In this document: positions 1 through 50,477 of the stretch, piece by piece | How positions within the stretch are numbered: position 1 is the stretch's first letter | Layout: each line of letters opens with the position of its first letter | NCBI GenBank assembly: GCA_947258795.1 | Contig: CAMYJU010000022.1 | Coordinates: forward strand, 1 to 50,477 | Origin: an uncultured Gammaproteobacteria bacterium | Lineage (GTDB): Bacteria > Pseudomonadota > Gammaproteobacteria > DRJJ01 | Length of the DNA stretch: 50,477 nt | Reading direction: 5' to 3' | Program-made: the position numbers and the translations under genes | Notes under the pieces: generated by a model | The model's database searches: none | What the model saw: only the letters and a program-made list of their open reading frames with translations | What the model was told of the DNA's origin: nothing

Positions 1-135
1 CATCTGCCGGAATCGACTTTATTGATGCTGGTCAGTGCGTTTGCCGGCTATGACAATACCATGTGGGCCTATGAGCATGCGGTGCGGGAGCAGTACCGGT
101 TTTTCAGTTATGGGGATGCGATGTTGATATTGTAG
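1..135 (+). CDS. queA: QueA C-terminal fragment (tRNA ribosyltransferase-isomerase)
   Basis: The window opens inside a gene in frame 1 that ends at a TAG at 133-135. The 44 visible residues ([17 protein letters not shown] near the start, [10 protein letters not shown] near the end) match the conserved C-terminus of S-adenosylmethionine:tRNA ribosyltransferase-isomerase. QueA adds the epoxycyclopentane part of queuosine to preQ1 at the wobble position of tRNA. Its position just before tgt, the enzyme of the preceding step, supports the call. The 5' part lies outside the window. Confidence 0.93.
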
Positions 136-150
136 TGTGTTTTGTTATTT

Positions 151-302
151 GATTCCCTCTCCCTGGGGGAGAGGGGATGATATTGTAGGGTGATTTATAA
201 ATATCCCCTCACCCAACCCTCTCCCTGGGGGAGAGGGGATGATATTGTAGGGTGATTTATAAATATCCCCTCACCCCAACCCTCTCCCTGGGGGAGAGGG
301 GG
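151..302. repeat. Tandem hairpin repeats between queA and tgt
   Basis: Three hairpins with arms CCCTCTCCC and GGGAGAGGG lie here; the first arm pair is 155-163 and 167-175. The second and third belong to a direct tandem duplication of about 62 bases (177-238 and 239-301), identical except for one extra C in the second copy. The same hairpin recurs elsewhere in the window. It fills nearly all of the queA-tgt spacer, so it is probably transcribed as part of the queA-tgt message. Confidence 0.9.
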
Positions 303-308
303 GTATAG

Positions 309-1427
<1,119 letters not shown>

Positions 1428-1605
1428 ACCGCCTGCCAGGCGGGATTTGGCCGGCCCCGGGGGCATTCGCTCCAGCGCAAATATACTCCCCGACTGGATT
1501 TATGGCATAATAGCGCGAATTTCGGCCTGGACCGGGGTGACTGCGCATTGTGCAGCTGCCGGGCAGGCACGAAAAATTTTAACAAAAACAGGATGGATAC
1601 ATCTC

Positions 1606-1935
1606 ATGAGCTTTTTCATTAGCAATGCCTGGGCCGAAGCCCCTGCAGCCGGGCCTCAGGCCGGTATAGGCAGTTTTCTTCCGCTGATTATCATTTTTAT
1701 TATTTTCTACTTCCTGCTGATCCGTCCGCAGTCCAAGCGCGCCAAGGAGCACAAGAACATGGTTTCGGCGCTGGCCAAGGGTGACGAGGTTGCCACCAAT
1801 GGCGGTATGCTCGGCAAGATCGTCGATCTGGATGAGAGTTTCATGACCCTCGAGATCGCCAATAATGTGCAGGTCAAGGTGCAGCGTAACGCTGTCTCAA
1901 CCCTGTTACCAAAAGGCACGATAAAAGGCAGTTAA
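1606..1935 (+). CDS. yajC: Sec translocase accessory subunit YajC
   Basis: This 109-residue membrane protein is the small partner of SecDF. The start at ATG 1606 gives MSFFISNAWAEA; the frame is open further upstream but has no homologous sequence there. A single transmembrane helix (about residues 24-42, FLPLIIIFIIFYFLLIRPQ) is followed by the family motif RPQSKRAKEHKNM and a cytoplasmic domain with KGDEVATNGGMLGKIV. It lies directly before secD, with which it is probably co-transcribed. YajC joins the SecDF complex that aids late steps of SecYEG export. Confidence 0.96.
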   Translation: MSFFISNAWAEAPAAGPQAGIGSFLPLIIIFIIFYFLLIRPQSKRAKEHKNMVSALAKGDEVATNGGMLGKIVDLDESFMTLEIANNVQVKVQRNAVSTLLPKGTIKGS

Positions 1936-1942
1936 TCCAATC

Positions 1943-3802
1943 ATGATGAATCAATACCCACTGTGGAAATATCTGCTGATCCTGGCCGTACTTGGCATCG
2001 GGCTGCTGTATGCAGTGCCCAACCTGTATGGCAAGGACCCGGCGGTACTGGTATCGCCGATCCGGGCGGCGGAACTCGATAACAACGTGCGTATCGAGAT
2101 CGAGGATACGATCAAGAAGACCGGTGTCATCCACCTGGGTATGGAGCGTATCAATGGCAAGATGATGGTGCGTTTCAGTAACAGTGAAGACCAGCTCAAG
2201 GCCTCCACCGCGCTGGAAGCGGCACTGACCGGCCGTTTTGTGGTGGCACAGAGCCTGGCCGCGGCAACGCCAAACTGGTTACGCGTGCTGAATGCCAAAC
2301 CGATGTACCTCGGTCTGGACCTGCAGGGGGGTATTCACTTTCTGATGGAAGTGGACATGGATGCCGCGCTGGTCAAGGAAGAGGAGCGTTACATCGGCGA
2401 CATCAAGGGTCAGTTACGCGAAGAGAAGGTGCGTCATATTGGTGTGACCCGTAACCAGGACGCGATCCGTATCCGTTTCCGTGACGCCGCGACTCGCGAC
2501 CGCGCACTCGACGTGCTCAGCAGTAACCAGGACATCACCCTCAGCGACGAAGACAACGGCAAGGACTACTTTGTGCTCGCGCGCCTGACCGAAGCGCACA
2601 TCATCGAAGTGAAGAAGTTCGCGCTGCAACAGAACATCACCACGCTGCGCAATCGTGTCAACGAACTCGGTGTGGCCGAGCCGATCATCCAGAAGCAGGG
2701 TGACAGCCGTATTATCGTGCAGTTGCCCGGTGTGCAGGACCCGGCCCAGGCCAAGGAACTGCTCGGTGCGACCGCGACCCTGGAACTGCGCCTGGTCGAT
2801 GACCGCAACCTGAACGTACAGCAGTATGTCAGCAGTGGCCGCGTGCCGGCCGGTACGCGTCTGTACAAGCATCGTGACGGTCGCCCGGTACTGCTCAGCC
2901 GGCGCGTGATCCTGACCGGCGACTACATTACCCATGCCTCGTCCGGCTTCGACCAGAACAGCAGTACCCCGGCAGTGTTCATCAACCTGGACGACAAGGG
3001 TGCGCGCCGCTTCAGCGACTTCACCAAGGACCACATCAAGGACCAGATGGCCGTGGTCTATATCGAGTCCAAGAACGAGACGCGCATCATCGATGGCAAG
3101 AAGACCCGCGTCAAGCGTCGTATCGAAGAGGTGATCAATGTCGCCACCATCCAGGAACGACTCAGCAAGCGTTTCCAGATCAGTGGTCTGGACAGCCCGG
3201 CCGAGGCGCATAACCTGGCCATCCTGTTGCGTGCCGGTGCGCTGGCCGCGCCGATGGAGATTATCGAAGAGCGTACCGTCGGCCCCAGCCTGGGTAAGGA
3301 CAATATCGACCAGGGCTTCAAGTCGGTGATGATCGGCTTTGTGCTGGTACTGATCTTCATGGCGATTTACTACAAGCTGTTCGGCCTGGTTGCCAACCTC
3401 GCGCTGACCTTCAACCTGGTGATTATCGTCGCCTTGCTGTCACTGCTGCAGGCCACGCTGACCCTGCCCGGTATTGCCGGGATCGTACTGACCGTCGGTA
3501 TGGCCGTGGATGCGAACGTGCTGATCTTCGAACGTATCCGCGAAGAGCTCGGCGTCGGTAACTCGGTACAGGCCAGTATCCATGCCGGTTATGAAAAGGC
3601 GCTTTCAACCATCGCTGACGCGAACGTGACCACGTTGATCGCGGCGATTGTGTTGTTCAGTTTTGGTAGCGGGCCGGTCAAAGGCTTTGCGGTGACCCTG
3701 TCGCTCGGCATCATGACCTCGATGTTTACCGCGATCATGGGCACACGCGGTGTGATCAACCTGATCTACGGCGGCAAACGGGTCAAGTCCCTGTCTATCT
3801 GA
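1943..3802 (+). CDS. secD: Protein translocase subunit SecD
   Basis: SecD is a 619-residue inner-membrane component that uses the proton gradient to pull proteins across the membrane after SecA-driven translocation. An N-terminal helix (about 9-27) is followed by the D1 motif GLDLQGGIHFLMEVD (about 125-139), the periplasmic P1 domain, and five more helices from about residue 450. The segment GIAGIVLTVGMAVDANVLIFERIREEL (about 513-539) contains the characteristic D4/D5 motifs. Length matches the E. coli protein. It starts 7 bases after yajC and is followed 12 bases later by secF. Confidence 0.98.
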   Translation: MMNQYPLWKYLLILAVLGIGLLYAVPNLYGKDPAVLVSPIRAAELDNNVRIEIEDTIKKTGVIHLGMERINGKMMVRFSNSEDQLKASTALEAALTGRFVVAQSLAAATPNWLRVLNAKPMYLGLDLQGGIHFLMEVDMDAALVKEEERYIGDIKGQLREEKVRHIGVTRNQDAIRIRFRDAATRDRALDVLSSNQDITLSDEDNGKDYFVLARLTEAHIIEVKKFALQQNITTLRNRVNELGVAEPIIQKQGDSRIIVQLPGVQDPAQAKELLGATATLELRLVDDRNLNVQQYVSSGRVPAGTRLYKHRDGRPVLLSRRVILTGDYITHASSGFDQNSSTPAVFINLDDKGARRFSDFTKDHIKDQMAVVYIESKNETRIIDGKKTRVKRRIEEVINVATIQERLSKRFQISGLDSPAEAHNLAILLRAGALAAPMEIIEERTVGPSLGKDNIDQGFKSVMIGFVLVLIFMAIYYKLFGLVANLALTFNLVIIVALLSLLQATLTLPGIAGIVLTVGMAVDANVLIFERIREELGVGNSVQASIHAGYEKALSTIADANVTTLIAAIVLFSFGSGPVKGFAVTLSLGIMTSMFTAIMGTRGVINLIYGGKRVKSLSI

Positions 3803-3814
3803 GTGGAGTAAGCA

Positions 3815-4753
3815 ATGCAGATCATTCCCAAAGGCAGTCACATCGATTTTATGGCCAAGCGCAAGATCGCGCTGGTGTTCTCGATCGTACTGATTGTGTT
3901 TTCGATTTTATCACTGTCGATCCGCGGGCTGAACTTCGGTATCGACTTTACCGGCGGTACGCTGGTCGAGGTCGGCTATGCACAGCCGGTTGAACTGGCC
4001 AGCATCCGTGAGACCCTGGGCAAGGTCGGCTTCAAGGAGGCCGTGGTGCAGCATTTCGGTACATCGCGTGATGTACTGGTACGTGTCGCACCACGTGAAG
4101 GCGTGGCCCAGGACACCATTATCGACAATGTGCTCGAGGCCTTGCGTGCCGGCAGCACGGTAGAGGTCGAGCTACGAAGGCGAGAGTTTGTCGGCCCGCA
4201 GATCGGTGAGGAGCTGACCGAGCAAGGTGGTCTGGCGCTATTGTACGCGCTGATCGGCATTCTGTTCTATGTATGGCTGCGCTTTGAATACCGCTTTTCG
4301 ATCGGTTCGGTGATTGCACTCGCGCATGATGTGATTATTGCGCTGGGTGTGTTCTCGTTCTGGCAGTTTGAGTTCAACCTGCCGGTGCTGGCCGCGTTGC
4401 TGGCGATTATCGGTTACTCGCTCAACGATACCATTGTTGTATTCGACCGCATCCGTGAAAACTTCCGCAAGATGCGCAAGGGCACCACAGTTGATGTGAT
4501 GAATACCTCGATTAACCAGACCCTGGCCCGTACCCTGGTGACCTCGTTTACCACCTTACTGGTATTGACGGCGTTGTTGGTTCTCGGTGGCGAGGTGATC
4601 TTCGGTTTCGCACTGGCACTGATTATCGGCGTGGTGATCGGTACCTATTCCTCGATCTATGTGGCCAGTACTTCTGCGTTATACCTGGGTGTGAGCCGCG
4701 CGGACCTGATGCCGGTCGACAAGGAAAAGGAAAAGATCGACGACCGGCCATAA
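3815..4753 (+). CDS. secF: Protein translocase subunit SecF
   Basis: This 312-residue protein pairs with SecD. Six transmembrane helices are visible, with the D1 motif GIDFTGGTLVEV (about 40-51), the periplasmic domain containing RREFVGPQIGEEL, and the conserved segment IIGYSLNDTIVVFDRIRENFRK (about 195-216). The start at 3815 (MQIIPKGSHIDFMAKR) has GAGTGGAGTAAGC just upstream as ribosome-binding region. It is the last gene of the yajC-secD-secF unit; a hairpin at 4779-4803 follows and may end the transcript. Confidence 0.97.
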   Translation: MQIIPKGSHIDFMAKRKIALVFSIVLIVFSILSLSIRGLNFGIDFTGGTLVEVGYAQPVELASIRETLGKVGFKEAVVQHFGTSRDVLVRVAPREGVAQDTIIDNVLEALRAGSTVEVELRRREFVGPQIGEELTEQGGLALLYALIGILFYVWLRFEYRFSIGSVIALAHDVIIALGVFSFWQFEFNLPVLAALLAIIGYSLNDTIVVFDRIRENFRKMRKGTTVDVMNTSINQTLARTLVTSFTTLLVLTALLVLGGEVIFGFALALIIGVVIGTYSSIYVASTSALYLGVSRADLMPVDKEKEKIDDRP

Positions 4754-4778
4754 CGGTAGTCGGACAAGGATAAAATTT

Positions 4779-4925
4779 CCCCCTCTCCAGAACGGAGAGG
4801 GGGAGTGATAAAGAGGGGTGTTTGTTCTGTTATCTCCCCCTCAAGTTTTCGCACTCCCTGTGCATCCCCAATAGATGTACTTCCCGTACAAAACCTGGGC
4901 TGTACCCTGGCAGGTACTGCTTTAA
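4779..4925. repeat. Hairpin and mosaic repeat after secF
   Basis: A strong inverted repeat (CCCCCTCTCC, 4779-4788; GGAGAGGGGG, 4794-4803) with an AGAAC loop begins 26 bases after secF. It is a variant of the hairpin family seen before tgt. The following stretch contains CTCCCTGTGCATCCCC and GTACTTCCCGTACAAAA. These resemble, in reverse complement, the segment inserted into the leuD-leuB repeat at about 10471-10530. No coding signal was seen here. Confidence 0.65.
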
Positions 4926-5260
4926 CGGGCCTTGCGTATCTCGTCCAGCGGGTCGGATTCATCCAGCCGGCGTAGCGGATCGCAGAAGCTGCTGGTTTTC
5001 TTGTTCTCGCAGCTATTGGTGTCAACCCCGTACAGGGTTACCATCGCCCACACGCTGGCGATAACCCACAGTATGATACCGAGTCCGAAGGTATACCAGC
5101 TGATACCATCAAGTCCCAGTGGTCCCCCGGTGTATCCATACAACATGCCCACGATAGCAGTTAGCCAGAACACGGCAATTGGCGCGGCACAGCAGCCCGC
5201 ACAGCCATAACGACACACGGCCAGCGGTGGACAAATGACAGCGAACAGCATTCGATTCAT
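4922..5260 (-). CDS. Small cysteine-rich membrane protein, unknown function
   Basis: This 112-residue protein is not one I recognise with certainty. Residues 1-45 have MLFAVICPPLAVCRYGCAG followed by a hydrophobic stretch (PIAVFWLTAIVGMLYGY). This loosely resembles the Pmp3/YqaE (UPF0057) pattern of two helices with a PPLAV motif. A second hydrophobic segment (about 58-82) follows, and the C-terminus is charged. There are eight cysteines. No strong ribosome-binding site precedes the start. A perfect FNR/Anr-type palindrome lies about 73 bases upstream (5333-5346), suggesting oxygen-dependent expression. The Pmp3 link is weak inference. Confidence 0.6.
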   Translation of the reverse strand: MNRMLFAVICPPLAVCRYGCAGCCAAPIAVFWLTAIVGMLYGYTGGPLGLDGISWYTFGLGIILWVIASVWAMVTLYGVDTNSCENKKTSSFCDPLRRLDESDPLDEIRKAR

Positions 5261-5332
5261 AATTCATTGACCTGTATCAAAGTCACATAACTTATATGAC
5301 TATTCAATTTACAATCCCTGTATACCATATCT

Positions 5333-5346
5333 TTGATCCAGATCAA
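5333..5346. promoter_or_regulatory. FNR/Anr-type box
   Basis: TTGATCCAGATCAA is an exact match to the FNR/Anr consensus TTGAT-N4-ATCAA. It lies upstream of the minus-strand membrane protein that starts at 5260. A -10-like TATAAG reads on the minus strand at 5296-5291, which would put the box centre at about -55 from a start near 5284. This is not the classical -41.5 spacing, so the exact promoter is uncertain. The only gene close enough to be controlled is the 112-residue membrane protein. Confidence 0.6.
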
Positions 5347-5535
5347 AAAAATTTCCTTATCCATTAGTACTTTATCAATTTAGTGAAAGCTAATATTGAG
5401 CGGATCAACTGGGATCAAGGCAGGATTCCCGCCATTGAGATACAAGAGTTTATATGTTGCTACGCATCGGCTGTTGGATTATGCAAAAAACGCTAATTCA
5501 CCCTGCATTGGCATCTGGTAGGTTTTATAACGGGC
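5347..5535. other. Non-coding AT-rich spacer
   Basis: With the box above and the terminator below, this forms a gap of about 335 bases between two minus-strand genes (5261-5595). I saw no reading frame with plausible codon use and no RNA gene. It is more AT-rich than the flanking genes and probably holds the promoter region of the gene starting at 5260. Confidence 0.5.
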
Positions 5536-5564
5536 AATAAAAACGGGCAGATCGCTCTGCCCGT
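5536..5564 (-). terminator. Rho-independent terminator of the 79-residue gene
   Basis: Read on the minus strand, a 9-bp perfect stem (arms 5556-5564 and 5543-5551, ACGGGCAGA/TCTGCCCGT, 4-base loop) is followed by TTTTATT. It lies about 32 bases after the stop codon of the small gene at 5596-5835, which fits a transcript terminator for that gene. Confidence 0.85.
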
Positions 5565-5595
5565 AAGGTCGTTTACAATTAAAGGAGTGAATAAA

Positions 5596-5835
5596 TCAGA
5601 ACTTGCGAAAGCGGTCCAGCTCGATCAGCTTGGCCTTGCCTTCAGCAGAATCAGCCCTGGGCTGATCCTGTTTTTCGTCCTGGTCTAGGGATACCACCTG
5701 AAATACATCGGATTGACTTTCCAGGCACTTCAACAGGGCAATGTCCTCCATGCCGCCCAATACGTCCCGCATGACCATTTCCAGGGCGCGAGGTCCCATG
5801 GCCATTTTTTTTGCGTGTGCGTCTTTTTTTGACAT
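5596..5835 (-). CDS. Small hypothetical protein (79 aa)
   Basis: I do not recognise this small protein. It begins MSKKDAHAKKMAMGPRALEM, has a predicted helical, charged composition (KGKAKLIELDRFRKF near the end), one cysteine and no signal peptide or membrane segment, so it is probably cytoplasmic. A possible ribosome-binding GAGAGACG lies rather far upstream (about 12 bases). The later methionine at residue 12 or 14 could be the true start. A well-formed terminator directly downstream supports a real, independently transcribed gene. Confidence 0.55.
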   Translation of the reverse strand: MSKKDAHAKKMAMGPRALEMVMRDVLGGMEDIALLKCLESQSDVFQVVSLDQDEKQDQPRADSAEGKAKLIELDRFRKF

Positions 5836-6113
5836 CTGCTTTTTCGTCTCTCTATACCAAGATAACTACAGGTATCCGTATGGGTGCATGCCTTCCGGTG
5901 CAGCACATCAGGGCGCAGTTCTATGCTGAAACTGTGTCATGCTGTGTTAAAAAACGTATCGGCCGTAAGGATTTATGCTTGAGGGGTCAGGGTTGGAAAT
6001 ATCACCTGAATTAGAGCTAATTCATTGTTTACTAAGTACAAATAATAAACATATTATTTTTGTGTGTTGTGATCGGAGTCAAGGATTGGGAAAGCGCTAC
6101 TAAAGATTTCTAA
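5836..6113. other. Non-coding spacer before suhB 3' end
   Basis: No convincing gene is present. A 16-bp perfect palindrome, GAATTAG-AG-CTAATTC (6008-6023), is the only clear structure, and an AT-rich tract follows at about 6030-6065. Open frames here are short and lack ribosome-binding sites. The promoter of the 79-residue gene presumably lies at the left end. Confidence 0.5.
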
Positions 6114-6150
6114 TGTAGGGTGCAATAGACGAAGTGCATTGCACCCTACA
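6114..6150. repeat. REP-like palindrome after suhB
   Basis: TGTAGGGTGCAAT (6114-6126) and ATTGCACCCTACA (6138-6150) form a perfect 13-bp inverted repeat around an 11-base centre. The sequence belongs to the same REP family as the palindromes bordering the RAYT gene at 25655-26185. It lies just beyond the suhB stop codon (minus strand), where an RNA hairpin could protect the 3' end of the message. Confidence 0.88.
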
Positions 6151-6173
6151 TATGAGATGAATGTCGCGCAGTA

Positions 6174-6974
6174 TTAAAACGGTAATTCTTTGGTCTTGTG
6201 CGGCTTGATGGTGCGCAACATCACCGGCACCAGCTTCGGCGTACCGGCGACGATATTGCCGGATTCGAGGAAGTCTTCACCACCGGCAAAGTCGGTGACC
6301 AGTCCGCCAGCCTCACGGATCAATAGTACACCGGCAGCCATGTCCCATTTGTTCAGGCCGATTTCCCAAAAGCCGTCCAGCCGGCCAGCGGCCAGGTAGG
6401 CCAGGTCCAGGGCGGCCGATCCGGGGCGGCGGATGCCGGCGGTATCGGGCATGAAGTCCCGGAACATACCCATGTAGGCATCCAGATGTTCCGGGTTACG
6501 GAACGGGAAACCGGTGCCGAGCAGTGCACCCTGCAGTGACTTCTGCGTGGTCACACGCAGGCGCTTGTTGTTGAGCTGTGCGCCCTGGCCGCGGCTTGCG
6601 GTAAACAGCTCCTGGCTGACCGGGTCGTAGACTACCGCCTGTTCCAGCTTGCCCTTGTGTTGCAATGCAATCGACACTGCGAACTGCGGGAAACCGTGGA
6701 TGAAATTGGTGGTCCCATCCAGCGGGTCGATAATCCACAGGTAGTCGCTGTCGTCATTGTGGGCGCCGCTTTCCTCGGCCAGGATACCGTGGCTCGGGAA
6801 CTTGTTGCGCAGCACATCCAGGATGGCCTGTTCCGCCTGAGTGTCGACCTGGGTGACAAAGTCGTTGCGTGACTTGGTGTCGACCTTCAGATCATGCACG
6901 CGGTCGATATGACGGATGATCACGTCACCGGCTTTGCGGGCGGCGCGTATCGCGATATTCAGTGTTGGATGCAT
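6174..6974 (-). CDS. suhB: Inositol monophosphatase family protein SuhB
   Basis: This 266-residue protein has the inositol-monophosphatase metal site: EESG (about 68-71), WIIDPLDGTTNFIHGFP (about 81-97) and the C-terminal WDMAAGVLLIREAGG (about 211-225). SuhB hydrolyses inositol-1-phosphate and, in enterobacteria, also takes part in rRNA transcription antitermination with the Nus factors. Start MHPTLNIAIRAARKAG is typical. It is on the opposite strand from secF and lies 3' of the LysR gene, 71 bases away. A REP palindrome follows its stop codon. Confidence 0.95.
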   Translation of the reverse strand: MHPTLNIAIRAARKAGDVIIRHIDRVHDLKVDTKSRNDFVTQVDTQAEQAILDVLRNKFPSHGILAEESGAHNDDSDYLWIIDPLDGTTNFIHGFPQFAVSIALQHKGKLEQAVVYDPVSQELFTASRGQGAQLNNKRLRVTTQKSLQGALLGTGFPFRNPEHLDAYMGMFRDFMPDTAGIRRPGSAALDLAYLAAGRLDGFWEIGLNKWDMAAGVLLIREAGGLVTDFAGGEDFLESGNIVAGTPKLVPVMLRTIKPHKTKELPF

Positions 6975-7045
6975 CGGTGGCGAATCCTGAGGATGGCTAC
7001 TGGAAAACTGCCGGGCATTGTACTGGTTTTGCGTCGTTGACGCTA

Positions 7046-7930
7046 TTAATCAATAGCGCAACGATTCTGGTCCTGTAACAGTTCCAGCATCACGCTAGCG
7101 GCGTTCGAGACACTGCGTTCCGGGTGCCGGACCACGCCCAGTTCGCGTTTTAGTTGAATGTCGCTGACATCAATCACCTGTAATTCCTTGTCGAGCATGG
7201 TTTGCGGCAGTACGCTCCAGCCGAGGCCGACCGCGACCAGCATCTTGATGGTCTCGAGGTAGTTACTGGACATGCTCACGTTCAGTTCCGGATGATGCGG
7301 TTTGAACGCCTTTTCCAGTACCGCGCGGGTATAGGTGCCGGTGGCCGGTAATATCGCCGGAAAACGGGCCAGTTCGGCCGGGCTGACCTGTTCGACTGCG
7401 CACAGCGGATGATTACGACCGACGATGAACGCCAGCGGATCGTCCCAGATCAGGGTTTGCAGCAATTCGGTCTGGCCTTCCGGTGGCAGGGTGACGATAC
7501 CCAGTTCGAGGTCACCGTGCAGCACCGCGTTACAGGCATCTTCGGAATCCATAAAGCGAATATCCAGCGACACCTCCGGGTACTGTTCGGTATAGCGGCG
7601 CAGGATCGGTGGCAGGCGGTGCAGACCGATATGGTGGCTGGTCGCGATCTGCAGGCGGCCGCTGACCTCACCGGACAGGCTGCTGACCTCGCGTTGCATG
7701 TCCTCCATCTCCAACAGTAACTTGCGACCGCGTTCGAGCAGGATGTGCCCGGCATCGGTGAGCTGGATGCGGTGGCCGATGCGATCGAACAGGCGGGTAT
7801 CGAGCCGGTCTTCCAGGGCGGCGATGCGCTTGCTGACCGCCGGCTGGGTAATAAATAACTGTTCGGCTGCGCGTGAGAACGAGCCATTTTCAGCTACACT
7901 GACGAATGCACGCAGGTTGTCGATGTCCAT
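7046..7930 (-). CDS. LysR-family transcriptional regulator divergent from leuC
   Basis: This 294-residue LysR-type regulator has the N-terminal winged helix-turn-helix (MDIDNLRAFVSVAENGSFSR, then FITQPAVSKRIAALEDRL, residues 1-48) and a substrate-binding domain from about residue 90. It is transcribed away from leuC, with 229 bases between the two start codons. LysR proteins commonly regulate their divergent neighbour, and an almost perfect 15-bp inverted repeat lies in that gap. Control of the leucine genes, perhaps with a branched-chain pathway intermediate as ligand, is therefore likely but inferred. No specific symbol is justified. Confidence 0.9.
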   Translation of the reverse strand: MDIDNLRAFVSVAENGSFSRAAEQLFITQPAVSKRIAALEDRLDTRLFDRIGHRIQLTDAGHILLERGRKLLLEMEDMQREVSSLSGEVSGRLQIATSHHIGLHRLPPILRRYTEQYPEVSLDIRFMDSEDACNAVLHGDLELGIVTLPPEGQTELLQTLIWDDPLAFIVGRNHPLCAVEQVSPAELARFPAILPATGTYTRAVLEKAFKPHHPELNVSMSSNYLETIKMLVAVGLGWSVLPQTMLDKELQVIDVSDIQLKRELGVVRHPERSVSNAASVMLELLQDQNRCAID

Positions 7931-8041
7931 TGGTTGCCCCGTGACATTGCTTGGTGTTGATCTTGTTTTTGAAAAGGCCGTCGAGCTTTCAGGGATGTAT
8001 TCACAGCGTGTCTTTGTCAGATTTCCTGCCAGCCTCTACGT

Positions 8042-8076
8042 CATATTTACTATTACCAAAAGTAATAATAAATATG
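8042..8076. promoter_or_regulatory. Palindromic operator candidate between lysR and leuC
   Basis: CATATTTACTATTAC (8042-8056) and GTAATAATAAATATG (8062-8076) form a 15-bp inverted repeat with one mismatch around a 5-base centre. It ends 18 bases before a perfect -10 hexamer TATAAT (8095-8100) that lies about 60 bases before leuC, so it overlaps the -35 position. No good -35 hexamer is seen, as expected for an activator-dependent promoter. This is the natural binding site for the divergent LysR protein. Confidence 0.7.
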
Positions 8077-8094
8077 AAAATAATGAATTAGAGT

Positions 8095-8100
8095 TATAAT
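8095..8100 (+). promoter_or_regulatory. Putative leuC promoter -10
   Basis: A perfect TATAAT hexamer lies 59 bases before the leuC start codon. It follows the palindromic operator candidate at 8042-8076, and no -35 consensus is present at the expected distance. Confidence 0.55.
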
Positions 8101-8159
8101 CTAAACCAGTCTATTATGCAACTCACACTTAATATATAAACAGCTACAGGATTAGTCTG

Positions 8160-9523
8160 ATGGCAGCGAAAACGCTTTATGACAAATTGTGGGATGAGCA
8201 CGTGGTCCGTGAGGAACAGGACGGCACCAGCTTGTTGTATATCGACCGCCACCTTGTGCACGAGGTGACTTCGCCACAGGCGTTCGAGGGGCTGCGTCTG
8301 GCTGGCCGCCAAGCCTGGCGCACCGACACTGTGCTGGCCACACCGGATCACAACGTGCCGACCACGGATCGTAGTCAAGGTATCGAGGACCCGGTGTCAC
8401 GTATCCAGGTCGAGACCCTGGACCAGAACTGTGTCGACTTCGGCATCACCGAATTCAAGATGGATGACGTGCGCCAGGGTATTGTGCATGTGATCGGTCC
8501 GGAAGAAGGCGCGATCTTGCCGGGCATGACCGTGGTCTGCGGAGACTCGCATACCTCGACTCATGGCGCGGTCGGTGCATTGGCCTTCGGTATCGGCACC
8601 TCGGAGGTCGAACACGTGTTGGCGACCCAGTGCCTGATCCAGAAAAAATCGAAAAACATGCTGGTCAGTGTCGACGGGCCACTGCCGGCCGGGGTGACAG
8701 CGAAAGACATGGTGCTCGCAATCATCGGCGAGATCGGCACCGCGGGTGGCACCGGCTATGCGATCGAGTTTGCCGGCCAGGCGGTCAGGGAGTTGTCGGT
8801 CGAAGGGCGTTTGTCACTTTGCAACATGACCATCGAGGCCGGTGCGCGTGCCGGCATGGTCGCGGTCGACGACAAGACCATCGACTACATGCGTGGCAAG
8901 CCCTATGCGCCGACTGATGAGCAGTGGGATCAGGCCGTCGCGCACTGGCGCACGCTGGTCAGTGACGAGGATGCCGTGTTCGATCGCGTCGTGCGTATCG
9001 ATGCGGCGACCATCCGGCCACAGGTCACCTGGGGGACCTCACCGGAGATGGTGGTATCGATCGACAACGCAGTGCCGGACCCGGCGCAGGAATCCGACCC
9101 GGTCAAAAGTGCCGGTATGCAGGCAGCACTGGAATACATGGGCTTGCAGGCCAACACCCCGATCAGCGAGATCAGGCCGGACAAGGTGTTTATCGGTTCG
9201 TGCACGCGCGTGGCCACAAGGTCGCGGACAACATCAAGCTGGCGATGGTGGTGCCCGGTTCCGGACTGGTCAAACAGCAGGCCGAACAGGAAGGCCTGGA
9301 CAAGATCTTCATTGACGCCGGTTTCGAATGGCGTGAACCGGGTTGTTCGATGTGCCTGGCGATGAACGCCGACCGGCTCGAACCGGGTGAGCGTTGTGCG
9401 TCGACCTCGAACCGAAACTTCGAAGGTCGACAGGGGCAGGGTGGACGCACGCACCTGGTCAGCCCGGCGATGGCCGCGGCCGCCGCGGTGAACGGGCATT
9501 TTGTGGATGTGCGTGAGCTGTGA
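8160..9523 (+). pseudogene. leuC: Isopropylmalate dehydratase large subunit, disrupted by internal deletion
   Basis: LeuC with LeuD isomerises 2-isopropylmalate to 3-isopropylmalate in leucine synthesis. Frame 8160 encodes a normal LeuC up to KVFIGSC (codon ending 9203), after which the reading frame becomes meaningless. A frame shifted by one base then continues with [20 protein letters not shown] through [20 protein letters not shown] to a normal C-terminus at 9523. Compared with E. coli LeuC, about 13 residues after GSCT (the NSRIEDL region, active site) are missing. That equals roughly 40 bases lost near 9205 and breaks the frame. The three cluster cysteines remain on the two halves. It could be a true mutation or an assembly error; everything else looks functional. 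Confidence 0.88.
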
Positions 9524-9615
9524 TCGCTGGTTCTTATAAATACTGCATTAGGAATGGCAGTGCTCTGTTCGCAGCTATATGGATTGAGGGTTTGTTAGAG
9601 CGTATATGAAGGACA

Positions 9616-9690
9616 GGATGAGGGGATAATTATAGCGATGATTATTTTTATTCCCTCACCCCAACCCTCTCCCTAAGGGAGAGGGAGTTA
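9616..9690. repeat. Hairpin repeat between leuC and leuD
   Basis: GGATGAGGGGATAA (from about 9616) and a near-complementary TTATTCCCTCACCCC (from about 9649) enclose an AT-rich loop. They are followed by the hairpin CCCTCTCCCT-A-AGGGAGAGGG (about 9665-9685). This is another copy of the family found before tgt and after metZ. It lies inside what should be a leuC-leuD operon and may act on message stability. Confidence 0.85.
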
Positions 9691-9751
9691 CCTGATAACG
9701 ATGATGTTTTTTATATGGCTGCTGTTGTCAAGCAGATTGGAAATACAAACA

Positions 9752-10390
9752 ATGGAAAAATTCAAAACTATCGAATCTAAAGTCATGCCGTTGGATCGCG
9801 CCAACGTCGATACCGATGCGATTATCCCGAAGCAGTTTCTGAAATCGGTCAAGCGTTCCGGTTTCGGGCCGAACCTGTTCGACGAATGGCGCTACCTGGA
9901 TCATGGCGAGCCGGGCATGGACAACAGTGTGCGACCAAGGAACATGGACTTTGTGCTGAACCAGGAACAATACCAGGGTGCGCAGATCCTGGTCGCGCGT
10001 GAAAACTTCGGTTGCGGTTCGTCACGTGAACACGCGCCGTGGGCGTTGGAGGATTACGGTTTTCGTGTGATTATCGCGCCGAGCTTTGCGGATATCTTTT
10101 TCAACAATTGTTTCAAGAACGGCCTGTTACCGATTGTGCTCGATGCGGAAACGGTCGATCGCTTGTTCAAGGCAGTGGATGCGACTGATGGCTATGCGCT
10201 GGTTGTCGATTTGCAGAAACAGGCCATTACCACGCCGGACGGTGAGCGTATTGCGTTTGAAGTGGATGCGTTTCGCAAACACTGTTTGCTCGAGGGCCTG
10301 GATGATATCGGCCTGACCCTGGAACATGTCGAAGACATCAAGGCCTATGAGGCCAGGCGCAAGCAACAGGCGCCGTGGTTGTTTGCTTGA
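9752..10390 (+). CDS. leuD: Isopropylmalate dehydratase small subunit
   Basis: LeuD (212 residues) is the swivelling small subunit of isopropylmalate isomerase. The start at ATG 9752 gives [20 protein letters not shown], as in the family; the frame is open 17 codons upstream, but that part ([11 protein letters not shown]) is repeat-derived and not homologous. Motifs include [16 protein letters not shown] (about 18-33) and the substrate loop [16 protein letters not shown] (about 86-101). It needs LeuC, whose gene just upstream is disrupted here. A 361-base junction (9524-9751 plus repeats) separates it from leuC more widely than usual. Confidence 0.96.
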
Positions 10391-10442
10391 CTGTCTGGCC
10401 AGGATAGCGAGTAAAGATCCGGGCTGGATGTTTACTGGATTT

Positions 10443-10588
10443 TCCTTCTCCCCAAGGGAGAAGGTCAGGATTTTGTACAGGATGTACTTATTTTGCGGAG
10501 CACAGGGATGTGCGGGAGCATGAGGGGATATAAAATGAATTGTCTTTCTGATTCCCTCACCCCGGCCCTCTCCCTCAGGGAGAGGGGG
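10443..10588. repeat. Composite hairpin repeat between leuD and leuB
   Basis: A first hairpin (CCTTCTCCCC-AA-GGGAGAAGG, about 10444-10464) and a second (CCCTCTCCCTCAGGGAGAGGG, 10566-10586) are the two ends of the composite element seen intact at 27738-27830. Here a segment of about 60 bases (about 10471-10530) interrupts it. That segment carries GTACAGGATGTAC and CACAGGGATGTGC and resembles the reverse complement of sequence after secF (4850-4905). Confidence 0.82.
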
Positions 10589-10623
10589 TATAAAGAACCA
10601 GAAATGAGCAGGAAGAACAGAAC

Positions 10624-11703
10624 ATGACAAAAAAACTTTTAATACTTCCCGGTGACGGCATCGGCCAGGAGATTGTCGCGGAAGCGGTACGGGTGATCGA
10701 TTGCCTGAAAGCTGACTTTGGCCTGAATATCGAAACCGAACAGGCACTGGTTGGTGGGACGGCCTACGATGCCAGCGGTTCACCGTTACCGGAACAGACC
10801 CTGAAACTCGCACGCGAGGCCGATGCAATATTGCTTGGCGCCGTCGGGGGTTATAAATGGGAAGAGCTGGATATCTCGGTGCGGCCGGAAAAAGGCCTGC
10901 TCGGCCTGCGTTCCGAACTCGACCTGTTTGCTAACCTGCGTCCGGCAATCCTGTATCCGCAGCTGGCGGATGCCTCGACTCTGAAACCGGATGTGGTATC
11001 GGGCCTGGATATCATGATCGTGCGTGAACTGACCGGTGGCATTTATTTCGGACAGCCGCGCGGTGTACGTGAACTCGAAGGCGGTGAACGCCAGGGTTAC
11101 AACACGCTGGTATATCGTGAATCTGAAATCAGGCGCATCGGCAAGGTCGCATTCGATATCGCCGGCAAGCGCGACAGTCGTGTGTGTTCGGTCGACAAGG
11201 CCAACGTACTGGAGTGCACCGAGTTATGGCGCGAGATCGTGACCGAGGAAGCCAGGGCCTACCCGGATATCGAGCTGTCACACATGTATGTCGACAACGC
11301 GGCCATGCAGTTGGTGCGGGCACCGAAACAGTTTGACGTTATGGTGACCACCAATATGTTTGGTGACATCCTGTCCGATTGCGCAGCGATGCTGACCGGC
11401 TCGATCGGTATGTTGCCGTCCGCGTCACTGGACATTAACTCCAAGGGTATGTACGAACCGATCCATGGCTCGGCCCCGGATATCGCCGGACAGAATGTTG
11501 CCAACCCGCTCGCAACCATCCTGTCAGTGGCAATGATGCTGCGCTATACCCTGGATGAAGCGGAACTGGCCGGTCGTATCGAGTCGGCGGTGAGCAAGGT
11601 ACTGGACGATGGTTTGCGTACGCGTGATATTCACAGCGTGGGCATGCGTGAGGTGAGTACCTCGGCAATGGGTGATGCGGTATTGGCGGCGTTGCGTGCT
11701 TAA
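10624..11703 (+). CDS. leuB: 3-isopropylmalate dehydrogenase
   Basis: LeuB (359 residues) oxidatively decarboxylates 3-isopropylmalate with NAD+, the third leucine-specific step. Evident features are the N-terminal [12 protein letters not shown] (about 6-17), the basic substrate site [16 protein letters not shown] (about 94-109), [10 protein letters not shown] (about 187-196) and the NAD-binding [18 protein letters not shown] (about 278-295). AGGAAG lies about 9 bases before the ATG. The gene follows leuD after a composite repeat and precedes asd by 32 bases, so leuB and asd are probably co-transcribed. Confidence 0.97.
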
Positions 11704-11735
11704 AAGTTTAAATTGAATTTTACAGAGGCAAAACA

Positions 11736-12845
11736 ATGAAACGGGTAGGAATGGTAGGCTGGCGCGGCATGGTCGGTTCGGTACTGATGCAACGCATGCG
11801 CGAACAGCATGACTTTGATTTGATCGATCCGGTGTTCTTTACCACCTCGCAGACCGGTCAGGACGGCCCGGATGTCGGACAGGGTGCCAAACCGTTACAG
11901 GACGCGCGCGACATCGATCAGTTGATGAGTATGGAAGTGATTATCTCCTGCCAGGGTGGCGACTACACCAAGGAGGTCTATCCGCAACTACGCCAGAACG
12001 GCTGGGACGGTTACTGGATCGATGCGGCATCCAGCCTGCGCATGGCTGACGACAGCATCATCATTCTCGACCCGGTCAATGACGCGGTGATCCGTCAGGG
12101 GCTGGAGCAGGGCATCAAGACTTATGTCGGCGGTAACTGCACGGTCAGCCTGATGCTGATGGCGATCGGTGGGCTGTTCGAACAGGACCTGGTCGAATGG
12201 ATTACGCCGATGACCTACCAGGCTGCGTCCGGTGCCGGTGCGCAGAATATGCGTGAGCTGATCAAGCAGATGGGTGCGGTGCATGAACAGGTCGTCGACC
12301 AGCTCGATGATCCGGCCAGTGCGATACTGGATATCGATCGCAGTGTTGCGGATTTCATTCGCAGTGATGCCTACCCGGCCGAGCGCTGGGGTGTACCATT
12401 GGCCGGCAGCCTGATCCCTTGGATCGACTCGCAGCTTGAATCCGGTCAGAGCCGTGAGGAATGGAAGGCCGAGGTCGAATCCAACAAGATCCTCGGCCGC
12501 AGTGATAACCCGGTCCCGGTGGATGGTCTGTGTGTGCGGGTTGGTGCGATGCGTTGTCACAGTCAGGCGTTGACCATCAAGCTGCGCAAGGATGTGCCGG
12601 TCGCGGAACTCGAATCCATGATGGCCGCTGCGAACGACTGGGTGAAGGTAATACCGAATGAACGCGAGCGCAGCCTGAACGAGTTATCGCCGGCAGCGGT
12701 GACCGGTACACTGGATATACCGGTTGGACGCATGCGCAAACTGACCATGGGGCCGGAATATGTATCTGCGTTCACGGTAGGTGATCAATTGTTATGGGGT
12801 GCCGCTGAACCGTTACGACGTATGTTACGTATCCTGTTGGAATGA
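11736..12845 (+). CDS. asd: Aspartate-semialdehyde dehydrogenase
   Basis: Asd (369 residues) reduces aspartyl phosphate to aspartate semialdehyde, the branch-point compound for lysine, methionine, threonine and diaminopimelate. Signatures are the NADP-binding [17 protein letters not shown] (about 5-21), the catalytic cysteine in [17 protein letters not shown] (about 132-148) and the segment [17 protein letters not shown]. The length matches the gammaproteobacterial type rather than the shorter Gram-positive type. The leuB-asd-fimV-truA order is common in gammaproteobacteria. An AGAGGCAAAACA stretch precedes the ATG. Confidence 0.97.
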
Positions 12846-12997
12846 TCAGTTACGGGCTGGTACTAATGGCTATGGGTATATTCGTTAATTAAAAAAGGGT
12901 AATAGAACAAGAAATTACTATAGTTTTTACAAAACAGGCCGACATTACGCCTAATGATGTTCAAAAGTTACAGAATTTGGTAAAAAGCTATTTATAA
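12842..12997 (+). other. Possible remnant of a small gene after asd
   Basis: An ATG overlaps the asd stop codon (ATGA) and reads [16 protein letters not shown] before a TAA at 12890-12892. The same frame then stays open to 12997, reading KRVIEQEITIVFTKQ and ending LQNLVKSYL. The second half has no start codon. It looks protein-like but is AT-rich and short. It may be a decayed gene or chance, and I recognise no family. Confidence 0.2.
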
Positions 12998-13095
12998 ACT
13001 ATAGTTAGTCCATTAATATAAAGTGAATTCAACGCTGGAGAATAACCTGCAGGAGTTGGCTGGTTACATAATAATTAGAGTAGGGAGCATAGACA

Positions 13096-15708
13096 GTGCG
13101 TAAAGTTGCACTCCTCGTATTAGCTACAATCGTCGCCTGGTTACCCGGGCTGGTTCAGGCCCTGGGTCTCGGTGATATCGAAGTCAATTCATATCTGAAT
13201 CAGCCTCTCAATGCAAAGATCAGGTTGTTGTCCAGACCGGGTGAAGATCTGACCGACACCAGGGTCACGCTGGCGTCCAGACAGTCGTTTGATCGGGTTG
13301 GTATCGACTATCAACATACCTTGCGCGAGCTTCGCTTCAGCGTAGAAAAAGACAAGAAAGGGTCATACATCAAGGTCAGCACACATAAACGTGTGCGTGA
13401 CCCGTTCCTGAATTTCCTGGTCGAGGTGAACTGGGCCAGGGGTCGGATCCAGCGTGAATACACCCTGTTGATCGACCCGCCAACCTTTACCCGGGCGGCA
13501 ACACCGGCTACCCAGGCACCGGCGGTGTCCAGACAGGTTGAACAGCCACGTCCGGCCGTCGCACCGGCAAGGACCACGACCCGTCGTGCCGAACCGGCGG
13601 TACAACCATCCTATACCGGTGATAGCTACACCGTCGGCCGTAACGACACGCTGTGGGCAATTGCGAATAAAGTCAAACCATCAGGTGAGATCAGCACCGA
13701 GCAAATGATGTTGGCGCTGCAAAATGAAAACCCGGATGCGTTTATCGGACAGAACATCAACCGCATGAAAGCCGGTTATACGCTGAATATTCCGGGCCAC
13801 GACAGTATCACCAGTATGTCGCAGCGCGAGGCACGTGCCGAGGTACGTCGCCAGTATCGCGACTGGAAACAGGGCCGCATCGGTACCGCTGGCGAGGCGG
13901 CAGCGGCTGCCACGGGTGAGACCGGTCGACTGGAACTGCTGGCGTCCGATGAAGCCGGTGTTTCTGCCGGTGGTGGTGCAGGGGGTGAGGGCGATCAGGC
14001 CGCGACCCGGAAACAGCTGTCGCTGGCACACGAGGCGGCCGAAGCATCACGCCAGGAAAACGCCGAGCTGCGTTCGCGCATCGCGACACTGGAACAGCAG
14101 ATCGAAAATGTTACCCGCATCGCCAGTCTGAAAGATGAGCAACTGGCCGCGCTGCAAAAGACGCTCGCGGAACTGAGGGCGCAGGAAGGTCTGCCGGCTG
14201 AAGAGCCGGTGAAATCGGCAGAGGAAATTGTCGCGGAAGAAGCCGCTGCGCCTGAAGAGGCCGCTGTACCGGAAGAAGCGGCTGCCGAGCGTCCTGACTA
14301 TGGCCCACAGGTAGAGGCGAAACCGGCCACACCCGGTTCACCCATCAACCAGCATGCCGTAGAAGGCTATGATCCGGTCGACCTGGATGCGTTACCGAAG
14401 ACAGCGCCGCCGGCACAGCCGTTCAAGGTGCCTGCTGCCGCACCAGACGCTGCCGAGCCGGCACCTGCCGAAGAGGAGCCTGCACTGACCTCATTGAAGG
14501 ATGAGATGTTAGGCTACTTCGAAGAACAGCCTGTCGTTGGTGCAATCGTCGCGGTCGTGATCGGCTTTATCGTGCTTGTTGTGGTTATCTCGATGTTGCG
14601 CCGGAAACGTGAGAACGAAGACTTCCAGGAAAGCATCCTGGCCGATACCGAAATGGACACCTCCATACCGATATCAGAAGAACTGACCCTGGAAAGCGAT
14701 GAGACCCTGATTTCCGGTGAAACCCAGTCCAGTGAATCTCTGTCCGAGCTGGATATGGCCGGCGTCTCGCAGATGAGTGGCTTCGATATTAGCGCACTGG
14801 ATTCTGTTGACGCAGAGACCGCCGCGGCCGAAGCGGACCCGATGACCGAGGCAGACGTGTTAATGGCCTATGGTCGCTTCCAGCCGGCCGAAGCAATGAT
14901 CAAGGAAGCGATCGAACAGGAACCCGATCGCGAGGATCTGAAACTGAAGCTGCTGGAAATCTATCATGCGGCACGCAACCAGGATGACTTCGAAAGAGAA
15001 GCCAGTGCATTCCAAGTCAGTCTCGGTGGTCAGGCCGATCCGATGTGGGACAAGGTGGTTGAAATGGGCAAGGACCTGTGCCCGGAATCGGTACTGTTCA
15101 GCGGCGAAGCGCCGACCGAAGAAACGCTTGTCGACGGGTTGGAAGAGACCTTGCTGGATATGCAGCCGGTCACAACCCAGCAGACGCCATCCCCGGCGGT
15201 TGAGGACCAGGAGAAAACCGATACGGGTGGCATCCCGTCCGAGGACCTGGACTTTGACCTGACTTCGTTCGAGAAAGAAGGCGGTGATGACGACGAAACT
15301 ATCGTTTCAGACGAGGTTGATGAGATGGACCTGGATCTGGACCTGAGTACCGGTGGAGCCGAATCAGGTGAACAGATGGCCAGTGACCTGGCGAATGAGC
15401 TCGAGGACATCGCCGATACCATGGCGACCGGCGAGTTTGATCTGGACAAGATGGCCGCAGCGGAAGGTGAGACATCCAGTGAATATGACCTGGGTGGTAC
15501 ATTGGAGCCGACTGTGGAAGTACATTCCGAAGATATCTTCGATGCCGGTGTCAGTGAGCTGGACGAGGTAACCACCAAGCTGGACCTGGCCAAGGCCTAT
15601 ATCGACATGGGTGATCCGGATGGTGCGCGCAGCATCCTCGACGAGGTCATGGAGGAAGGTAACGACGAGCAGAAGAAAGACGCTCAGTCACTGCTGGATC
15701 AGATTTAA
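13096..15708 (+). CDS. fimV: FimV family peptidoglycan-binding protein
   Basis: This 870-residue FimV-type protein assembles at the cell pole or envelope in relation to type IV pili and secretion. It has a signal peptide (residues 1-22, VLATIVAWLPGLVQALGLGD), the N-terminal FimV domain (GDIEVNSYLNQPLNAKIRLL), a LysM domain (about 177-233, YTVGRNDTLWAIANKV), and a coiled coil (about 310-365). A Glu/Ala/Pro-rich linker, one membrane helix (about 479-499, VGAIVAVVIGFIVLVVVISML) and a long acidic cytoplasmic tail follow. The tail ends in the FimV C-terminal domain (TKLDLAKAYIDMGDPDGARS). The start is GTG at 13096, with TAGGGAG about 8 bases upstream. No pilus genes are adjacent. Confidence 0.94.
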   Translation: MRKVALLVLATIVAWLPGLVQALGLGDIEVNSYLNQPLNAKIRLLSRPGEDLTDTRVTLASRQSFDRVGIDYQHTLRELRFSVEKDKKGSYIKVSTHKRVRDPFLNFLVEVNWARGRIQREYTLLIDPPTFTRAATPATQAPAVSRQVEQPRPAVAPARTTTRRAEPAVQPSYTGDSYTVGRNDTLWAIANKVKPSGEISTEQMMLALQNENPDAFIGQNINRMKAGYTLNIPGHDSITSMSQREARAEVRRQYRDWKQGRIGTAGEAAAAATGETGRLELLASDEAGVSAGGGAGGEGDQAATRKQLSLAHEAAEASRQENAELRSRIATLEQQIENVTRIASLKDEQLAALQKTLAELRAQEGLPAEEPVKSAEEIVAEEAAAPEEAAVPEEAAAERPDYGPQVEAKPATPGSPINQHAVEGYDPVDLDALPKTAPPAQPFKVPAAAPDAAEPAPAEEEPALTSLKDEMLGYFEEQPVVGAIVAVVIGFIVLVVVISMLRRKRENEDFQESILADTEMDTSIPISEELTLESDETLISGETQSSESLSELDMAGVSQMSGFDISALDSVDAETAAAEADPMTEADVLMAYGRFQPAEAMIKEAIEQEPDREDLKLKLLEIYHAARNQDDFEREASAFQVSLGGQADPMWDKVVEMGKDLCPESVLFSGEAPTEETLVDGLEETLLDMQPVTTQQTPSPAVEDQEKTDTGGIPSEDLDFDLTSFEKEGGDDDETIVSDEVDEMDLDLDLSTGGAESGEQMASDLANELEDIADTMATGEFDLDKMAAAEGETSSEYDLGGTLEPTVEVHSEDIFDAGVSELDEVTTKLDLAKAYIDMGDPDGARSILDEVMEEGNDEQKKDAQSLLDQI

Positions 15709-15741
15709 CGGCCTTGTTAATTAAACACAGTTTGACGTTAT

Positions 15742-15770
15742 AAAAAAGCACCCGGTTCGCCGGGTGTTTT
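15742..15770 (+). terminator. Terminator after fimV
   Basis: A-rich sequence is followed by a 7-bp stem CACCCGG (15749-15755), the stable TTCG loop, CCGGGTG (15760-15766) and TTTT. This is a compact rho-independent terminator, 41 bases after the fimV stop. The A-tract on its left could also serve the other strand, but no minus gene is near. Confidence 0.9.
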
Positions 15771-15853
15771 AGTCTATACCGATGAGCAAATGAACCCGGC
15801 TGTTCCAGTTTGCTTTGTTTCCCCGATCACGACTAGTCTGTAATTATCTTTGT

Positions 15854-16633
15854 ATGCGTATTGCTCTGGGTATTGAATACGATGGTAGCGGCTTCAGTGG
15901 CTGGCAGTTACAACATGCCACGCGTACCGTGCAGGGTGAGATCGAGGCGGCCCTGGCACAAGTAGCCAATCACCCGGTGCGCGTCAGTTGCGCCGGGCGT
16001 ACCGACACCGGTGTACATGCGCTGCAACAGGTGATCCATTTTGACAGTGACGCTGAACGCAGCGAGCGTTCCTGGGTGCTGGGTGCGAATGCGAATCTAC
16101 CGGACGACGTCAGTGTGCGCTGGGCGCGTGAAGTCAATGAGGAATTTCATGCACGCTTCTCCGCGATTGGGCGCAGTTACCGCTATGTGATCTATAATGC
16201 CTTTGCACGGCCGGCACTGTTGCGTGACCGGGTTTGCTGGCGACATGCGCCGTTGGATGAAAAGCTGATGAACCAGGCCTGTGAGCATCTAATAGGAGAA
16301 CACGATTTCACTTCATACCGGGCACTGGCCTGTCAGGCGAAACACGCGGTGCGTACCATCGAGCATCTGGTGGTACACCGGCAGGGTGACTATGTCTATA
16401 TCGACATTCGCGCCAACGCCTTTTTACATCATATGGTGCGCAACATCGCCGGGGTGCTGATCAGTATCGGGCATGGAGAACAACCGGCCAGTTGGACGCG
16501 TGAGTTGATCGAGGTGCGTGATCGCAGCCTTGGCGGTGTGACTGCGAAGGCCGCGGGATTATATTTCCTGAATGCCCATTACCCGCAGCCGTACAAACTG
16601 CCGGATCCACCGGATGCACCATGTTTTTCCTGA
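15854..16633 (+). CDS. truA: tRNA pseudouridine(38-40) synthase TruA
   Basis: TruA (259 residues) converts uridines 38-40 of the tRNA anticodon arm to pseudouridine. The start at ATG 15854 gives MRIALGIEYDGSGFSGWQLQ, the usual N-terminus; an upstream in-frame ATG at 15815 would add 13 unrelated residues. The catalytic aspartate lies in CAGRTDTGVHALQQVIHFD (about residues 48-66), and FLHHMVRNIAGVLISIG (about 192-208) is conserved. It lies after the fimV terminator and before trpF, a frequent gammaproteobacterial order. Confidence 0.96.
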   Translation: MRIALGIEYDGSGFSGWQLQHATRTVQGEIEAALAQVANHPVRVSCAGRTDTGVHALQQVIHFDSDAERSERSWVLGANANLPDDVSVRWAREVNEEFHARFSAIGRSYRYVIYNAFARPALLRDRVCWRHAPLDEKLMNQACEHLIGEHDFTSYRALACQAKHAVRTIEHLVVHRQGDYVYIDIRANAFLHHMVRNIAGVLISIGHGEQPASWTRELIEVRDRSLGGVTAKAAGLYFLNAHYPQPYKLPDPPDAPCFS

Positions 16634-16707
16634 CAAATCAGGCGGGTATCTGGTATTCTTGATGTAAGCTCCAGCTGGGTGTTTAGATAAGGGTTTCGGG
16701 CGAACAG

Positions 16708-17331
16708 ATGCGTACACGTGTTAAGATATGCGGGATTACCAGGGTGCAGGATGCCCTGCACGCAGCGGCCGCCGGCGCCGATGCGCTGGGTCTGGTATTT
16801 TATCCGCCCAGCCCGCGCGCGGTCACAGCAGAACAGGCGCGCGAGATTTGTCTGGACCTGCCGCCATTTGTGAGTACGGTAGCGCTGTTTGTCGATCCGG
16901 ACATAAACCAGGTTGAATCCGTGTTGGCTACAACACCGGTGGATATGCTGCAGTTCCATGGTCAGGAAGAACCGGATTTTTGTATCCAGTTTGGACGTCC
17001 TTTCCTGAAGGCGTTACGTATGCACCCCGACCTGGATCTGTCTGACGAGGCCAGACGCTACCATCAGGCCAGTGGCATCCTGGTCGATAGTTACAATGCG
17101 AATACAGCGGGCGGGACCGGTGAGGTGTTCGACTGGTCACGTTTACCGTCACACCCGGCATGGCCGATGGTGCTGGCCGGCGGGCTTGATGTCAATAACG
17201 TGGCCCAGGCGGCAAGACAACTGCGACCCTATGCGGTGGACGTTAGCAGTGGTGTGGAATCTGAAAAAGGCATCAAGGATGCCGCTAAAGTGACAGCATT
17301 TATTAACGAGGTAAAAGGTGTCGATTATTAA
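16708..17331 (+). CDS. trpF: Phosphoribosylanthranilate isomerase
   Basis: TrpF (207 residues) performs the Amadori rearrangement of phosphoribosylanthranilate in tryptophan synthesis. Visible motifs are the catalytic cysteine region [13 protein letters not shown] (residues 4-16), [11 protein letters not shown] (about 29-39), [11 protein letters not shown] (about 80-90), the aspartate in ILVDSYN (about 124-130) and the phosphate-binding end [13 protein letters not shown] and [15 protein letters not shown]. Its stop codon overlaps the start of trpB by 14 bases, so translation is probably coupled. Confidence 0.97.
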
Positions 17332-18544
17332 TCCTACCGGATCAGGTAAATATACATCCGTGCCCGATCAACATGGGCATTTCGGTAATTATGGCGGTAT
17401 GTTTGTTGCCGAAACGCTGATGGCACCGTTGAACGAACTGCGTCAGGCCTATGAATATTATTGCAGTGACGAGCGTTTCCAGGAGGAACTGGACGCGGAT
17501 CTGGCGCATTACGTTGGTCGGCCTTCGCCGTTGTATTTCGCCGAGCACCTGACCGAAAAAATCGGTGGTGGGCGCATTTATCTGAAACGCGAAGACCTGA
17601 ATCACACCGGTGCCCACAAGATAAACAATACCGTTGGCCAGATACTGCTGGCCCGCAATATGGGCAAGAAACGCATCATTGCCGAGACCGGCGCCGGTCA
17701 ACATGGTGTGGCGACTGCCACCGTTGCTGCGCGCCTGGGTATGGAATGTGTGATCTACATGGGTGCCGAAGATATCAAGCGCCAGGCGCTGAATGTCTAC
17801 CGTATGCGCCTGCTGGGTGCCAAAGTGGTTTCAGTTGAGTCCGGCTCACGCACGCTGAAGGATGCGTTGAACGAGGCCATGCGTGACTGGGTCACCAATA
17901 TCGATACCACCTTCTATATTATCGGTACGGTAGCGGGACCGCATCCGTATCCGGCCATGGTGCGGGATTTTCAGGCGGTGATCGGCCGCGAGGCACGCAA
18001 GCAGATACAGTTGCAGGCCGGGCGGTTGCCGGATGCGCTGGTTGCCTGTGTTGGTGGGGGTTCGAATGCGATTGGCCTGTTCTATCCGTTCCTGGAAGAC
18101 ACCAGCGTCGCCATGTATGGTGTCGAGGCGGCGGGCAATGGCCTGCAAACCGGACGTCATGCGGCACCTTTGTGCGCGGGCCGTCCCGGCGTGTTACACG
18201 GCAACCGCACTTACCTGATGGAAGATAACGATGGCCAGATCATCGAAACCCATTCGGTGTCTGCTGGTCTGGATTATCCCGGAGTTGGACCCGAACATGC
18301 GTGGCTAAAGGATATTGGCCGGGTCAAATATGCTTCGATTACCGATGAAGAGGCGTTGGAGGCGTTTCACACACTGACCCGTGTCGAAGGCATATTGCCG
18401 GCATTGGAATCCAGTCATGCTGTGGCTTATGCGACCCGACTGGCGGCCGGTATGTCGCAGGATAATATTATTCTGGTGAATCTGTCTGGACGTGGAGACA
18501 AGGATATCCATACCGTGGCCGCACGGGACGGGATAGAACTATGA
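17318..18544 (+). CDS. trpB: Tryptophan synthase beta chain
   Basis: TrpB (408 residues) condenses indole and serine to tryptophan with pyridoxal phosphate. The PLP lysine is in [17 protein letters not shown] (about residues 87-103), and the phosphate loop is [15 protein letters not shown] (about 234-248). The start is GTG at 17318 inside the end of trpF, with GAGG about 8 bases upstream; it gives [20 protein letters not shown]. It overlaps trpA by four bases (ATGA), the standard arrangement for the two synthase subunits. Confidence 0.98.
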
Positions 18545-19344
18545 GCCGTATAGTAAACTGTTTCAAAAAGCTGGAACTGAGAGGTCGCAAGGCCTTGGTA
18601 CCTTATATCACTGCAGGTGATCCGACACCGGCGGTAACCTTGCCGCTCATGCACGAGATGGTCAAGGCTGGTGCCGATATGATCGAACTGGGTGTGCCTT
18701 TCTCTGACCCGATGGCAGATGGCCCGGTGATACAGGCGGCCAGCGAACGCGCCTTGACCTATCAGGTCAGTCTGCACGACGTGCTGGAAATGGTGCAGCG
18801 CTTCAGGCTGACAGACAAGGCCACGCCGGTCATTCTGATGGGTTACCTGAATCCGATCGAGGTGATGGGTTATGATACCTTTGCCCGTGCCGCTGCGCAG
18901 GCCGGTGTTGATGGTGTATTGACCGTGGACCTGCCACCCGAGGAAGGTAGCGACTTGCTGAATGCGCTGAACGGGCAACTGCTCGACCCGATATTCCTGA
19001 TTGCACCGACCAGTACTGATGAGCGCATCAAGATGATCACCAGCAATGCCTGTGGTTTTGTTTACTACGTAGCGCTGAAGGGTGTTACGGGAGCATCTGA
19101 TCTGAATGTGGACGATGTGGCTGCGCAATTGAAAAAGGTGCGCCGCTTTACCGGTTTGCCGGTGGGTGTCGGTTTCGGTATTAAGGATGCTGAAAGTGCC
19201 GCGCGCATTGCCGATTTTGCCGATGCGGTTGTGGTGGGTAGCGCGGTGGTGCAGCGGGTGGCAGATAACGCCGATTCACCGGATGATATCAAGACCGCGG
19301 TGGCGGACCTGTTGCGCGAAATGCGTCAGGCGATGGATCAGTAA
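18541..19344 (+). CDS. trpA: Tryptophan synthase alpha chain
   Basis: TrpA (267 residues) cleaves indole-3-glycerol phosphate and channels indole to TrpB. The catalytic glutamate and aspartate are in [19 protein letters not shown] (about residues 47-65). The phosphate-binding segment [12 protein letters not shown] (about 210-221) and [10 protein letters not shown] (about 231-240) are typical. It overlaps trpB by four bases. accD follows after 85 bases. No trp leader peptide or attenuator was seen upstream of trpF. Confidence 0.97.
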
Positions 19345-19429
19345 TGGAGCGCGTCGTTGCTGGCTACGCCGGACACGAACAACTGCTACAATTAGAGTTA
19401 ACTCCGGGAATTATAAGACAGAGAGCACT

Positions 19430-20290
19430 ATGAACTGGTTTACCAAATTAATGCCTTCCCGTATCAGTACAGACAGTAATGCCTCCAAGCGCAACGTGCC
19501 GGAAGGTATCTGGACCAAGTGCGAGGCCTGTAACGCGATACTGTACCGGGCCGAATTGGAGCGTAACCTGGATGTTTGTCCGAAGTGTGATCACCATTTG
19601 CGTATTGGCGCACGTGCGCGGCTGGATTCGTTTCTGGATAAGGATGGACACGAAGAGATCGCGGATGCACTCGAGCCGGTCGATCATCTCAAGTTCCGTG
19701 ACAGTAAGAAATATCGTGATCGGATCGTCCAGGCGCAGAAGTCTACCGGAGAAAAAGATGCGTTGATCGTGCTCAAGGGTGCGCTCAAGGGTCAGCCGAT
19801 TGTGGCCTGTGCATTTGAATTCGGTTTTATGGGTGGATCGATGGCCTCGGTGGTCGGTGAGCGTTTTGTGCGCGCCGCGGAAGTCTGCCTGCGTGAAAAT
19901 ATTCCGCTGGTGTGTTTCTCTGCCAGTGGTGGTGCGCGTATGCAGGAAGCCTTAGTGTCGTTAATGCAAATGGCCAAGACCAGCGCGATACTGGCACGGC
20001 TGGCGGAACAGGGCACACCGTTTGTTTCGGTCATGACCGACCCGACCATGGGCGGGGTATCGGCCAGCCTGGCAACACTGGGTGATATCAATGCGGCCGA
20101 GCCCAATGCCCTGATCGGTTTTGCAGGTCCACGTGTGATTGAGCAAACCGTCAGGGAAACCCTGCCGGAAGGTTTCCAACGCAGTGAGTTCCTGCTTGAA
20201 CATGGCCTGCTGGACATGATTATCGATCGTCGTGAAATGCGTGATCGTCTGGCCAGCGTCCTGTCCATGTTGACCAACCGGACAGCCTGA
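19430..20290 (+). CDS. accD: Acetyl-CoA carboxylase carboxyltransferase subunit beta
   Basis: AccD (286 residues) and AccA transfer carboxyl from biotin to acetyl-CoA, making malonyl-CoA. The N-terminal zinc ribbon is visible as CEACNAILY and CPKCDHHLR (about residues 28-55). The carboxyltransferase core contains [28 protein letters not shown] and [12 protein letters not shown]. The start at ATG 19430 gives [12 protein letters not shown] with GAGAG upstream. The frame is open far upstream over trpA, but without homology. It lies before folC, as in E. coli and many relatives. Confidence 0.97.
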
Positions 20291-20315
20291 ACAAGCGTCG
20301 ACCCTTGCAGTCAAT

Positions 20316-21578
20316 ATGACCAGAACCCTGGAGCAGTGGCTGCAATGGCAGAAGCAGCTGCACCCGGCCGAGATCGAGCTGGGCCTGGAACGTCTGCAGC
20401 AGGTCTGGTCGCGTCTTTCCGCCGGACCGTTTGATTGCCCGGTGATCACCGTTGCCGGTAGCAATGGCAAGGGCTCCACGGTGGCGATACTCGAATCCAT
20501 CCTGTCCGCGGCCGGCTATCGTACCGGCGTCTATACCTCTCCACATATCCTGCGTTATAACGAACGCATCCGTATCAACAGGGAAGCGGTATCGGATGAG
20601 CAATTGTGCGCGGCCTTTGAACAGGTCGAACAACAACGCCAGGATAGCGAGCTGACCTATTTCGAGTTTGGCACCCTGGCCGCACTGACCCTGTTTCAGC
20701 AGCAACCACTGGATGTGGTGATACTGGAAGTCGGGCTGGGTGGACGGCTGGATGCCGTGAATATCATCGATGCCGATGTCGCGGTGCTGACCTCGTTGAG
20801 TCTCGAGCATCAGGACTGGCTGGGCGACGACCTGGAACAGATCGGGCGTGAAAAGGCCGGTGTCTTCCGGGCCGGGCGCCCGGCGGTGTGCGCTATCGCC
20901 GAGCCGCCTGACAGTGTGATGCGTAGCGCCAGTGTTCTGGGTACAGATCTGTTGCGCCTGTCCACGGATTTCAACTATCAGTGGCAGGCAGATCAGGATG
21001 TTTGGTACTGGCAGGGCCGGCATAGCCGGCGCGATGGTCTGCCGTTACCGGCCCTGCGTGGTATGGTACAGGTACTGAATGCGGCCCTGGCGCTGACCGT
21101 GCTGGAACAGCTCGAGACGCGCCTGCCGGTCGATCAGCAGGCGGTGCGCAACGGTCTGTTGGCAGTCCGCCTGCCCGGGCGCTTCCAGGTCCTGCCCGGT
21201 GATATCGATATCATTCTGGACGTTGCACATAACCCGGACAGCGTACGGGTGCTGGTGCAGAACCTGGATACACACCGTCATGGTGGTCGTACCCATGCAG
21301 TATTCTCATTGCTGGCCGATAAAGACCTCGACACCATGCTGGGCCTGCTGATACCGGTGGTGGATGACTGGTATGTTGCGCCACTGGATGTGGAGCGTGC
21401 GACCAGCAGCGCCAGGCTCCAGGCCGGGCTGCGACAGGCCGGTGCGGCACAGGTGACGGTATGTGATTCGATCGCCGCTGCCTGCCGGCTGGCGCGGCAA
21501 CAGGCGACGGCAGGAGACCGAATTGTGGTGTTTGGCTCATTTTATACAGTAGCCGATGCATGGGCTGCATGCGTATAA
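20316..21578 (+). CDS. folC: Folylpolyglutamate synthase / dihydrofolate synthase
   Basis: FolC (420 residues) couples glutamate to dihydropteroate and adds further glutamates to folates. It is a Mur-ligase relative: the ATP loop is VAGSNGKGSTVAILESIL (about 47-64), followed by GVYTSPHILRYNERIRIN (about 70-87), LEVGLGGRLDAVNII (about 139-153) and the C-terminal DVAHNPDSVRVLVQNL. Homology to the family runs from the first residues (MTRTLEQWLQWQKQLHP). It starts 25 bases after accD and precedes dedD, matching the E. coli accD-folC-dedD-cvpA-purF order. Confidence 0.96.
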   Translation: MTRTLEQWLQWQKQLHPAEIELGLERLQQVWSRLSAGPFDCPVITVAGSNGKGSTVAILESILSAAGYRTGVYTSPHILRYNERIRINREAVSDEQLCAAFEQVEQQRQDSELTYFEFGTLAALTLFQQQPLDVVILEVGLGGRLDAVNIIDADVAVLTSLSLEHQDWLGDDLEQIGREKAGVFRAGRPAVCAIAEPPDSVMRSASVLGTDLLRLSTDFNYQWQADQDVWYWQGRHSRRDGLPLPALRGMVQVLNAALALTVLEQLETRLPVDQQAVRNGLLAVRLPGRFQVLPGDIDIILDVAHNPDSVRVLVQNLDTHRHGGRTHAVFSLLADKDLDTMLGLLIPVVDDWYVAPLDVERATSSARLQAGLRQAGAAQVTVCDSIAAACRLARQQATAGDRIVVFGSFYTVADAWAACV

Positions 21579-21632
21579 TAGCAGCCTGGCGTTCTGTTCG
21601 AGAGTGGGCGGAACTGAGTGAATCCATAAAGC

Positions 21633-22277
21633 GTGGATAGTCTATTGAAACAACGACTAATAGGCGCCGCCGTACTGCTGGCGCTGGGTGTGATCTTTAT
21701 CCCGATGATACTGGATGGTAGCGGTAACCCGGTGCTGCGTGAAATACCGCCGATACCGCAGACCCTGGATACCGTGGAGCAGAAGGCCCTGGTCGTTCCG
21801 CAAGCGCCACCAAAACAGGAGGACCAGCCGGTACTGGTGCGCAAGCCGGTAGCGGAGCAACAGACCGGGGAGGCTGAGCCGGCCGGGGAGCAGCCAGCGG
21901 CCAGGGACAAAACCAGCACTGCGCAGGCGAAGCCGCCTGCCAGGCCGGCAGAGCCTGAGAGCAAACCGGTAGAGGAAAAACCGGCGACCAAAACCAAACA
22001 AACGACAGCGGCGGTCGCAACCGCGGTCAGTCCGGCAAAAATCAGTGCCTGGACCGTGCAGGTTGGCAGCTTTAATACAAACAAAAAGGCCCTGGCACTG
22101 CGCAGCAAATTGCGTGGCAAGGGCTTTAAGGCCTATGTCGAGAAGATCAAAAGGCAGAAAAAGGTCTACTACCGGGTCCGCGTCGGACCGGTGCTGGATC
22201 GTAAGGATGCCGACAAGCTACTGGCCAAGCTGAAAAAACAGGGCCAAACCGGCGCCTACGTGGTACGTCATCCATGA
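21633..22277 (+). CDS. dedD: SPOR-domain cell-division protein DedD
   Basis: This 214-residue protein has an N-terminal membrane anchor (LIGAAVLLALGVIFIPMIL, residues 10-28), a Pro/Ala/Lys-rich periplasmic linker (about 50-130) and a C-terminal SPOR domain (about 136-212, WTVQVGSFNTNKKALALRSK, YYRVRVGPVLDR). SPOR domains bind denuded glycan at the septum, and DedD aids constriction in E. coli. The start is GTG at 21633. Its position between folC and cvpA confirms the assignment. Confidence 0.92.
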   Translation: MDSLLKQRLIGAAVLLALGVIFIPMILDGSGNPVLREIPPIPQTLDTVEQKALVVPQAPPKQEDQPVLVRKPVAEQQTGEAEPAGEQPAARDKTSTAQAKPPARPAEPESKPVEEKPATKTKQTTAAVATAVSPAKISAWTVQVGSFNTNKKALALRSKLRGKGFKAYVEKIKRQKKVYYRVRVGPVLDRKDADKLLAKLKKQGQTGAYVVRHP

Positions 22278-22349
22278 CAAAAAGTACCATACAAATGGCC
22301 GGGTATTTGCTACTATGATGCATGTTTTCCTTGGCCCTCGGGAGCACCA

Positions 22350-22838
22350 ATGAACTGGTTAGATTTAGTGATACTGGTCTTGATAATACTGTCGTCCGGT
22401 ATCAGCCTGATACGTGGTTTTGTCAAAGAGGCGCTGTCGCTGGCGGCCTGGCTGGTGGCCTTCTGGGTAGCCATGACCTTTGCCTACCGGCTGGATGCAG
22501 TGCTGGTCGACAAGATTCATTCCCCTTCAGTGCGGTTTATCGCCTCGTTTTCGGCGCTGTTCCTGCTGACCCTGATTGCCGGTGCGTTGGTCAATTACCT
22601 GGCCACCACACTGGTTAAAAAGACCGGTCTGAGTGGCACAGACCGCATGTTGGGGGTTATATTCGGGGTAGCACGCGGCATCGCAATCGTTGCGGTGATC
22701 GTACTCGGTGCCGGGCTGACCAGTCTGCCTCAGGAGGGCAGCTGGAAGGGCTCGATGCTGATACCCCATTTTCAGGAACTGGCTGTCTGGTTGCGCAGTT
22801 ATCTACCACCCGATATCGCCAGTAATATCAAGTTCTAG
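22350..22838 (+). CDS. cvpA: CvpA family membrane protein
   Basis: CvpA (162 residues) is an inner-membrane protein first described as needed for colicin V production; its molecular role is unclear. Four hydrophobic helices are evident, and the family motif SSGISLIRGFVKEALSLAAW lies at residues 17-36. The conserved loop KTGLSGTDRMLGVIFGVARG (about 91-110) precedes the third to fourth helices. It lies immediately before purF, 18 bases away, as in many gammaproteobacteria. Confidence 0.95.
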   Translation: MNWLDLVILVLIILSSGISLIRGFVKEALSLAAWLVAFWVAMTFAYRLDAVLVDKIHSPSVRFIASFSALFLLTLIAGALVNYLATTLVKKTGLSGTDRMLGVIFGVARGIAIVAVIVLGAGLTSLPQEGSWKGSMLIPHFQELAVWLRSYLPPDIASNIKF

Positions 22839-22856
22839 ATTGAGGTAGGTTGTTTC

Positions 22857-24386
22857 ATGTGCGGCATAGTCGGTATCGTCGGCAAACAGGCTGTCAACCA
22901 GTCCATCTATGAGGCTCTGACTGTCCTGCAGCATCGCGGGCAGGACGCAGCGGGAATTATGACCTGTACCAAGAGCGGTCGCCTGCACCTGCGCAAGGGC
23001 AATGGCCTGGTCCGGGATGTGTTCCGTACCCGGCACATGATCGAGCTCAAGGGCAAGATGGGCATTGGTCACGTGCGTTATCCGACTGCCGGGTGTTCGA
23101 GTTCGGCCGAGGCGCAGCCGTTTTATGTCAACTCGCCTTACGGTATTTCACTTGCGCATAATGGCAATCTGACCAACTTCGCACAACTCAAGCGAGACCT
23201 GTTCCGCGAAGACCTGCGCCATATCAATACTTATTCCGACTCGGAAGTGCTGTTGAACGTGCTTGCGCATGAACTGCATAACCAGGGTAAGCTGCGGATC
23301 GACCACGAGGATGTGTTCAGGGCGGTCAGTGGTGTGCACAAACGTTGCCGTGGCGCCTATGCGGCTATCGCGATGATTACCGGCTACGGCATACTGGGTT
23401 TTCGTGACCCATATGGTATCCGTCCGATGGTGATCGGCAAGCGCGAGACTGAAAAAGGCACCGAGTACATGGTCGCGTCAGAAAGCGTGGCGCTGGATGT
23501 GCTCGGCTTTGAGATGATGCGTGACGTCCTGCCGGGTGAGGCGGTGTTTATCGATCGCGACGGTAACTTCTACAGTCGCCAGTGTGCGGATAAGACGGTA
23601 CGGGCCACCTGTCTGTTCGAGTTTGTCTACCTGGCCAGGCCGGATTCGATCATCGATGATGTTTCGGTATACAAGGCGCGTTTACGCATGGGTGATCACC
23701 TTGCTAACAAGATCAAGAAGACCTACCCGGATCATGATATCGATGTAGTGATACCGATACCGGACACCAGCCGTACCTCCGCGTTACAGACAGCCAACGA
23801 ACTGGGCGTCAAGTATCGTGAAGGCTTTATCAAGAACCGCTACATCGGACGTACGTTTATCATGCCGGGTCAGAAGCAGCGCAAGAAATCAGTACGTCAG
23901 AAGCTGAACGCGATCGATCTGGAGTTCAATGGCAAGAACGTATTGCTGGTGGATGACTCGATCGTACGCGGCACCACCTCCATGCAGATTATCCAGATGG
24001 CGCGTGATGCCGGCGCCAACAAGGTGTATTTTGCCTCAGCCGCACCGGCAGTGCGTTATCCGAATGTGTATGGCATTGATATGCCCAGTGCGACTGAACT
24101 GGTTGCGCATGATCGCAGTACGGAAGAAGTCGCCAAGGCCATTGGCGCCGACTGGCTGATTTACCAGGACCTGGAAGACCTGAAAGAAAGTGTCGGTCAC
24201 GGCAATGCCGAGCTAACCGAATTCGATACCTCCGTGTTTGATGGTAACTACCTGACCGGCGATATCGACAAAACCTACCTGGACTACATCGAGTCCTTAC
24301 GCAATGACGAGGCCAAACAGGGTAAAAAGGATGGCGGCAATTCCAAGGACAGTCGCGCATCACTGATCGATATGCATAACGGTTGA
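22857..24386 (+). CDS. purF: Amidophosphoribosyltransferase
   Basis: PurF (509 residues) makes phosphoribosylamine, the first committed step of purine synthesis. The N-terminal glutamine amidotransferase nucleophile is Cys2 ([11 protein letters not shown]), with [11 protein letters not shown] at about 24-34. The phosphoribosyltransferase domain has [12 protein letters not shown] and the PRPP loop [14 protein letters not shown] (about 362-375). No N-terminal propeptide precedes the cysteine, as in E. coli. No PurR-like operator was recognised upstream. Confidence 0.98.
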
Positions 24387-24511
24387 GTTTTTCTGATATG
24401 ACTGGTTCTGCCATGAAAGGCAGCGCTGGCTATCAAGTCTGTAATGCAACATGCCTGCAATAGTATTTCGTCTGAATATGGAAATCAGACACGATAACAA
24501 GGAGCGTAGTC

Positions 24512-25105
24512 ATGAGCACCAATATACTCGATCATCTTCCGCAGTTACGGCCGCATTCGAATATCCAGCTGGTCAATACTGTTCCTGCTATGTTTAAGTC
24601 GAAAATCCAACAAAAAGGAAAGCATGCGCTAGAGCTGGTGGAACCCACAAGAATTGCTAACGCGCACTGGGCATCGACGCCATACAAGGGCGCTCAGTCT
24701 CTGATGCAGTTAGATAACAGACAGGCCATTCGAAAAGTCATGACGCTACAACCTGGTTTCGGTGGGAATCTGACATACCAACTAAACACATCGTTACTTG
24801 GGGGTGAAAGTTACCCGGTATTGACGGCAATACTGGGTACCGCGGCAGGAATGGTGTCTGCAGGTGGTGGCTTGCTCTTTGCGGCATTCACAACAAGCAT
24901 CACTGCTGCACACAAACAGCAACGTGTACTGGCACGTGGTGGTGATGAAATCTGGCAAGTAGAGGAAATAGGTAAAGTTAAGGATGGTTCCGGCTATCAG
25001 GCCATGCACGTCAATTCCTACTTTCTGGTAGACCCTTATCGAAGACAGGTCCTGGAGAAAGGCTGGATAGTTCATGAGGATAGAACCGAGATTCTTCTAA
25101 ATTAA
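24512..25105 (+). CDS. Hypothetical protein with central hydrophobic segment
   Basis: I do not recognise this 197-residue protein. A strong AAGGAG lies 6 bases before the ATG. The N-terminus is hydrophilic with no signal peptide. One hydrophobic, glycine/alanine-rich segment (about residues 97-130, AILGTAAGMVSAGGGLLFAA) could be membrane-inserted. The C-terminal part (DEIWQVEEIGKVKDGSGYQA, then VEKGW-like basic/acidic alternation) is compact and polar. Codon use is more AT-rich than purF. It is the first gene of an accessory patch with the next small gene, which suggests recent acquisition. Confidence 0.75.
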   Translation: MSTNILDHLPQLRPHSNIQLVNTVPAMFKSKIQQKGKHALELVEPTRIANAHWASTPYKGAQSLMQLDNRQAIRKVMTLQPGFGGNLTYQLNTSLLGGESYPVLTAILGTAAGMVSAGGGLLFAAFTTSITAAHKQQRVLARGGDEIWQVEEIGKVKDGSGYQAMHVNSYFLVDPYRRQVLEKGWIVHEDRTEILLN

Positions 25106-25159
25106 TCAAGACGCGGAATTAAACCAATAGTATTTACTTTTTAAAGATGGAGTGAGGTC

Positions 25160-25522
25160 ATGGATCAGATGTATCAGTTAATCAGATTGCTGTTTATTTG
25201 TAGTCTATGCGCCGGGTCATCTGCATGTACGGACCAGACTGCAGTTGTGATTAACAAAGAAGCGGAAGCAAGTTATTCCAGGTTGTGTAAAATATACGAG
25301 GATTTAAATAGTAATAATCTTGATAGTGATGCTATTGTAGTGAGCTTGGTAACAAGGATACATTCAGAAGTGCCCGAGTTGTCTTATGTGACCAAGCATA
25401 TCTTTAATGCGTCTCCAGAAAAAGTCTATGGTTTATACAGAGACTCTGCCCTTGAAGCGATAGGTAGACCATGGGAATGCCTTGCGATAAAGGAGCACTA
25501 CCAGAAATCATGGAAAGAATAG
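25160..25522 (+). CDS. Small exported hypothetical protein
   Basis: This 120-residue protein has an N-terminal signal sequence (LIRLLFICSLCAGSSA, about residues 6-21) followed by CTDQ. Cys22 may therefore be lipidated, although the lipobox is weak. The mature part is helical and polar (YSRLCKIYEDLNSNNLDSDA, about 34-53) with no family I recognise. GGAGTGAGG upstream is a good ribosome-binding site. It is 54 bases after the 197-residue gene, probably in the same transcript. The next start codon overlaps its end. Confidence 0.7.
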   Translation: MDQMYQLIRLLFICSLCAGSSACTDQTAVVINKEAEASYSRLCKIYEDLNSNNLDSDAIVVSLVTRIHSEVPELSYVTKHIFNASPEKVYGLYRDSALEAIGRPWECLAIKEHYQKSWKE

Positions 25523-25599
25523 CCGGGATACTACTGATATTTTTCGTTAGCGGATTTGCTTGTTCGGTTTATGCTTCACCCGGACAGCGTAATTTGTAG
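25510..25599 (+). pseudogene. Truncated exported-protein gene, cut by a REP sequence
   Basis: An ATG inside the last codons of the preceding gene opens a 29-codon frame that is a convincing signal peptide: MERIAGILLIFFVSGFACSV, then YASPGQRNL. It stops at a TAG that is part of the REP palindrome beginning at 25595. A signal peptide with only seven mature residues suggests that the rest of the gene was removed when the REP/RAYT segment arrived. In-frame protein-like sequence ending TATIDTTVRID lies beyond the RAYT (about 26270-26334) and might be its tail; this is speculative. Confidence 0.5.
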
Positions 25600-25629
25600 G
25601 GTGCAATAACCGAAGGGCATTGCACCATA
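25595..25629. repeat. REP-like palindrome left of the RAYT gene
   Basis: TGTAGGGTGCAATAA and GGGCATTGCACCATA form an imperfect inverted repeat around CCGAA. It shares its left arm with the perfect palindrome at 6114-6150. It lies 26 bases before the transposase start codon, the usual arrangement for REP-associated transposases. Confidence 0.85.
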
Positions 25630-25654
25630 TTACATAGGTTAATAAACATAATTC

Positions 25655-26185
25655 ATGCCTGAGTATCGACGCATATGGCAGCCAGGCGGTGTCTATTTCT
25701 TTACGGTTAACCTGTTACAGCGCCATGGTAATGATCTGCTTGTCCGTCGTATGGATTTACTGAGACGTGTTGTCAAGTCTGTCAAGAATCGTCATCCATT
25801 CAGAATACACGGATGGGTGGTGTTGCCTGATCATCTCCATTGCATCATTGAGTTGCCAGCTAATGACATGGATTTTTCAATGAGGTGGCGACTGATCAAA
25901 ATGGGTTTATCAAAGTCCTTGCCTGTAGTTGAGAAACGGTCGGTTGTAAGGATCAGGCGGGGTGAACGTGGTGTCTGGCAACGACGCTATTGGGAGCATC
26001 TGATACGTGATGAGAAGGACTATCAGGCGCATATGGACTATATCCATATTAATCCTGTGAAGCATGGATTGGTTAACCGGGTATGCGAGTGGCCATATTC
26101 AACTTTTCATCGATTGGTTGAGCGGGGTATATACCCACGGGATTGGGCGGGTGGAGAAGAGAGCAGTCTCGAATATAACGATTGA
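25655..26185 (+). CDS. REP-associated tyrosine transposase (RAYT)
   Basis: This 176-residue protein is a Y1-type HUH nuclease of the RAYT (IS200-like, TnpA-REP) family. The histidine pair is in [15 protein letters not shown] (about residues 49-63), and the catalytic tyrosine lies in [17 protein letters not shown] (about 129-145). The N-terminal [20 protein letters not shown] is also typical. All catalytic residues are present and the frame is open, so it may be active. Flanking REP-like palindromes are its likely substrates. RAYTs are single-copy host genes rather than self-copying elements. Confidence 0.93.
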
Positions 26186-26188
26186 TAG

Positions 26189-26270
26189 TGGTGCAATGCC
26201 CTTTGCTTATCACAGGATCCTCGTGGGCATTTAGATATGGCGTAATGCGTTCCGCTTATTACGCCCTACA
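26189..26270. repeat. REP-like sequences right of the RAYT gene
   Basis: GGTGCAATGCCCTTTGCTTA (from 26190) is the near reverse complement of the left-hand REP, starting only 4 bases after the RAYT stop. A second palindrome, GGCGTAATGCG-TTCCGCT-TATTACGCC (26239-26265) ending CCTACA, is a diverged variant with GTAAT in place of GCAAT. The gene is thus bracketed by inverted REPs, and two REP subtypes are present. Confidence 0.82.
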
Positions 26271-26344
26271 TTTCAACTTTCCTTCTGGATAACCCTGAGA
26301 CAGCAACAATTGACACCACTGTCCGGATAGACTAGGATTATTTA

Positions 26345-26400
26345 ACGCGCCGATTTGATCAACAGCTTGCGGGCGCATGATAAATACTGCTAAAGCGAGG
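26345..26400 (+). ncRNA. SAM-II riboswitch upstream of metZ
   Basis: The segment matches the SAM-II (SAM-alpha) aptamer in order and spacing: CGCGCCGATTTG (26346-26357), GCTTGCGGGCGC (26365-26376), TGATAAAT (26378-26385) and GCTAAAG (26389-26395). Stem P1 pairs GCGC (26347-26350) with GCGC (26373-26376), and the GCTAAAGC strand forms the pseudoknot. SAM-II binds S-adenosylmethionine and turns off methionine genes. It lies directly before metZ, a methionine synthesis gene, with a terminator in between. SAM-II is best known from alphaproteobacteria. Confidence 0.92.
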
Positions 26401-26406
26401 CCGATG

Positions 26407-26432
26407 ACCTGCTTTAGCTAGCAGGTTTTTTT
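26407..26432 (+). terminator. Riboswitch-controlled terminator before metZ
   Basis: ACCTGCT (26407-26413), a 6-base loop, AGCAGGT (26420-26426) and seven T residues form a strong terminator 24 bases before the metZ frame. GCTTTAGC (26411-26418), inside the terminator, is the exact complement of GCTAAAGC (26389-26396) in the aptamer. When SAM is low these can pair as an antiterminator. When SAM binds, the aptamer occupies its strand and the terminator can form. Confidence 0.88.
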
Positions 26433-26467
26433 ATGCCTGTTATATCCGGATCGTAATGGAGCACAGT

Positions 26468-27652
26468 ATGTCTGAACACGATATAACCGACTGGCAACTG
26501 GCCACACTTGCGGTCAGGGCCGGGCAGGAGCGCACGGCGGAGGGCGAACATGCCGAGCCGATCTTTCCGACCTCCAGCTATGTTTTTGGCAGCGCCGCCG
26601 AGGCGGCCGCACGCTTTTCGGGTGAACAACCCGGGAATATCTATTCACGCTTTACCAATCCAACGGTGCGGACCTTCGAGCAACGCCTGGCCGCGATGGA
26701 AGGTGGAGAGCGTTGCGTGGCGACTTCATCCGGGATGGCGGCGATCCTGTCGACCTGCCTGGGCCTGCTGAACCAGGGTGATCACATCGTCTCGTCGCAA
26801 AGTATCTTTGGCAGTACGGTGGTGCTGTTCGATCAGCATCTGAGCCGCTTCGGTATCGAGACTACATTTGTTGCACAGGACGATGTGCAGGCCTGGGCAG
26901 ATGCGATACGTCCAGAGACGCGCTTGTTGTTTCTGGAGACGCCGTCCAACCCGCTAACCGAGATCGCAGACATACGCAAACTGGCCGAACTGGCACATCA
27001 AAACGATTGCCTGCTGGTGGTGGACAACTGCTTTTGTACACCGATCCTGCAAAGACCGTTGGAACTCGGTGCCGATATCGTGATTCACTCGGCTACCAAA
27101 TACCTGGACGGCCAGGGTCGCTGCGTTGGTGGTGCGGTAGTGGGTTCTGAACAACTGGTCGGTGAAGGGGTGTACGGTTTTCTGCGTACCGCAGGTCCTA
27201 CCATGAGTGCATTCAATGCCTGGGTATTCCTGAAGGGGCTGGAGACCCTGAAGGTGCGCATTGCGGCGCATTGCCAGTCGGCATTGACGCTGGCGCAATG
27301 GCTGGAACAGCAGGTGCAGGTTGAGCGGGTCTATTACCCGGGCCTGCCCTCGCACCCGCAGCATGAGTTGGCAATCCGGCAGATGAGTGCGGCCGGTGGA
27401 ATCGTTTCATTTGTGCTGAAGGGCGGCAAGGATGCGGCCTGGCGACTGATCGACAGTACTCGGCTGTTGTCGATTACCGCAAACCTGGGCGATACCAAAA
27501 CCACAATCACCCATCCGGCGACCACCACCCATGGCCGGATGACGCCGGAGGCCCGTCAGGCGGCCGGCATAGACGACGGGCTGATCCGTATCTCCGTCGG
27601 TCTGGAGGATATTGACGATATTATTCGTGATCTGTCTACAGGTCTGGGATAA
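26468..27652 (+). CDS. metZ: O-succinylhomoserine sulfhydrylase
   Basis: MetZ (394 residues from this start) makes homocysteine directly from O-succinylhomoserine and sulfide with pyridoxal phosphate. The PLP lysine is in IVIHSATKYLDGQGRCVGGAV (motif SATKYLDGQGR, about residues 202-212), with YSRFTNPTV and the GGMAAI-like loop SSGMAAILSTCLGL. The ATG at 26468 is preferred because GGAG lies 7 bases before it; the in-frame ATG at 26456 has no ribosome-binding site and adds four residues. Transcription is controlled by the SAM-II switch. A hairpin with a T-run at 27810-27836 may end it. Confidence 0.93.
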   Translation: MSEHDITDWQLATLAVRAGQERTAEGEHAEPIFPTSSYVFGSAAEAAARFSGEQPGNIYSRFTNPTVRTFEQRLAAMEGGERCVATSSGMAAILSTCLGLLNQGDHIVSSQSIFGSTVVLFDQHLSRFGIETTFVAQDDVQAWADAIRPETRLLFLETPSNPLTEIADIRKLAELAHQNDCLLVVDNCFCTPILQRPLELGADIVIHSATKYLDGQGRCVGGAVVGSEQLVGEGVYGFLRTAGPTMSAFNAWVFLKGLETLKVRIAAHCQSALTLAQWLEQQVQVERVYYPGLPSHPQHELAIRQMSAAGGIVSFVLKGGKDAAWRLIDSTRLLSITANLGDTKTTITHPATTTHGRMTPEARQAAGIDDGLIRISVGLEDIDDIIRDLSTGLG

Positions 27653-27737
27653 TAGAGCCTGATCAGGTCGCATTTGGCCTGAGTGAATACTTTATAATTT
27701 AGCGTCTTATACAAGGTTCATCGGAGCTATGCTTTCG

Positions 27738-27838
27738 CCTTCTCCCTCAGGGAGAAGGTCAGGATGAGGGGATAAATAAGCTTTTGTTATTTATATCCCC
27801 TCACCCCAACCCTCTCCCTGTGGGAGAGGGGGTTTTTT
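27738..27838. repeat. Complete composite hairpin repeat after metZ
   Basis: This is the clearest copy of the dispersed element. Hairpin A is CCTTCTCCCTCAGGGAGAAGG (27738-27758, 21 bases; arms CCTTCTCCCT and AGGGAGAAGG). It is followed by TCAGGATGAGGGGATAAATA and the near complement TATTTATATCCCCTCACCCC, and then by hairpin B with arms CCCTCTCCC (27810-27818) and GGGAGAGGG (27822-27830). Six T residues after hairpin B could make it a terminator for metZ. About 50 bases of featureless sequence follow before the next gene. Confidence 0.88.
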
Positions 27839-27890
27839 GGGGATCAATGTAACAGCGAGGACGACCTGTTAATGGTGTATCGGTAGTTGT

Positions 27891-28718
27891 GTGATAAGTA
27901 TGGCTTCATTATCGTCATCGGTTCATGAGCAGGCGCTAGGCTGCCTGATGTGTTGCGACCCGGACCAGAAGATCGAATGTGTCAGGGCCCTGCAGACTGA
28001 CTGGCTGGACGGCCAGATGTCACGGACTGCAAGCGATACGGTGCGCGAGATTCCGCTACCGGGTCGACCCGAAAAACCGGAACTGGTCGCACCGGTCGAG
28101 CTGACCCAACGTGGGCTGGGCAGCGAGGAAGGCCGCGCTGCGTTTATTCATGCGATTGCGCATATAGAATTCAACGCGATCAACCTGGCGCTGGATGCGG
28201 TCTATCGCTTTCGTGACTTACCTGACGATTTCTATACGGACTGGCTGAAGGTCGGCGTCGAGGAGGCACTGCATTTCTCGCTACTGCGTGAGCGGTTACG
28301 CGAGATCGGTCACGATTATGGTGATTTTGTGGCGCATAACGGTTTATGGGAGATGACAGTCAAGACCGCGCATGATCCGATGATACGTATGGCACTGGTC
28401 CCCCGTGTACTGGAAGCGAGGGGCCTGGATGTCACTCCCGGGATGATGCAGCGACTGTTGGCGGCTGGCGATCAGGCAACGGTAGACATACTCGAAATCA
28501 TCCTGCGCGATGAAATCGGGCATGTCGCGATCGGCAGCCGCTGGTATCATTACCTGTGCGACCAGCGTGGACTGGATCGCCAGCAGACATTTAAAAAACT
28601 GGTACTGGAATATATGAAGAAACCGTTGCGAGGTCCGTTTCATACCGAGGCACGACTGCAGGCCGGTTTCACCAGCCAGGAACTTGAACGATTATCTGAG
28701 GTTGAGAACCATGAGTAG
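27891..28718 (+). CDS. DUF455 ferritin-like protein
   Basis: This 275-residue protein matches the DUF455 (PF04305) ferritin-like family. Carboxylate/histidine metal ligands are visible on four helices: AFIHAIAHIEFNAINLALDA (about residues 84-103), VGVEEALHFSLLRERL (about 121-136), VPRVLEARGLDVTPGMM (about 169-185) and ILRDEIGHVAIGSRWYHYL (about 203-221). These suggest a di-iron oxidase or oxygen-binding role, but the reaction is unknown. The start is GTG at 27891 or ATG at 27900; neither has a clear ribosome-binding site. Its stop overlaps the next gene by 8 bases, indicating a pair. Confidence 0.85.
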   Translation: MISMASLSSSVHEQALGCLMCCDPDQKIECVRALQTDWLDGQMSRTASDTVREIPLPGRPEKPELVAPVELTQRGLGSEEGRAAFIHAIAHIEFNAINLALDAVYRFRDLPDDFYTDWLKVGVEEALHFSLLRERLREIGHDYGDFVAHNGLWEMTVKTAHDPMIRMALVPRVLEARGLDVTPGMMQRLLAAGDQATVDILEIILRDEIGHVAIGSRWYHYLCDQRGLDRQQTFKKLVLEYMKKPLRGPFHTEARLQAGFTSQELERLSEVENHE

Positions 28719-29490
28719 TATGCGCGTACCGGTTTTGACACTGTTACTGTTGTTGGTGGCCTGTTCTCCAACGCCGGATGCCGGACCCGAAAGTGCAATC
28801 GACCAGGAAGCGGCGCAGCACGACAGTAAAGTGGAAGCAAAAGGCGATACCACGGTGCTGTCTTTTGTCGAGCAGGAACCGGGTATCGATCCCTATCCGA
28901 GCCGGGTGCTGGTAAATCGGGACTATCTACGCATGGATGATGGCAGTGACCAGTCTGATTTCACCCTGTACGACAGACACAAGAAGCTGATATACAGTGT
29001 CTCGCATGAAAACCGCATGGCGCTGGTGATGAGCGAGGTAAAATCGGATGCCAAACCACCCATCGAACTGAAACTGACAGAACAACAGGTGGAAATGACA
29101 GATGCGCCAAGCATTGAAGGTCGTGCACCGGTGCATTACAGGATGCTGGTAAACGAGAAACTTTGCAGTGAATCGATCGTTGTGGCCGGGCTGCATCAGG
29201 ACGCGTTACAGGCGCTCCGGGAATTTCGTCAGGTCATGTCAACGATACATAAGGGAAATGTCGACAAGACACCGGATGATATGCAGGACCCCTGTTTCCT
29301 GGCGGACGATGTATTTTCTTATGACCGGACAATGAAATACGGTTTTCCGATCAAGATATGGACACAGACAGGCTATTCACGACTGCTGCTGGACTACCAA
29401 TACAATGTAGCGGTTGATGAAAATATCTTCAGGGTACCGGAAGGTTATTTACGCAGAAGCATCACTGCGGATCAGGAAACGGATATTTAG
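28711..29490 (+). CDS. Lipoprotein of unknown function
   Basis: This 259-residue protein has a lipoprotein signal (VLTLLLLLVACS, cysteine at residue 17) and a periplasmic domain without a family I can name. The middle (VNRDYLRMDDGSDQSDFTLY, about 69-88) reads like repeating beta strands, reminiscent of outer-membrane lipoprotein-carrier folds, but this is only an impression. ATG 28711 lies within the end of the DUF455 gene; the in-frame ATG at 28684 would spoil the signal peptide. It converges with the gsp cluster: its stop is one base from the end of the opposing gene. Confidence 0.72.
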   Translation: MSSMRVPVLTLLLLLVACSPTPDAGPESAIDQEAAQHDSKVEAKGDTTVLSFVEQEPGIDPYPSRVLVNRDYLRMDDGSDQSDFTLYDRHKKLIYSVSHENRMALVMSEVKSDAKPPIELKLTEQQVEMTDAPSIEGRAPVHYRMLVNEKLCSESIVVAGLHQDALQALREFRQVMSTIHKGNVDKTPDDMQDPCFLADDVFSYDRTMKYGFPIKIWTQTGYSRLLLDYQYNVAVDENIFRVPEGYLRRSITADQETDI

Positions 29491-29491
29491 T

Positions 29492-30475
29492 TTATTTTAA
29501 CTCCGCCAGCACCTGACCGATACCACGCACCCAGGGCTGGGCCTCCTGTATCGGTTCAGGCAGGTCCTCCATGGCCCGGCTGGCTTCTGTGACAGACGGG
29601 TAAATACCGTAAAGGGCGATGTGGACCGGCGCTTCGTCTACACGTTGCAGTGTAACCAGGGTGGTTTGGGCAGTCAGGCCATGTGCTGTGATGTAGCGCC
29701 TGATGCGTTGCTCCTTGCTGCCGCTGACCAGCTGGATGGTGTAATGCTCCGGGTTCTGTTGTTTCAACCATTGCAGTCCCTGGGTATCGCTGGCAAGCGC
29801 ATCGTCTGTTTTATTGGCAGTGGCAGGTTCGGTCCGGATAGCGGTTTGCTGCTCTGGCGTTGCTGCGCTGTCACGCTTCTCTGCTGTGATGGTCACCGCT
29901 GCTGGTGGTAATTCTTCAGTGGTGGGTAAAACCGTCTGGTCTGGTTCGGGCCCGGGTTCCGGCTCGATGGTTTCGGCCTGCAGCATCATCCGGGTATGCA
30001 GGTCGGCCCCGCCTGCCGGTTTGTTCAGTGAATGTTTGTCTGGCCTGGGCTCAGTATTCTGTTTTTTTTTCTGTTCGTAGTCCCTGACCACCTGGATACG
30101 GTCGAGCGCGGTGATGGCCCTGGTGTGTCCACTGGCTGCTGCCCTTTTGATCCATGCAATCGCAAGGTTCTCATCCTGGGTAACACCGAAACCATAGTAG
30201 TACATGTATCCGAGTGCATACTGGGCGTCGTCATATCCCTGTCGGGCGAGGGCGTCTAACAGCTCGATGGCGCGGCTGTAATCAAACTTTCGATAGGCCT
30301 GGCCTGCCTGATCAAACAGCTCGCGGCGTTCTGATTCGGCCACCTCAATATCCTGGGTTGGCGTGGATGCGCAGCCGGATAGCAACAAGGCGCCCAGTAG
30401 TGCGGTCAGCACAATCTTGCCAATGCTGACGCCCGGTTTGTGATGCTGTCGTTGTTGGATATTAGTTATGGTCAT
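29492..30475 (-). CDS. Lipoprotein with Sel1 repeats and C-terminal SPOR domain
   Basis: This 327-residue protein has a lipoprotein signal (VLTALLGALLLSGCAS, cysteine at about 35). One or two Sel1-type repeats follow (about residues 53-122, AQYALGYMYYYGFGVTQDEN and WIKRAAASGHTRAI), then a proline/glutamate-rich linker and a SPOR domain (about 245-327, HYTIQLVSGSKEQRIRRYIT). It begins 13 bases after gspF in the same direction, as the last gene of the gsp cluster. It may therefore serve secretion, for example as a periplasmic or outer-membrane accessory of the secretin or in peptidoglycan anchoring. That role is inferred. Confidence 0.8.
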   Translation of the reverse strand: MTITNIQQRQHHKPGVSIGKIVLTALLGALLLSGCASTPTQDIEVAESERRELFDQAGQAYRKFDYSRAIELLDALARQGYDDAQYALGYMYYYGFGVTQDENLAIAWIKRAAASGHTRAITALDRIQVVRDYEQKKKQNTEPRPDKHSLNKPAGGADLHTRMMLQAETIEPEPGPEPDQTVLPTTEELPPAAVTITAEKRDSAATPEQQTAIRTEPATANKTDDALASDTQGLQWLKQQNPEHYTIQLVSGSKEQRIRRYITAHGLTAQTTLVTLQRVDEAPVHIALYGIYPSVTEASRAMEDLPEPIQEAQPWVRGIGQVLAELK

Positions 30476-30487
30476 GTTATCTCATGG

Positions 30488-31699
30488 TCAGGCAAGCAAC
30501 TGATTCATCTGGAATATTGGAAGCAGTATCGCTATGACGATTAATAATACTATAACACCCATCACCAATATCAAAATGGGTTCAAATAATCCGACAAAAG
30601 TCGCAATCAGGGATTCGACCTCACGTTCCTGAATAACGGCAGATCGTTCCAGCATTTCTTCCAGATTTCCGCTGGATTCTCCACTGGCCATCAGGCTGAT
30701 GGTCATCGGTGGGAAATAGCCGGTATCTTCCAGTGCCTTGTTCAGGGAGCTACCCTCACGTACGCGCAGGCTCGCATCCTCGACCGCTATACGCATGGGC
30801 TTGTTGCTCAGTACCTGGGAAGAAATGCGCAAGGCCTCCAGTATCGGCACACTGCTGGCGGTCAGGATGCTCAGTGTGCGTGAGAACTGGGCCGCATTGG
30901 AGCTGCGGATCAGCTTGCCGATCAGCGGGATGCGCAGCTGGAAGCGTTGCCAGCGGTTTTCAAATGCAGGTCGTCGCAGCATGGACAGAAAGCCGGTAAC
31001 CGCCAGCGCGATAACCAGGAATAGTGCCAGCCAGTTCGCCCTGAAAAAATCACTCAGGCCGATCAGCATGCGGGTCAGTATCGGCAGCTCCTGTTCCGTG
31101 TTCTCGAATACCGTAATGATTTCGGGTACCACGAACACCAGCAGGGCAGTTACGATCAGTATCGAGATGATGGTCAGCAGTGCAGGGTAAAACAGGGCCA
31201 GTACGGTTTTCTGTCTGACCTGCTGACGCGACTCGGTATAATCCGATAGGCGTTCCAGCACGGTATCGAGATGACCGGACTGCTCACCGGCATCAATGGT
31301 GCGCACATACAGGTTCGAGAATATGGATGGAAACTCGGACATGCCGTTGGACAGGCTGTGTCCCTCGCGTACCCGTGACCTGACTGCGAGCAGTATCCGT
31401 TCCAGGTGTGCCTTGCCGCTCTGGCGGGCAACGGTCTGCAGGCAGTTTTCCACCGGCAGGCCGGATCTGAGCAGGGTGGATAACTGGCGCGTGATCAGCG
31501 CCAGATCCATTGCACTGATGCGGCCTCTTACACGCCTGGTTTTTTCCTTGCTGGTGCGTTCGACGACCTCGACAACGGACAGTGGCATCCAGCCTTTTTC
31601 ACGCAGTTGCTGACGGATCTGGCGAGAGTTATCACCCTCGAGCACACCTTTCTTGTCCTTGCCCCGGTCATCCAGTGCCTTGTATTCAAATGCGCCCAT
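30488..31699 (-). CDS. gspF: Type II secretion inner-membrane platform protein GspF
   Basis: GspF (403 residues) is the polytopic platform of the type II secretion pseudopilus motor and contacts GspE and GspL. It has two T2SSF domains (about residues 70-193 and 272-394). Motifs are FEYKALDDRGKDKKGVLEGD at the start, LITRQLSTLLRSGLPVENCL, and FSRTLSILTASSVPILEALR. Three membrane helices lie at about 170-195, 222-243 and 373-397. It starts 9 bases after gspE stops. Confidence 0.95.
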   Translation of the reverse strand: MGAFEYKALDDRGKDKKGVLEGDNSRQIRQQLREKGWMPLSVVEVVERTSKEKTRRVRGRISAMDLALITRQLSTLLRSGLPVENCLQTVARQSGKAHLERILLAVRSRVREGHSLSNGMSEFPSIFSNLYVRTIDAGEQSGHLDTVLERLSDYTESRQQVRQKTVLALFYPALLTIISILIVTALLVFVVPEIITVFENTEQELPILTRMLIGLSDFFRANWLALFLVIALAVTGFLSMLRRPAFENRWQRFQLRIPLIGKLIRSSNAAQFSRTLSILTASSVPILEALRISSQVLSNKPMRIAVEDASLRVREGSSLNKALEDTGYFPPMTISLMASGESSGNLEEMLERSAVIQEREVESLIATFVGLFEPILILVMGVIVLLIVIAILLPIFQMNQLLA

Positions 31700-31708
31700 G
31701 AAACCTGC

Positions 31709-33286
31709 TTAGTCTTCCTGTGTTACGCGTATGACTTCGTCGAGAGTGGTTTCACCATCGAGTACCCGGCGTATGCCATCCTGTCGGATGCTCGGGGTCT
31801 TGGTTCGCGCGTGGTCGTTCATGTCCTGTTCGCTGGCATTGTCATGGATCAGGTTGCGCATGGTCTCGTCTACCAGTACCAGTTCGTAGATACCGCTGCG
31901 GCCGATATAACCCTGTTGTTTGCAGTGTTCACAGCCGACCGCTGAATACAGGGTGGGTGGCTGGTCAGCCGGAACACCCGTCATCGCGCATTCTTTCTCG
32001 GTGGCCTGGTAGGGTTGCTTGCAATGCTCGCATAACAGGCGCACGAGGCGCTGGGCGATCACACCGATCAGGCTGGATGACAGCAGGTAGGGTTCGATAC
32101 CCATGTCACGCAGGCGGGTAACCGAGCTGATTGCGGTATTGGTATGCAGCGTGGATAACACCAGGTGTCCGGTCAGACTGGACTGCACTGAGATCTGCGC
32201 GGTTTCGAGGTCGCGAATCTCACCAATCATGACGATATCCGGGTCCTGACGCAGGATTGCGCGCAAGCCACGGGCAAAGGTCAGGTCGACCTTGGTGTTG
32301 ACCTGGGTCTGGCCTATACCGTCGATATAGTATTCGATCGGGTCTTCAATGGTGACGATGTTACGGCTTTTGTCATTCAGGCGACTGAGCACGGCATACA
32401 GGGTGGTGGTCTTGCCCGAACCGGTCGGTCCGGTTACCAGGATTATGCCATGCGGGTGCATGATCAGGTTCGGGTCGATGTTGCGCAGGATCTGTGGATC
32501 CATGCCCAGGTGTTCCAGTTCCAGGCGTCCGGCCTGCTTGTCCAGTAGTCGTAATACGATACGCTCGCCATAATTCGACGGCAGGGTCGATACACGCACA
32601 TCGACCGGACGACCGGCAATGCGCAACGAGATACGGCCATCCTGGGGCAGGCGTTTTTCGGCGATATCCAGGTCGGCCATGACCTTGATACGCGAGACCA
32701 GCAAGGGTGCCACCATACGTGGTGGTTGCAGTACTTCGCGTAATACCCCGTCTACCCGGAAGCGTACCACCATACGGGTTTCATAGGGCTCGATATGGAT
32801 ATCGGATACGTTTTCCTTGATCGCCTCGGTGAACAGGGCGTTGATCAGGCGAATGATCGGTGCGTCGTCCTCGTTTTCGAGCAGGTCTTCCGGTTCGGCC
32901 AGTTCCATCGCGACGTGGTTAAGGTCCATTTCATCGCCCATGTCCTCCATGATCTGGGTAGACTGCGAGGTGCTGGATTCGTACTGCTCGAGCAGCATCT
33001 TGTCGAAACTGGTTTCGTTGATCTCTTCCAGTTTGACCTTGTGGCCGATGTAACGGCGTACCTCGGTCAGCGTCTGGATACTGACGCCCGGCTTGTAGAT
33101 CACATGGGTTTGCTGGTCAGGGGTCTGTGTGACGAGGATGCCGTGACGGCGTGCGAAGCCGTAAGGCAGGCTGTGCTTGCCACCGCCTAACATCTCTTCA
33201 TCCAGAAAATCGGGGTCGACATCCATATCCGGTGTCAGGTCCGGGTCCGGCAGCAGATTGTCTACACTGGTATCCGTGTCACTCAT
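31709..33286 (-). CDS. gspE: Type II secretion ATPase GspE
   Basis: GspE (525 residues) powers pseudopilus assembly. The core has Walker A GPTGSGKTTTLY (about residues 285-296), the Asp box IVTIEDPIEYYIDGIGQ, Walker B PDIVMIGEIRDLETA, and the His box SLTGHLVLSTLHTN. A zinc tetracysteine (CEHCKQPY, later CEHCKQQGY) lies at about 426-470. The first 60 residues are acidic and variable. The start lies 5 bases after the gspD stop, and its stop is 9 bases before gspF, a compact operon. Confidence 0.97.
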   Translation of the reverse strand: MSDTDTSVDNLLPDPDLTPDMDVDPDFLDEEMLGGGKHSLPYGFARRHGILVTQTPDQQTHVIYKPGVSIQTLTEVRRYIGHKVKLEEINETSFDKMLLEQYESSTSQSTQIMEDMGDEMDLNHVAMELAEPEDLLENEDDAPIIRLINALFTEAIKENVSDIHIEPYETRMVVRFRVDGVLREVLQPPRMVAPLLVSRIKVMADLDIAEKRLPQDGRISLRIAGRPVDVRVSTLPSNYGERIVLRLLDKQAGRLELEHLGMDPQILRNIDPNLIMHPHGIILVTGPTGSGKTTTLYAVLSRLNDKSRNIVTIEDPIEYYIDGIGQTQVNTKVDLTFARGLRAILRQDPDIVMIGEIRDLETAQISVQSSLTGHLVLSTLHTNTAISSVTRLRDMGIEPYLLSSSLIGVIAQRLVRLLCEHCKQPYQATEKECAMTGVPADQPPTLYSAVGCEHCKQQGYIGRSGIYELVLVDETMRNLIHDNASEQDMNDHARTKTPSIRQDGIRRVLDGETTLDEVIRVTQED

Positions 33287-33291
33287 CGCGA

Positions 33292-35343
33292 CTACTCGTC
33301 TGACGGGGAGGAGGCTGCTTCCTGCGCGGACTTGCCATCTTTGGTAAACGGGTCTGGTATCTCGGGGAAGTGCTTGGGTAACAAAGGCATTTCGTTGGCC
33401 GACAGGAATTGCATACCCTTGCTACGCAGTTCCAGCTGGCGTGCACGCATGTAATTGTATTTGCCGGTTGATACCAAGGTCTCGGTCGCGGCATCACGCA
33501 CGATAACCGGATGGATAAAGATCATCAGGTTCTTTTTGGTTTTGGTGGTCTTGTTGTAGCTGAACAGCTTGCCCAGTAACGGGACATCGCCCAGGCCAGG
33601 AACCTTTTCGACACTTTCCTGTACATCGTCCTCGATCAGGCCGCCGAGTACGATCACATGGTTGTCTTCGACGATCACCGAGGTCTTGACACTGCGCTTG
33701 TTGGTGATGATGTCGGATGCACCTGCCAGCGAGCTGGGCGCGATACTGGACATTTCGTGTTCGATATCCAGCTGTACCGCGTTACCTTCGTTAATCTGTG
33801 GGGTAACGCGCAGGGTCAGACCGACGTCCTCACGTTGTATGGTTTGGAACGGGTTGGTCGCACCTGTAGTGGCGCCGGTGTTGGTAAATGAGCCGGTTAC
33901 AAACGGTACATTCTGGCCGACCACGATTTCGGCCTCTTCATTGTCCAGGGTCAGCAGGGAAGGGGTCGACAGGATATTGGTGCTGCTGTCGGACTGCAGT
34001 GCACTCAGGATGGCTGCGAAATTGACACTGGAACCTTCATCGAAATCGCCGAACCCGACGGTCGCACCATTCAGGAATCCCGGTACCGCATCACTGGTTA
34101 CAGCACCTGCAATGGTATCGATACCGGGTGACCCAAATTTGATAATACCAACCGGACCATTACTGTCGCGGCCGTCGACGATCCACTGAATGCCCAGTTC
34201 CTTGAACTTGTCGATTGAGATCTCTGCAATGATCGCTTCGATCAGTACCTGTGCGCGGCGTATATCGAGTTGTGCGATCACGGCCTTCAGTGAGCGGTAG
34301 ATCGCGGTTGGTGCTGTGATAATCAGCGCATTGGACGACTCATCGGCCTGGATGTCGACCTTTTTACCATGTGTGGTGGGCGCTTTTTTAGGTGCGGCCT
34401 TTTTTTCGATGCTGGTGCTGACGCCGGTCAGCACACTGACCAGGTCCTTGGCCTTGGCATAGCGCAGGTAGACCACATGGGTATTGCCGGTGTCTGCCAG
34501 CGGCACATCCAGGTGACCGATAATCGCCTTGACGCGCAGGCGTTCGTTCTGATCGCCACTCATCAAGATACTGTTGGTGCGATCATCTGCGGCCAGTGTC
34601 ACCGGCGCTGCTGCAGCTCCTTTGGCACCCGGTTTTTTCAACAAGCCGTTCAATACCCTGACAATATCACTGGCAGAGGCGTTGTGCAGTGGAATGACCT
34701 CGATACTGCTGTCACTGGCCTGGTCGATGCGTCTGATGATCTTGACCATGCGTCTGACATTTCCGGCGCGGTCAGACAGGATCAGCACATTGGTAGACGG
34801 GTAGGCGGCAAGATGACCCTGTTGTGGAACCAGTGGTCTCAGGATCGGTACCAGTTGTGCGGCATTGATGTTTTTGACCTGGATAATGCGTGTGATCATC
34901 TGGTCACTCGGTTGAGCGCCTTGTGGTGGTGATACCGGGATGCTGAGCTGCTTGGCCTTGACCTCCGGGATGATTTTGATCAGATTGCCGGTCGGTACTG
35001 CAGAAAAGCCGTGCACCTCGAGGATCGACAGGAATACCTGGTAGACCTCGTCCTTGCCCATCGCATGCGATGAGATCACTGTTACCTTGCCCTTGACGCG
35101 CGGATCGACGACGAAGTTTTTGCTGGTGATATCGGAGACGGTCTTGATCAGTGCACTGATATCGGCGTTTTTCAGATTCAGGGTGATGGTTTTTTTGGCC
35201 TGGGCGTTGGCGCTATGGGCACTGGTGCCAATCAGCAACAGGCACAAGCTGAAAACGACCAGGAACAGTCTGTTCAGTCCGGCCAGATCCATCGTTGCAC
35301 CAGTATTATGTCGTGTGGCTGCCAAAATCGTAATTTTTTTCAT
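33292..35343 (-). CDS. gspD: Type II secretion secretin GspD
   Basis: GspD (683 residues) forms the outer-membrane channel. The signal peptide lies at about residues 18-47 (LNRLFLVVFSLCLLLIG, then AHSANA). N0 to N3 domains follow from TITLNLKNADISALIKTVSD, and the secretin domain contains IVVGQNVPFVTGSFTN and VIVLGGLIEDD-type motifs. Two start choices exist, 35343 and an in-frame ATG at 35292 that gives a standard-length signal peptide; neither has a strong ribosome-binding site. There is no obvious lipobox. The C-terminus lacks a recognised S-domain for a pilotin. Confidence 0.95.
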   Translation of the reverse strand: MKKITILAATRHNTGATMDLAGLNRLFLVVFSLCLLLIGTSAHSANAQAKKTITLNLKNADISALIKTVSDITSKNFVVDPRVKGKVTVISSHAMGKDEVYQVFLSILEVHGFSAVPTGNLIKIIPEVKAKQLSIPVSPPQGAQPSDQMITRIIQVKNINAAQLVPILRPLVPQQGHLAAYPSTNVLILSDRAGNVRRMVKIIRRIDQASDSSIEVIPLHNASASDIVRVLNGLLKKPGAKGAAAAPVTLAADDRTNSILMSGDQNERLRVKAIIGHLDVPLADTGNTHVVYLRYAKAKDLVSVLTGVSTSIEKKAAPKKAPTTHGKKVDIQADESSNALIITAPTAIYRSLKAVIAQLDIRRAQVLIEAIIAEISIDKFKELGIQWIVDGRDSNGPVGIIKFGSPGIDTIAGAVTSDAVPGFLNGATVGFGDFDEGSSVNFAAILSALQSDSSTNILSTPSLLTLDNEEAEIVVGQNVPFVTGSFTNTGATTGATNPFQTIQREDVGLTLRVTPQINEGNAVQLDIEHEMSSIAPSSLAGASDIITNKRSVKTSVIVEDNHVIVLGGLIEDDVQESVEKVPGLGDVPLLGKLFSYNKTTKTKKNLMIFIHPVIVRDAATETLVSTGKYNYMRARQLELRSKGMQFLSANEMPLLPKHFPEIPDPFTKDGKSAQEAASSPSDE

Positions 35344-35415
35344 TTCCAGTTTTTTACCCAGGCTGGCCGATCCATTGCAGAGACGGGTCTGCTACAGGCT
35401 GCCTGACCATTTATC

Positions 35416-35421
35416 ATTATA
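35416..35421 (-). promoter_or_regulatory. Possible internal promoter -10 before gspD
   Basis: A perfect TATAAT reads on the minus strand 73 bases before the gspD start codon, in the only sizeable gap of the gsp cluster (35344-35520, 177 bases). No good -35 hexamer is seen. It could separate a gspD-E-F transcript from gspG-N. Confidence 0.4.
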
Positions 35422-35520
35422 GTTCATAAGGTTAGCAGAAATATATAAGATAGTACATAAAATGGTTACAGCGGTCGGAAAATGTGAATTGTATCTGACT
35501 ACTGTTATGCCTGGCTTACA

Positions 35521-36273
35521 CTAAATATACCCGTTATATTTTATGGATATACGTCCGCTGCGGTCGGATTTGCCGAAACTACGCAGGACATTGACCAGGT
35601 TCGGATTGGCGTTCTTGCGTGGTGTTAGCAGCAAATCTGTCTGGATGCGTTTGTCCGCATGGACGGTAATCGTACCCTCGATACCCAGGTGACCGCCCTG
35701 ATTCGACACCTGGATCTGCAAATTGTTCTGCTCGGTGGACAACAGTAACTCCAGCGTTCCCAGTGTCGCCGCAAAAGGCGAGCGAATAGCGGCGTTACGC
35801 CAGGTCATGTTGCCCTGGATGCTCTGTACCCAGTTGTCAGCCAGGCGTACCTGTTGCAGTTGATAGTTAACCTTGCCGTTTACATTCAGCGGGTAACTGC
35901 TGAGCATGTTGTATACGTTGGCGGCGGGCGCAAAGCCGTTAACATTGTTCATATAGGTCTGCCCGAGCAGGCTGATCCCGGCGATGCCTGATGTCTGGGT
36001 GTGATTGTCCTGATTCATGAAAAAGAAACCGAATCGTCCGCCCAGTATTTCTCTTAATGCGAAATTCCAGTTCAGGCTGCCGACCCTGATCTGATCATAG
36101 TGGACGGTGGCTGCCCGACCGTCCCATAGGGTGCCCTGTACACCCTGAAGCTTAAGTGGTGCAAGCTGTTTGGCTAACAGGCTGTATACCGGCCGAACCG
36201 GTACGGTGATTATCAGTACAACCAGGTAACTGGCCAGACCGATCAACAGCCATTTGCCCCAGCGTTTGCGCAT
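35521..36273 (-). CDS. gspN: Type II secretion protein GspN
   Basis: GspN (250 residues) is an accessory T2SS protein found in some systems, with an N-terminal membrane anchor (WLLIGLASYLVVLIITVPV, about residues 8-26) and a periplasmic domain. Typical segments are APLKLQGVQGTLWDGRAATV (about 38-57) and IQGNMTWRNAAIRSPF. It overlaps gspM by one base and is the last gene before the 177-base gap leading to gspD. In other bacteria gspN often lies next to gspC, which is absent here. Confidence 0.88.
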   Translation of the reverse strand: MRKRWGKWLLIGLASYLVVLIITVPVRPVYSLLAKQLAPLKLQGVQGTLWDGRAATVHYDQIRVGSLNWNFALREILGGRFGFFFMNQDNHTQTSGIAGISLLGQTYMNNVNGFAPAANVYNMLSSYPLNVNGKVNYQLQQVRLADNWVQSIQGNMTWRNAAIRSPFAATLGTLELLLSTEQNNLQIQVSNQGGHLGIEGTITVHADKRIQTDLLLTPRKNANPNLVNVLRSFGKSDRSGRISIKYNGYI

Positions 36274-36767
36274 CAGCCAGCCCTGCCCAGGGTGATGCGA
36301 GCCTGCACATGGCCCGGTGTGTCACGCTGGTGTACGGTGATCGATTCGACCTGCACACCGGCGGTCTGTTGCAGCTGCCCCAGCCAGCGAACCAGCTTGT
36401 CAAACGGGACCTCGTCGAACCAGACCTGCGCAGCCTGTTTACCCTTGGGCTTGATGGTACGTATCATCTGACGCAATTTCATGCTTGATGCGGTGGAATC
36501 GATGGTCGATAGCAATGGTCGCTTGTTTCGTGCCTGGTTATTGCCGGACAGGGCGCGCAGGCGTCTTATTTCATCGGCGCTGTCATGCATTTTGGCCAAT
36601 GCATATTGCATATTGGAAACCGTCTTCTGTTTGCGCTCGATACCGCTGGCCAGTGGGTTCCAGATGGAAAAATAGAGGATACCGATCACAATGGCGATCG
36701 CACCGGCGATCAGCATCATGCGCTCGCGGGGTTCGCGCCCCAGATACCATTGCTTGAGCTGGTTCAT
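36273..36767 (-). CDS. gspM: Type II secretion protein GspM
   Basis: GspM (164 residues) is a bitopic inner-membrane protein of the assembly platform, partner of GspL. It begins MNQLKQWYLGREPRERMMLI, followed by one helix (about residues 20-40) and a coiled region. The C-terminal half (FDEVPFDKLVRWLGQLQQTA) is the periplasmic ferredoxin-like domain. It overlaps gspL by four bases and gspN by one. Confidence 0.92.
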   Translation of the reverse strand: MNQLKQWYLGREPRERMMLIAGAIAIVIGILYFSIWNPLASGIERKQKTVSNMQYALAKMHDSADEIRRLRALSGNNQARNKRPLLSTIDSTASSMKLRQMIRTIKPKGKQAAQVWFDEVPFDKLVRWLGQLQQTAGVQVESITVHQRDTPGHVQARITLGRAG

Positions 36768-37996
36768 GATGTACCGCCCTTTATACGCAGTCGGGCGTTA
36801 ACCCGTTTGCCCCTGGCGTTGGCTGAAAGGACTTCCACTTTCAGCTTTTGTCTGGTGAGTTGATCCTTGACCGGGTCCAGTCCGGCCAGTGACTTCAGGT
36901 CCAGTTCCAGTTCCAGGGTGCCTTTCTGGAACTTGATCGCGGTGACCCGGGTACCCTTGCTTGCAGCCAGCACGCCAGATGTTTTTGCCAGCAGGTCTGT
37001 GAAGCCGTGACCACGGCTACCGAGTGTGCGTTGCAGTTGGGTCAGTTGCTGTTGCATCTGCTGAACCGGGTCCTCGATACGTTTGATACTTGGGAAGGTC
37101 GAGCGGAACACCGCGGTCTGGTCTGCGCGGAGCTTGTCAATACGGGCGTTCAGGCTGCCGGTTTGCACGCTCATAAAGACCACCTGCAGCAGGATCACGA
37201 TCGCAATCATGATGGCCGGGGTGCGCCATGGTTTCAGCAGTCCGATAATCCGGCTTTGCGGGCGGTAGTCTCCCTGTAACAGGTTGATACCTGGTTTACT
37301 GTCATAACCCTGTTGCATTAGCTTGAGCGGGTTTTCGATACTGCGGATCTGCTCGCATCCGATTTCCTTTTCGCTTAACAGTTCCAACAGGCCATCGGGT
37401 ACGAACTCATCCCCCATATAGAGGTTGATCGCGGTGGGTTTGGGACCGCTGGTCTCGACCAGTGCCAGGCTGAGTAACTGGGTCAGGTTGTCATAGTCGG
37501 AGCTGAAGCCGGACTGCTCGCTGGTCCGCACCAGTACATTGTCTCCCTGTATCAGGATGCTCCAGCCGTTTTCGGGTAACGGGATGGCGAGTACGTCCGG
37601 TACGATGGCGTCCAGCTTGATATCCAGCTCGGTGCTCTTGTCTATCCATTCCTGGATCTGTTGCTGTTCGATCACGGCAACCGGTATCGCATCGTCTTCG
37701 GGGCGTTTGTCACCGTGGGCAAAGTGCAGTGTCTCGACATCACTGGCCAACTGGTCTTCCAGCGCATACGGGATGGCCTTCAGTGCACGTTGGCGGCTGC
37801 GGGTCGGGATCGCGGCCTGGGTCAGCGTGACCAGGTTACCCGGGACCAGTAATACGGCGGTTTGCCCGCGCGCGGCCTGGCAATCCTCGAGTGACTCCGC
37901 CCGGGTGATCTGGTTGTCGTGTTCATCCTCGTTGAACAGGCAACTGACTGACTGATCAGCTTCGGAAGGTATACGTATAAAAACCGTGTTACTCAC
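36764..37996 (-). CDS. gspL: Type II secretion protein GspL
   Basis: GspL (410 residues) links the GspE ATPase to the membrane platform. The N-terminal cytoplasmic actin-like domain contains VLLVPGNLVTLTQAAIPTRS (about 47-66) and AIPYALEDQLASDVETLHFA. One helix (about residues 256-275, TPAIMIAIVILLQVVFMSVQ) precedes a periplasmic ferredoxin-like domain. It starts immediately after gspK stops and overlaps gspM. Confidence 0.93.
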   Translation of the reverse strand: MSNTVFIRIPSEADQSVSCLFNEDEHDNQITRAESLEDCQAARGQTAVLLVPGNLVTLTQAAIPTRSRQRALKAIPYALEDQLASDVETLHFAHGDKRPEDDAIPVAVIEQQQIQEWIDKSTELDIKLDAIVPDVLAIPLPENGWSILIQGDNVLVRTSEQSGFSSDYDNLTQLLSLALVETSGPKPTAINLYMGDEFVPDGLLELLSEKEIGCEQIRSIENPLKLMQQGYDSKPGINLLQGDYRPQSRIIGLLKPWRTPAIMIAIVILLQVVFMSVQTGSLNARIDKLRADQTAVFRSTFPSIKRIEDPVQQMQQQLTQLQRTLGSRGHGFTDLLAKTSGVLAASKGTRVTAIKFQKGTLELELDLKSLAGLDPVKDQLTRQKLKVEVLSANARGKRVNARLRIKGGTS

Positions 37997-39040
37997 TTAT
38001 TCAAATCCCTGGGTACGGTACAGGACACCAATATTATTATTGTTACTGCGCTTCAATGCACTATGGGTTACCAGTTGCAGTTTATCCAGCTGTACCTGGG
38101 CCTCGACACGAAAGTAGCTGCTTTTGACATCGACCAGCTCCTTTAGCTGGGCGCCGGGTCGCCGGTCTTTCGGCAACAGCTTTTTCAGTTGTTCCTGAAA
38201 ATCCTGGTATGAATTGTAGGGTGTTTGCTCACGAATCTCCACGATTTCCTTGGCAGTTTCGGAATCTATTTCCTTGGCCAGCGCTGCGATCACCGTTGAA
38301 CTGGCCGTATTGACGTTGACCCTGGTGGTTTCCGGCAGTGCGGTGACGTAGGGTAACAGTTGTTCATACACTTCATGATCCACGCCCTTGACCAGGCGTA
38401 ACTCACTGATATGGGCGAGGCGCCGGTTTGCAGTACGGTAAGGGTTCTTGACTTCTGAATAGGCCAGGTCTTCGGCACCATCCGGGAAACGGGTGTCGAC
38501 GTTGGTATCCATCCAGTCGACCACGGCATCGGCGATCGATGTTTCCAGTTCAAGATCGGCCAGTAGACGCTTGAATGCCTTTAGCGCCCTGTCTGCCTGC
38601 TGTGGTGCCTGTTGTTCCTCGCCCGTTTTGTTTTCAGTATCGATAAACAGGTTGTTGATATTGAACTGTGCCTGCATGTCCCGGATCATGCCGCCGATTG
38701 AACCGCCGTCAATGGGTGTCAACGGTAATTCGCTGGCCCAGTCTTCATTGAGATGGTCCACTGTTTCGGTTTTTTCGTCATTGATGCGGTCACGTCTGAG
38801 GATGCCGCGGGCCCAGACCTCACCGCCCTGTGCATATTGCAGGGCCTGATCCCAGAGCAGGTGGTTACCGGTACGCCGGATACTAAGTTGCTGGTCGCTC
38901 ATCATATCGACCGAAATTATGGCTACCAGGCTGATAATCAGCATCGCTGTAATCAGGGCGACACCGGACTGCCTTGTCACCGAGGGTTCGGCCCTGAATT
39001 TCAGACTGCCTGCCCTGGTTGGAGTGTTGGTCGCTTGCAT
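37997..39040 (-). CDS. gspK: Type II secretion minor pseudopilin GspK
   Basis: GspK (347 residues) caps the pseudopilus tip with GspI and GspJ. The prepilin leader is long (SVTRQSG cleavage, then VALITAMLIISLVAIISVDM, about residues 26-45), with GV instead of GF at the processing site, as is usual for GspK. The large globular domain contains ADAVVDWMDTNVDTRFPDGA (about 166-185) and a helix-hairpin-helix-like region RVNVNTASSTVIAALAKEID. Its first base overlaps the last base of gspJ. Confidence 0.94.
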   Translation of the reverse strand: MQATNTPTRAGSLKFRAEPSVTRQSGVALITAMLIISLVAIISVDMMSDQQLSIRRTGNHLLWDQALQYAQGGEVWARGILRRDRINDEKTETVDHLNEDWASELPLTPIDGGSIGGMIRDMQAQFNINNLFIDTENKTGEEQQAPQQADRALKAFKRLLADLELETSIADAVVDWMDTNVDTRFPDGAEDLAYSEVKNPYRTANRRLAHISELRLVKGVDHEVYEQLLPYVTALPETTRVNVNTASSTVIAALAKEIDSETAKEIVEIREQTPYNSYQDFQEQLKKLLPKDRRPGAQLKELVDVKSSYFRVEAQVQLDKLQLVTHSALKRSNNNNIGVLYRTQGFE

Positions 39041-39723
39041 CAGCCTGCCTGTGCTCCCTGGCCGGCTTGCTGATCTTCGGGCAATGCGCCGGGCAAGCGG
39101 AACAGGCGTATGACCGGACCCCAGTCTTTCAGTTCCAGCGTGATTTCCAGTCCGGCAGGCAGGCCGGATGACTCACCATCCTGGTTTTGCTGTGGCGGCC
39201 ATTGCGGTACATACTGCTGTTCGGTATTCATGAAGCGTAACTTAACAGACTCAACACTCTGTAACAGATCGACCCGGTCCAGTTCGACTTCGGCGGCACG
39301 ATCCAGCCGTGGCCAGGTGGCCCGCTGCAATTTGTCATCATCCAGAAAATAGGCGACCCGGCGTAAATGGCTGCGTGTCAGCCTGAGCGGGTTACCGACC
39401 CCGCCGCGGGTAAGCTGTAACAGCACGGGGCCATTGGTATTGCCGATAAACGCGGTTTGCGTATCACCAAACTCATCGCGGATTGGACGATCGGTGGCCT
39501 GGGTCAGGTCACGCGACAGTATCATGATGGTGCTTTCCAGTTCCGCCAGTCGGGCAGCCGTGTTCTCGGTCGATGCGCGGTTGCGCAATACGTTACTCAT
39601 GCCGTTAAAGGCGATCACCCATACCAGCGCAAAAATCGCTACCGCGACAATCATTTCCAGCAGGGTGAATCCGGCCCGGGTGGCCGCGATAATGCGCTGC
39701 GCTGGCAGGTGTACGCGCTTCAT
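39040..39723 (-). CDS. gspJ: Type II secretion minor pseudopilin GspJ
   Basis: GspJ (227 residues) is a minor pseudopilin of the tip complex. The leader ends at G|FTLLEMIVAVAIFALVWVIA (about residues 18-38) with the required Glu at +5. Beyond the helix, SRDLTQATDRPIRDEFGDTQ and LTRSHLRRVAYFLDDDKL are typical. It overlaps gspI by four bases and gspK by one, consistent with translational coupling. Confidence 0.93.
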   Translation of the reverse strand: MKRVHLPAQRIIAATRAGFTLLEMIVAVAIFALVWVIAFNGMSNVLRNRASTENTAARLAELESTIMILSRDLTQATDRPIRDEFGDTQTAFIGNTNGPVLLQLTRGGVGNPLRLTRSHLRRVAYFLDDDKLQRATWPRLDRAAEVELDRVDLLQSVESVKLRFMNTEQQYVPQWPPQQNQDGESSGLPAGLEITLELKDWGPVIRLFRLPGALPEDQQAGQGAQAG

Positions 39724-40094
39724 CCGGGCTTGCCTACAAACCCGATCAGGCTCGATATCGGGTCTTCATCGGCGGCATCGGCGCGAACCTCGATCTCCAG
39801 TCGGCGTACGTCTGCGTCCGGGGTATTCTGTACATCGACACTCCACGCCCAGTCACGATTGGCCATGGTGGTGCTGCCCTTGATTCGCCCGGCCTTGGGC
39901 CAGGTCCTGCTCAGAGTAATCTCATTCATTTTGTTCACTGCGACCCAATGAGCCAATGTTGTGTCACGCAGGGAACCCAGGTTTCGGGTATAACTGGTTG
40001 TGGCCTTGACCACGGCCGATAATGCAATAGCCAGAATGGCCAGTGAGACGATGACTTCCAGTAAGCTGAATCCTGTGGTTACTTGTTTGTGCAT
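39720..40094 (-). CDS. gspI: Type II secretion minor pseudopilin GspI
   Basis: GspI (124 residues) begins MHKQVTTG|FSLLEVIVSLAI, a short prepilin leader with cleavage after Gly8 and Glu at +5. The rest (ALSAVVKATTSYTRNLGSLR, WVAVNKMNEITL) matches the family. It forms the tip complex with GspJ and GspK. It follows gspH by 20 bases. Confidence 0.94.
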   Translation of the reverse strand: MHKQVTTGFSLLEVIVSLAILAIALSAVVKATTSYTRNLGSLRDTTLAHWVAVNKMNEITLSRTWPKAGRIKGSTTMANRDWAWSVDVQNTPDADVRRLEIEVRADAADEDPISSLIGFVGKPG

Positions 40095-40114
40095 GTCACT
40101 GGCCTGCTATGCGC

Positions 40115-40684
40115 TTACAGTTGTTCACCCTGTTGCTCGATGGTAAGGATGCCGCTGGTGCGTGCCTCAATAAATACGGCTATCGGACTGCCGACGGATT
40201 CCAGTGTCAGCCGGAACGGGGTCAGCTCACCGGTCGGATAAACGGCGACCTGCGGTAGTTCGTCGTCGTCGTCCTTTTTCTGTTCTGACTGTTCGATCTG
40301 TTCCGGGTCGGTATCTTCGATTTGTTCGAATTCCAGGTTCAGGGTCTCATCAAGCTTACGCCTGCGCAGTAGGCGGTCTTCCAGATCGGTCCATTTCTTG
40401 TCGGCCAGTTTCATGAAGCGGTAACTGGTATGGTCGAAACGTATGCCGAGTATCGCGGTATTCAGTATCGCTTCTTCACGAGCCAGATCGACCAGGGCCT
40501 TGATGCGCTGTGCCTCACGCATGGCCACTTCACCTTCTGTTCGTCCCGGGATATTAATCAATAGCAGGCCAATCATCATGCCGGCGATGAAGATGACAGC
40601 CATGAGCTCCAGCAGCGTAAAGCCGCTGGAAGAGGGTTTGTTACAGGTTCCAGTTTCCGATGTCGTCATCTTGAGTCTGGTCAT
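40115..40684 (-). CDS. gspH: Type II secretion minor pseudopilin GspH
   Basis: GspH (189 residues) has the prepilin motif SSSG|FTLLELMAVIFIAGMMIG (about residues 18-39), followed by AQRIKALVDLAREEAILNTA. An acidic insertion (EDTDPEQIEQSEQKKDDDDE, about 122-141) is unusual and probably forms a surface loop. The start at 40684 overlaps gspG by 44 bases and has a GGA element upstream; an ATG five codons later (40669) is possible. Confidence 0.9.
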   Translation of the reverse strand: MTRLKMTTSETGTCNKPSSSGFTLLELMAVIFIAGMMIGLLLINIPGRTEGEVAMREAQRIKALVDLAREEAILNTAILGIRFDHTSYRFMKLADKKWTDLEDRLLRRRKLDETLNLEFEQIEDTDPEQIEQSEQKKDDDDELPQVAVYPTGELTPFRLTLESVGSPIAVFIEARTSGILTIEQQGEQL

Positions 40685-41087
40685 CCGGTCCGGTCGAATA
40701 GATGTCTATCTCACCACGAATACCCGGGCTCAGGTATTTGTAGTTGTTGCCCCAGGGGTCTTTGTTTATTCGCTTGAGATAACCACCTTTTTGCCAGTTT
40801 TTGGCGTCTTCGGGTTTATTGACCAGTGCATCCAGTCCTTGTTCCGTGTCCGGGTAACTGAAATTGTGCAGCTTGTACATTTCCATGGCCTGTTCCAGTG
40901 CCTGGATGTCCGCTTTTGCCTTGGTGATGCGGGCCTCTTCCGGGTGCTGCATGAAATTGGGTACCACCATGGCCGCCAATATGCCGAGGATAATGACCAC
41001 GACCATTACCTCGATCAGAGTGAAACCGGCCTGCAGACGCCGTCGTGCCATATCCGAATTTAAACCTGTTTTACTAATACTTATCAT
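40641..41087 (-). CDS. gspG: Type II secretion major pseudopilin GspG
   Basis: GspG (148 residues) is the main pseudopilus subunit. The prepilin site is RRRLQAG|FTLIEVMVVVIIL (Gly21), and the C-terminal calcium-site region (YSTGPDDQTQDDDIGNWNL) is typical. The start at 41087 has AGGA about 8 bases upstream. The alternative ATG at 41051 would give a shorter, nine-residue leader but has no ribosome-binding site. It is the first gene of the gsp cluster, behind the palindromic promoter region at 41171-41189. Confidence 0.95.
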   Translation of the reverse strand: MISISKTGLNSDMARRRLQAGFTLIEVMVVVIILGILAAMVVPNFMQHPEEARITKAKADIQALEQAMEMYKLHNFSYPDTEQGLDALVNKPEDAKNWQKGGYLKRINKDPWGNNYKYLSPGIRGEIDIYSTGPDDQTQDDDIGNWNL

Positions 41088-41170
41088 ATTCTAGTCCTGG
41101 TTCCTTGCGATACATAGCCGATGCGGGATGCTTGCGCAGTCAATGCACATGCCCGCCAAACAGGCTGTTT

Positions 41171-41189
41171 GACACTATATTATAGTGTC
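41171..41189. promoter_or_regulatory. Perfect 19-bp palindrome over the probable gsp promoter
   Basis: GACACTATATTATAGTGTC has perfect 9-bp arms around one central base. Read on the minus strand it contains a consensus -10, TATAAT (41184-41179), 92 bases before the gspG start. A repressor bound here would block the gsp promoter. The rfbD start lies 107 bases to the right, so the site could affect both directions. No match to a regulator consensus that I know was found. Confidence 0.6.
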
Positions 41190-41295
41190 TGGGTCGATAC
41201 AAACCTGCCCCGGGTCGATAGCTGAAAGATGTGACCCATACCACGCCCGAGATGATACGATAGCGGGCCTGTCATCAGGCTACTGGATATCAACG

Positions 41296-42192
41296 ATGCA
41301 ACGTATTGTATTACTGGGTAAGAACGGACAACTGGGCCACGAAATGGCCGCACGACTGGGCGAAATCGGTGAGCTTCATGCATTTGACCGTCACGGCCTC
41401 AACCTGGGCAATGATGATCAGATTCGTAGTCTGATACGTGACATCAAACCGGGGCTGATCGTCAATACGGCGGCCTATACCGCCGTGGACAAGGCAGAAC
41501 AGGAGCCGGAGCTGGCCCGCCAGATCAATAGCCGGGCCCCGCAGGTACTGGCCGAAGAGGCCAGAGCTTGTAAAGCCTTACTGGTCCACTATTCGACCGA
41601 TTATGTCTTCAATGGTCAGGGTGAACAGCCCTGGACCGAGGATCAGCCGACCGACCCGTTGAATGTGTATGGCCAGACCAAGCGCGATGGTGAACTGGCC
41701 ATTACAGAAACCGGTTGTGCCCATCTGATTTTCCGCACTTCCTGGGTATATGGCATACATGGGGCTAATTTCGTCAAGACCATGTTGCGCCTGGCGCGGG
41801 AGCGTAGTGAGCTGAGCATTGTCGATGACCAGATCGGTGCCCCGACCTCGGCAGCGGTCATCGCCGCTACCAGTATCGCCATCCTGCGTCAGGCTCAACC
41901 GCCTTTCGTTGAATATTTTAAAGATTTATCAGGCATTTATCACCTGGTGTGTGGTGGCGAGACCAGCTGGTACCGGTTTGCGCTACAAATCTTCACCGAG
42001 GCCCGCACACACGGTGAGACCCTGGCGCTACAACAGGTAAATCCGATACCAAGTTCAGCCTATCCGGTGCCGGCGCTCAGACCATTGAATTCACGCCTGA
42101 GTACCGAAAAGATCCGCCGGTCCTTCAATGTGGCCCTGCCGGACTGGGAGTCGGCCCTGGTGGACTGTTTTCCTGAGATCATGAGTACCTGA
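41296..42192 (+). CDS. rfbD: dTDP-4-dehydrorhamnose reductase
   Basis: RfbD/RmlD (298 residues) reduces dTDP-4-keto-L-rhamnose to dTDP-L-rhamnose with NAD(P)H for surface polysaccharides. Features are the nucleotide loop LLGKNGQLGHEM (about residues 6-17), NTAAYTAVDKAEQEPELA, the YSTDYVFNG segment, the catalytic YGQTKRDGELA (Tyr-X3-Lys, about 129) and FRTSWVYG. The start at ATG 41296 fits the family; the frame is open upstream but begins in non-homologous sequence. The other rml genes are not in the window. It probably serves the exopolysaccharide connected with the neighbouring exosortase genes. Confidence 0.92.
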   Translation: MQRIVLLGKNGQLGHEMAARLGEIGELHAFDRHGLNLGNDDQIRSLIRDIKPGLIVNTAAYTAVDKAEQEPELARQINSRAPQVLAEEARACKALLVHYSTDYVFNGQGEQPWTEDQPTDPLNVYGQTKRDGELAITETGCAHLIFRTSWVYGIHGANFVKTMLRLARERSELSIVDDQIGAPTSAAVIAATSIAILRQAQPPFVEYFKDLSGIYHLVCGGETSWYRFALQIFTEARTHGETLALQQVNPIPSSAYPVPALRPLNSRLSTEKIRRSFNVALPDWESALVDCFPEIMST

Positions 42193-42328
42193 TGATTGTC
42201 CCGGCTTGCTGCTGTCCGGCTATGAATTCGCCCCGGCTTGTGCGATCATAGTGCTTGATATGAATTGATAACAGGCTGATTTATAAAAACTATTTACGCA
42301 TCTCGATATGGCCTGAGCTATGTGAATT

Positions 42329-42358
42329 CATGCGTGTTACTAACTGAAAGCACGCATG
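42329..42358. promoter_or_regulatory. Inverted repeat before prsK
   Basis: CATGCGTG (42329-42336) and CACGCATG (42351-42358) are perfect 8-bp arms 14 bases apart, ending 28 bases before the prsK start. They could be an operator or a 5' leader hairpin. The rest of the 194-base rfbD-prsK gap shows no further clear element, and no sigma-54 promoter was recognised. Confidence 0.4.
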
Positions 42359-42386
42359 CTTTGGAGATAACCCGGGATTTTATTCT

Positions 42387-44465
42387 GTGCAGATAGGAAT
42401 AATCGGTTACCTTTTTTCTTGTGCGGCCTTTCTGGTGATGGCGGTTTTATTGCTGACCAGCTGGAAGGGGAGACTGCTTGGCGGTTTACTGGTTCTGGCG
42501 GTGCTGTCCCAGCTGTTCTGGTCCGGGATGCAGGCCTATGAATTGGCTATCCAGCCATATGACTACGGGCACTATGTATACGTTGAGTGGTTGCGCTATG
42601 CAGTATGGATACTCTTTATACTGAAGCTGCTCGACCTGGTTCGCGCCGGCAACACCGTCTCAGGACAACGCTGGATATCGCTGATGACGCTGGGTGCGAT
42701 TGGAGTGGCCCTGGTGGTTACGGTCTACCTGCAGCATTTTGCGCTTGAAATGTGGGCGGTCAAGAAGACTTTCTATCACTCGATCGTCAATCTGTCCCTG
42801 AGCCTGGTTGCGCTGATGTTGACCGAGCAACTGTTTCGAAATTCCCGCCTGGAAAAACGCTGGTCGGTCAAATACCTGTTTCTGGGTCTGATCACCCTGT
42901 TTGGTTTCGATTTTCTGCTCTATGCCGATGCGATCCTGTTCAAAATGCTGGACAAGAACCTGTGGCTGGCGCGTGGTTTTGTCAATTCGATCGCGATGCC
43001 CCTGCTGGCGATAGCTGCCGCCCGTAACAAACAGTGGTCTGTAGACATTTTTGTTTCACGCAAGCTGGTATTTTATTCCACCAGCCTGATGGCGGCAGGC
43101 CTGTACCTGATCATCATGGCCGGAGCCGGCTACTACATCCAGCGCTATGGCGGTGACTGGGGTGATGTGTTTGTCACCGTTTTTATGTTTCTCGCGTTTA
43201 TCCTGCTGGTGTTACTGCTGTTTTCAGATACGCTCAGGGCGTATATCAAGCTGAATCTGAGCAAGCATTTCTTCCGTTATAAATATGACTACCGGGAAGA
43301 ATGGTTAAAACTCACAGAGCAGATGTCTCATACCACGATAGGCTCTGAATTACACAAGGTAGTTATTCGTTCACTGGCAGATATCATGGACTGCAGTGGC
43401 GGTATGCTATGGTTGCGTGAAGAGGCGGTTGGATATGTTTGCATGGCGCATCGCAATATTGATGCCCCGGACCATGTTATTGCACTGAATGATCCGCTGA
43501 TACAGGATTTGCGTGAGCGGCAGGAGATTATCGATATACACGATTTCTGGAAAAGCAATAACGAGGAAATGAATGGGATTGTCCCGGGCTGGTTATACGA
43601 GATGAAAAAGCCCTGGCTGGTGATCCCGCTTATCCACCAGGAACAGCTGTTTGGGTTTGTCATATTGAACAGGTCCAGGATTGAAAGGGATATCAACTGG
43701 GAAGACCGCGATTTGCTCAACGCAGCCTCGTTTCATGTGGCCAGTTATCTGGCTTTCTGGCAGGCGACCGAGGCGCTGAAACAGGGCGACCAGTTCGCCG
43801 CCTTTAACCGGTTATCTTCGTTTGTAGTACATGATCTGAAGAACCTGATCATGCAACTGAGCCTGGTGGTCAAGAATTCCGAGAAATTTAGGGATAATCC
43901 CGAGTTTTACAAAGACGCGTTCAAAACCGTCAGAAATGCGACTGATAAGATGCAGCGTCTTCTGGAACAGCTTGCCAAGGGCCGGTTTGAGATTAAAAAA
44001 CCGGAAGTCCTGCAATTAGGCGGTATACTGGAACAGGTGGTAAAAGAGTTTTCGGGTTACATGCCTGTGCCCGTGCTTGAGTCGGATCTGGATGATGTCA
44101 GGTTAGCTGCCAGCCGTGACCGCTTTGTGTCGGTGCTGGGGCACTTGATACGTAATGCCCAGGAAGCGACGTCTGATGACGGGCGGGTTACTGTTCGTGC
44201 AGAACAGCAGGGCCGCCAGGTCATGGTCAGTATCGAGGATACCGGTCATGGTATGGATATGCAGTTTATACGAGAGAAACTGTTTAAACCATTTGAAACA
44301 ACCAAGGGTAATGCGGGTATGGGAGTTGGCGTATATGAAAGCCGGGAATTTATTCAGTCTATCGGAGGCAGGATGGAAGTGATGAGTAAACCAGGTTCGG
44401 GAACGACCATCATTATCTCCCTTCCTTGTTATGAAAAGGATGAGCAAGAGGGGGTTGAGGTGTGA
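42387..44465 (+). CDS. prsK: PEP-CTERM system sensor histidine kinase PrsK
   Basis: PrsK (692 residues) is the sensor of the PrsK-PrsR pair linked to exosortase A. The N-terminal third is a bundle of about eight membrane helices (residues 5-290). A GAF-type domain follows (about 310-465, LADIMDCSGGMLWLREEAV). The kinase part has the phospho-acceptor His482 in FVVHDLKNLIMQLSLVVKNS and ATP-site motifs LGHLIRNAQEAT, IEDTGHGMD and GNAGMGVGVYESREF. The start is GTG at 42387. Its stop overlaps the prsR start (GTGA), so the two are co-translated. It is adjacent to xrtA. Confidence 0.92.
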   Translation: MQIGIIGYLFSCAAFLVMAVLLLTSWKGRLLGGLLVLAVLSQLFWSGMQAYELAIQPYDYGHYVYVEWLRYAVWILFILKLLDLVRAGNTVSGQRWISLMTLGAIGVALVVTVYLQHFALEMWAVKKTFYHSIVNLSLSLVALMLTEQLFRNSRLEKRWSVKYLFLGLITLFGFDFLLYADAILFKMLDKNLWLARGFVNSIAMPLLAIAAARNKQWSVDIFVSRKLVFYSTSLMAAGLYLIIMAGAGYYIQRYGGDWGDVFVTVFMFLAFILLVLLLFSDTLRAYIKLNLSKHFFRYKYDYREEWLKLTEQMSHTTIGSELHKVVIRSLADIMDCSGGMLWLREEAVGYVCMAHRNIDAPDHVIALNDPLIQDLRERQEIIDIHDFWKSNNEEMNGIVPGWLYEMKKPWLVIPLIHQEQLFGFVILNRSRIERDINWEDRDLLNAASFHVASYLAFWQATEALKQGDQFAAFNRLSSFVVHDLKNLIMQLSLVVKNSEKFRDNPEFYKDAFKTVRNATDKMQRLLEQLAKGRFEIKKPEVLQLGGILEQVVKEFSGYMPVPVLESDLDDVRLAASRDRFVSVLGHLIRNAQEATSDDGRVTVRAEQQGRQVMVSIEDTGHGMDMQFIREKLFKPFETTKGNAGMGVGVYESREFIQSIGGRMEVMSKPGSGTTIIISLPCYEKDEQEGVEV

Positions 44466-45823
44466 CGACCACAAAGGATGTAAAAAGCCTCCTTATAGTT
44501 GAAGACGATGAGGGTCTGCAAAGCCAGTTGAAATGGTCCTTTGAGGGATATGAAGTGCATATTGCCGGTGATCGTCACGAGGCCATATCGATGTTACGCC
44601 GTTTTACCCCTACTGTTGTGACGCTGGATCTGGGTCTGCCACCTGATCCAACCAATGCCAGCGAGGGCTTTGCAACGCTTGAGGAAATCAACAACCTGCT
44701 TCCCGATACCAAGATTATCGTGGTAACCGGAAATGATGACCGGGAAAACGCGCTCAAGGCCATCAGTCTGGGTGCATACGACTTTTACCAGAAGCCTATT
44801 GATCCCGATGTACTGAAGATTATTGTTGATCGCGCATACCAGTTGCATATGCTCGAGCAGGAAAACCGGGAGCTGGTCAGCAAGCAGACCGGGTCACCTA
44901 TGGATGGACTGATTACCAACAGCCCCGAGATGCTTTCAATTTGCCGCTTGATCGAGAAAGTGGCACCTACGGATGCGACGGTATTACTACTCGGGGACAG
45001 TGGCACAGGCAAGGAGGTGCTAGCCAGGGCGATACATGGTCTGAGTCCCAGGAAAGATGAGTCTTTTGTTGCAATTAATTGCGCGGCTATTCCGGAAAAC
45101 CTGCTTGAAAGCGAGTTGTTCGGACATGAAAAAGGGGCCTTCACCGGTGCGAGTAAGCAAGTAATCGGTAAGGTGGAAATGGCCAATGGTGGGACGCTGT
45201 TTCTGGACGAGCTGGGTGATTTGCCACAGCAGTTGCAGCCCAAGATGTTACGCTTTTTGCAGGAGCGCGTGATCGAACGGGTTGGCGGGCGTGAAGAGAT
45301 TCCGCTGGATGTGCGCGTGGTTTGTGCAACACATCGTGATCTTGAGTCCATGATTGCCTCTGGAGATTTCAGGCAGGACCTGTACTACCGTATCAGTGAA
45401 ATCAGTATCGATATTCCTTCGCTAAAGGACAGGACAGGTGACGCGGTATTGCTTGCCAAGACCTTTCTACTGCGTTTTGCAGAGGAAAACAATTCACCGG
45501 TCAGGAACTTCACACGTGAGGCTATGGAAGCGATCGAACATTATGGCTGGCCTGGTAATGTCCGTGAGCTCGAAAACAGGATAAAGCGAGCGGTGATTAT
45601 GGCCGATGGCAGTTCTATTACCCCTGAAGAACTGCAATTCAATCAGGATGCTGAAGGAGAGCATATGGCGATAAACCTGCGTGAGGTGCGAGAGCGGGCG
45701 GAAAAGGATGCGATACTGCGGGCTATTGCCTATGCGGATAATAATGTGTCCAGGGCTGCCGAATACCTCGGGGTCAGCAGGCCAACACTATATGACCTGA
45801 TGAATAAATATAGTCTGAAATAA
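44462..45823 (+). CDS. prsR: PEP-CTERM system sigma-54 response regulator PrsR
   Basis: PrsR (453 residues) combines a receiver domain (acidic pocket EDD at 14-16, phospho-acceptor Asp56 in VTLDLGLPP), a sigma-54 activator ATPase and a Fis-type helix-turn-helix. The ATPase has Walker A LLLGDSGTGKEVLA (about 175-188), ESELFGHEKGAFTGASKQ with the GAFTGA loop, and the conserved GGTLFLDELGDLP. The DNA-binding helix is VSRAAEYLGVSRPTLYDLMN (about 430-449). It activates sigma-54 promoters of exosortase-associated and exopolysaccharide genes, going by related systems. The GTG start overlaps prsK by four bases. Confidence 0.95.
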   Translation: MTTTKDVKSLLIVEDDEGLQSQLKWSFEGYEVHIAGDRHEAISMLRRFTPTVVTLDLGLPPDPTNASEGFATLEEINNLLPDTKIIVVTGNDDRENALKAISLGAYDFYQKPIDPDVLKIIVDRAYQLHMLEQENRELVSKQTGSPMDGLITNSPEMLSICRLIEKVAPTDATVLLLGDSGTGKEVLARAIHGLSPRKDESFVAINCAAIPENLLESELFGHEKGAFTGASKQVIGKVEMANGGTLFLDELGDLPQQLQPKMLRFLQERVIERVGGREEIPLDVRVVCATHRDLESMIASGDFRQDLYYRISEISIDIPSLKDRTGDAVLLAKTFLLRFAEENNSPVRNFTREAMEAIEHYGWPGNVRELENRIKRAVIMADGSSITPEELQFNQDAEGEHMAINLREVRERAEKDAILRAIAYADNNVSRAAEYLGVSRPTLYDLMNKYSLK

Positions 45824-45840
45824 GGCAGGATGTGTCTCAC

Positions 45841-47388
45841 GTGAGTCTGTCAGACAATAACCATCAATCGGCGGCCCAGGCCTGGCTGTTTCTGATTGCG
45901 TGCATCATCGGACTCTCCTTTTATTATCCCACCCTGGCAGATATGGCGGCTATGTGGTGGGAGGAGAGTTCTGCCTATTCTCATGGCTTGTTACTGGTTT
46001 TTGTCGTTGCCTATTTTTTCACCAGGCAATGGTTCAGTGAGCGACATCGACTGAGCATACAAACGAAAATCTGGCTGTTACCTCCCGTTCTGTTCCTGTC
46101 GTTACTGTGGATGCTTGCCTATCTGGCTCAGGTTCAGGCACTGGAACAACTGGTTGTACTGCTGGTGCTGGGTTCACTGGTGGTAGCGCTACTCGGTCCC
46201 TCCCGATCCGTGCCTTATATCTATGTGATCGCGCTGATGATTTTTACCATATCATCATGGTCGCAGATTAATGACCTGCTAAGATTCGGCACGGCCATAT
46301 TGTCCGGCATTGTACTGGAACTGACCGGTGTTACTTCAGTGCGTGAAGGCTATTTTATACTGGTGCCTGCCGGTACTTTCGAGGTCACCGGTGGCTGTAG
46401 TGGATTGCGTTACCAGCTGGCGGGCCTGTCTATCGCCTTCATCTACGCCTATATGGAAAGAATGTCGTTATGGATGACATTTTTCTACCTGCTGACAGCA
46501 GCCCTGGTTATTTTTTTCGCCAATGTCGTGCGTATATATATCGTTATACTGGCCGGTCAGTTTACACAGATGAAGAGTTCGCTAGTTGATGATCACCTGT
46601 GGCTGGGCTGGATCGTATTCGGCGTTTTCATGTCTGCTTTTCTTTACTTTTCCAATCGTTTGATCAGGCCCGCAGACAGATCAGCTAAAGATGCGGAATC
46701 AGAGCTTGCTGAGCCGCCCGTAAATACAAATGGCGGCAAGTGGGGGTATACCCTGCTGGTGCTGGCCCTGGTCGCGAGCGGACCATTGCTGGCACACTAT
46801 TACACGCCATCGCCGAATATGCAGAATCTGCCAACGCTTGAACTGCCAGGCAAGGCAGGTGACTGGGCTCTGACGCCGCTGTCGGCAAACGGGCAGGACT
46901 GGAAACCAGCTTTTATTTCTCCTGATATTACTAGCGGGGGAAGATATACTGACTCAGGCCGGCATGCCACTGCGGTCGACTACTATATGATGATCTATGC
47001 ATACCAGACGCAAGGTCATGAAGCGGTCAATGTTAATAACAAGGTATATGACGAGACCAGCTGGGTAGTAACGGCAAGCAGGAACCAGGCGGTTCGGCTT
47101 GAAAATGACCGGTCGTTCGTGGTCAGGGAGTTTGAGATCAGGGATAGGCGTGGGAAAACCAGGCTGGTATGGATGTGGTACTACGTCAATGGCGAGAATC
47201 TATCAAATAAATACAAAACCAAAATGGCTGGCCTGGCCGGGGTGTTCAAAAAACAGCCGGCAATCAGTGTCAATGTGCTATCGGTTGCTACCGGGATTGA
47301 ACCCGGTCCCGCCAGAAGCATACTGACCGATTTTTTGAATCATGGCCTGACGGGCATGAACAGGCTGTTCGACAGCTGGTCCTCTTGA
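45841..47388 (+). CDS. xrtA: Exosortase A fused to EpsI domain
   Basis: XrtA is an integral-membrane cysteine protease/transpeptidase that processes proteins with a C-terminal PEP-CTERM signal. The first 300 residues carry about eight helices. The catalytic triad is seen as Cys in FEVTGGCSGLRYQLAGL, Arg in FANVVRIYIVIL and His in VDDHLWLGWIVFG (residues 189, 234 and 255, counted from GTG 45832). The C-terminal EpsI (DUF3485) domain (about 325-518, VDYYMMIYAYQTQGHE) is fused, as is frequent for type A. I favour GTG 45841, because AGGA at 45827-45830 is too close to 45832; the alternative adds three residues. It follows prsR closely. Confidence 0.95.
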   Translation: MSLSDNNHQSAAQAWLFLIACIIGLSFYYPTLADMAAMWWEESSAYSHGLLLVFVVAYFFTRQWFSERHRLSIQTKIWLLPPVLFLSLLWMLAYLAQVQALEQLVVLLVLGSLVVALLGPSRSVPYIYVIALMIFTISSWSQINDLLRFGTAILSGIVLELTGVTSVREGYFILVPAGTFEVTGGCSGLRYQLAGLSIAFIYAYMERMSLWMTFFYLLTAALVIFFANVVRIYIVILAGQFTQMKSSLVDDHLWLGWIVFGVFMSAFLYFSNRLIRPADRSAKDAESELAEPPVNTNGGKWGYTLLVLALVASGPLLAHYYTPSPNMQNLPTLELPGKAGDWALTPLSANGQDWKPAFISPDITSGGRYTDSGRHATAVDYYMMIYAYQTQGHEAVNVNNKVYDETSWVVTASRNQAVRLENDRSFVVREFEIRDRRGKTRLVWMWYYVNGENLSNKYKTKMAGLAGVFKKQPAISVNVLSVATGIEPGPARSILTDFLNHGLTGMNRLFDSWSS

Positions 47389-47398
47389 TGGAACTATT

Positions 47399-50191
47399 AT
47401 GAATAACAGATTATCAGTCTACAGAGTCCTTTCATATATTTTGTTGTCACTGGCTGTAATGGCAATAATCGCCTGCAGTTCAGATACGCCGGAACAGAGA
47501 ATAGACAGGGCCAGGGATCTGCTGGAAAAACGTGAATACCGCAGTGCCGTCATTGAACTAAAGCATGTATTGAAGAAGGACGAAAAGAACCTGGAGGCTA
47601 GAAAATTGCTGGGTAGTATTTACCTGGAGCTAGGTGACGGTGTGACCTCGGACAAGGAGTTCCAGCGTTATATCAGTCATGGTGGTAATGCCAATAATAT
47701 CCAGATCGAACTGGCGCGGTCCTATTTACTGGGCAAGCAATATCAAAAATTGCTGGATAGTATCAGGATCGCGCAGATCGATGATCCGGAAAAAAGGCTT
47801 GCGGTAATTGCCTACATGGGTGAGGCCTATCTCGGACTTGGCAAGTATGATGAAGCCGCGGCACAGTATAACCAGGCCCTGGGCATCAATGCAGACTATC
47901 TGCCGGCCAGACTGGGGCAGGCCTGGGTGGCGATTGGCAAGCAGGATATGCCTGATGCCGAACGCAAGTTGAAGGCGTTAACGTCCGCAAATCCGCAATA
48001 CCAGGATGCCTGGAGTGCACTAGCCGGTCTTTACCGTATGCAAAACAAGCTGGACGATTCGGTTGCGGCATATAAAAGGGCTATTGAACAGGAAGGACTG
48101 CTTGTCACAGATATCAAGTCCTACTCGATCAGAATAGGTCTGATCCAGGTCTTGCTGGCCAAGAGGGATCTTGCTGCTGCAGATGAGCACATCAACGCAA
48201 TCACCAATGCCTATCCACGCTTGCCATTTACCCTGTACTACAGAGGTTTGCAGGCGTATATGAACAAGGATTACGGGACGGCTAGCGGTTTGTTGGTCCA
48301 GGTAACCGACATCATTCCTGATTACATGCCGCCCTACATGTTGCTGGGTGCGATTCATTACCTGGATGGTAACTATGGCCAGGCCAATATTCTGTTGAAC
48401 CGTTATTTACGTGCGGTTCCGTCAAACATCGAGGCAAGAAAACTGTTGGCCGCGGTCCATGTCAAGCTTGACCAGAATGCGGCGGCACTGGACGTACTTG
48501 CCCCGGTCTTGTCTGTGAACAAGTCTGACAGTCAGACGCTTGCGATACTGGGCGAGGTGGCAGCACGGGAAAGTCATGGTGAGCAGGCGATACAAAAGCT
48601 GATGCAGGCAGCCAGCAAGGAACCTGACAATGTTGCAATCAGTAACACACTGGCAATCGCCTATATGCGTACAGACCGGTATGACGAGGCCCTGAACAGT
48701 CTGCAGGGGCTTGGAGATTCGGCAAATATCAGGTCGCAGGTCCTGAAGATACAGGCCTATCTGCATAAATCGAACATACGACAGGCCAGAAAACTGGCGC
48801 GGGGTCTTTATCAACAGCAGATAGATATGTCGAGTGCGGACACCATCAATGGCATAGTGGAGGTGTTGGGCCGACAGCAGGAGGAGGCGAGAAACTATTT
48901 CGAGAACGCTATCCAGGCCTCGCCGGAGAACATAATTGCGCGGTTTTACCTGGCCCGACTTGAGCTGGCAAACGGGCGACAGGACGAGGCCAGACAGCAT
49001 TATGAACAGATTATCAGTATGCAGGAAAGCTATACTCCGGCTTACATAGGTCTGGCTCAATTGGAGCAGCAGCAGGGGAACAGTGAACAGGCGCTGAAAT
49101 GGTTAAAGCAGGCTGTTTCCATCGGCAAGGATAATATTACGCCGGTACTGGTGCTGGCCAACTATTATATAGAAAACAAGGATGTCGAGAGTGCAAGAGA
49201 GGTGCTGAATGCCTCGATGGCCACACATCCTGAAAATGAATATCGTGATATTCTGATGGCGCGCGTTTATCAGCTGGCCGATACCGAGGAGGCGACGGTC
49301 AGGTATTACAAATCCCTGCTCGACAAGTATCCAAAAAACAGTCAGGTGTATATCGAGTTTTCTGCCTATCTTTCAAAAATCAACAAGGCAGACCAGGCCA
49401 GTCAGTATATGTCGAAGGCGATCAGGATCAACCCGGACTCGCTACGTGTGCAGAGTGCTCTCAGCCTGGCGAAGTTACAGGAGGGTGATGTTGATCAGGC
49501 CCTGAAGATAGCCAAAAAGATACAGACGGATGAGCAGGGCTCCAGTGTCGGTTATGTCCTTGCCGGCGATATCTATATGTCCAAGTCCCGTTACAGCGAG
49601 GCGAAAGACAGTTACACACAGGCGCTGCAACGCAACCCGGACAGAAAGATACTGTATAAGCTGTTCAAGGTGTATTACGCGCTGGACCAGCGAAAACAGG
49701 GTCGGGAGTTACTCCAGTCGTGGATCAATGATCATCCGCATGACAGGGTGGCAGTGTTTGATTTTGGCAATACCCTGCTGGCTGCGAAAGACTGGTCCGG
49801 TGCCGTTGCACAGTACAGGAAGGTACTGGATCAGGTACCCGGCCATGTCGGCAGTCTGAACAATATCGCATCGGCCTATATGCATATTGATATCAACAAG
49901 GCGCTGGATTATGCAAAACAGGCACACGATCGTGCCCAGCTGAATCCCGCCGTGCAGGATACACTGGGCTGGATCTATTTCAAGGCCGGACAGACAGACA
50001 AGTCCTTGCCATTACTGGAACAGGCAATTACCAAAAGCAGGCATCCAACCATTCTCTATCATGCGGCCAGTGTCTATGCGAAAAAGGGTGATACTGCCAG
50101 GGCCAGGGAGCTGCTGAATGAAGGGCTGGAAAACAACCAGTACTTTGAAGAACGCAAGCAGGCAGAAAATCTGCTCAACAGTCTGCCCTGA
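47399..50191 (+). CDS. prsT: PEP-CTERM system TPR lipoprotein PrsT
   Basis: PrsT (930 residues) is a lipoprotein (LLSLAVMAIIACSS, cysteine at about residue 23) made almost wholly of tetratricopeptide repeats, of which about 20 or more can be traced. Examples are AYLGLGKYDEAAAQYNQALGI near 140-160 and GDIYMSKSRYSEAKDSYTQA near 722-741. The repeat solenoid probably scaffolds polysaccharide or protein-export partners in the periplasm. PrsT proteins regularly sit next to prsK, prsR and exosortase A, as here (10 bases after xrtA). Its start has GATGGAAC as a weak ribosome-binding region. Confidence 0.94.
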   Translation: MNNRLSVYRVLSYILLSLAVMAIIACSSDTPEQRIDRARDLLEKREYRSAVIELKHVLKKDEKNLEARKLLGSIYLELGDGVTSDKEFQRYISHGGNANNIQIELARSYLLGKQYQKLLDSIRIAQIDDPEKRLAVIAYMGEAYLGLGKYDEAAAQYNQALGINADYLPARLGQAWVAIGKQDMPDAERKLKALTSANPQYQDAWSALAGLYRMQNKLDDSVAAYKRAIEQEGLLVTDIKSYSIRIGLIQVLLAKRDLAAADEHINAITNAYPRLPFTLYYRGLQAYMNKDYGTASGLLVQVTDIIPDYMPPYMLLGAIHYLDGNYGQANILLNRYLRAVPSNIEARKLLAAVHVKLDQNAAALDVLAPVLSVNKSDSQTLAILGEVAARESHGEQAIQKLMQAASKEPDNVAISNTLAIAYMRTDRYDEALNSLQGLGDSANIRSQVLKIQAYLHKSNIRQARKLARGLYQQQIDMSSADTINGIVEVLGRQQEEARNYFENAIQASPENIIARFYLARLELANGRQDEARQHYEQIISMQESYTPAYIGLAQLEQQQGNSEQALKWLKQAVSIGKDNITPVLVLANYYIENKDVESAREVLNASMATHPENEYRDILMARVYQLADTEEATVRYYKSLLDKYPKNSQVYIEFSAYLSKINKADQASQYMSKAIRINPDSLRVQSALSLAKLQEGDVDQALKIAKKIQTDEQGSSVGYVLAGDIYMSKSRYSEAKDSYTQALQRNPDRKILYKLFKVYYALDQRKQGRELLQSWINDHPHDRVAVFDFGNTLLAAKDWSGAVAQYRKVLDQVPGHVGSLNNIASAYMHIDINKALDYAKQAHDRAQLNPAVQDTLGWIYFKAGQTDKSLPLLEQAITKSRHPTILYHAASVYAKKGDTARARELLNEGLENNQYFEERKQAENLLNSLP

Positions 50192-50477
50192 TGTCATATA
50201 TGCATGGAACCATAGTTTGGCCGTTTTTGATACCATAATTTGGCCGGTCTCGACCCATAAGAGACCTTCATGGAATTTCGTTGTTCATCAGAAATTTGCC
50301 AGAAGCGGTCCCTCATCATTTTGATGTATAACTATCCAGAAAGCAGTCATTCATAATCTTAGCAGTGCAGGAACTGTGGTGGCGTCGTTGGCAGGCGAGT
50401 GGGATCTGATCTAATACTCAAGGTTTATTGTGAGCAGATGACGAACCCACAATGCTATCTCCTTGTAAAATATAGAA
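50192..50477. other. Window end without a recognised gene
   Basis: The last 286 bases hold no convincing frame. Two direct copies of ACCATARTTTGGCCG lie at 50209-50223 and 50232-50246, and an inverted repeat GGTCTC/GAGACC (about 50246-50266) follows; it lacks the T-run of a terminator. These features resemble the edge of a mobile element or a promoter region, but nothing decisive can be read before the window ends. Confidence 0.4.

What the first reader, a model, noticed from the sequence alone, without database searches (positions are those of the whole stretch)
26345..26432. SAM-II riboswitch with a visible terminator/antiterminator switch on metZ
The aptamer matches SAM-II motifs, and its pseudoknot strand GCTAAAGC (26389-26396) is the exact complement of GCTTTAGC (26411-26418) inside the downstream terminator. 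This gives a simple mutually exclusive switch. SAM-II is best known from alphaproteobacteria, so a gammaproteobacterial metZ under SAM-II would be a notable distribution case.
Basis: partly seen in the sequence, partly recalled or inferred. Interest (0 to 1): 0.72.

Follow-up and report, generated by a model that had tools for sequence, protein, structure and literature searches.

The report
SAM-II riboswitch controlling metZ
The leader of this bacterium's methionine gene metZ holds a real SAM-II riboswitch, an RNA switch that should stop transcription when S-adenosylmethionine is plentiful; such switches turn out to be common in Gammaproteobacteria and are mostly missed by the standard database threshold.

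Summary
RF00521 matches 26337-26416 at 31.8 bits (gathering score 36), E 3.2e-5 in the whole genome, with no other credible match. A covariance model built only from other lineages' leaders scores the element 75.7 bits (E 6.7e-19; next best place 14.4). All SAM-II core letters are present. P1 is fully paired in alpha and gamma sequences and covaries between them. GCTAAAGC (26389-26396) is the exact complement of GCTTTAGC (26411-26418) in the terminator. Folding gives a terminator probability of 0.08 when the aptamer is free and 0.97 when its pseudoknot strands are locked; 0 of 200 aptamer shuffles were as low. A promoter lies just upstream and metZ (O-succinylhomoserine sulfhydrylase) just downstream.

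This is an ordinary SAM-II transcriptional OFF switch. The gammaproteobacterial location is not exceptional: 140 of 274 genomes in the class sample carry a match, upstream of metZ, metX or metK in most cases read, while Rfam's cut-off catches few. SAM-II in Gammaproteobacteria was reported in 2007 as sporadic. The orphan betaproteobacterial "metXZ element" (2014) is very probably this same riboswitch. SAM binding and termination were not tested experimentally.

The parts
26310..26338 (+). Sigma-70-like promoter: TTGACA (26310-26315), 17-nt spacer, TAGGAT (26333-26338); predicted start of transcription about 26345, just before P1
   Evidence: 10 of 12 consensus letters; 0.6 expected by chance. 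The start site is inferred. Corbino 2005 (PMC1273637) reports promoters just before P1 as usual for SAM-II.
26347..26351 (+). P1 5' strand GCGCC, pairs with 26372-26376
   Evidence: P1 100% paired with double-sided changes in A4
26352..26357 (+). Loop 1 GATTTG, invariant SAM-II core
   Evidence: Invariant in 31 alpha, beta-type and gamma aptamers
26363..26370 (+). P2 pseudoknot 5' strand CAGCTTGC
   Evidence: Pairs of 26367-26370 with 26389, 26390, 26392 and 26393 formed in 31 of 31 sequences
26372..26376 (+). P1 3' strand GGCGC
26389..26396 (+). P2 pseudoknot 3' strand GCTAAAGC; also the antiterminator strand
   Evidence: GCTAAA invariant in 31 of 31; exact complement of 26411-26418
26406..26432 (+). 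Intrinsic terminator: hairpin 26406-26427 plus T run 26426-26432; 26411-26418 (GCTTTAGC) is the part that pairs with the pseudoknot strand
26458..26461 (+). Likely Shine-Dalgarno GGAG for ATG 26468, outside the aptamer and the terminator
   Evidence: Sequence reading
26468..27652 (+). metZ, O-succinylhomoserine sulfhydrylase (ORF listed from ATG 26456; ATG 26468 has the better ribosome-binding site)
   Evidence: PRK08133.1 709.9 bits, cut-off 522; TIGR01325 583.2, cut-off 510

Best explanation
It is a SAM-II riboswitch acting as a transcriptional OFF switch for metZ. Transcription starts just before P1. With little SAM, GCUAAAGC (26389-26396) is free to pair with GCUUUAGC (26411-26418); this antiterminator destroys the 5' arm of the terminator and metZ is transcribed. 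With ample SAM, ligand binding closes the P1/P2 pseudoknot, the same strand is held in P2, the terminator forms and transcription stops at the T run, so the enzyme that makes homocysteine for methionine is not produced. Shown here by computation: aptamer identity, conservation, covariation, terminator, exact complementarity, and the thermodynamic switch. Inferred: SAM as ligand (from the conserved core), start site, and ligand-dependent termination.
For: RF00521 31.8 bits, E 3.2e-5 genome-wide, next best 16 bits. Model R1, built from 38 leaders without the window's genus, scores the window 75.7 bits. Core GATTTG / C.G.TTGC / GCTAAA invariant over 31 aptamers, including leaders from outside the class that score up to 87.7 bits on RF00521. 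P1 and the inner P2 are paired in 100% of cells; 44 double-sided cells against 16.6 in shuffles and 1-13 in slid controls. Terminator probability 0.084 free, 0.972 with the pseudoknot strands locked; 0 of 200 aptamer shuffles as low. The sister metZ leader (L038, 88% protein identity) keeps the same GCTAAAGC/GCTTTAGC pair and behaves alike: 0.056 to 0.963. 29 of 43 leaders have at least 6 contiguous Watson-Crick pairs between the pseudoknot strand and the downstream stretch. S. meliloti metZ SAM-II is predicted to terminate on SAM, with matching RNA levels (PMC9373788).
Against: The score is below Rfam's gathering cut-off. The outer part of P2 is poor in the window: of 26361-26363 with 26397-26399, only C26363-G26397 pairs. 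In many relatives the free terminator is already favoured at equilibrium (median probability 0.88 free; only 9 of 37 leaders significantly lower than aptamer shuffles), so for them the switch needs co-transcriptional kinetics that were not modelled. In the window, blocking the P1 3' strand also raises the terminator probability, so the lock test is not perfectly specific. No experiment.
Confidence: 0.92

Rival explanations
1. The element is a SAM-II aptamer, but the terminator is constitutive; regulation is by pseudoknot stabilisation or processing, or the leader mainly makes a small RNA.
For: In S. meliloti metA a terminator downstream of SAM-II is not predicted to respond to SAM, and riboswitch small RNAs accumulate (PMC9373788). 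Several relatives' terminators are stable without ligand.
Against: In the window the terminator is outcompeted without ligand (0.08) and the complementarity is exact. The complement TTTAGC/TTTGGC sits in the terminator's 5' arm even in leaders whose terminator arms differ (ACCTGC or CCCGG types).
Confidence: 0.06
2. The match is a divergent relative that senses another compound (for example SAH), or belongs to another SAM class such as SAM-V.
For: Rfam score under threshold; SAM-V shares the core with SAM-II (PMC2704228).
Against: Every core letter matches strong RF00521 members; the scan at E up to 10 listed no SAM-V match and only a weak SAM/SAH match at another place, and SAM_alpha is best by far; the target genes metZ, metX and metK are those of SAM feedback.
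Confidence: 0.03
3. Chance similarity; an ordinary terminator of an upstream transcript, with no riboswitch.
For: A minimum-energy fold of the whole 93 bases is not exceptional (z -0.32).
Against: E 6.7e-19 on an independent model; conserved upstream of metZ in 31 of 80 loci chosen by protein only; a promoter lies between the upstream gene and the aptamer.
Confidence: 0.005

Closest known systems
SAM-II riboswitch (Rfam RF00521 SAM_alpha), for example Sinorhizobium meliloti metZ and Agrobacterium metA
   Same: Same H-type pseudoknot, same invariant core, same pathway gene, downstream intrinsic terminator, promoter just before P1
   Different: P1 is GCGCC/GGCGC instead of the common CGTGG/CCACG; the outer P2 helix is short; scores below the Rfam cut-off
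metXZ RNA element of betaproteobacteria (Leyn 2014, PMC4239095), ligand unassigned
   Same: Sits before metX or metZ, has a pseudoknot (regions 1 with 4, 2 with 6), six conserved blocks and a terminator; reported on metZ in Methylophilales, where this aptamer is found (L075, L108, L116)
   Different: Described as separate from SAM_alpha; its alignment (Figure S2) was not readable here, so identity is inferred from the text
SAM-II long loops (RF01726) and SAM-V
   Same: Same or similar binding core
   Different: RF01726 gives only 14.4 bits (cut-off 44); SAM-V acts on translation and was not matched

Membership tests
SAM-II (RF00521) | Covariance score at or above Rfam's gathering threshold of 36 bits (a database cut-off, not a structural feature) | tested here: not met
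   31.8 bits. Judged a threshold effect: 12 of 114 relatives' genomes pass it, with a continuous run of scores 20-44; the independent model gives 75.7 bits.
SAM-II (RF00521) | P1 stem enclosing a long loop with GAUUU | tested here: met
   P1 26347-26351/26372-26376, GATTTG 26352-26357; P1 covaries across the set
SAM-II (RF00521) | P2 pseudoknot between the P1 loop and the 3' tail with GCUAAA | tested here: met
   Four inner pairs in 31 of 31 sequences (invariant, so no covariation there); outer pairs covary in the set but are weak in the window
SAM-II (RF00521) | Genomic context: methionine or SAM biosynthesis gene directly downstream | tested here: met
   metZ
SAM-II (RF00521) | Binds SAM and discriminates against SAH | not testable with these tools
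   Needs in-line probing or calorimetry
Transcriptional (terminator) riboswitch | Intrinsic terminator mutually exclusive with a ligand-free pairing of the aptamer strand | tested here: met
   (computation only)
SAM-II long loops (RF01726) | Gathering score 44 | tested here: not met
   14.4 bits

The most novel reading that the evidence does not exclude
SAM-II is the prevalent SAM sensor of Gammaproteobacteria in the broad (GTDB) sense, beta lineages included. It is largely inherited rather than sporadically transferred, it is found where MetJ is absent, and the unassigned betaproteobacterial metXZ element is the same riboswitch; Rfam's cut-off hides most of it.
Probability: 0.6. Interest if true: 0.5.

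Novelty: new member of a known kind. Interest (0 to 1): 0.36.

Why it matters
The element itself is a textbook case outside the textbook group. What it points to is of more use: a large set of SAM-II riboswitches below Rfam's cut-off in Gammaproteobacteria and beta lineages, a likely ligand for the orphan metXZ element, and a correction to the view (PMC2258182, PMC3766115, PMC4239095) that SAM-II is narrow or sporadic outside Alphaproteobacteria. The compact exact-complement switch is also a convenient system for in vitro attenuation assays.

Tried and rejected
Minimum-energy folding of the whole leader did not separate it from shuffles (z -0.32); such folding does not see pseudoknots. A per-leader complementarity p-value is weak in many relatives (13 of 43 at or below 0.05), because short perfect matches are common and G-U pairs carry part of the helix. 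Translational control was considered and rejected: the likely Shine-Dalgarno (26458-26461) lies about 26 bases past the terminator and is in neither structure. SAM/SAH and SAM-II long-loop models were rejected on score, and SAM-V gave no match. Recent horizontal transfer is not supported for the window: the sister metZ has the same leader, and presence of the aptamer is clustered on the metZ tree (14 changes against 25.4 in shuffles), though gains or losses recur. Tandem SAM-II copies seen in other genomes are already described (44 examples, PMC9481103). A plasmid search added only distant metZ relatives.

Full report
Observation. A terminator-like hairpin lies at 26406-26427 followed by T's (fold -12.0 kcal/mol, z -2.7). 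Eight contiguous Watson-Crick pairs between the pseudoknot strand and the next 60 bases compare with a mean of 5.04 in dinucleotide shuffles (p about 0.005). A sigma-70-like promoter TTGACA-17-TAGGAT ends at 26338, which puts the start of transcription next to P1.

Family scoring. At Rfam's gathering thresholds the window has no RNA hit. With an E-value threshold RF00521 SAM_alpha matches 26337-26416 end to end with 31.8 bits, gathering score 36, E 9.3e-6 for 231 bases and 3.2e-5 for the whole 3.36 Mb genome, where the next place scores 16 bits. Of 114 relatives' genomes 53 have a match at E 0.05 or better but only 12 pass the cut-off, the best at 44.2 bits. So the window falls in a well populated zone just under the threshold.

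Independent model. I aligned 38 aptamers from other genera (A2; the window and its sister left out), built model R1 and searched: the window scores 75.7 bits, E 6.7e-19, against 14.4 for the next place in the genome. Some members of A2 came from the RF00521 search, others from metZ loci chosen by protein alone. Of 80 such protein-chosen loci, 31 have an R1 match, all on the coding strand and upstream of metZ; 23 of those 31 were themselves among the sequences of the model or very close to them, so this count shows frequency and not independent support.

Anatomy. In an alignment of 31 alpha, beta-type and gamma aptamers (A4) the letters GATTTG, C.G.TTGC and GCTAAA are invariant. P1 is paired in every sequence, with C-G/U-A and C-G/G-C/U-A exchanges; the four inner P2 pairs never break or vary; the outer P2 pairs covary but are formed in 71% of cells. 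In all, 44 cells change on both sides, against 16.6 (sd 3.5) in shuffles and 1 to 13 when the partner columns are slid. Part of this contrast is one deep split between groups, so it counts few independent events. The window has P1 and the inner P2; of the outer P2 it keeps only C26363-G26397.

Switch. With the leader free to fold, the terminator stem has probability 0.084 and the pseudoknot strand is paired downstream with probability 0.85; with both P2 strands held unavailable, as in the SAM-bound form, the terminator rises to 0.972. With the aptamer shuffled and the terminator kept, the mean is 0.939 and none of 200 shuffles is as low as the real leader. Locking only GCTAAAGC is enough (0.972); locking the P1 3' strand also raises the value, a side effect to keep in mind. 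The sister leader L038 behaves the same way (0.056 to 0.963). Over 37 leaders the free terminator is lower than the shuffle mean in 20 (Wilcoxon p 0.003) and significantly so in 9. In the rest the terminator wins at equilibrium, so those switches would have to rely on the order of folding during transcription. The complement TTTAGC or TTTGGC is nonetheless kept in the terminator's 5' arm across many leaders with different arm sequences.

Gene. The ORF downstream is O-succinylhomoserine sulfhydrylase (PRK08133.1 709.9 bits, cut-off 522). The first ATG is 26456, but ATG 26468 has GGAG six bases upstream and is the more likely start.

Distribution. R1 finds matches at E 0.01 or better in 140 of 274 genomes spread over families of the class. 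MetJ (PF01340), the SAM-dependent repressor known from E. coli, is present in 2 of the same 274, and neither is among the R1-positive genomes listed. In one family with many genera (f107) 54 of 61 genomes match, and most of the leaders read there precede MetX-like genes (one protein 665 bits to MetX_succinyl). One match precedes metK (L202, 626.8 bits). Named records with the aptamer on metZ include Methylobacillus rhizosphaerae, Methylovorus menthalis, Methylotenera, Gallionellaceae and Candidatus Nitrotoga, all beta lineages, and Ectothiorhodospiraceae, Thiotrichaceae and Thiohalobacter. On the metZ tree the presence of the aptamer is clustered (14 changes, shuffles 25.4).

Literature. Corbino 2005 (PMC1273637) noted a few SAM-II in other proteobacterial lineages, promoters just before P1, and terminators. 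Barrick and Breaker 2007 (PMC2258182) listed SAM-II in Gammaproteobacteria as sporadic and possibly transferred, and noted that SAM-II in alpha and beta lineages is mostly tied to terminators. Meyer 2009 (PMC2704228) says in passing that SAM-II is most common in Alpha-, Beta- and Gammaproteobacteria. Leyn 2014 (PMC4239095) found SAM_alpha only in Rhizobiales and Rhodobacterales and described a separate metXZ element with pseudoknot and terminator in betaproteobacteria, on metZ in Methylophilales. The aptamer found here sits at that place in Methylophilaceae (L075, L108, L116), so the two are very probably one. The library holds no other paper with both 'metXZ' and 'riboswitch'. The S. meliloti metZ SAM-II riboswitch is predicted to act by termination, and its terminated RNA rises under high-SAM conditions (PMC9373788).

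Verdict. A genuine SAM-II riboswitch with a clean terminator/antiterminator switch, ordinary in kind. Its wider lesson is that SAM-II is common in this class and under-annotated.

Noticed in passing
L166 (G118), L167 (G084), L148-L152 (G246): Two SAM-II-like aptamers in tandem about 100 bases apart: the first followed by a terminator, the second by a purine-rich stretch that may be a hidden ribosome-binding site. G246 has ten R1 matches, and all five places read there are such pairs. Tandem SAM-II with mixed platforms is already described (PMC9481103).
   Followed up: partly
L149, L166: Genes downstream of some of these tandem pairs do not look like methionine genes (L149 an unfamiliar protein, L166 an AAA-ATPase-like protein); possibly other targets or mis-called ORFs.
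   Followed up: no
L202 (G462:C19:518938-519013): A SAM-II aptamer (34.1 bits) directly upstream of metK (SAM synthetase), with P1 changed in a compensated way (GCGTC/GACGC).
   Followed up: partly
L153, L154 (G049, G187): Small genomes with four R1 matches each; aptamers there lie near a homocysteine-methyltransferase-like gene and a cystathionine-synthase-like gene (read by eye).
   Followed up: no
window 25655-26185: A REP-associated tyrosine transposase gene (NF047646.1, 200 bits) ends about 125 bases before the metZ promoter.
   Followed up: no
window 27735-27835: A GC-rich inverted repeat (CCTTCTCCCTCAGGGAGAAGG ... CCCTCTCCCTGTGGGAGAGGG) just after metZ, possibly a mobile or REP-like repeat.
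   Followed up: no
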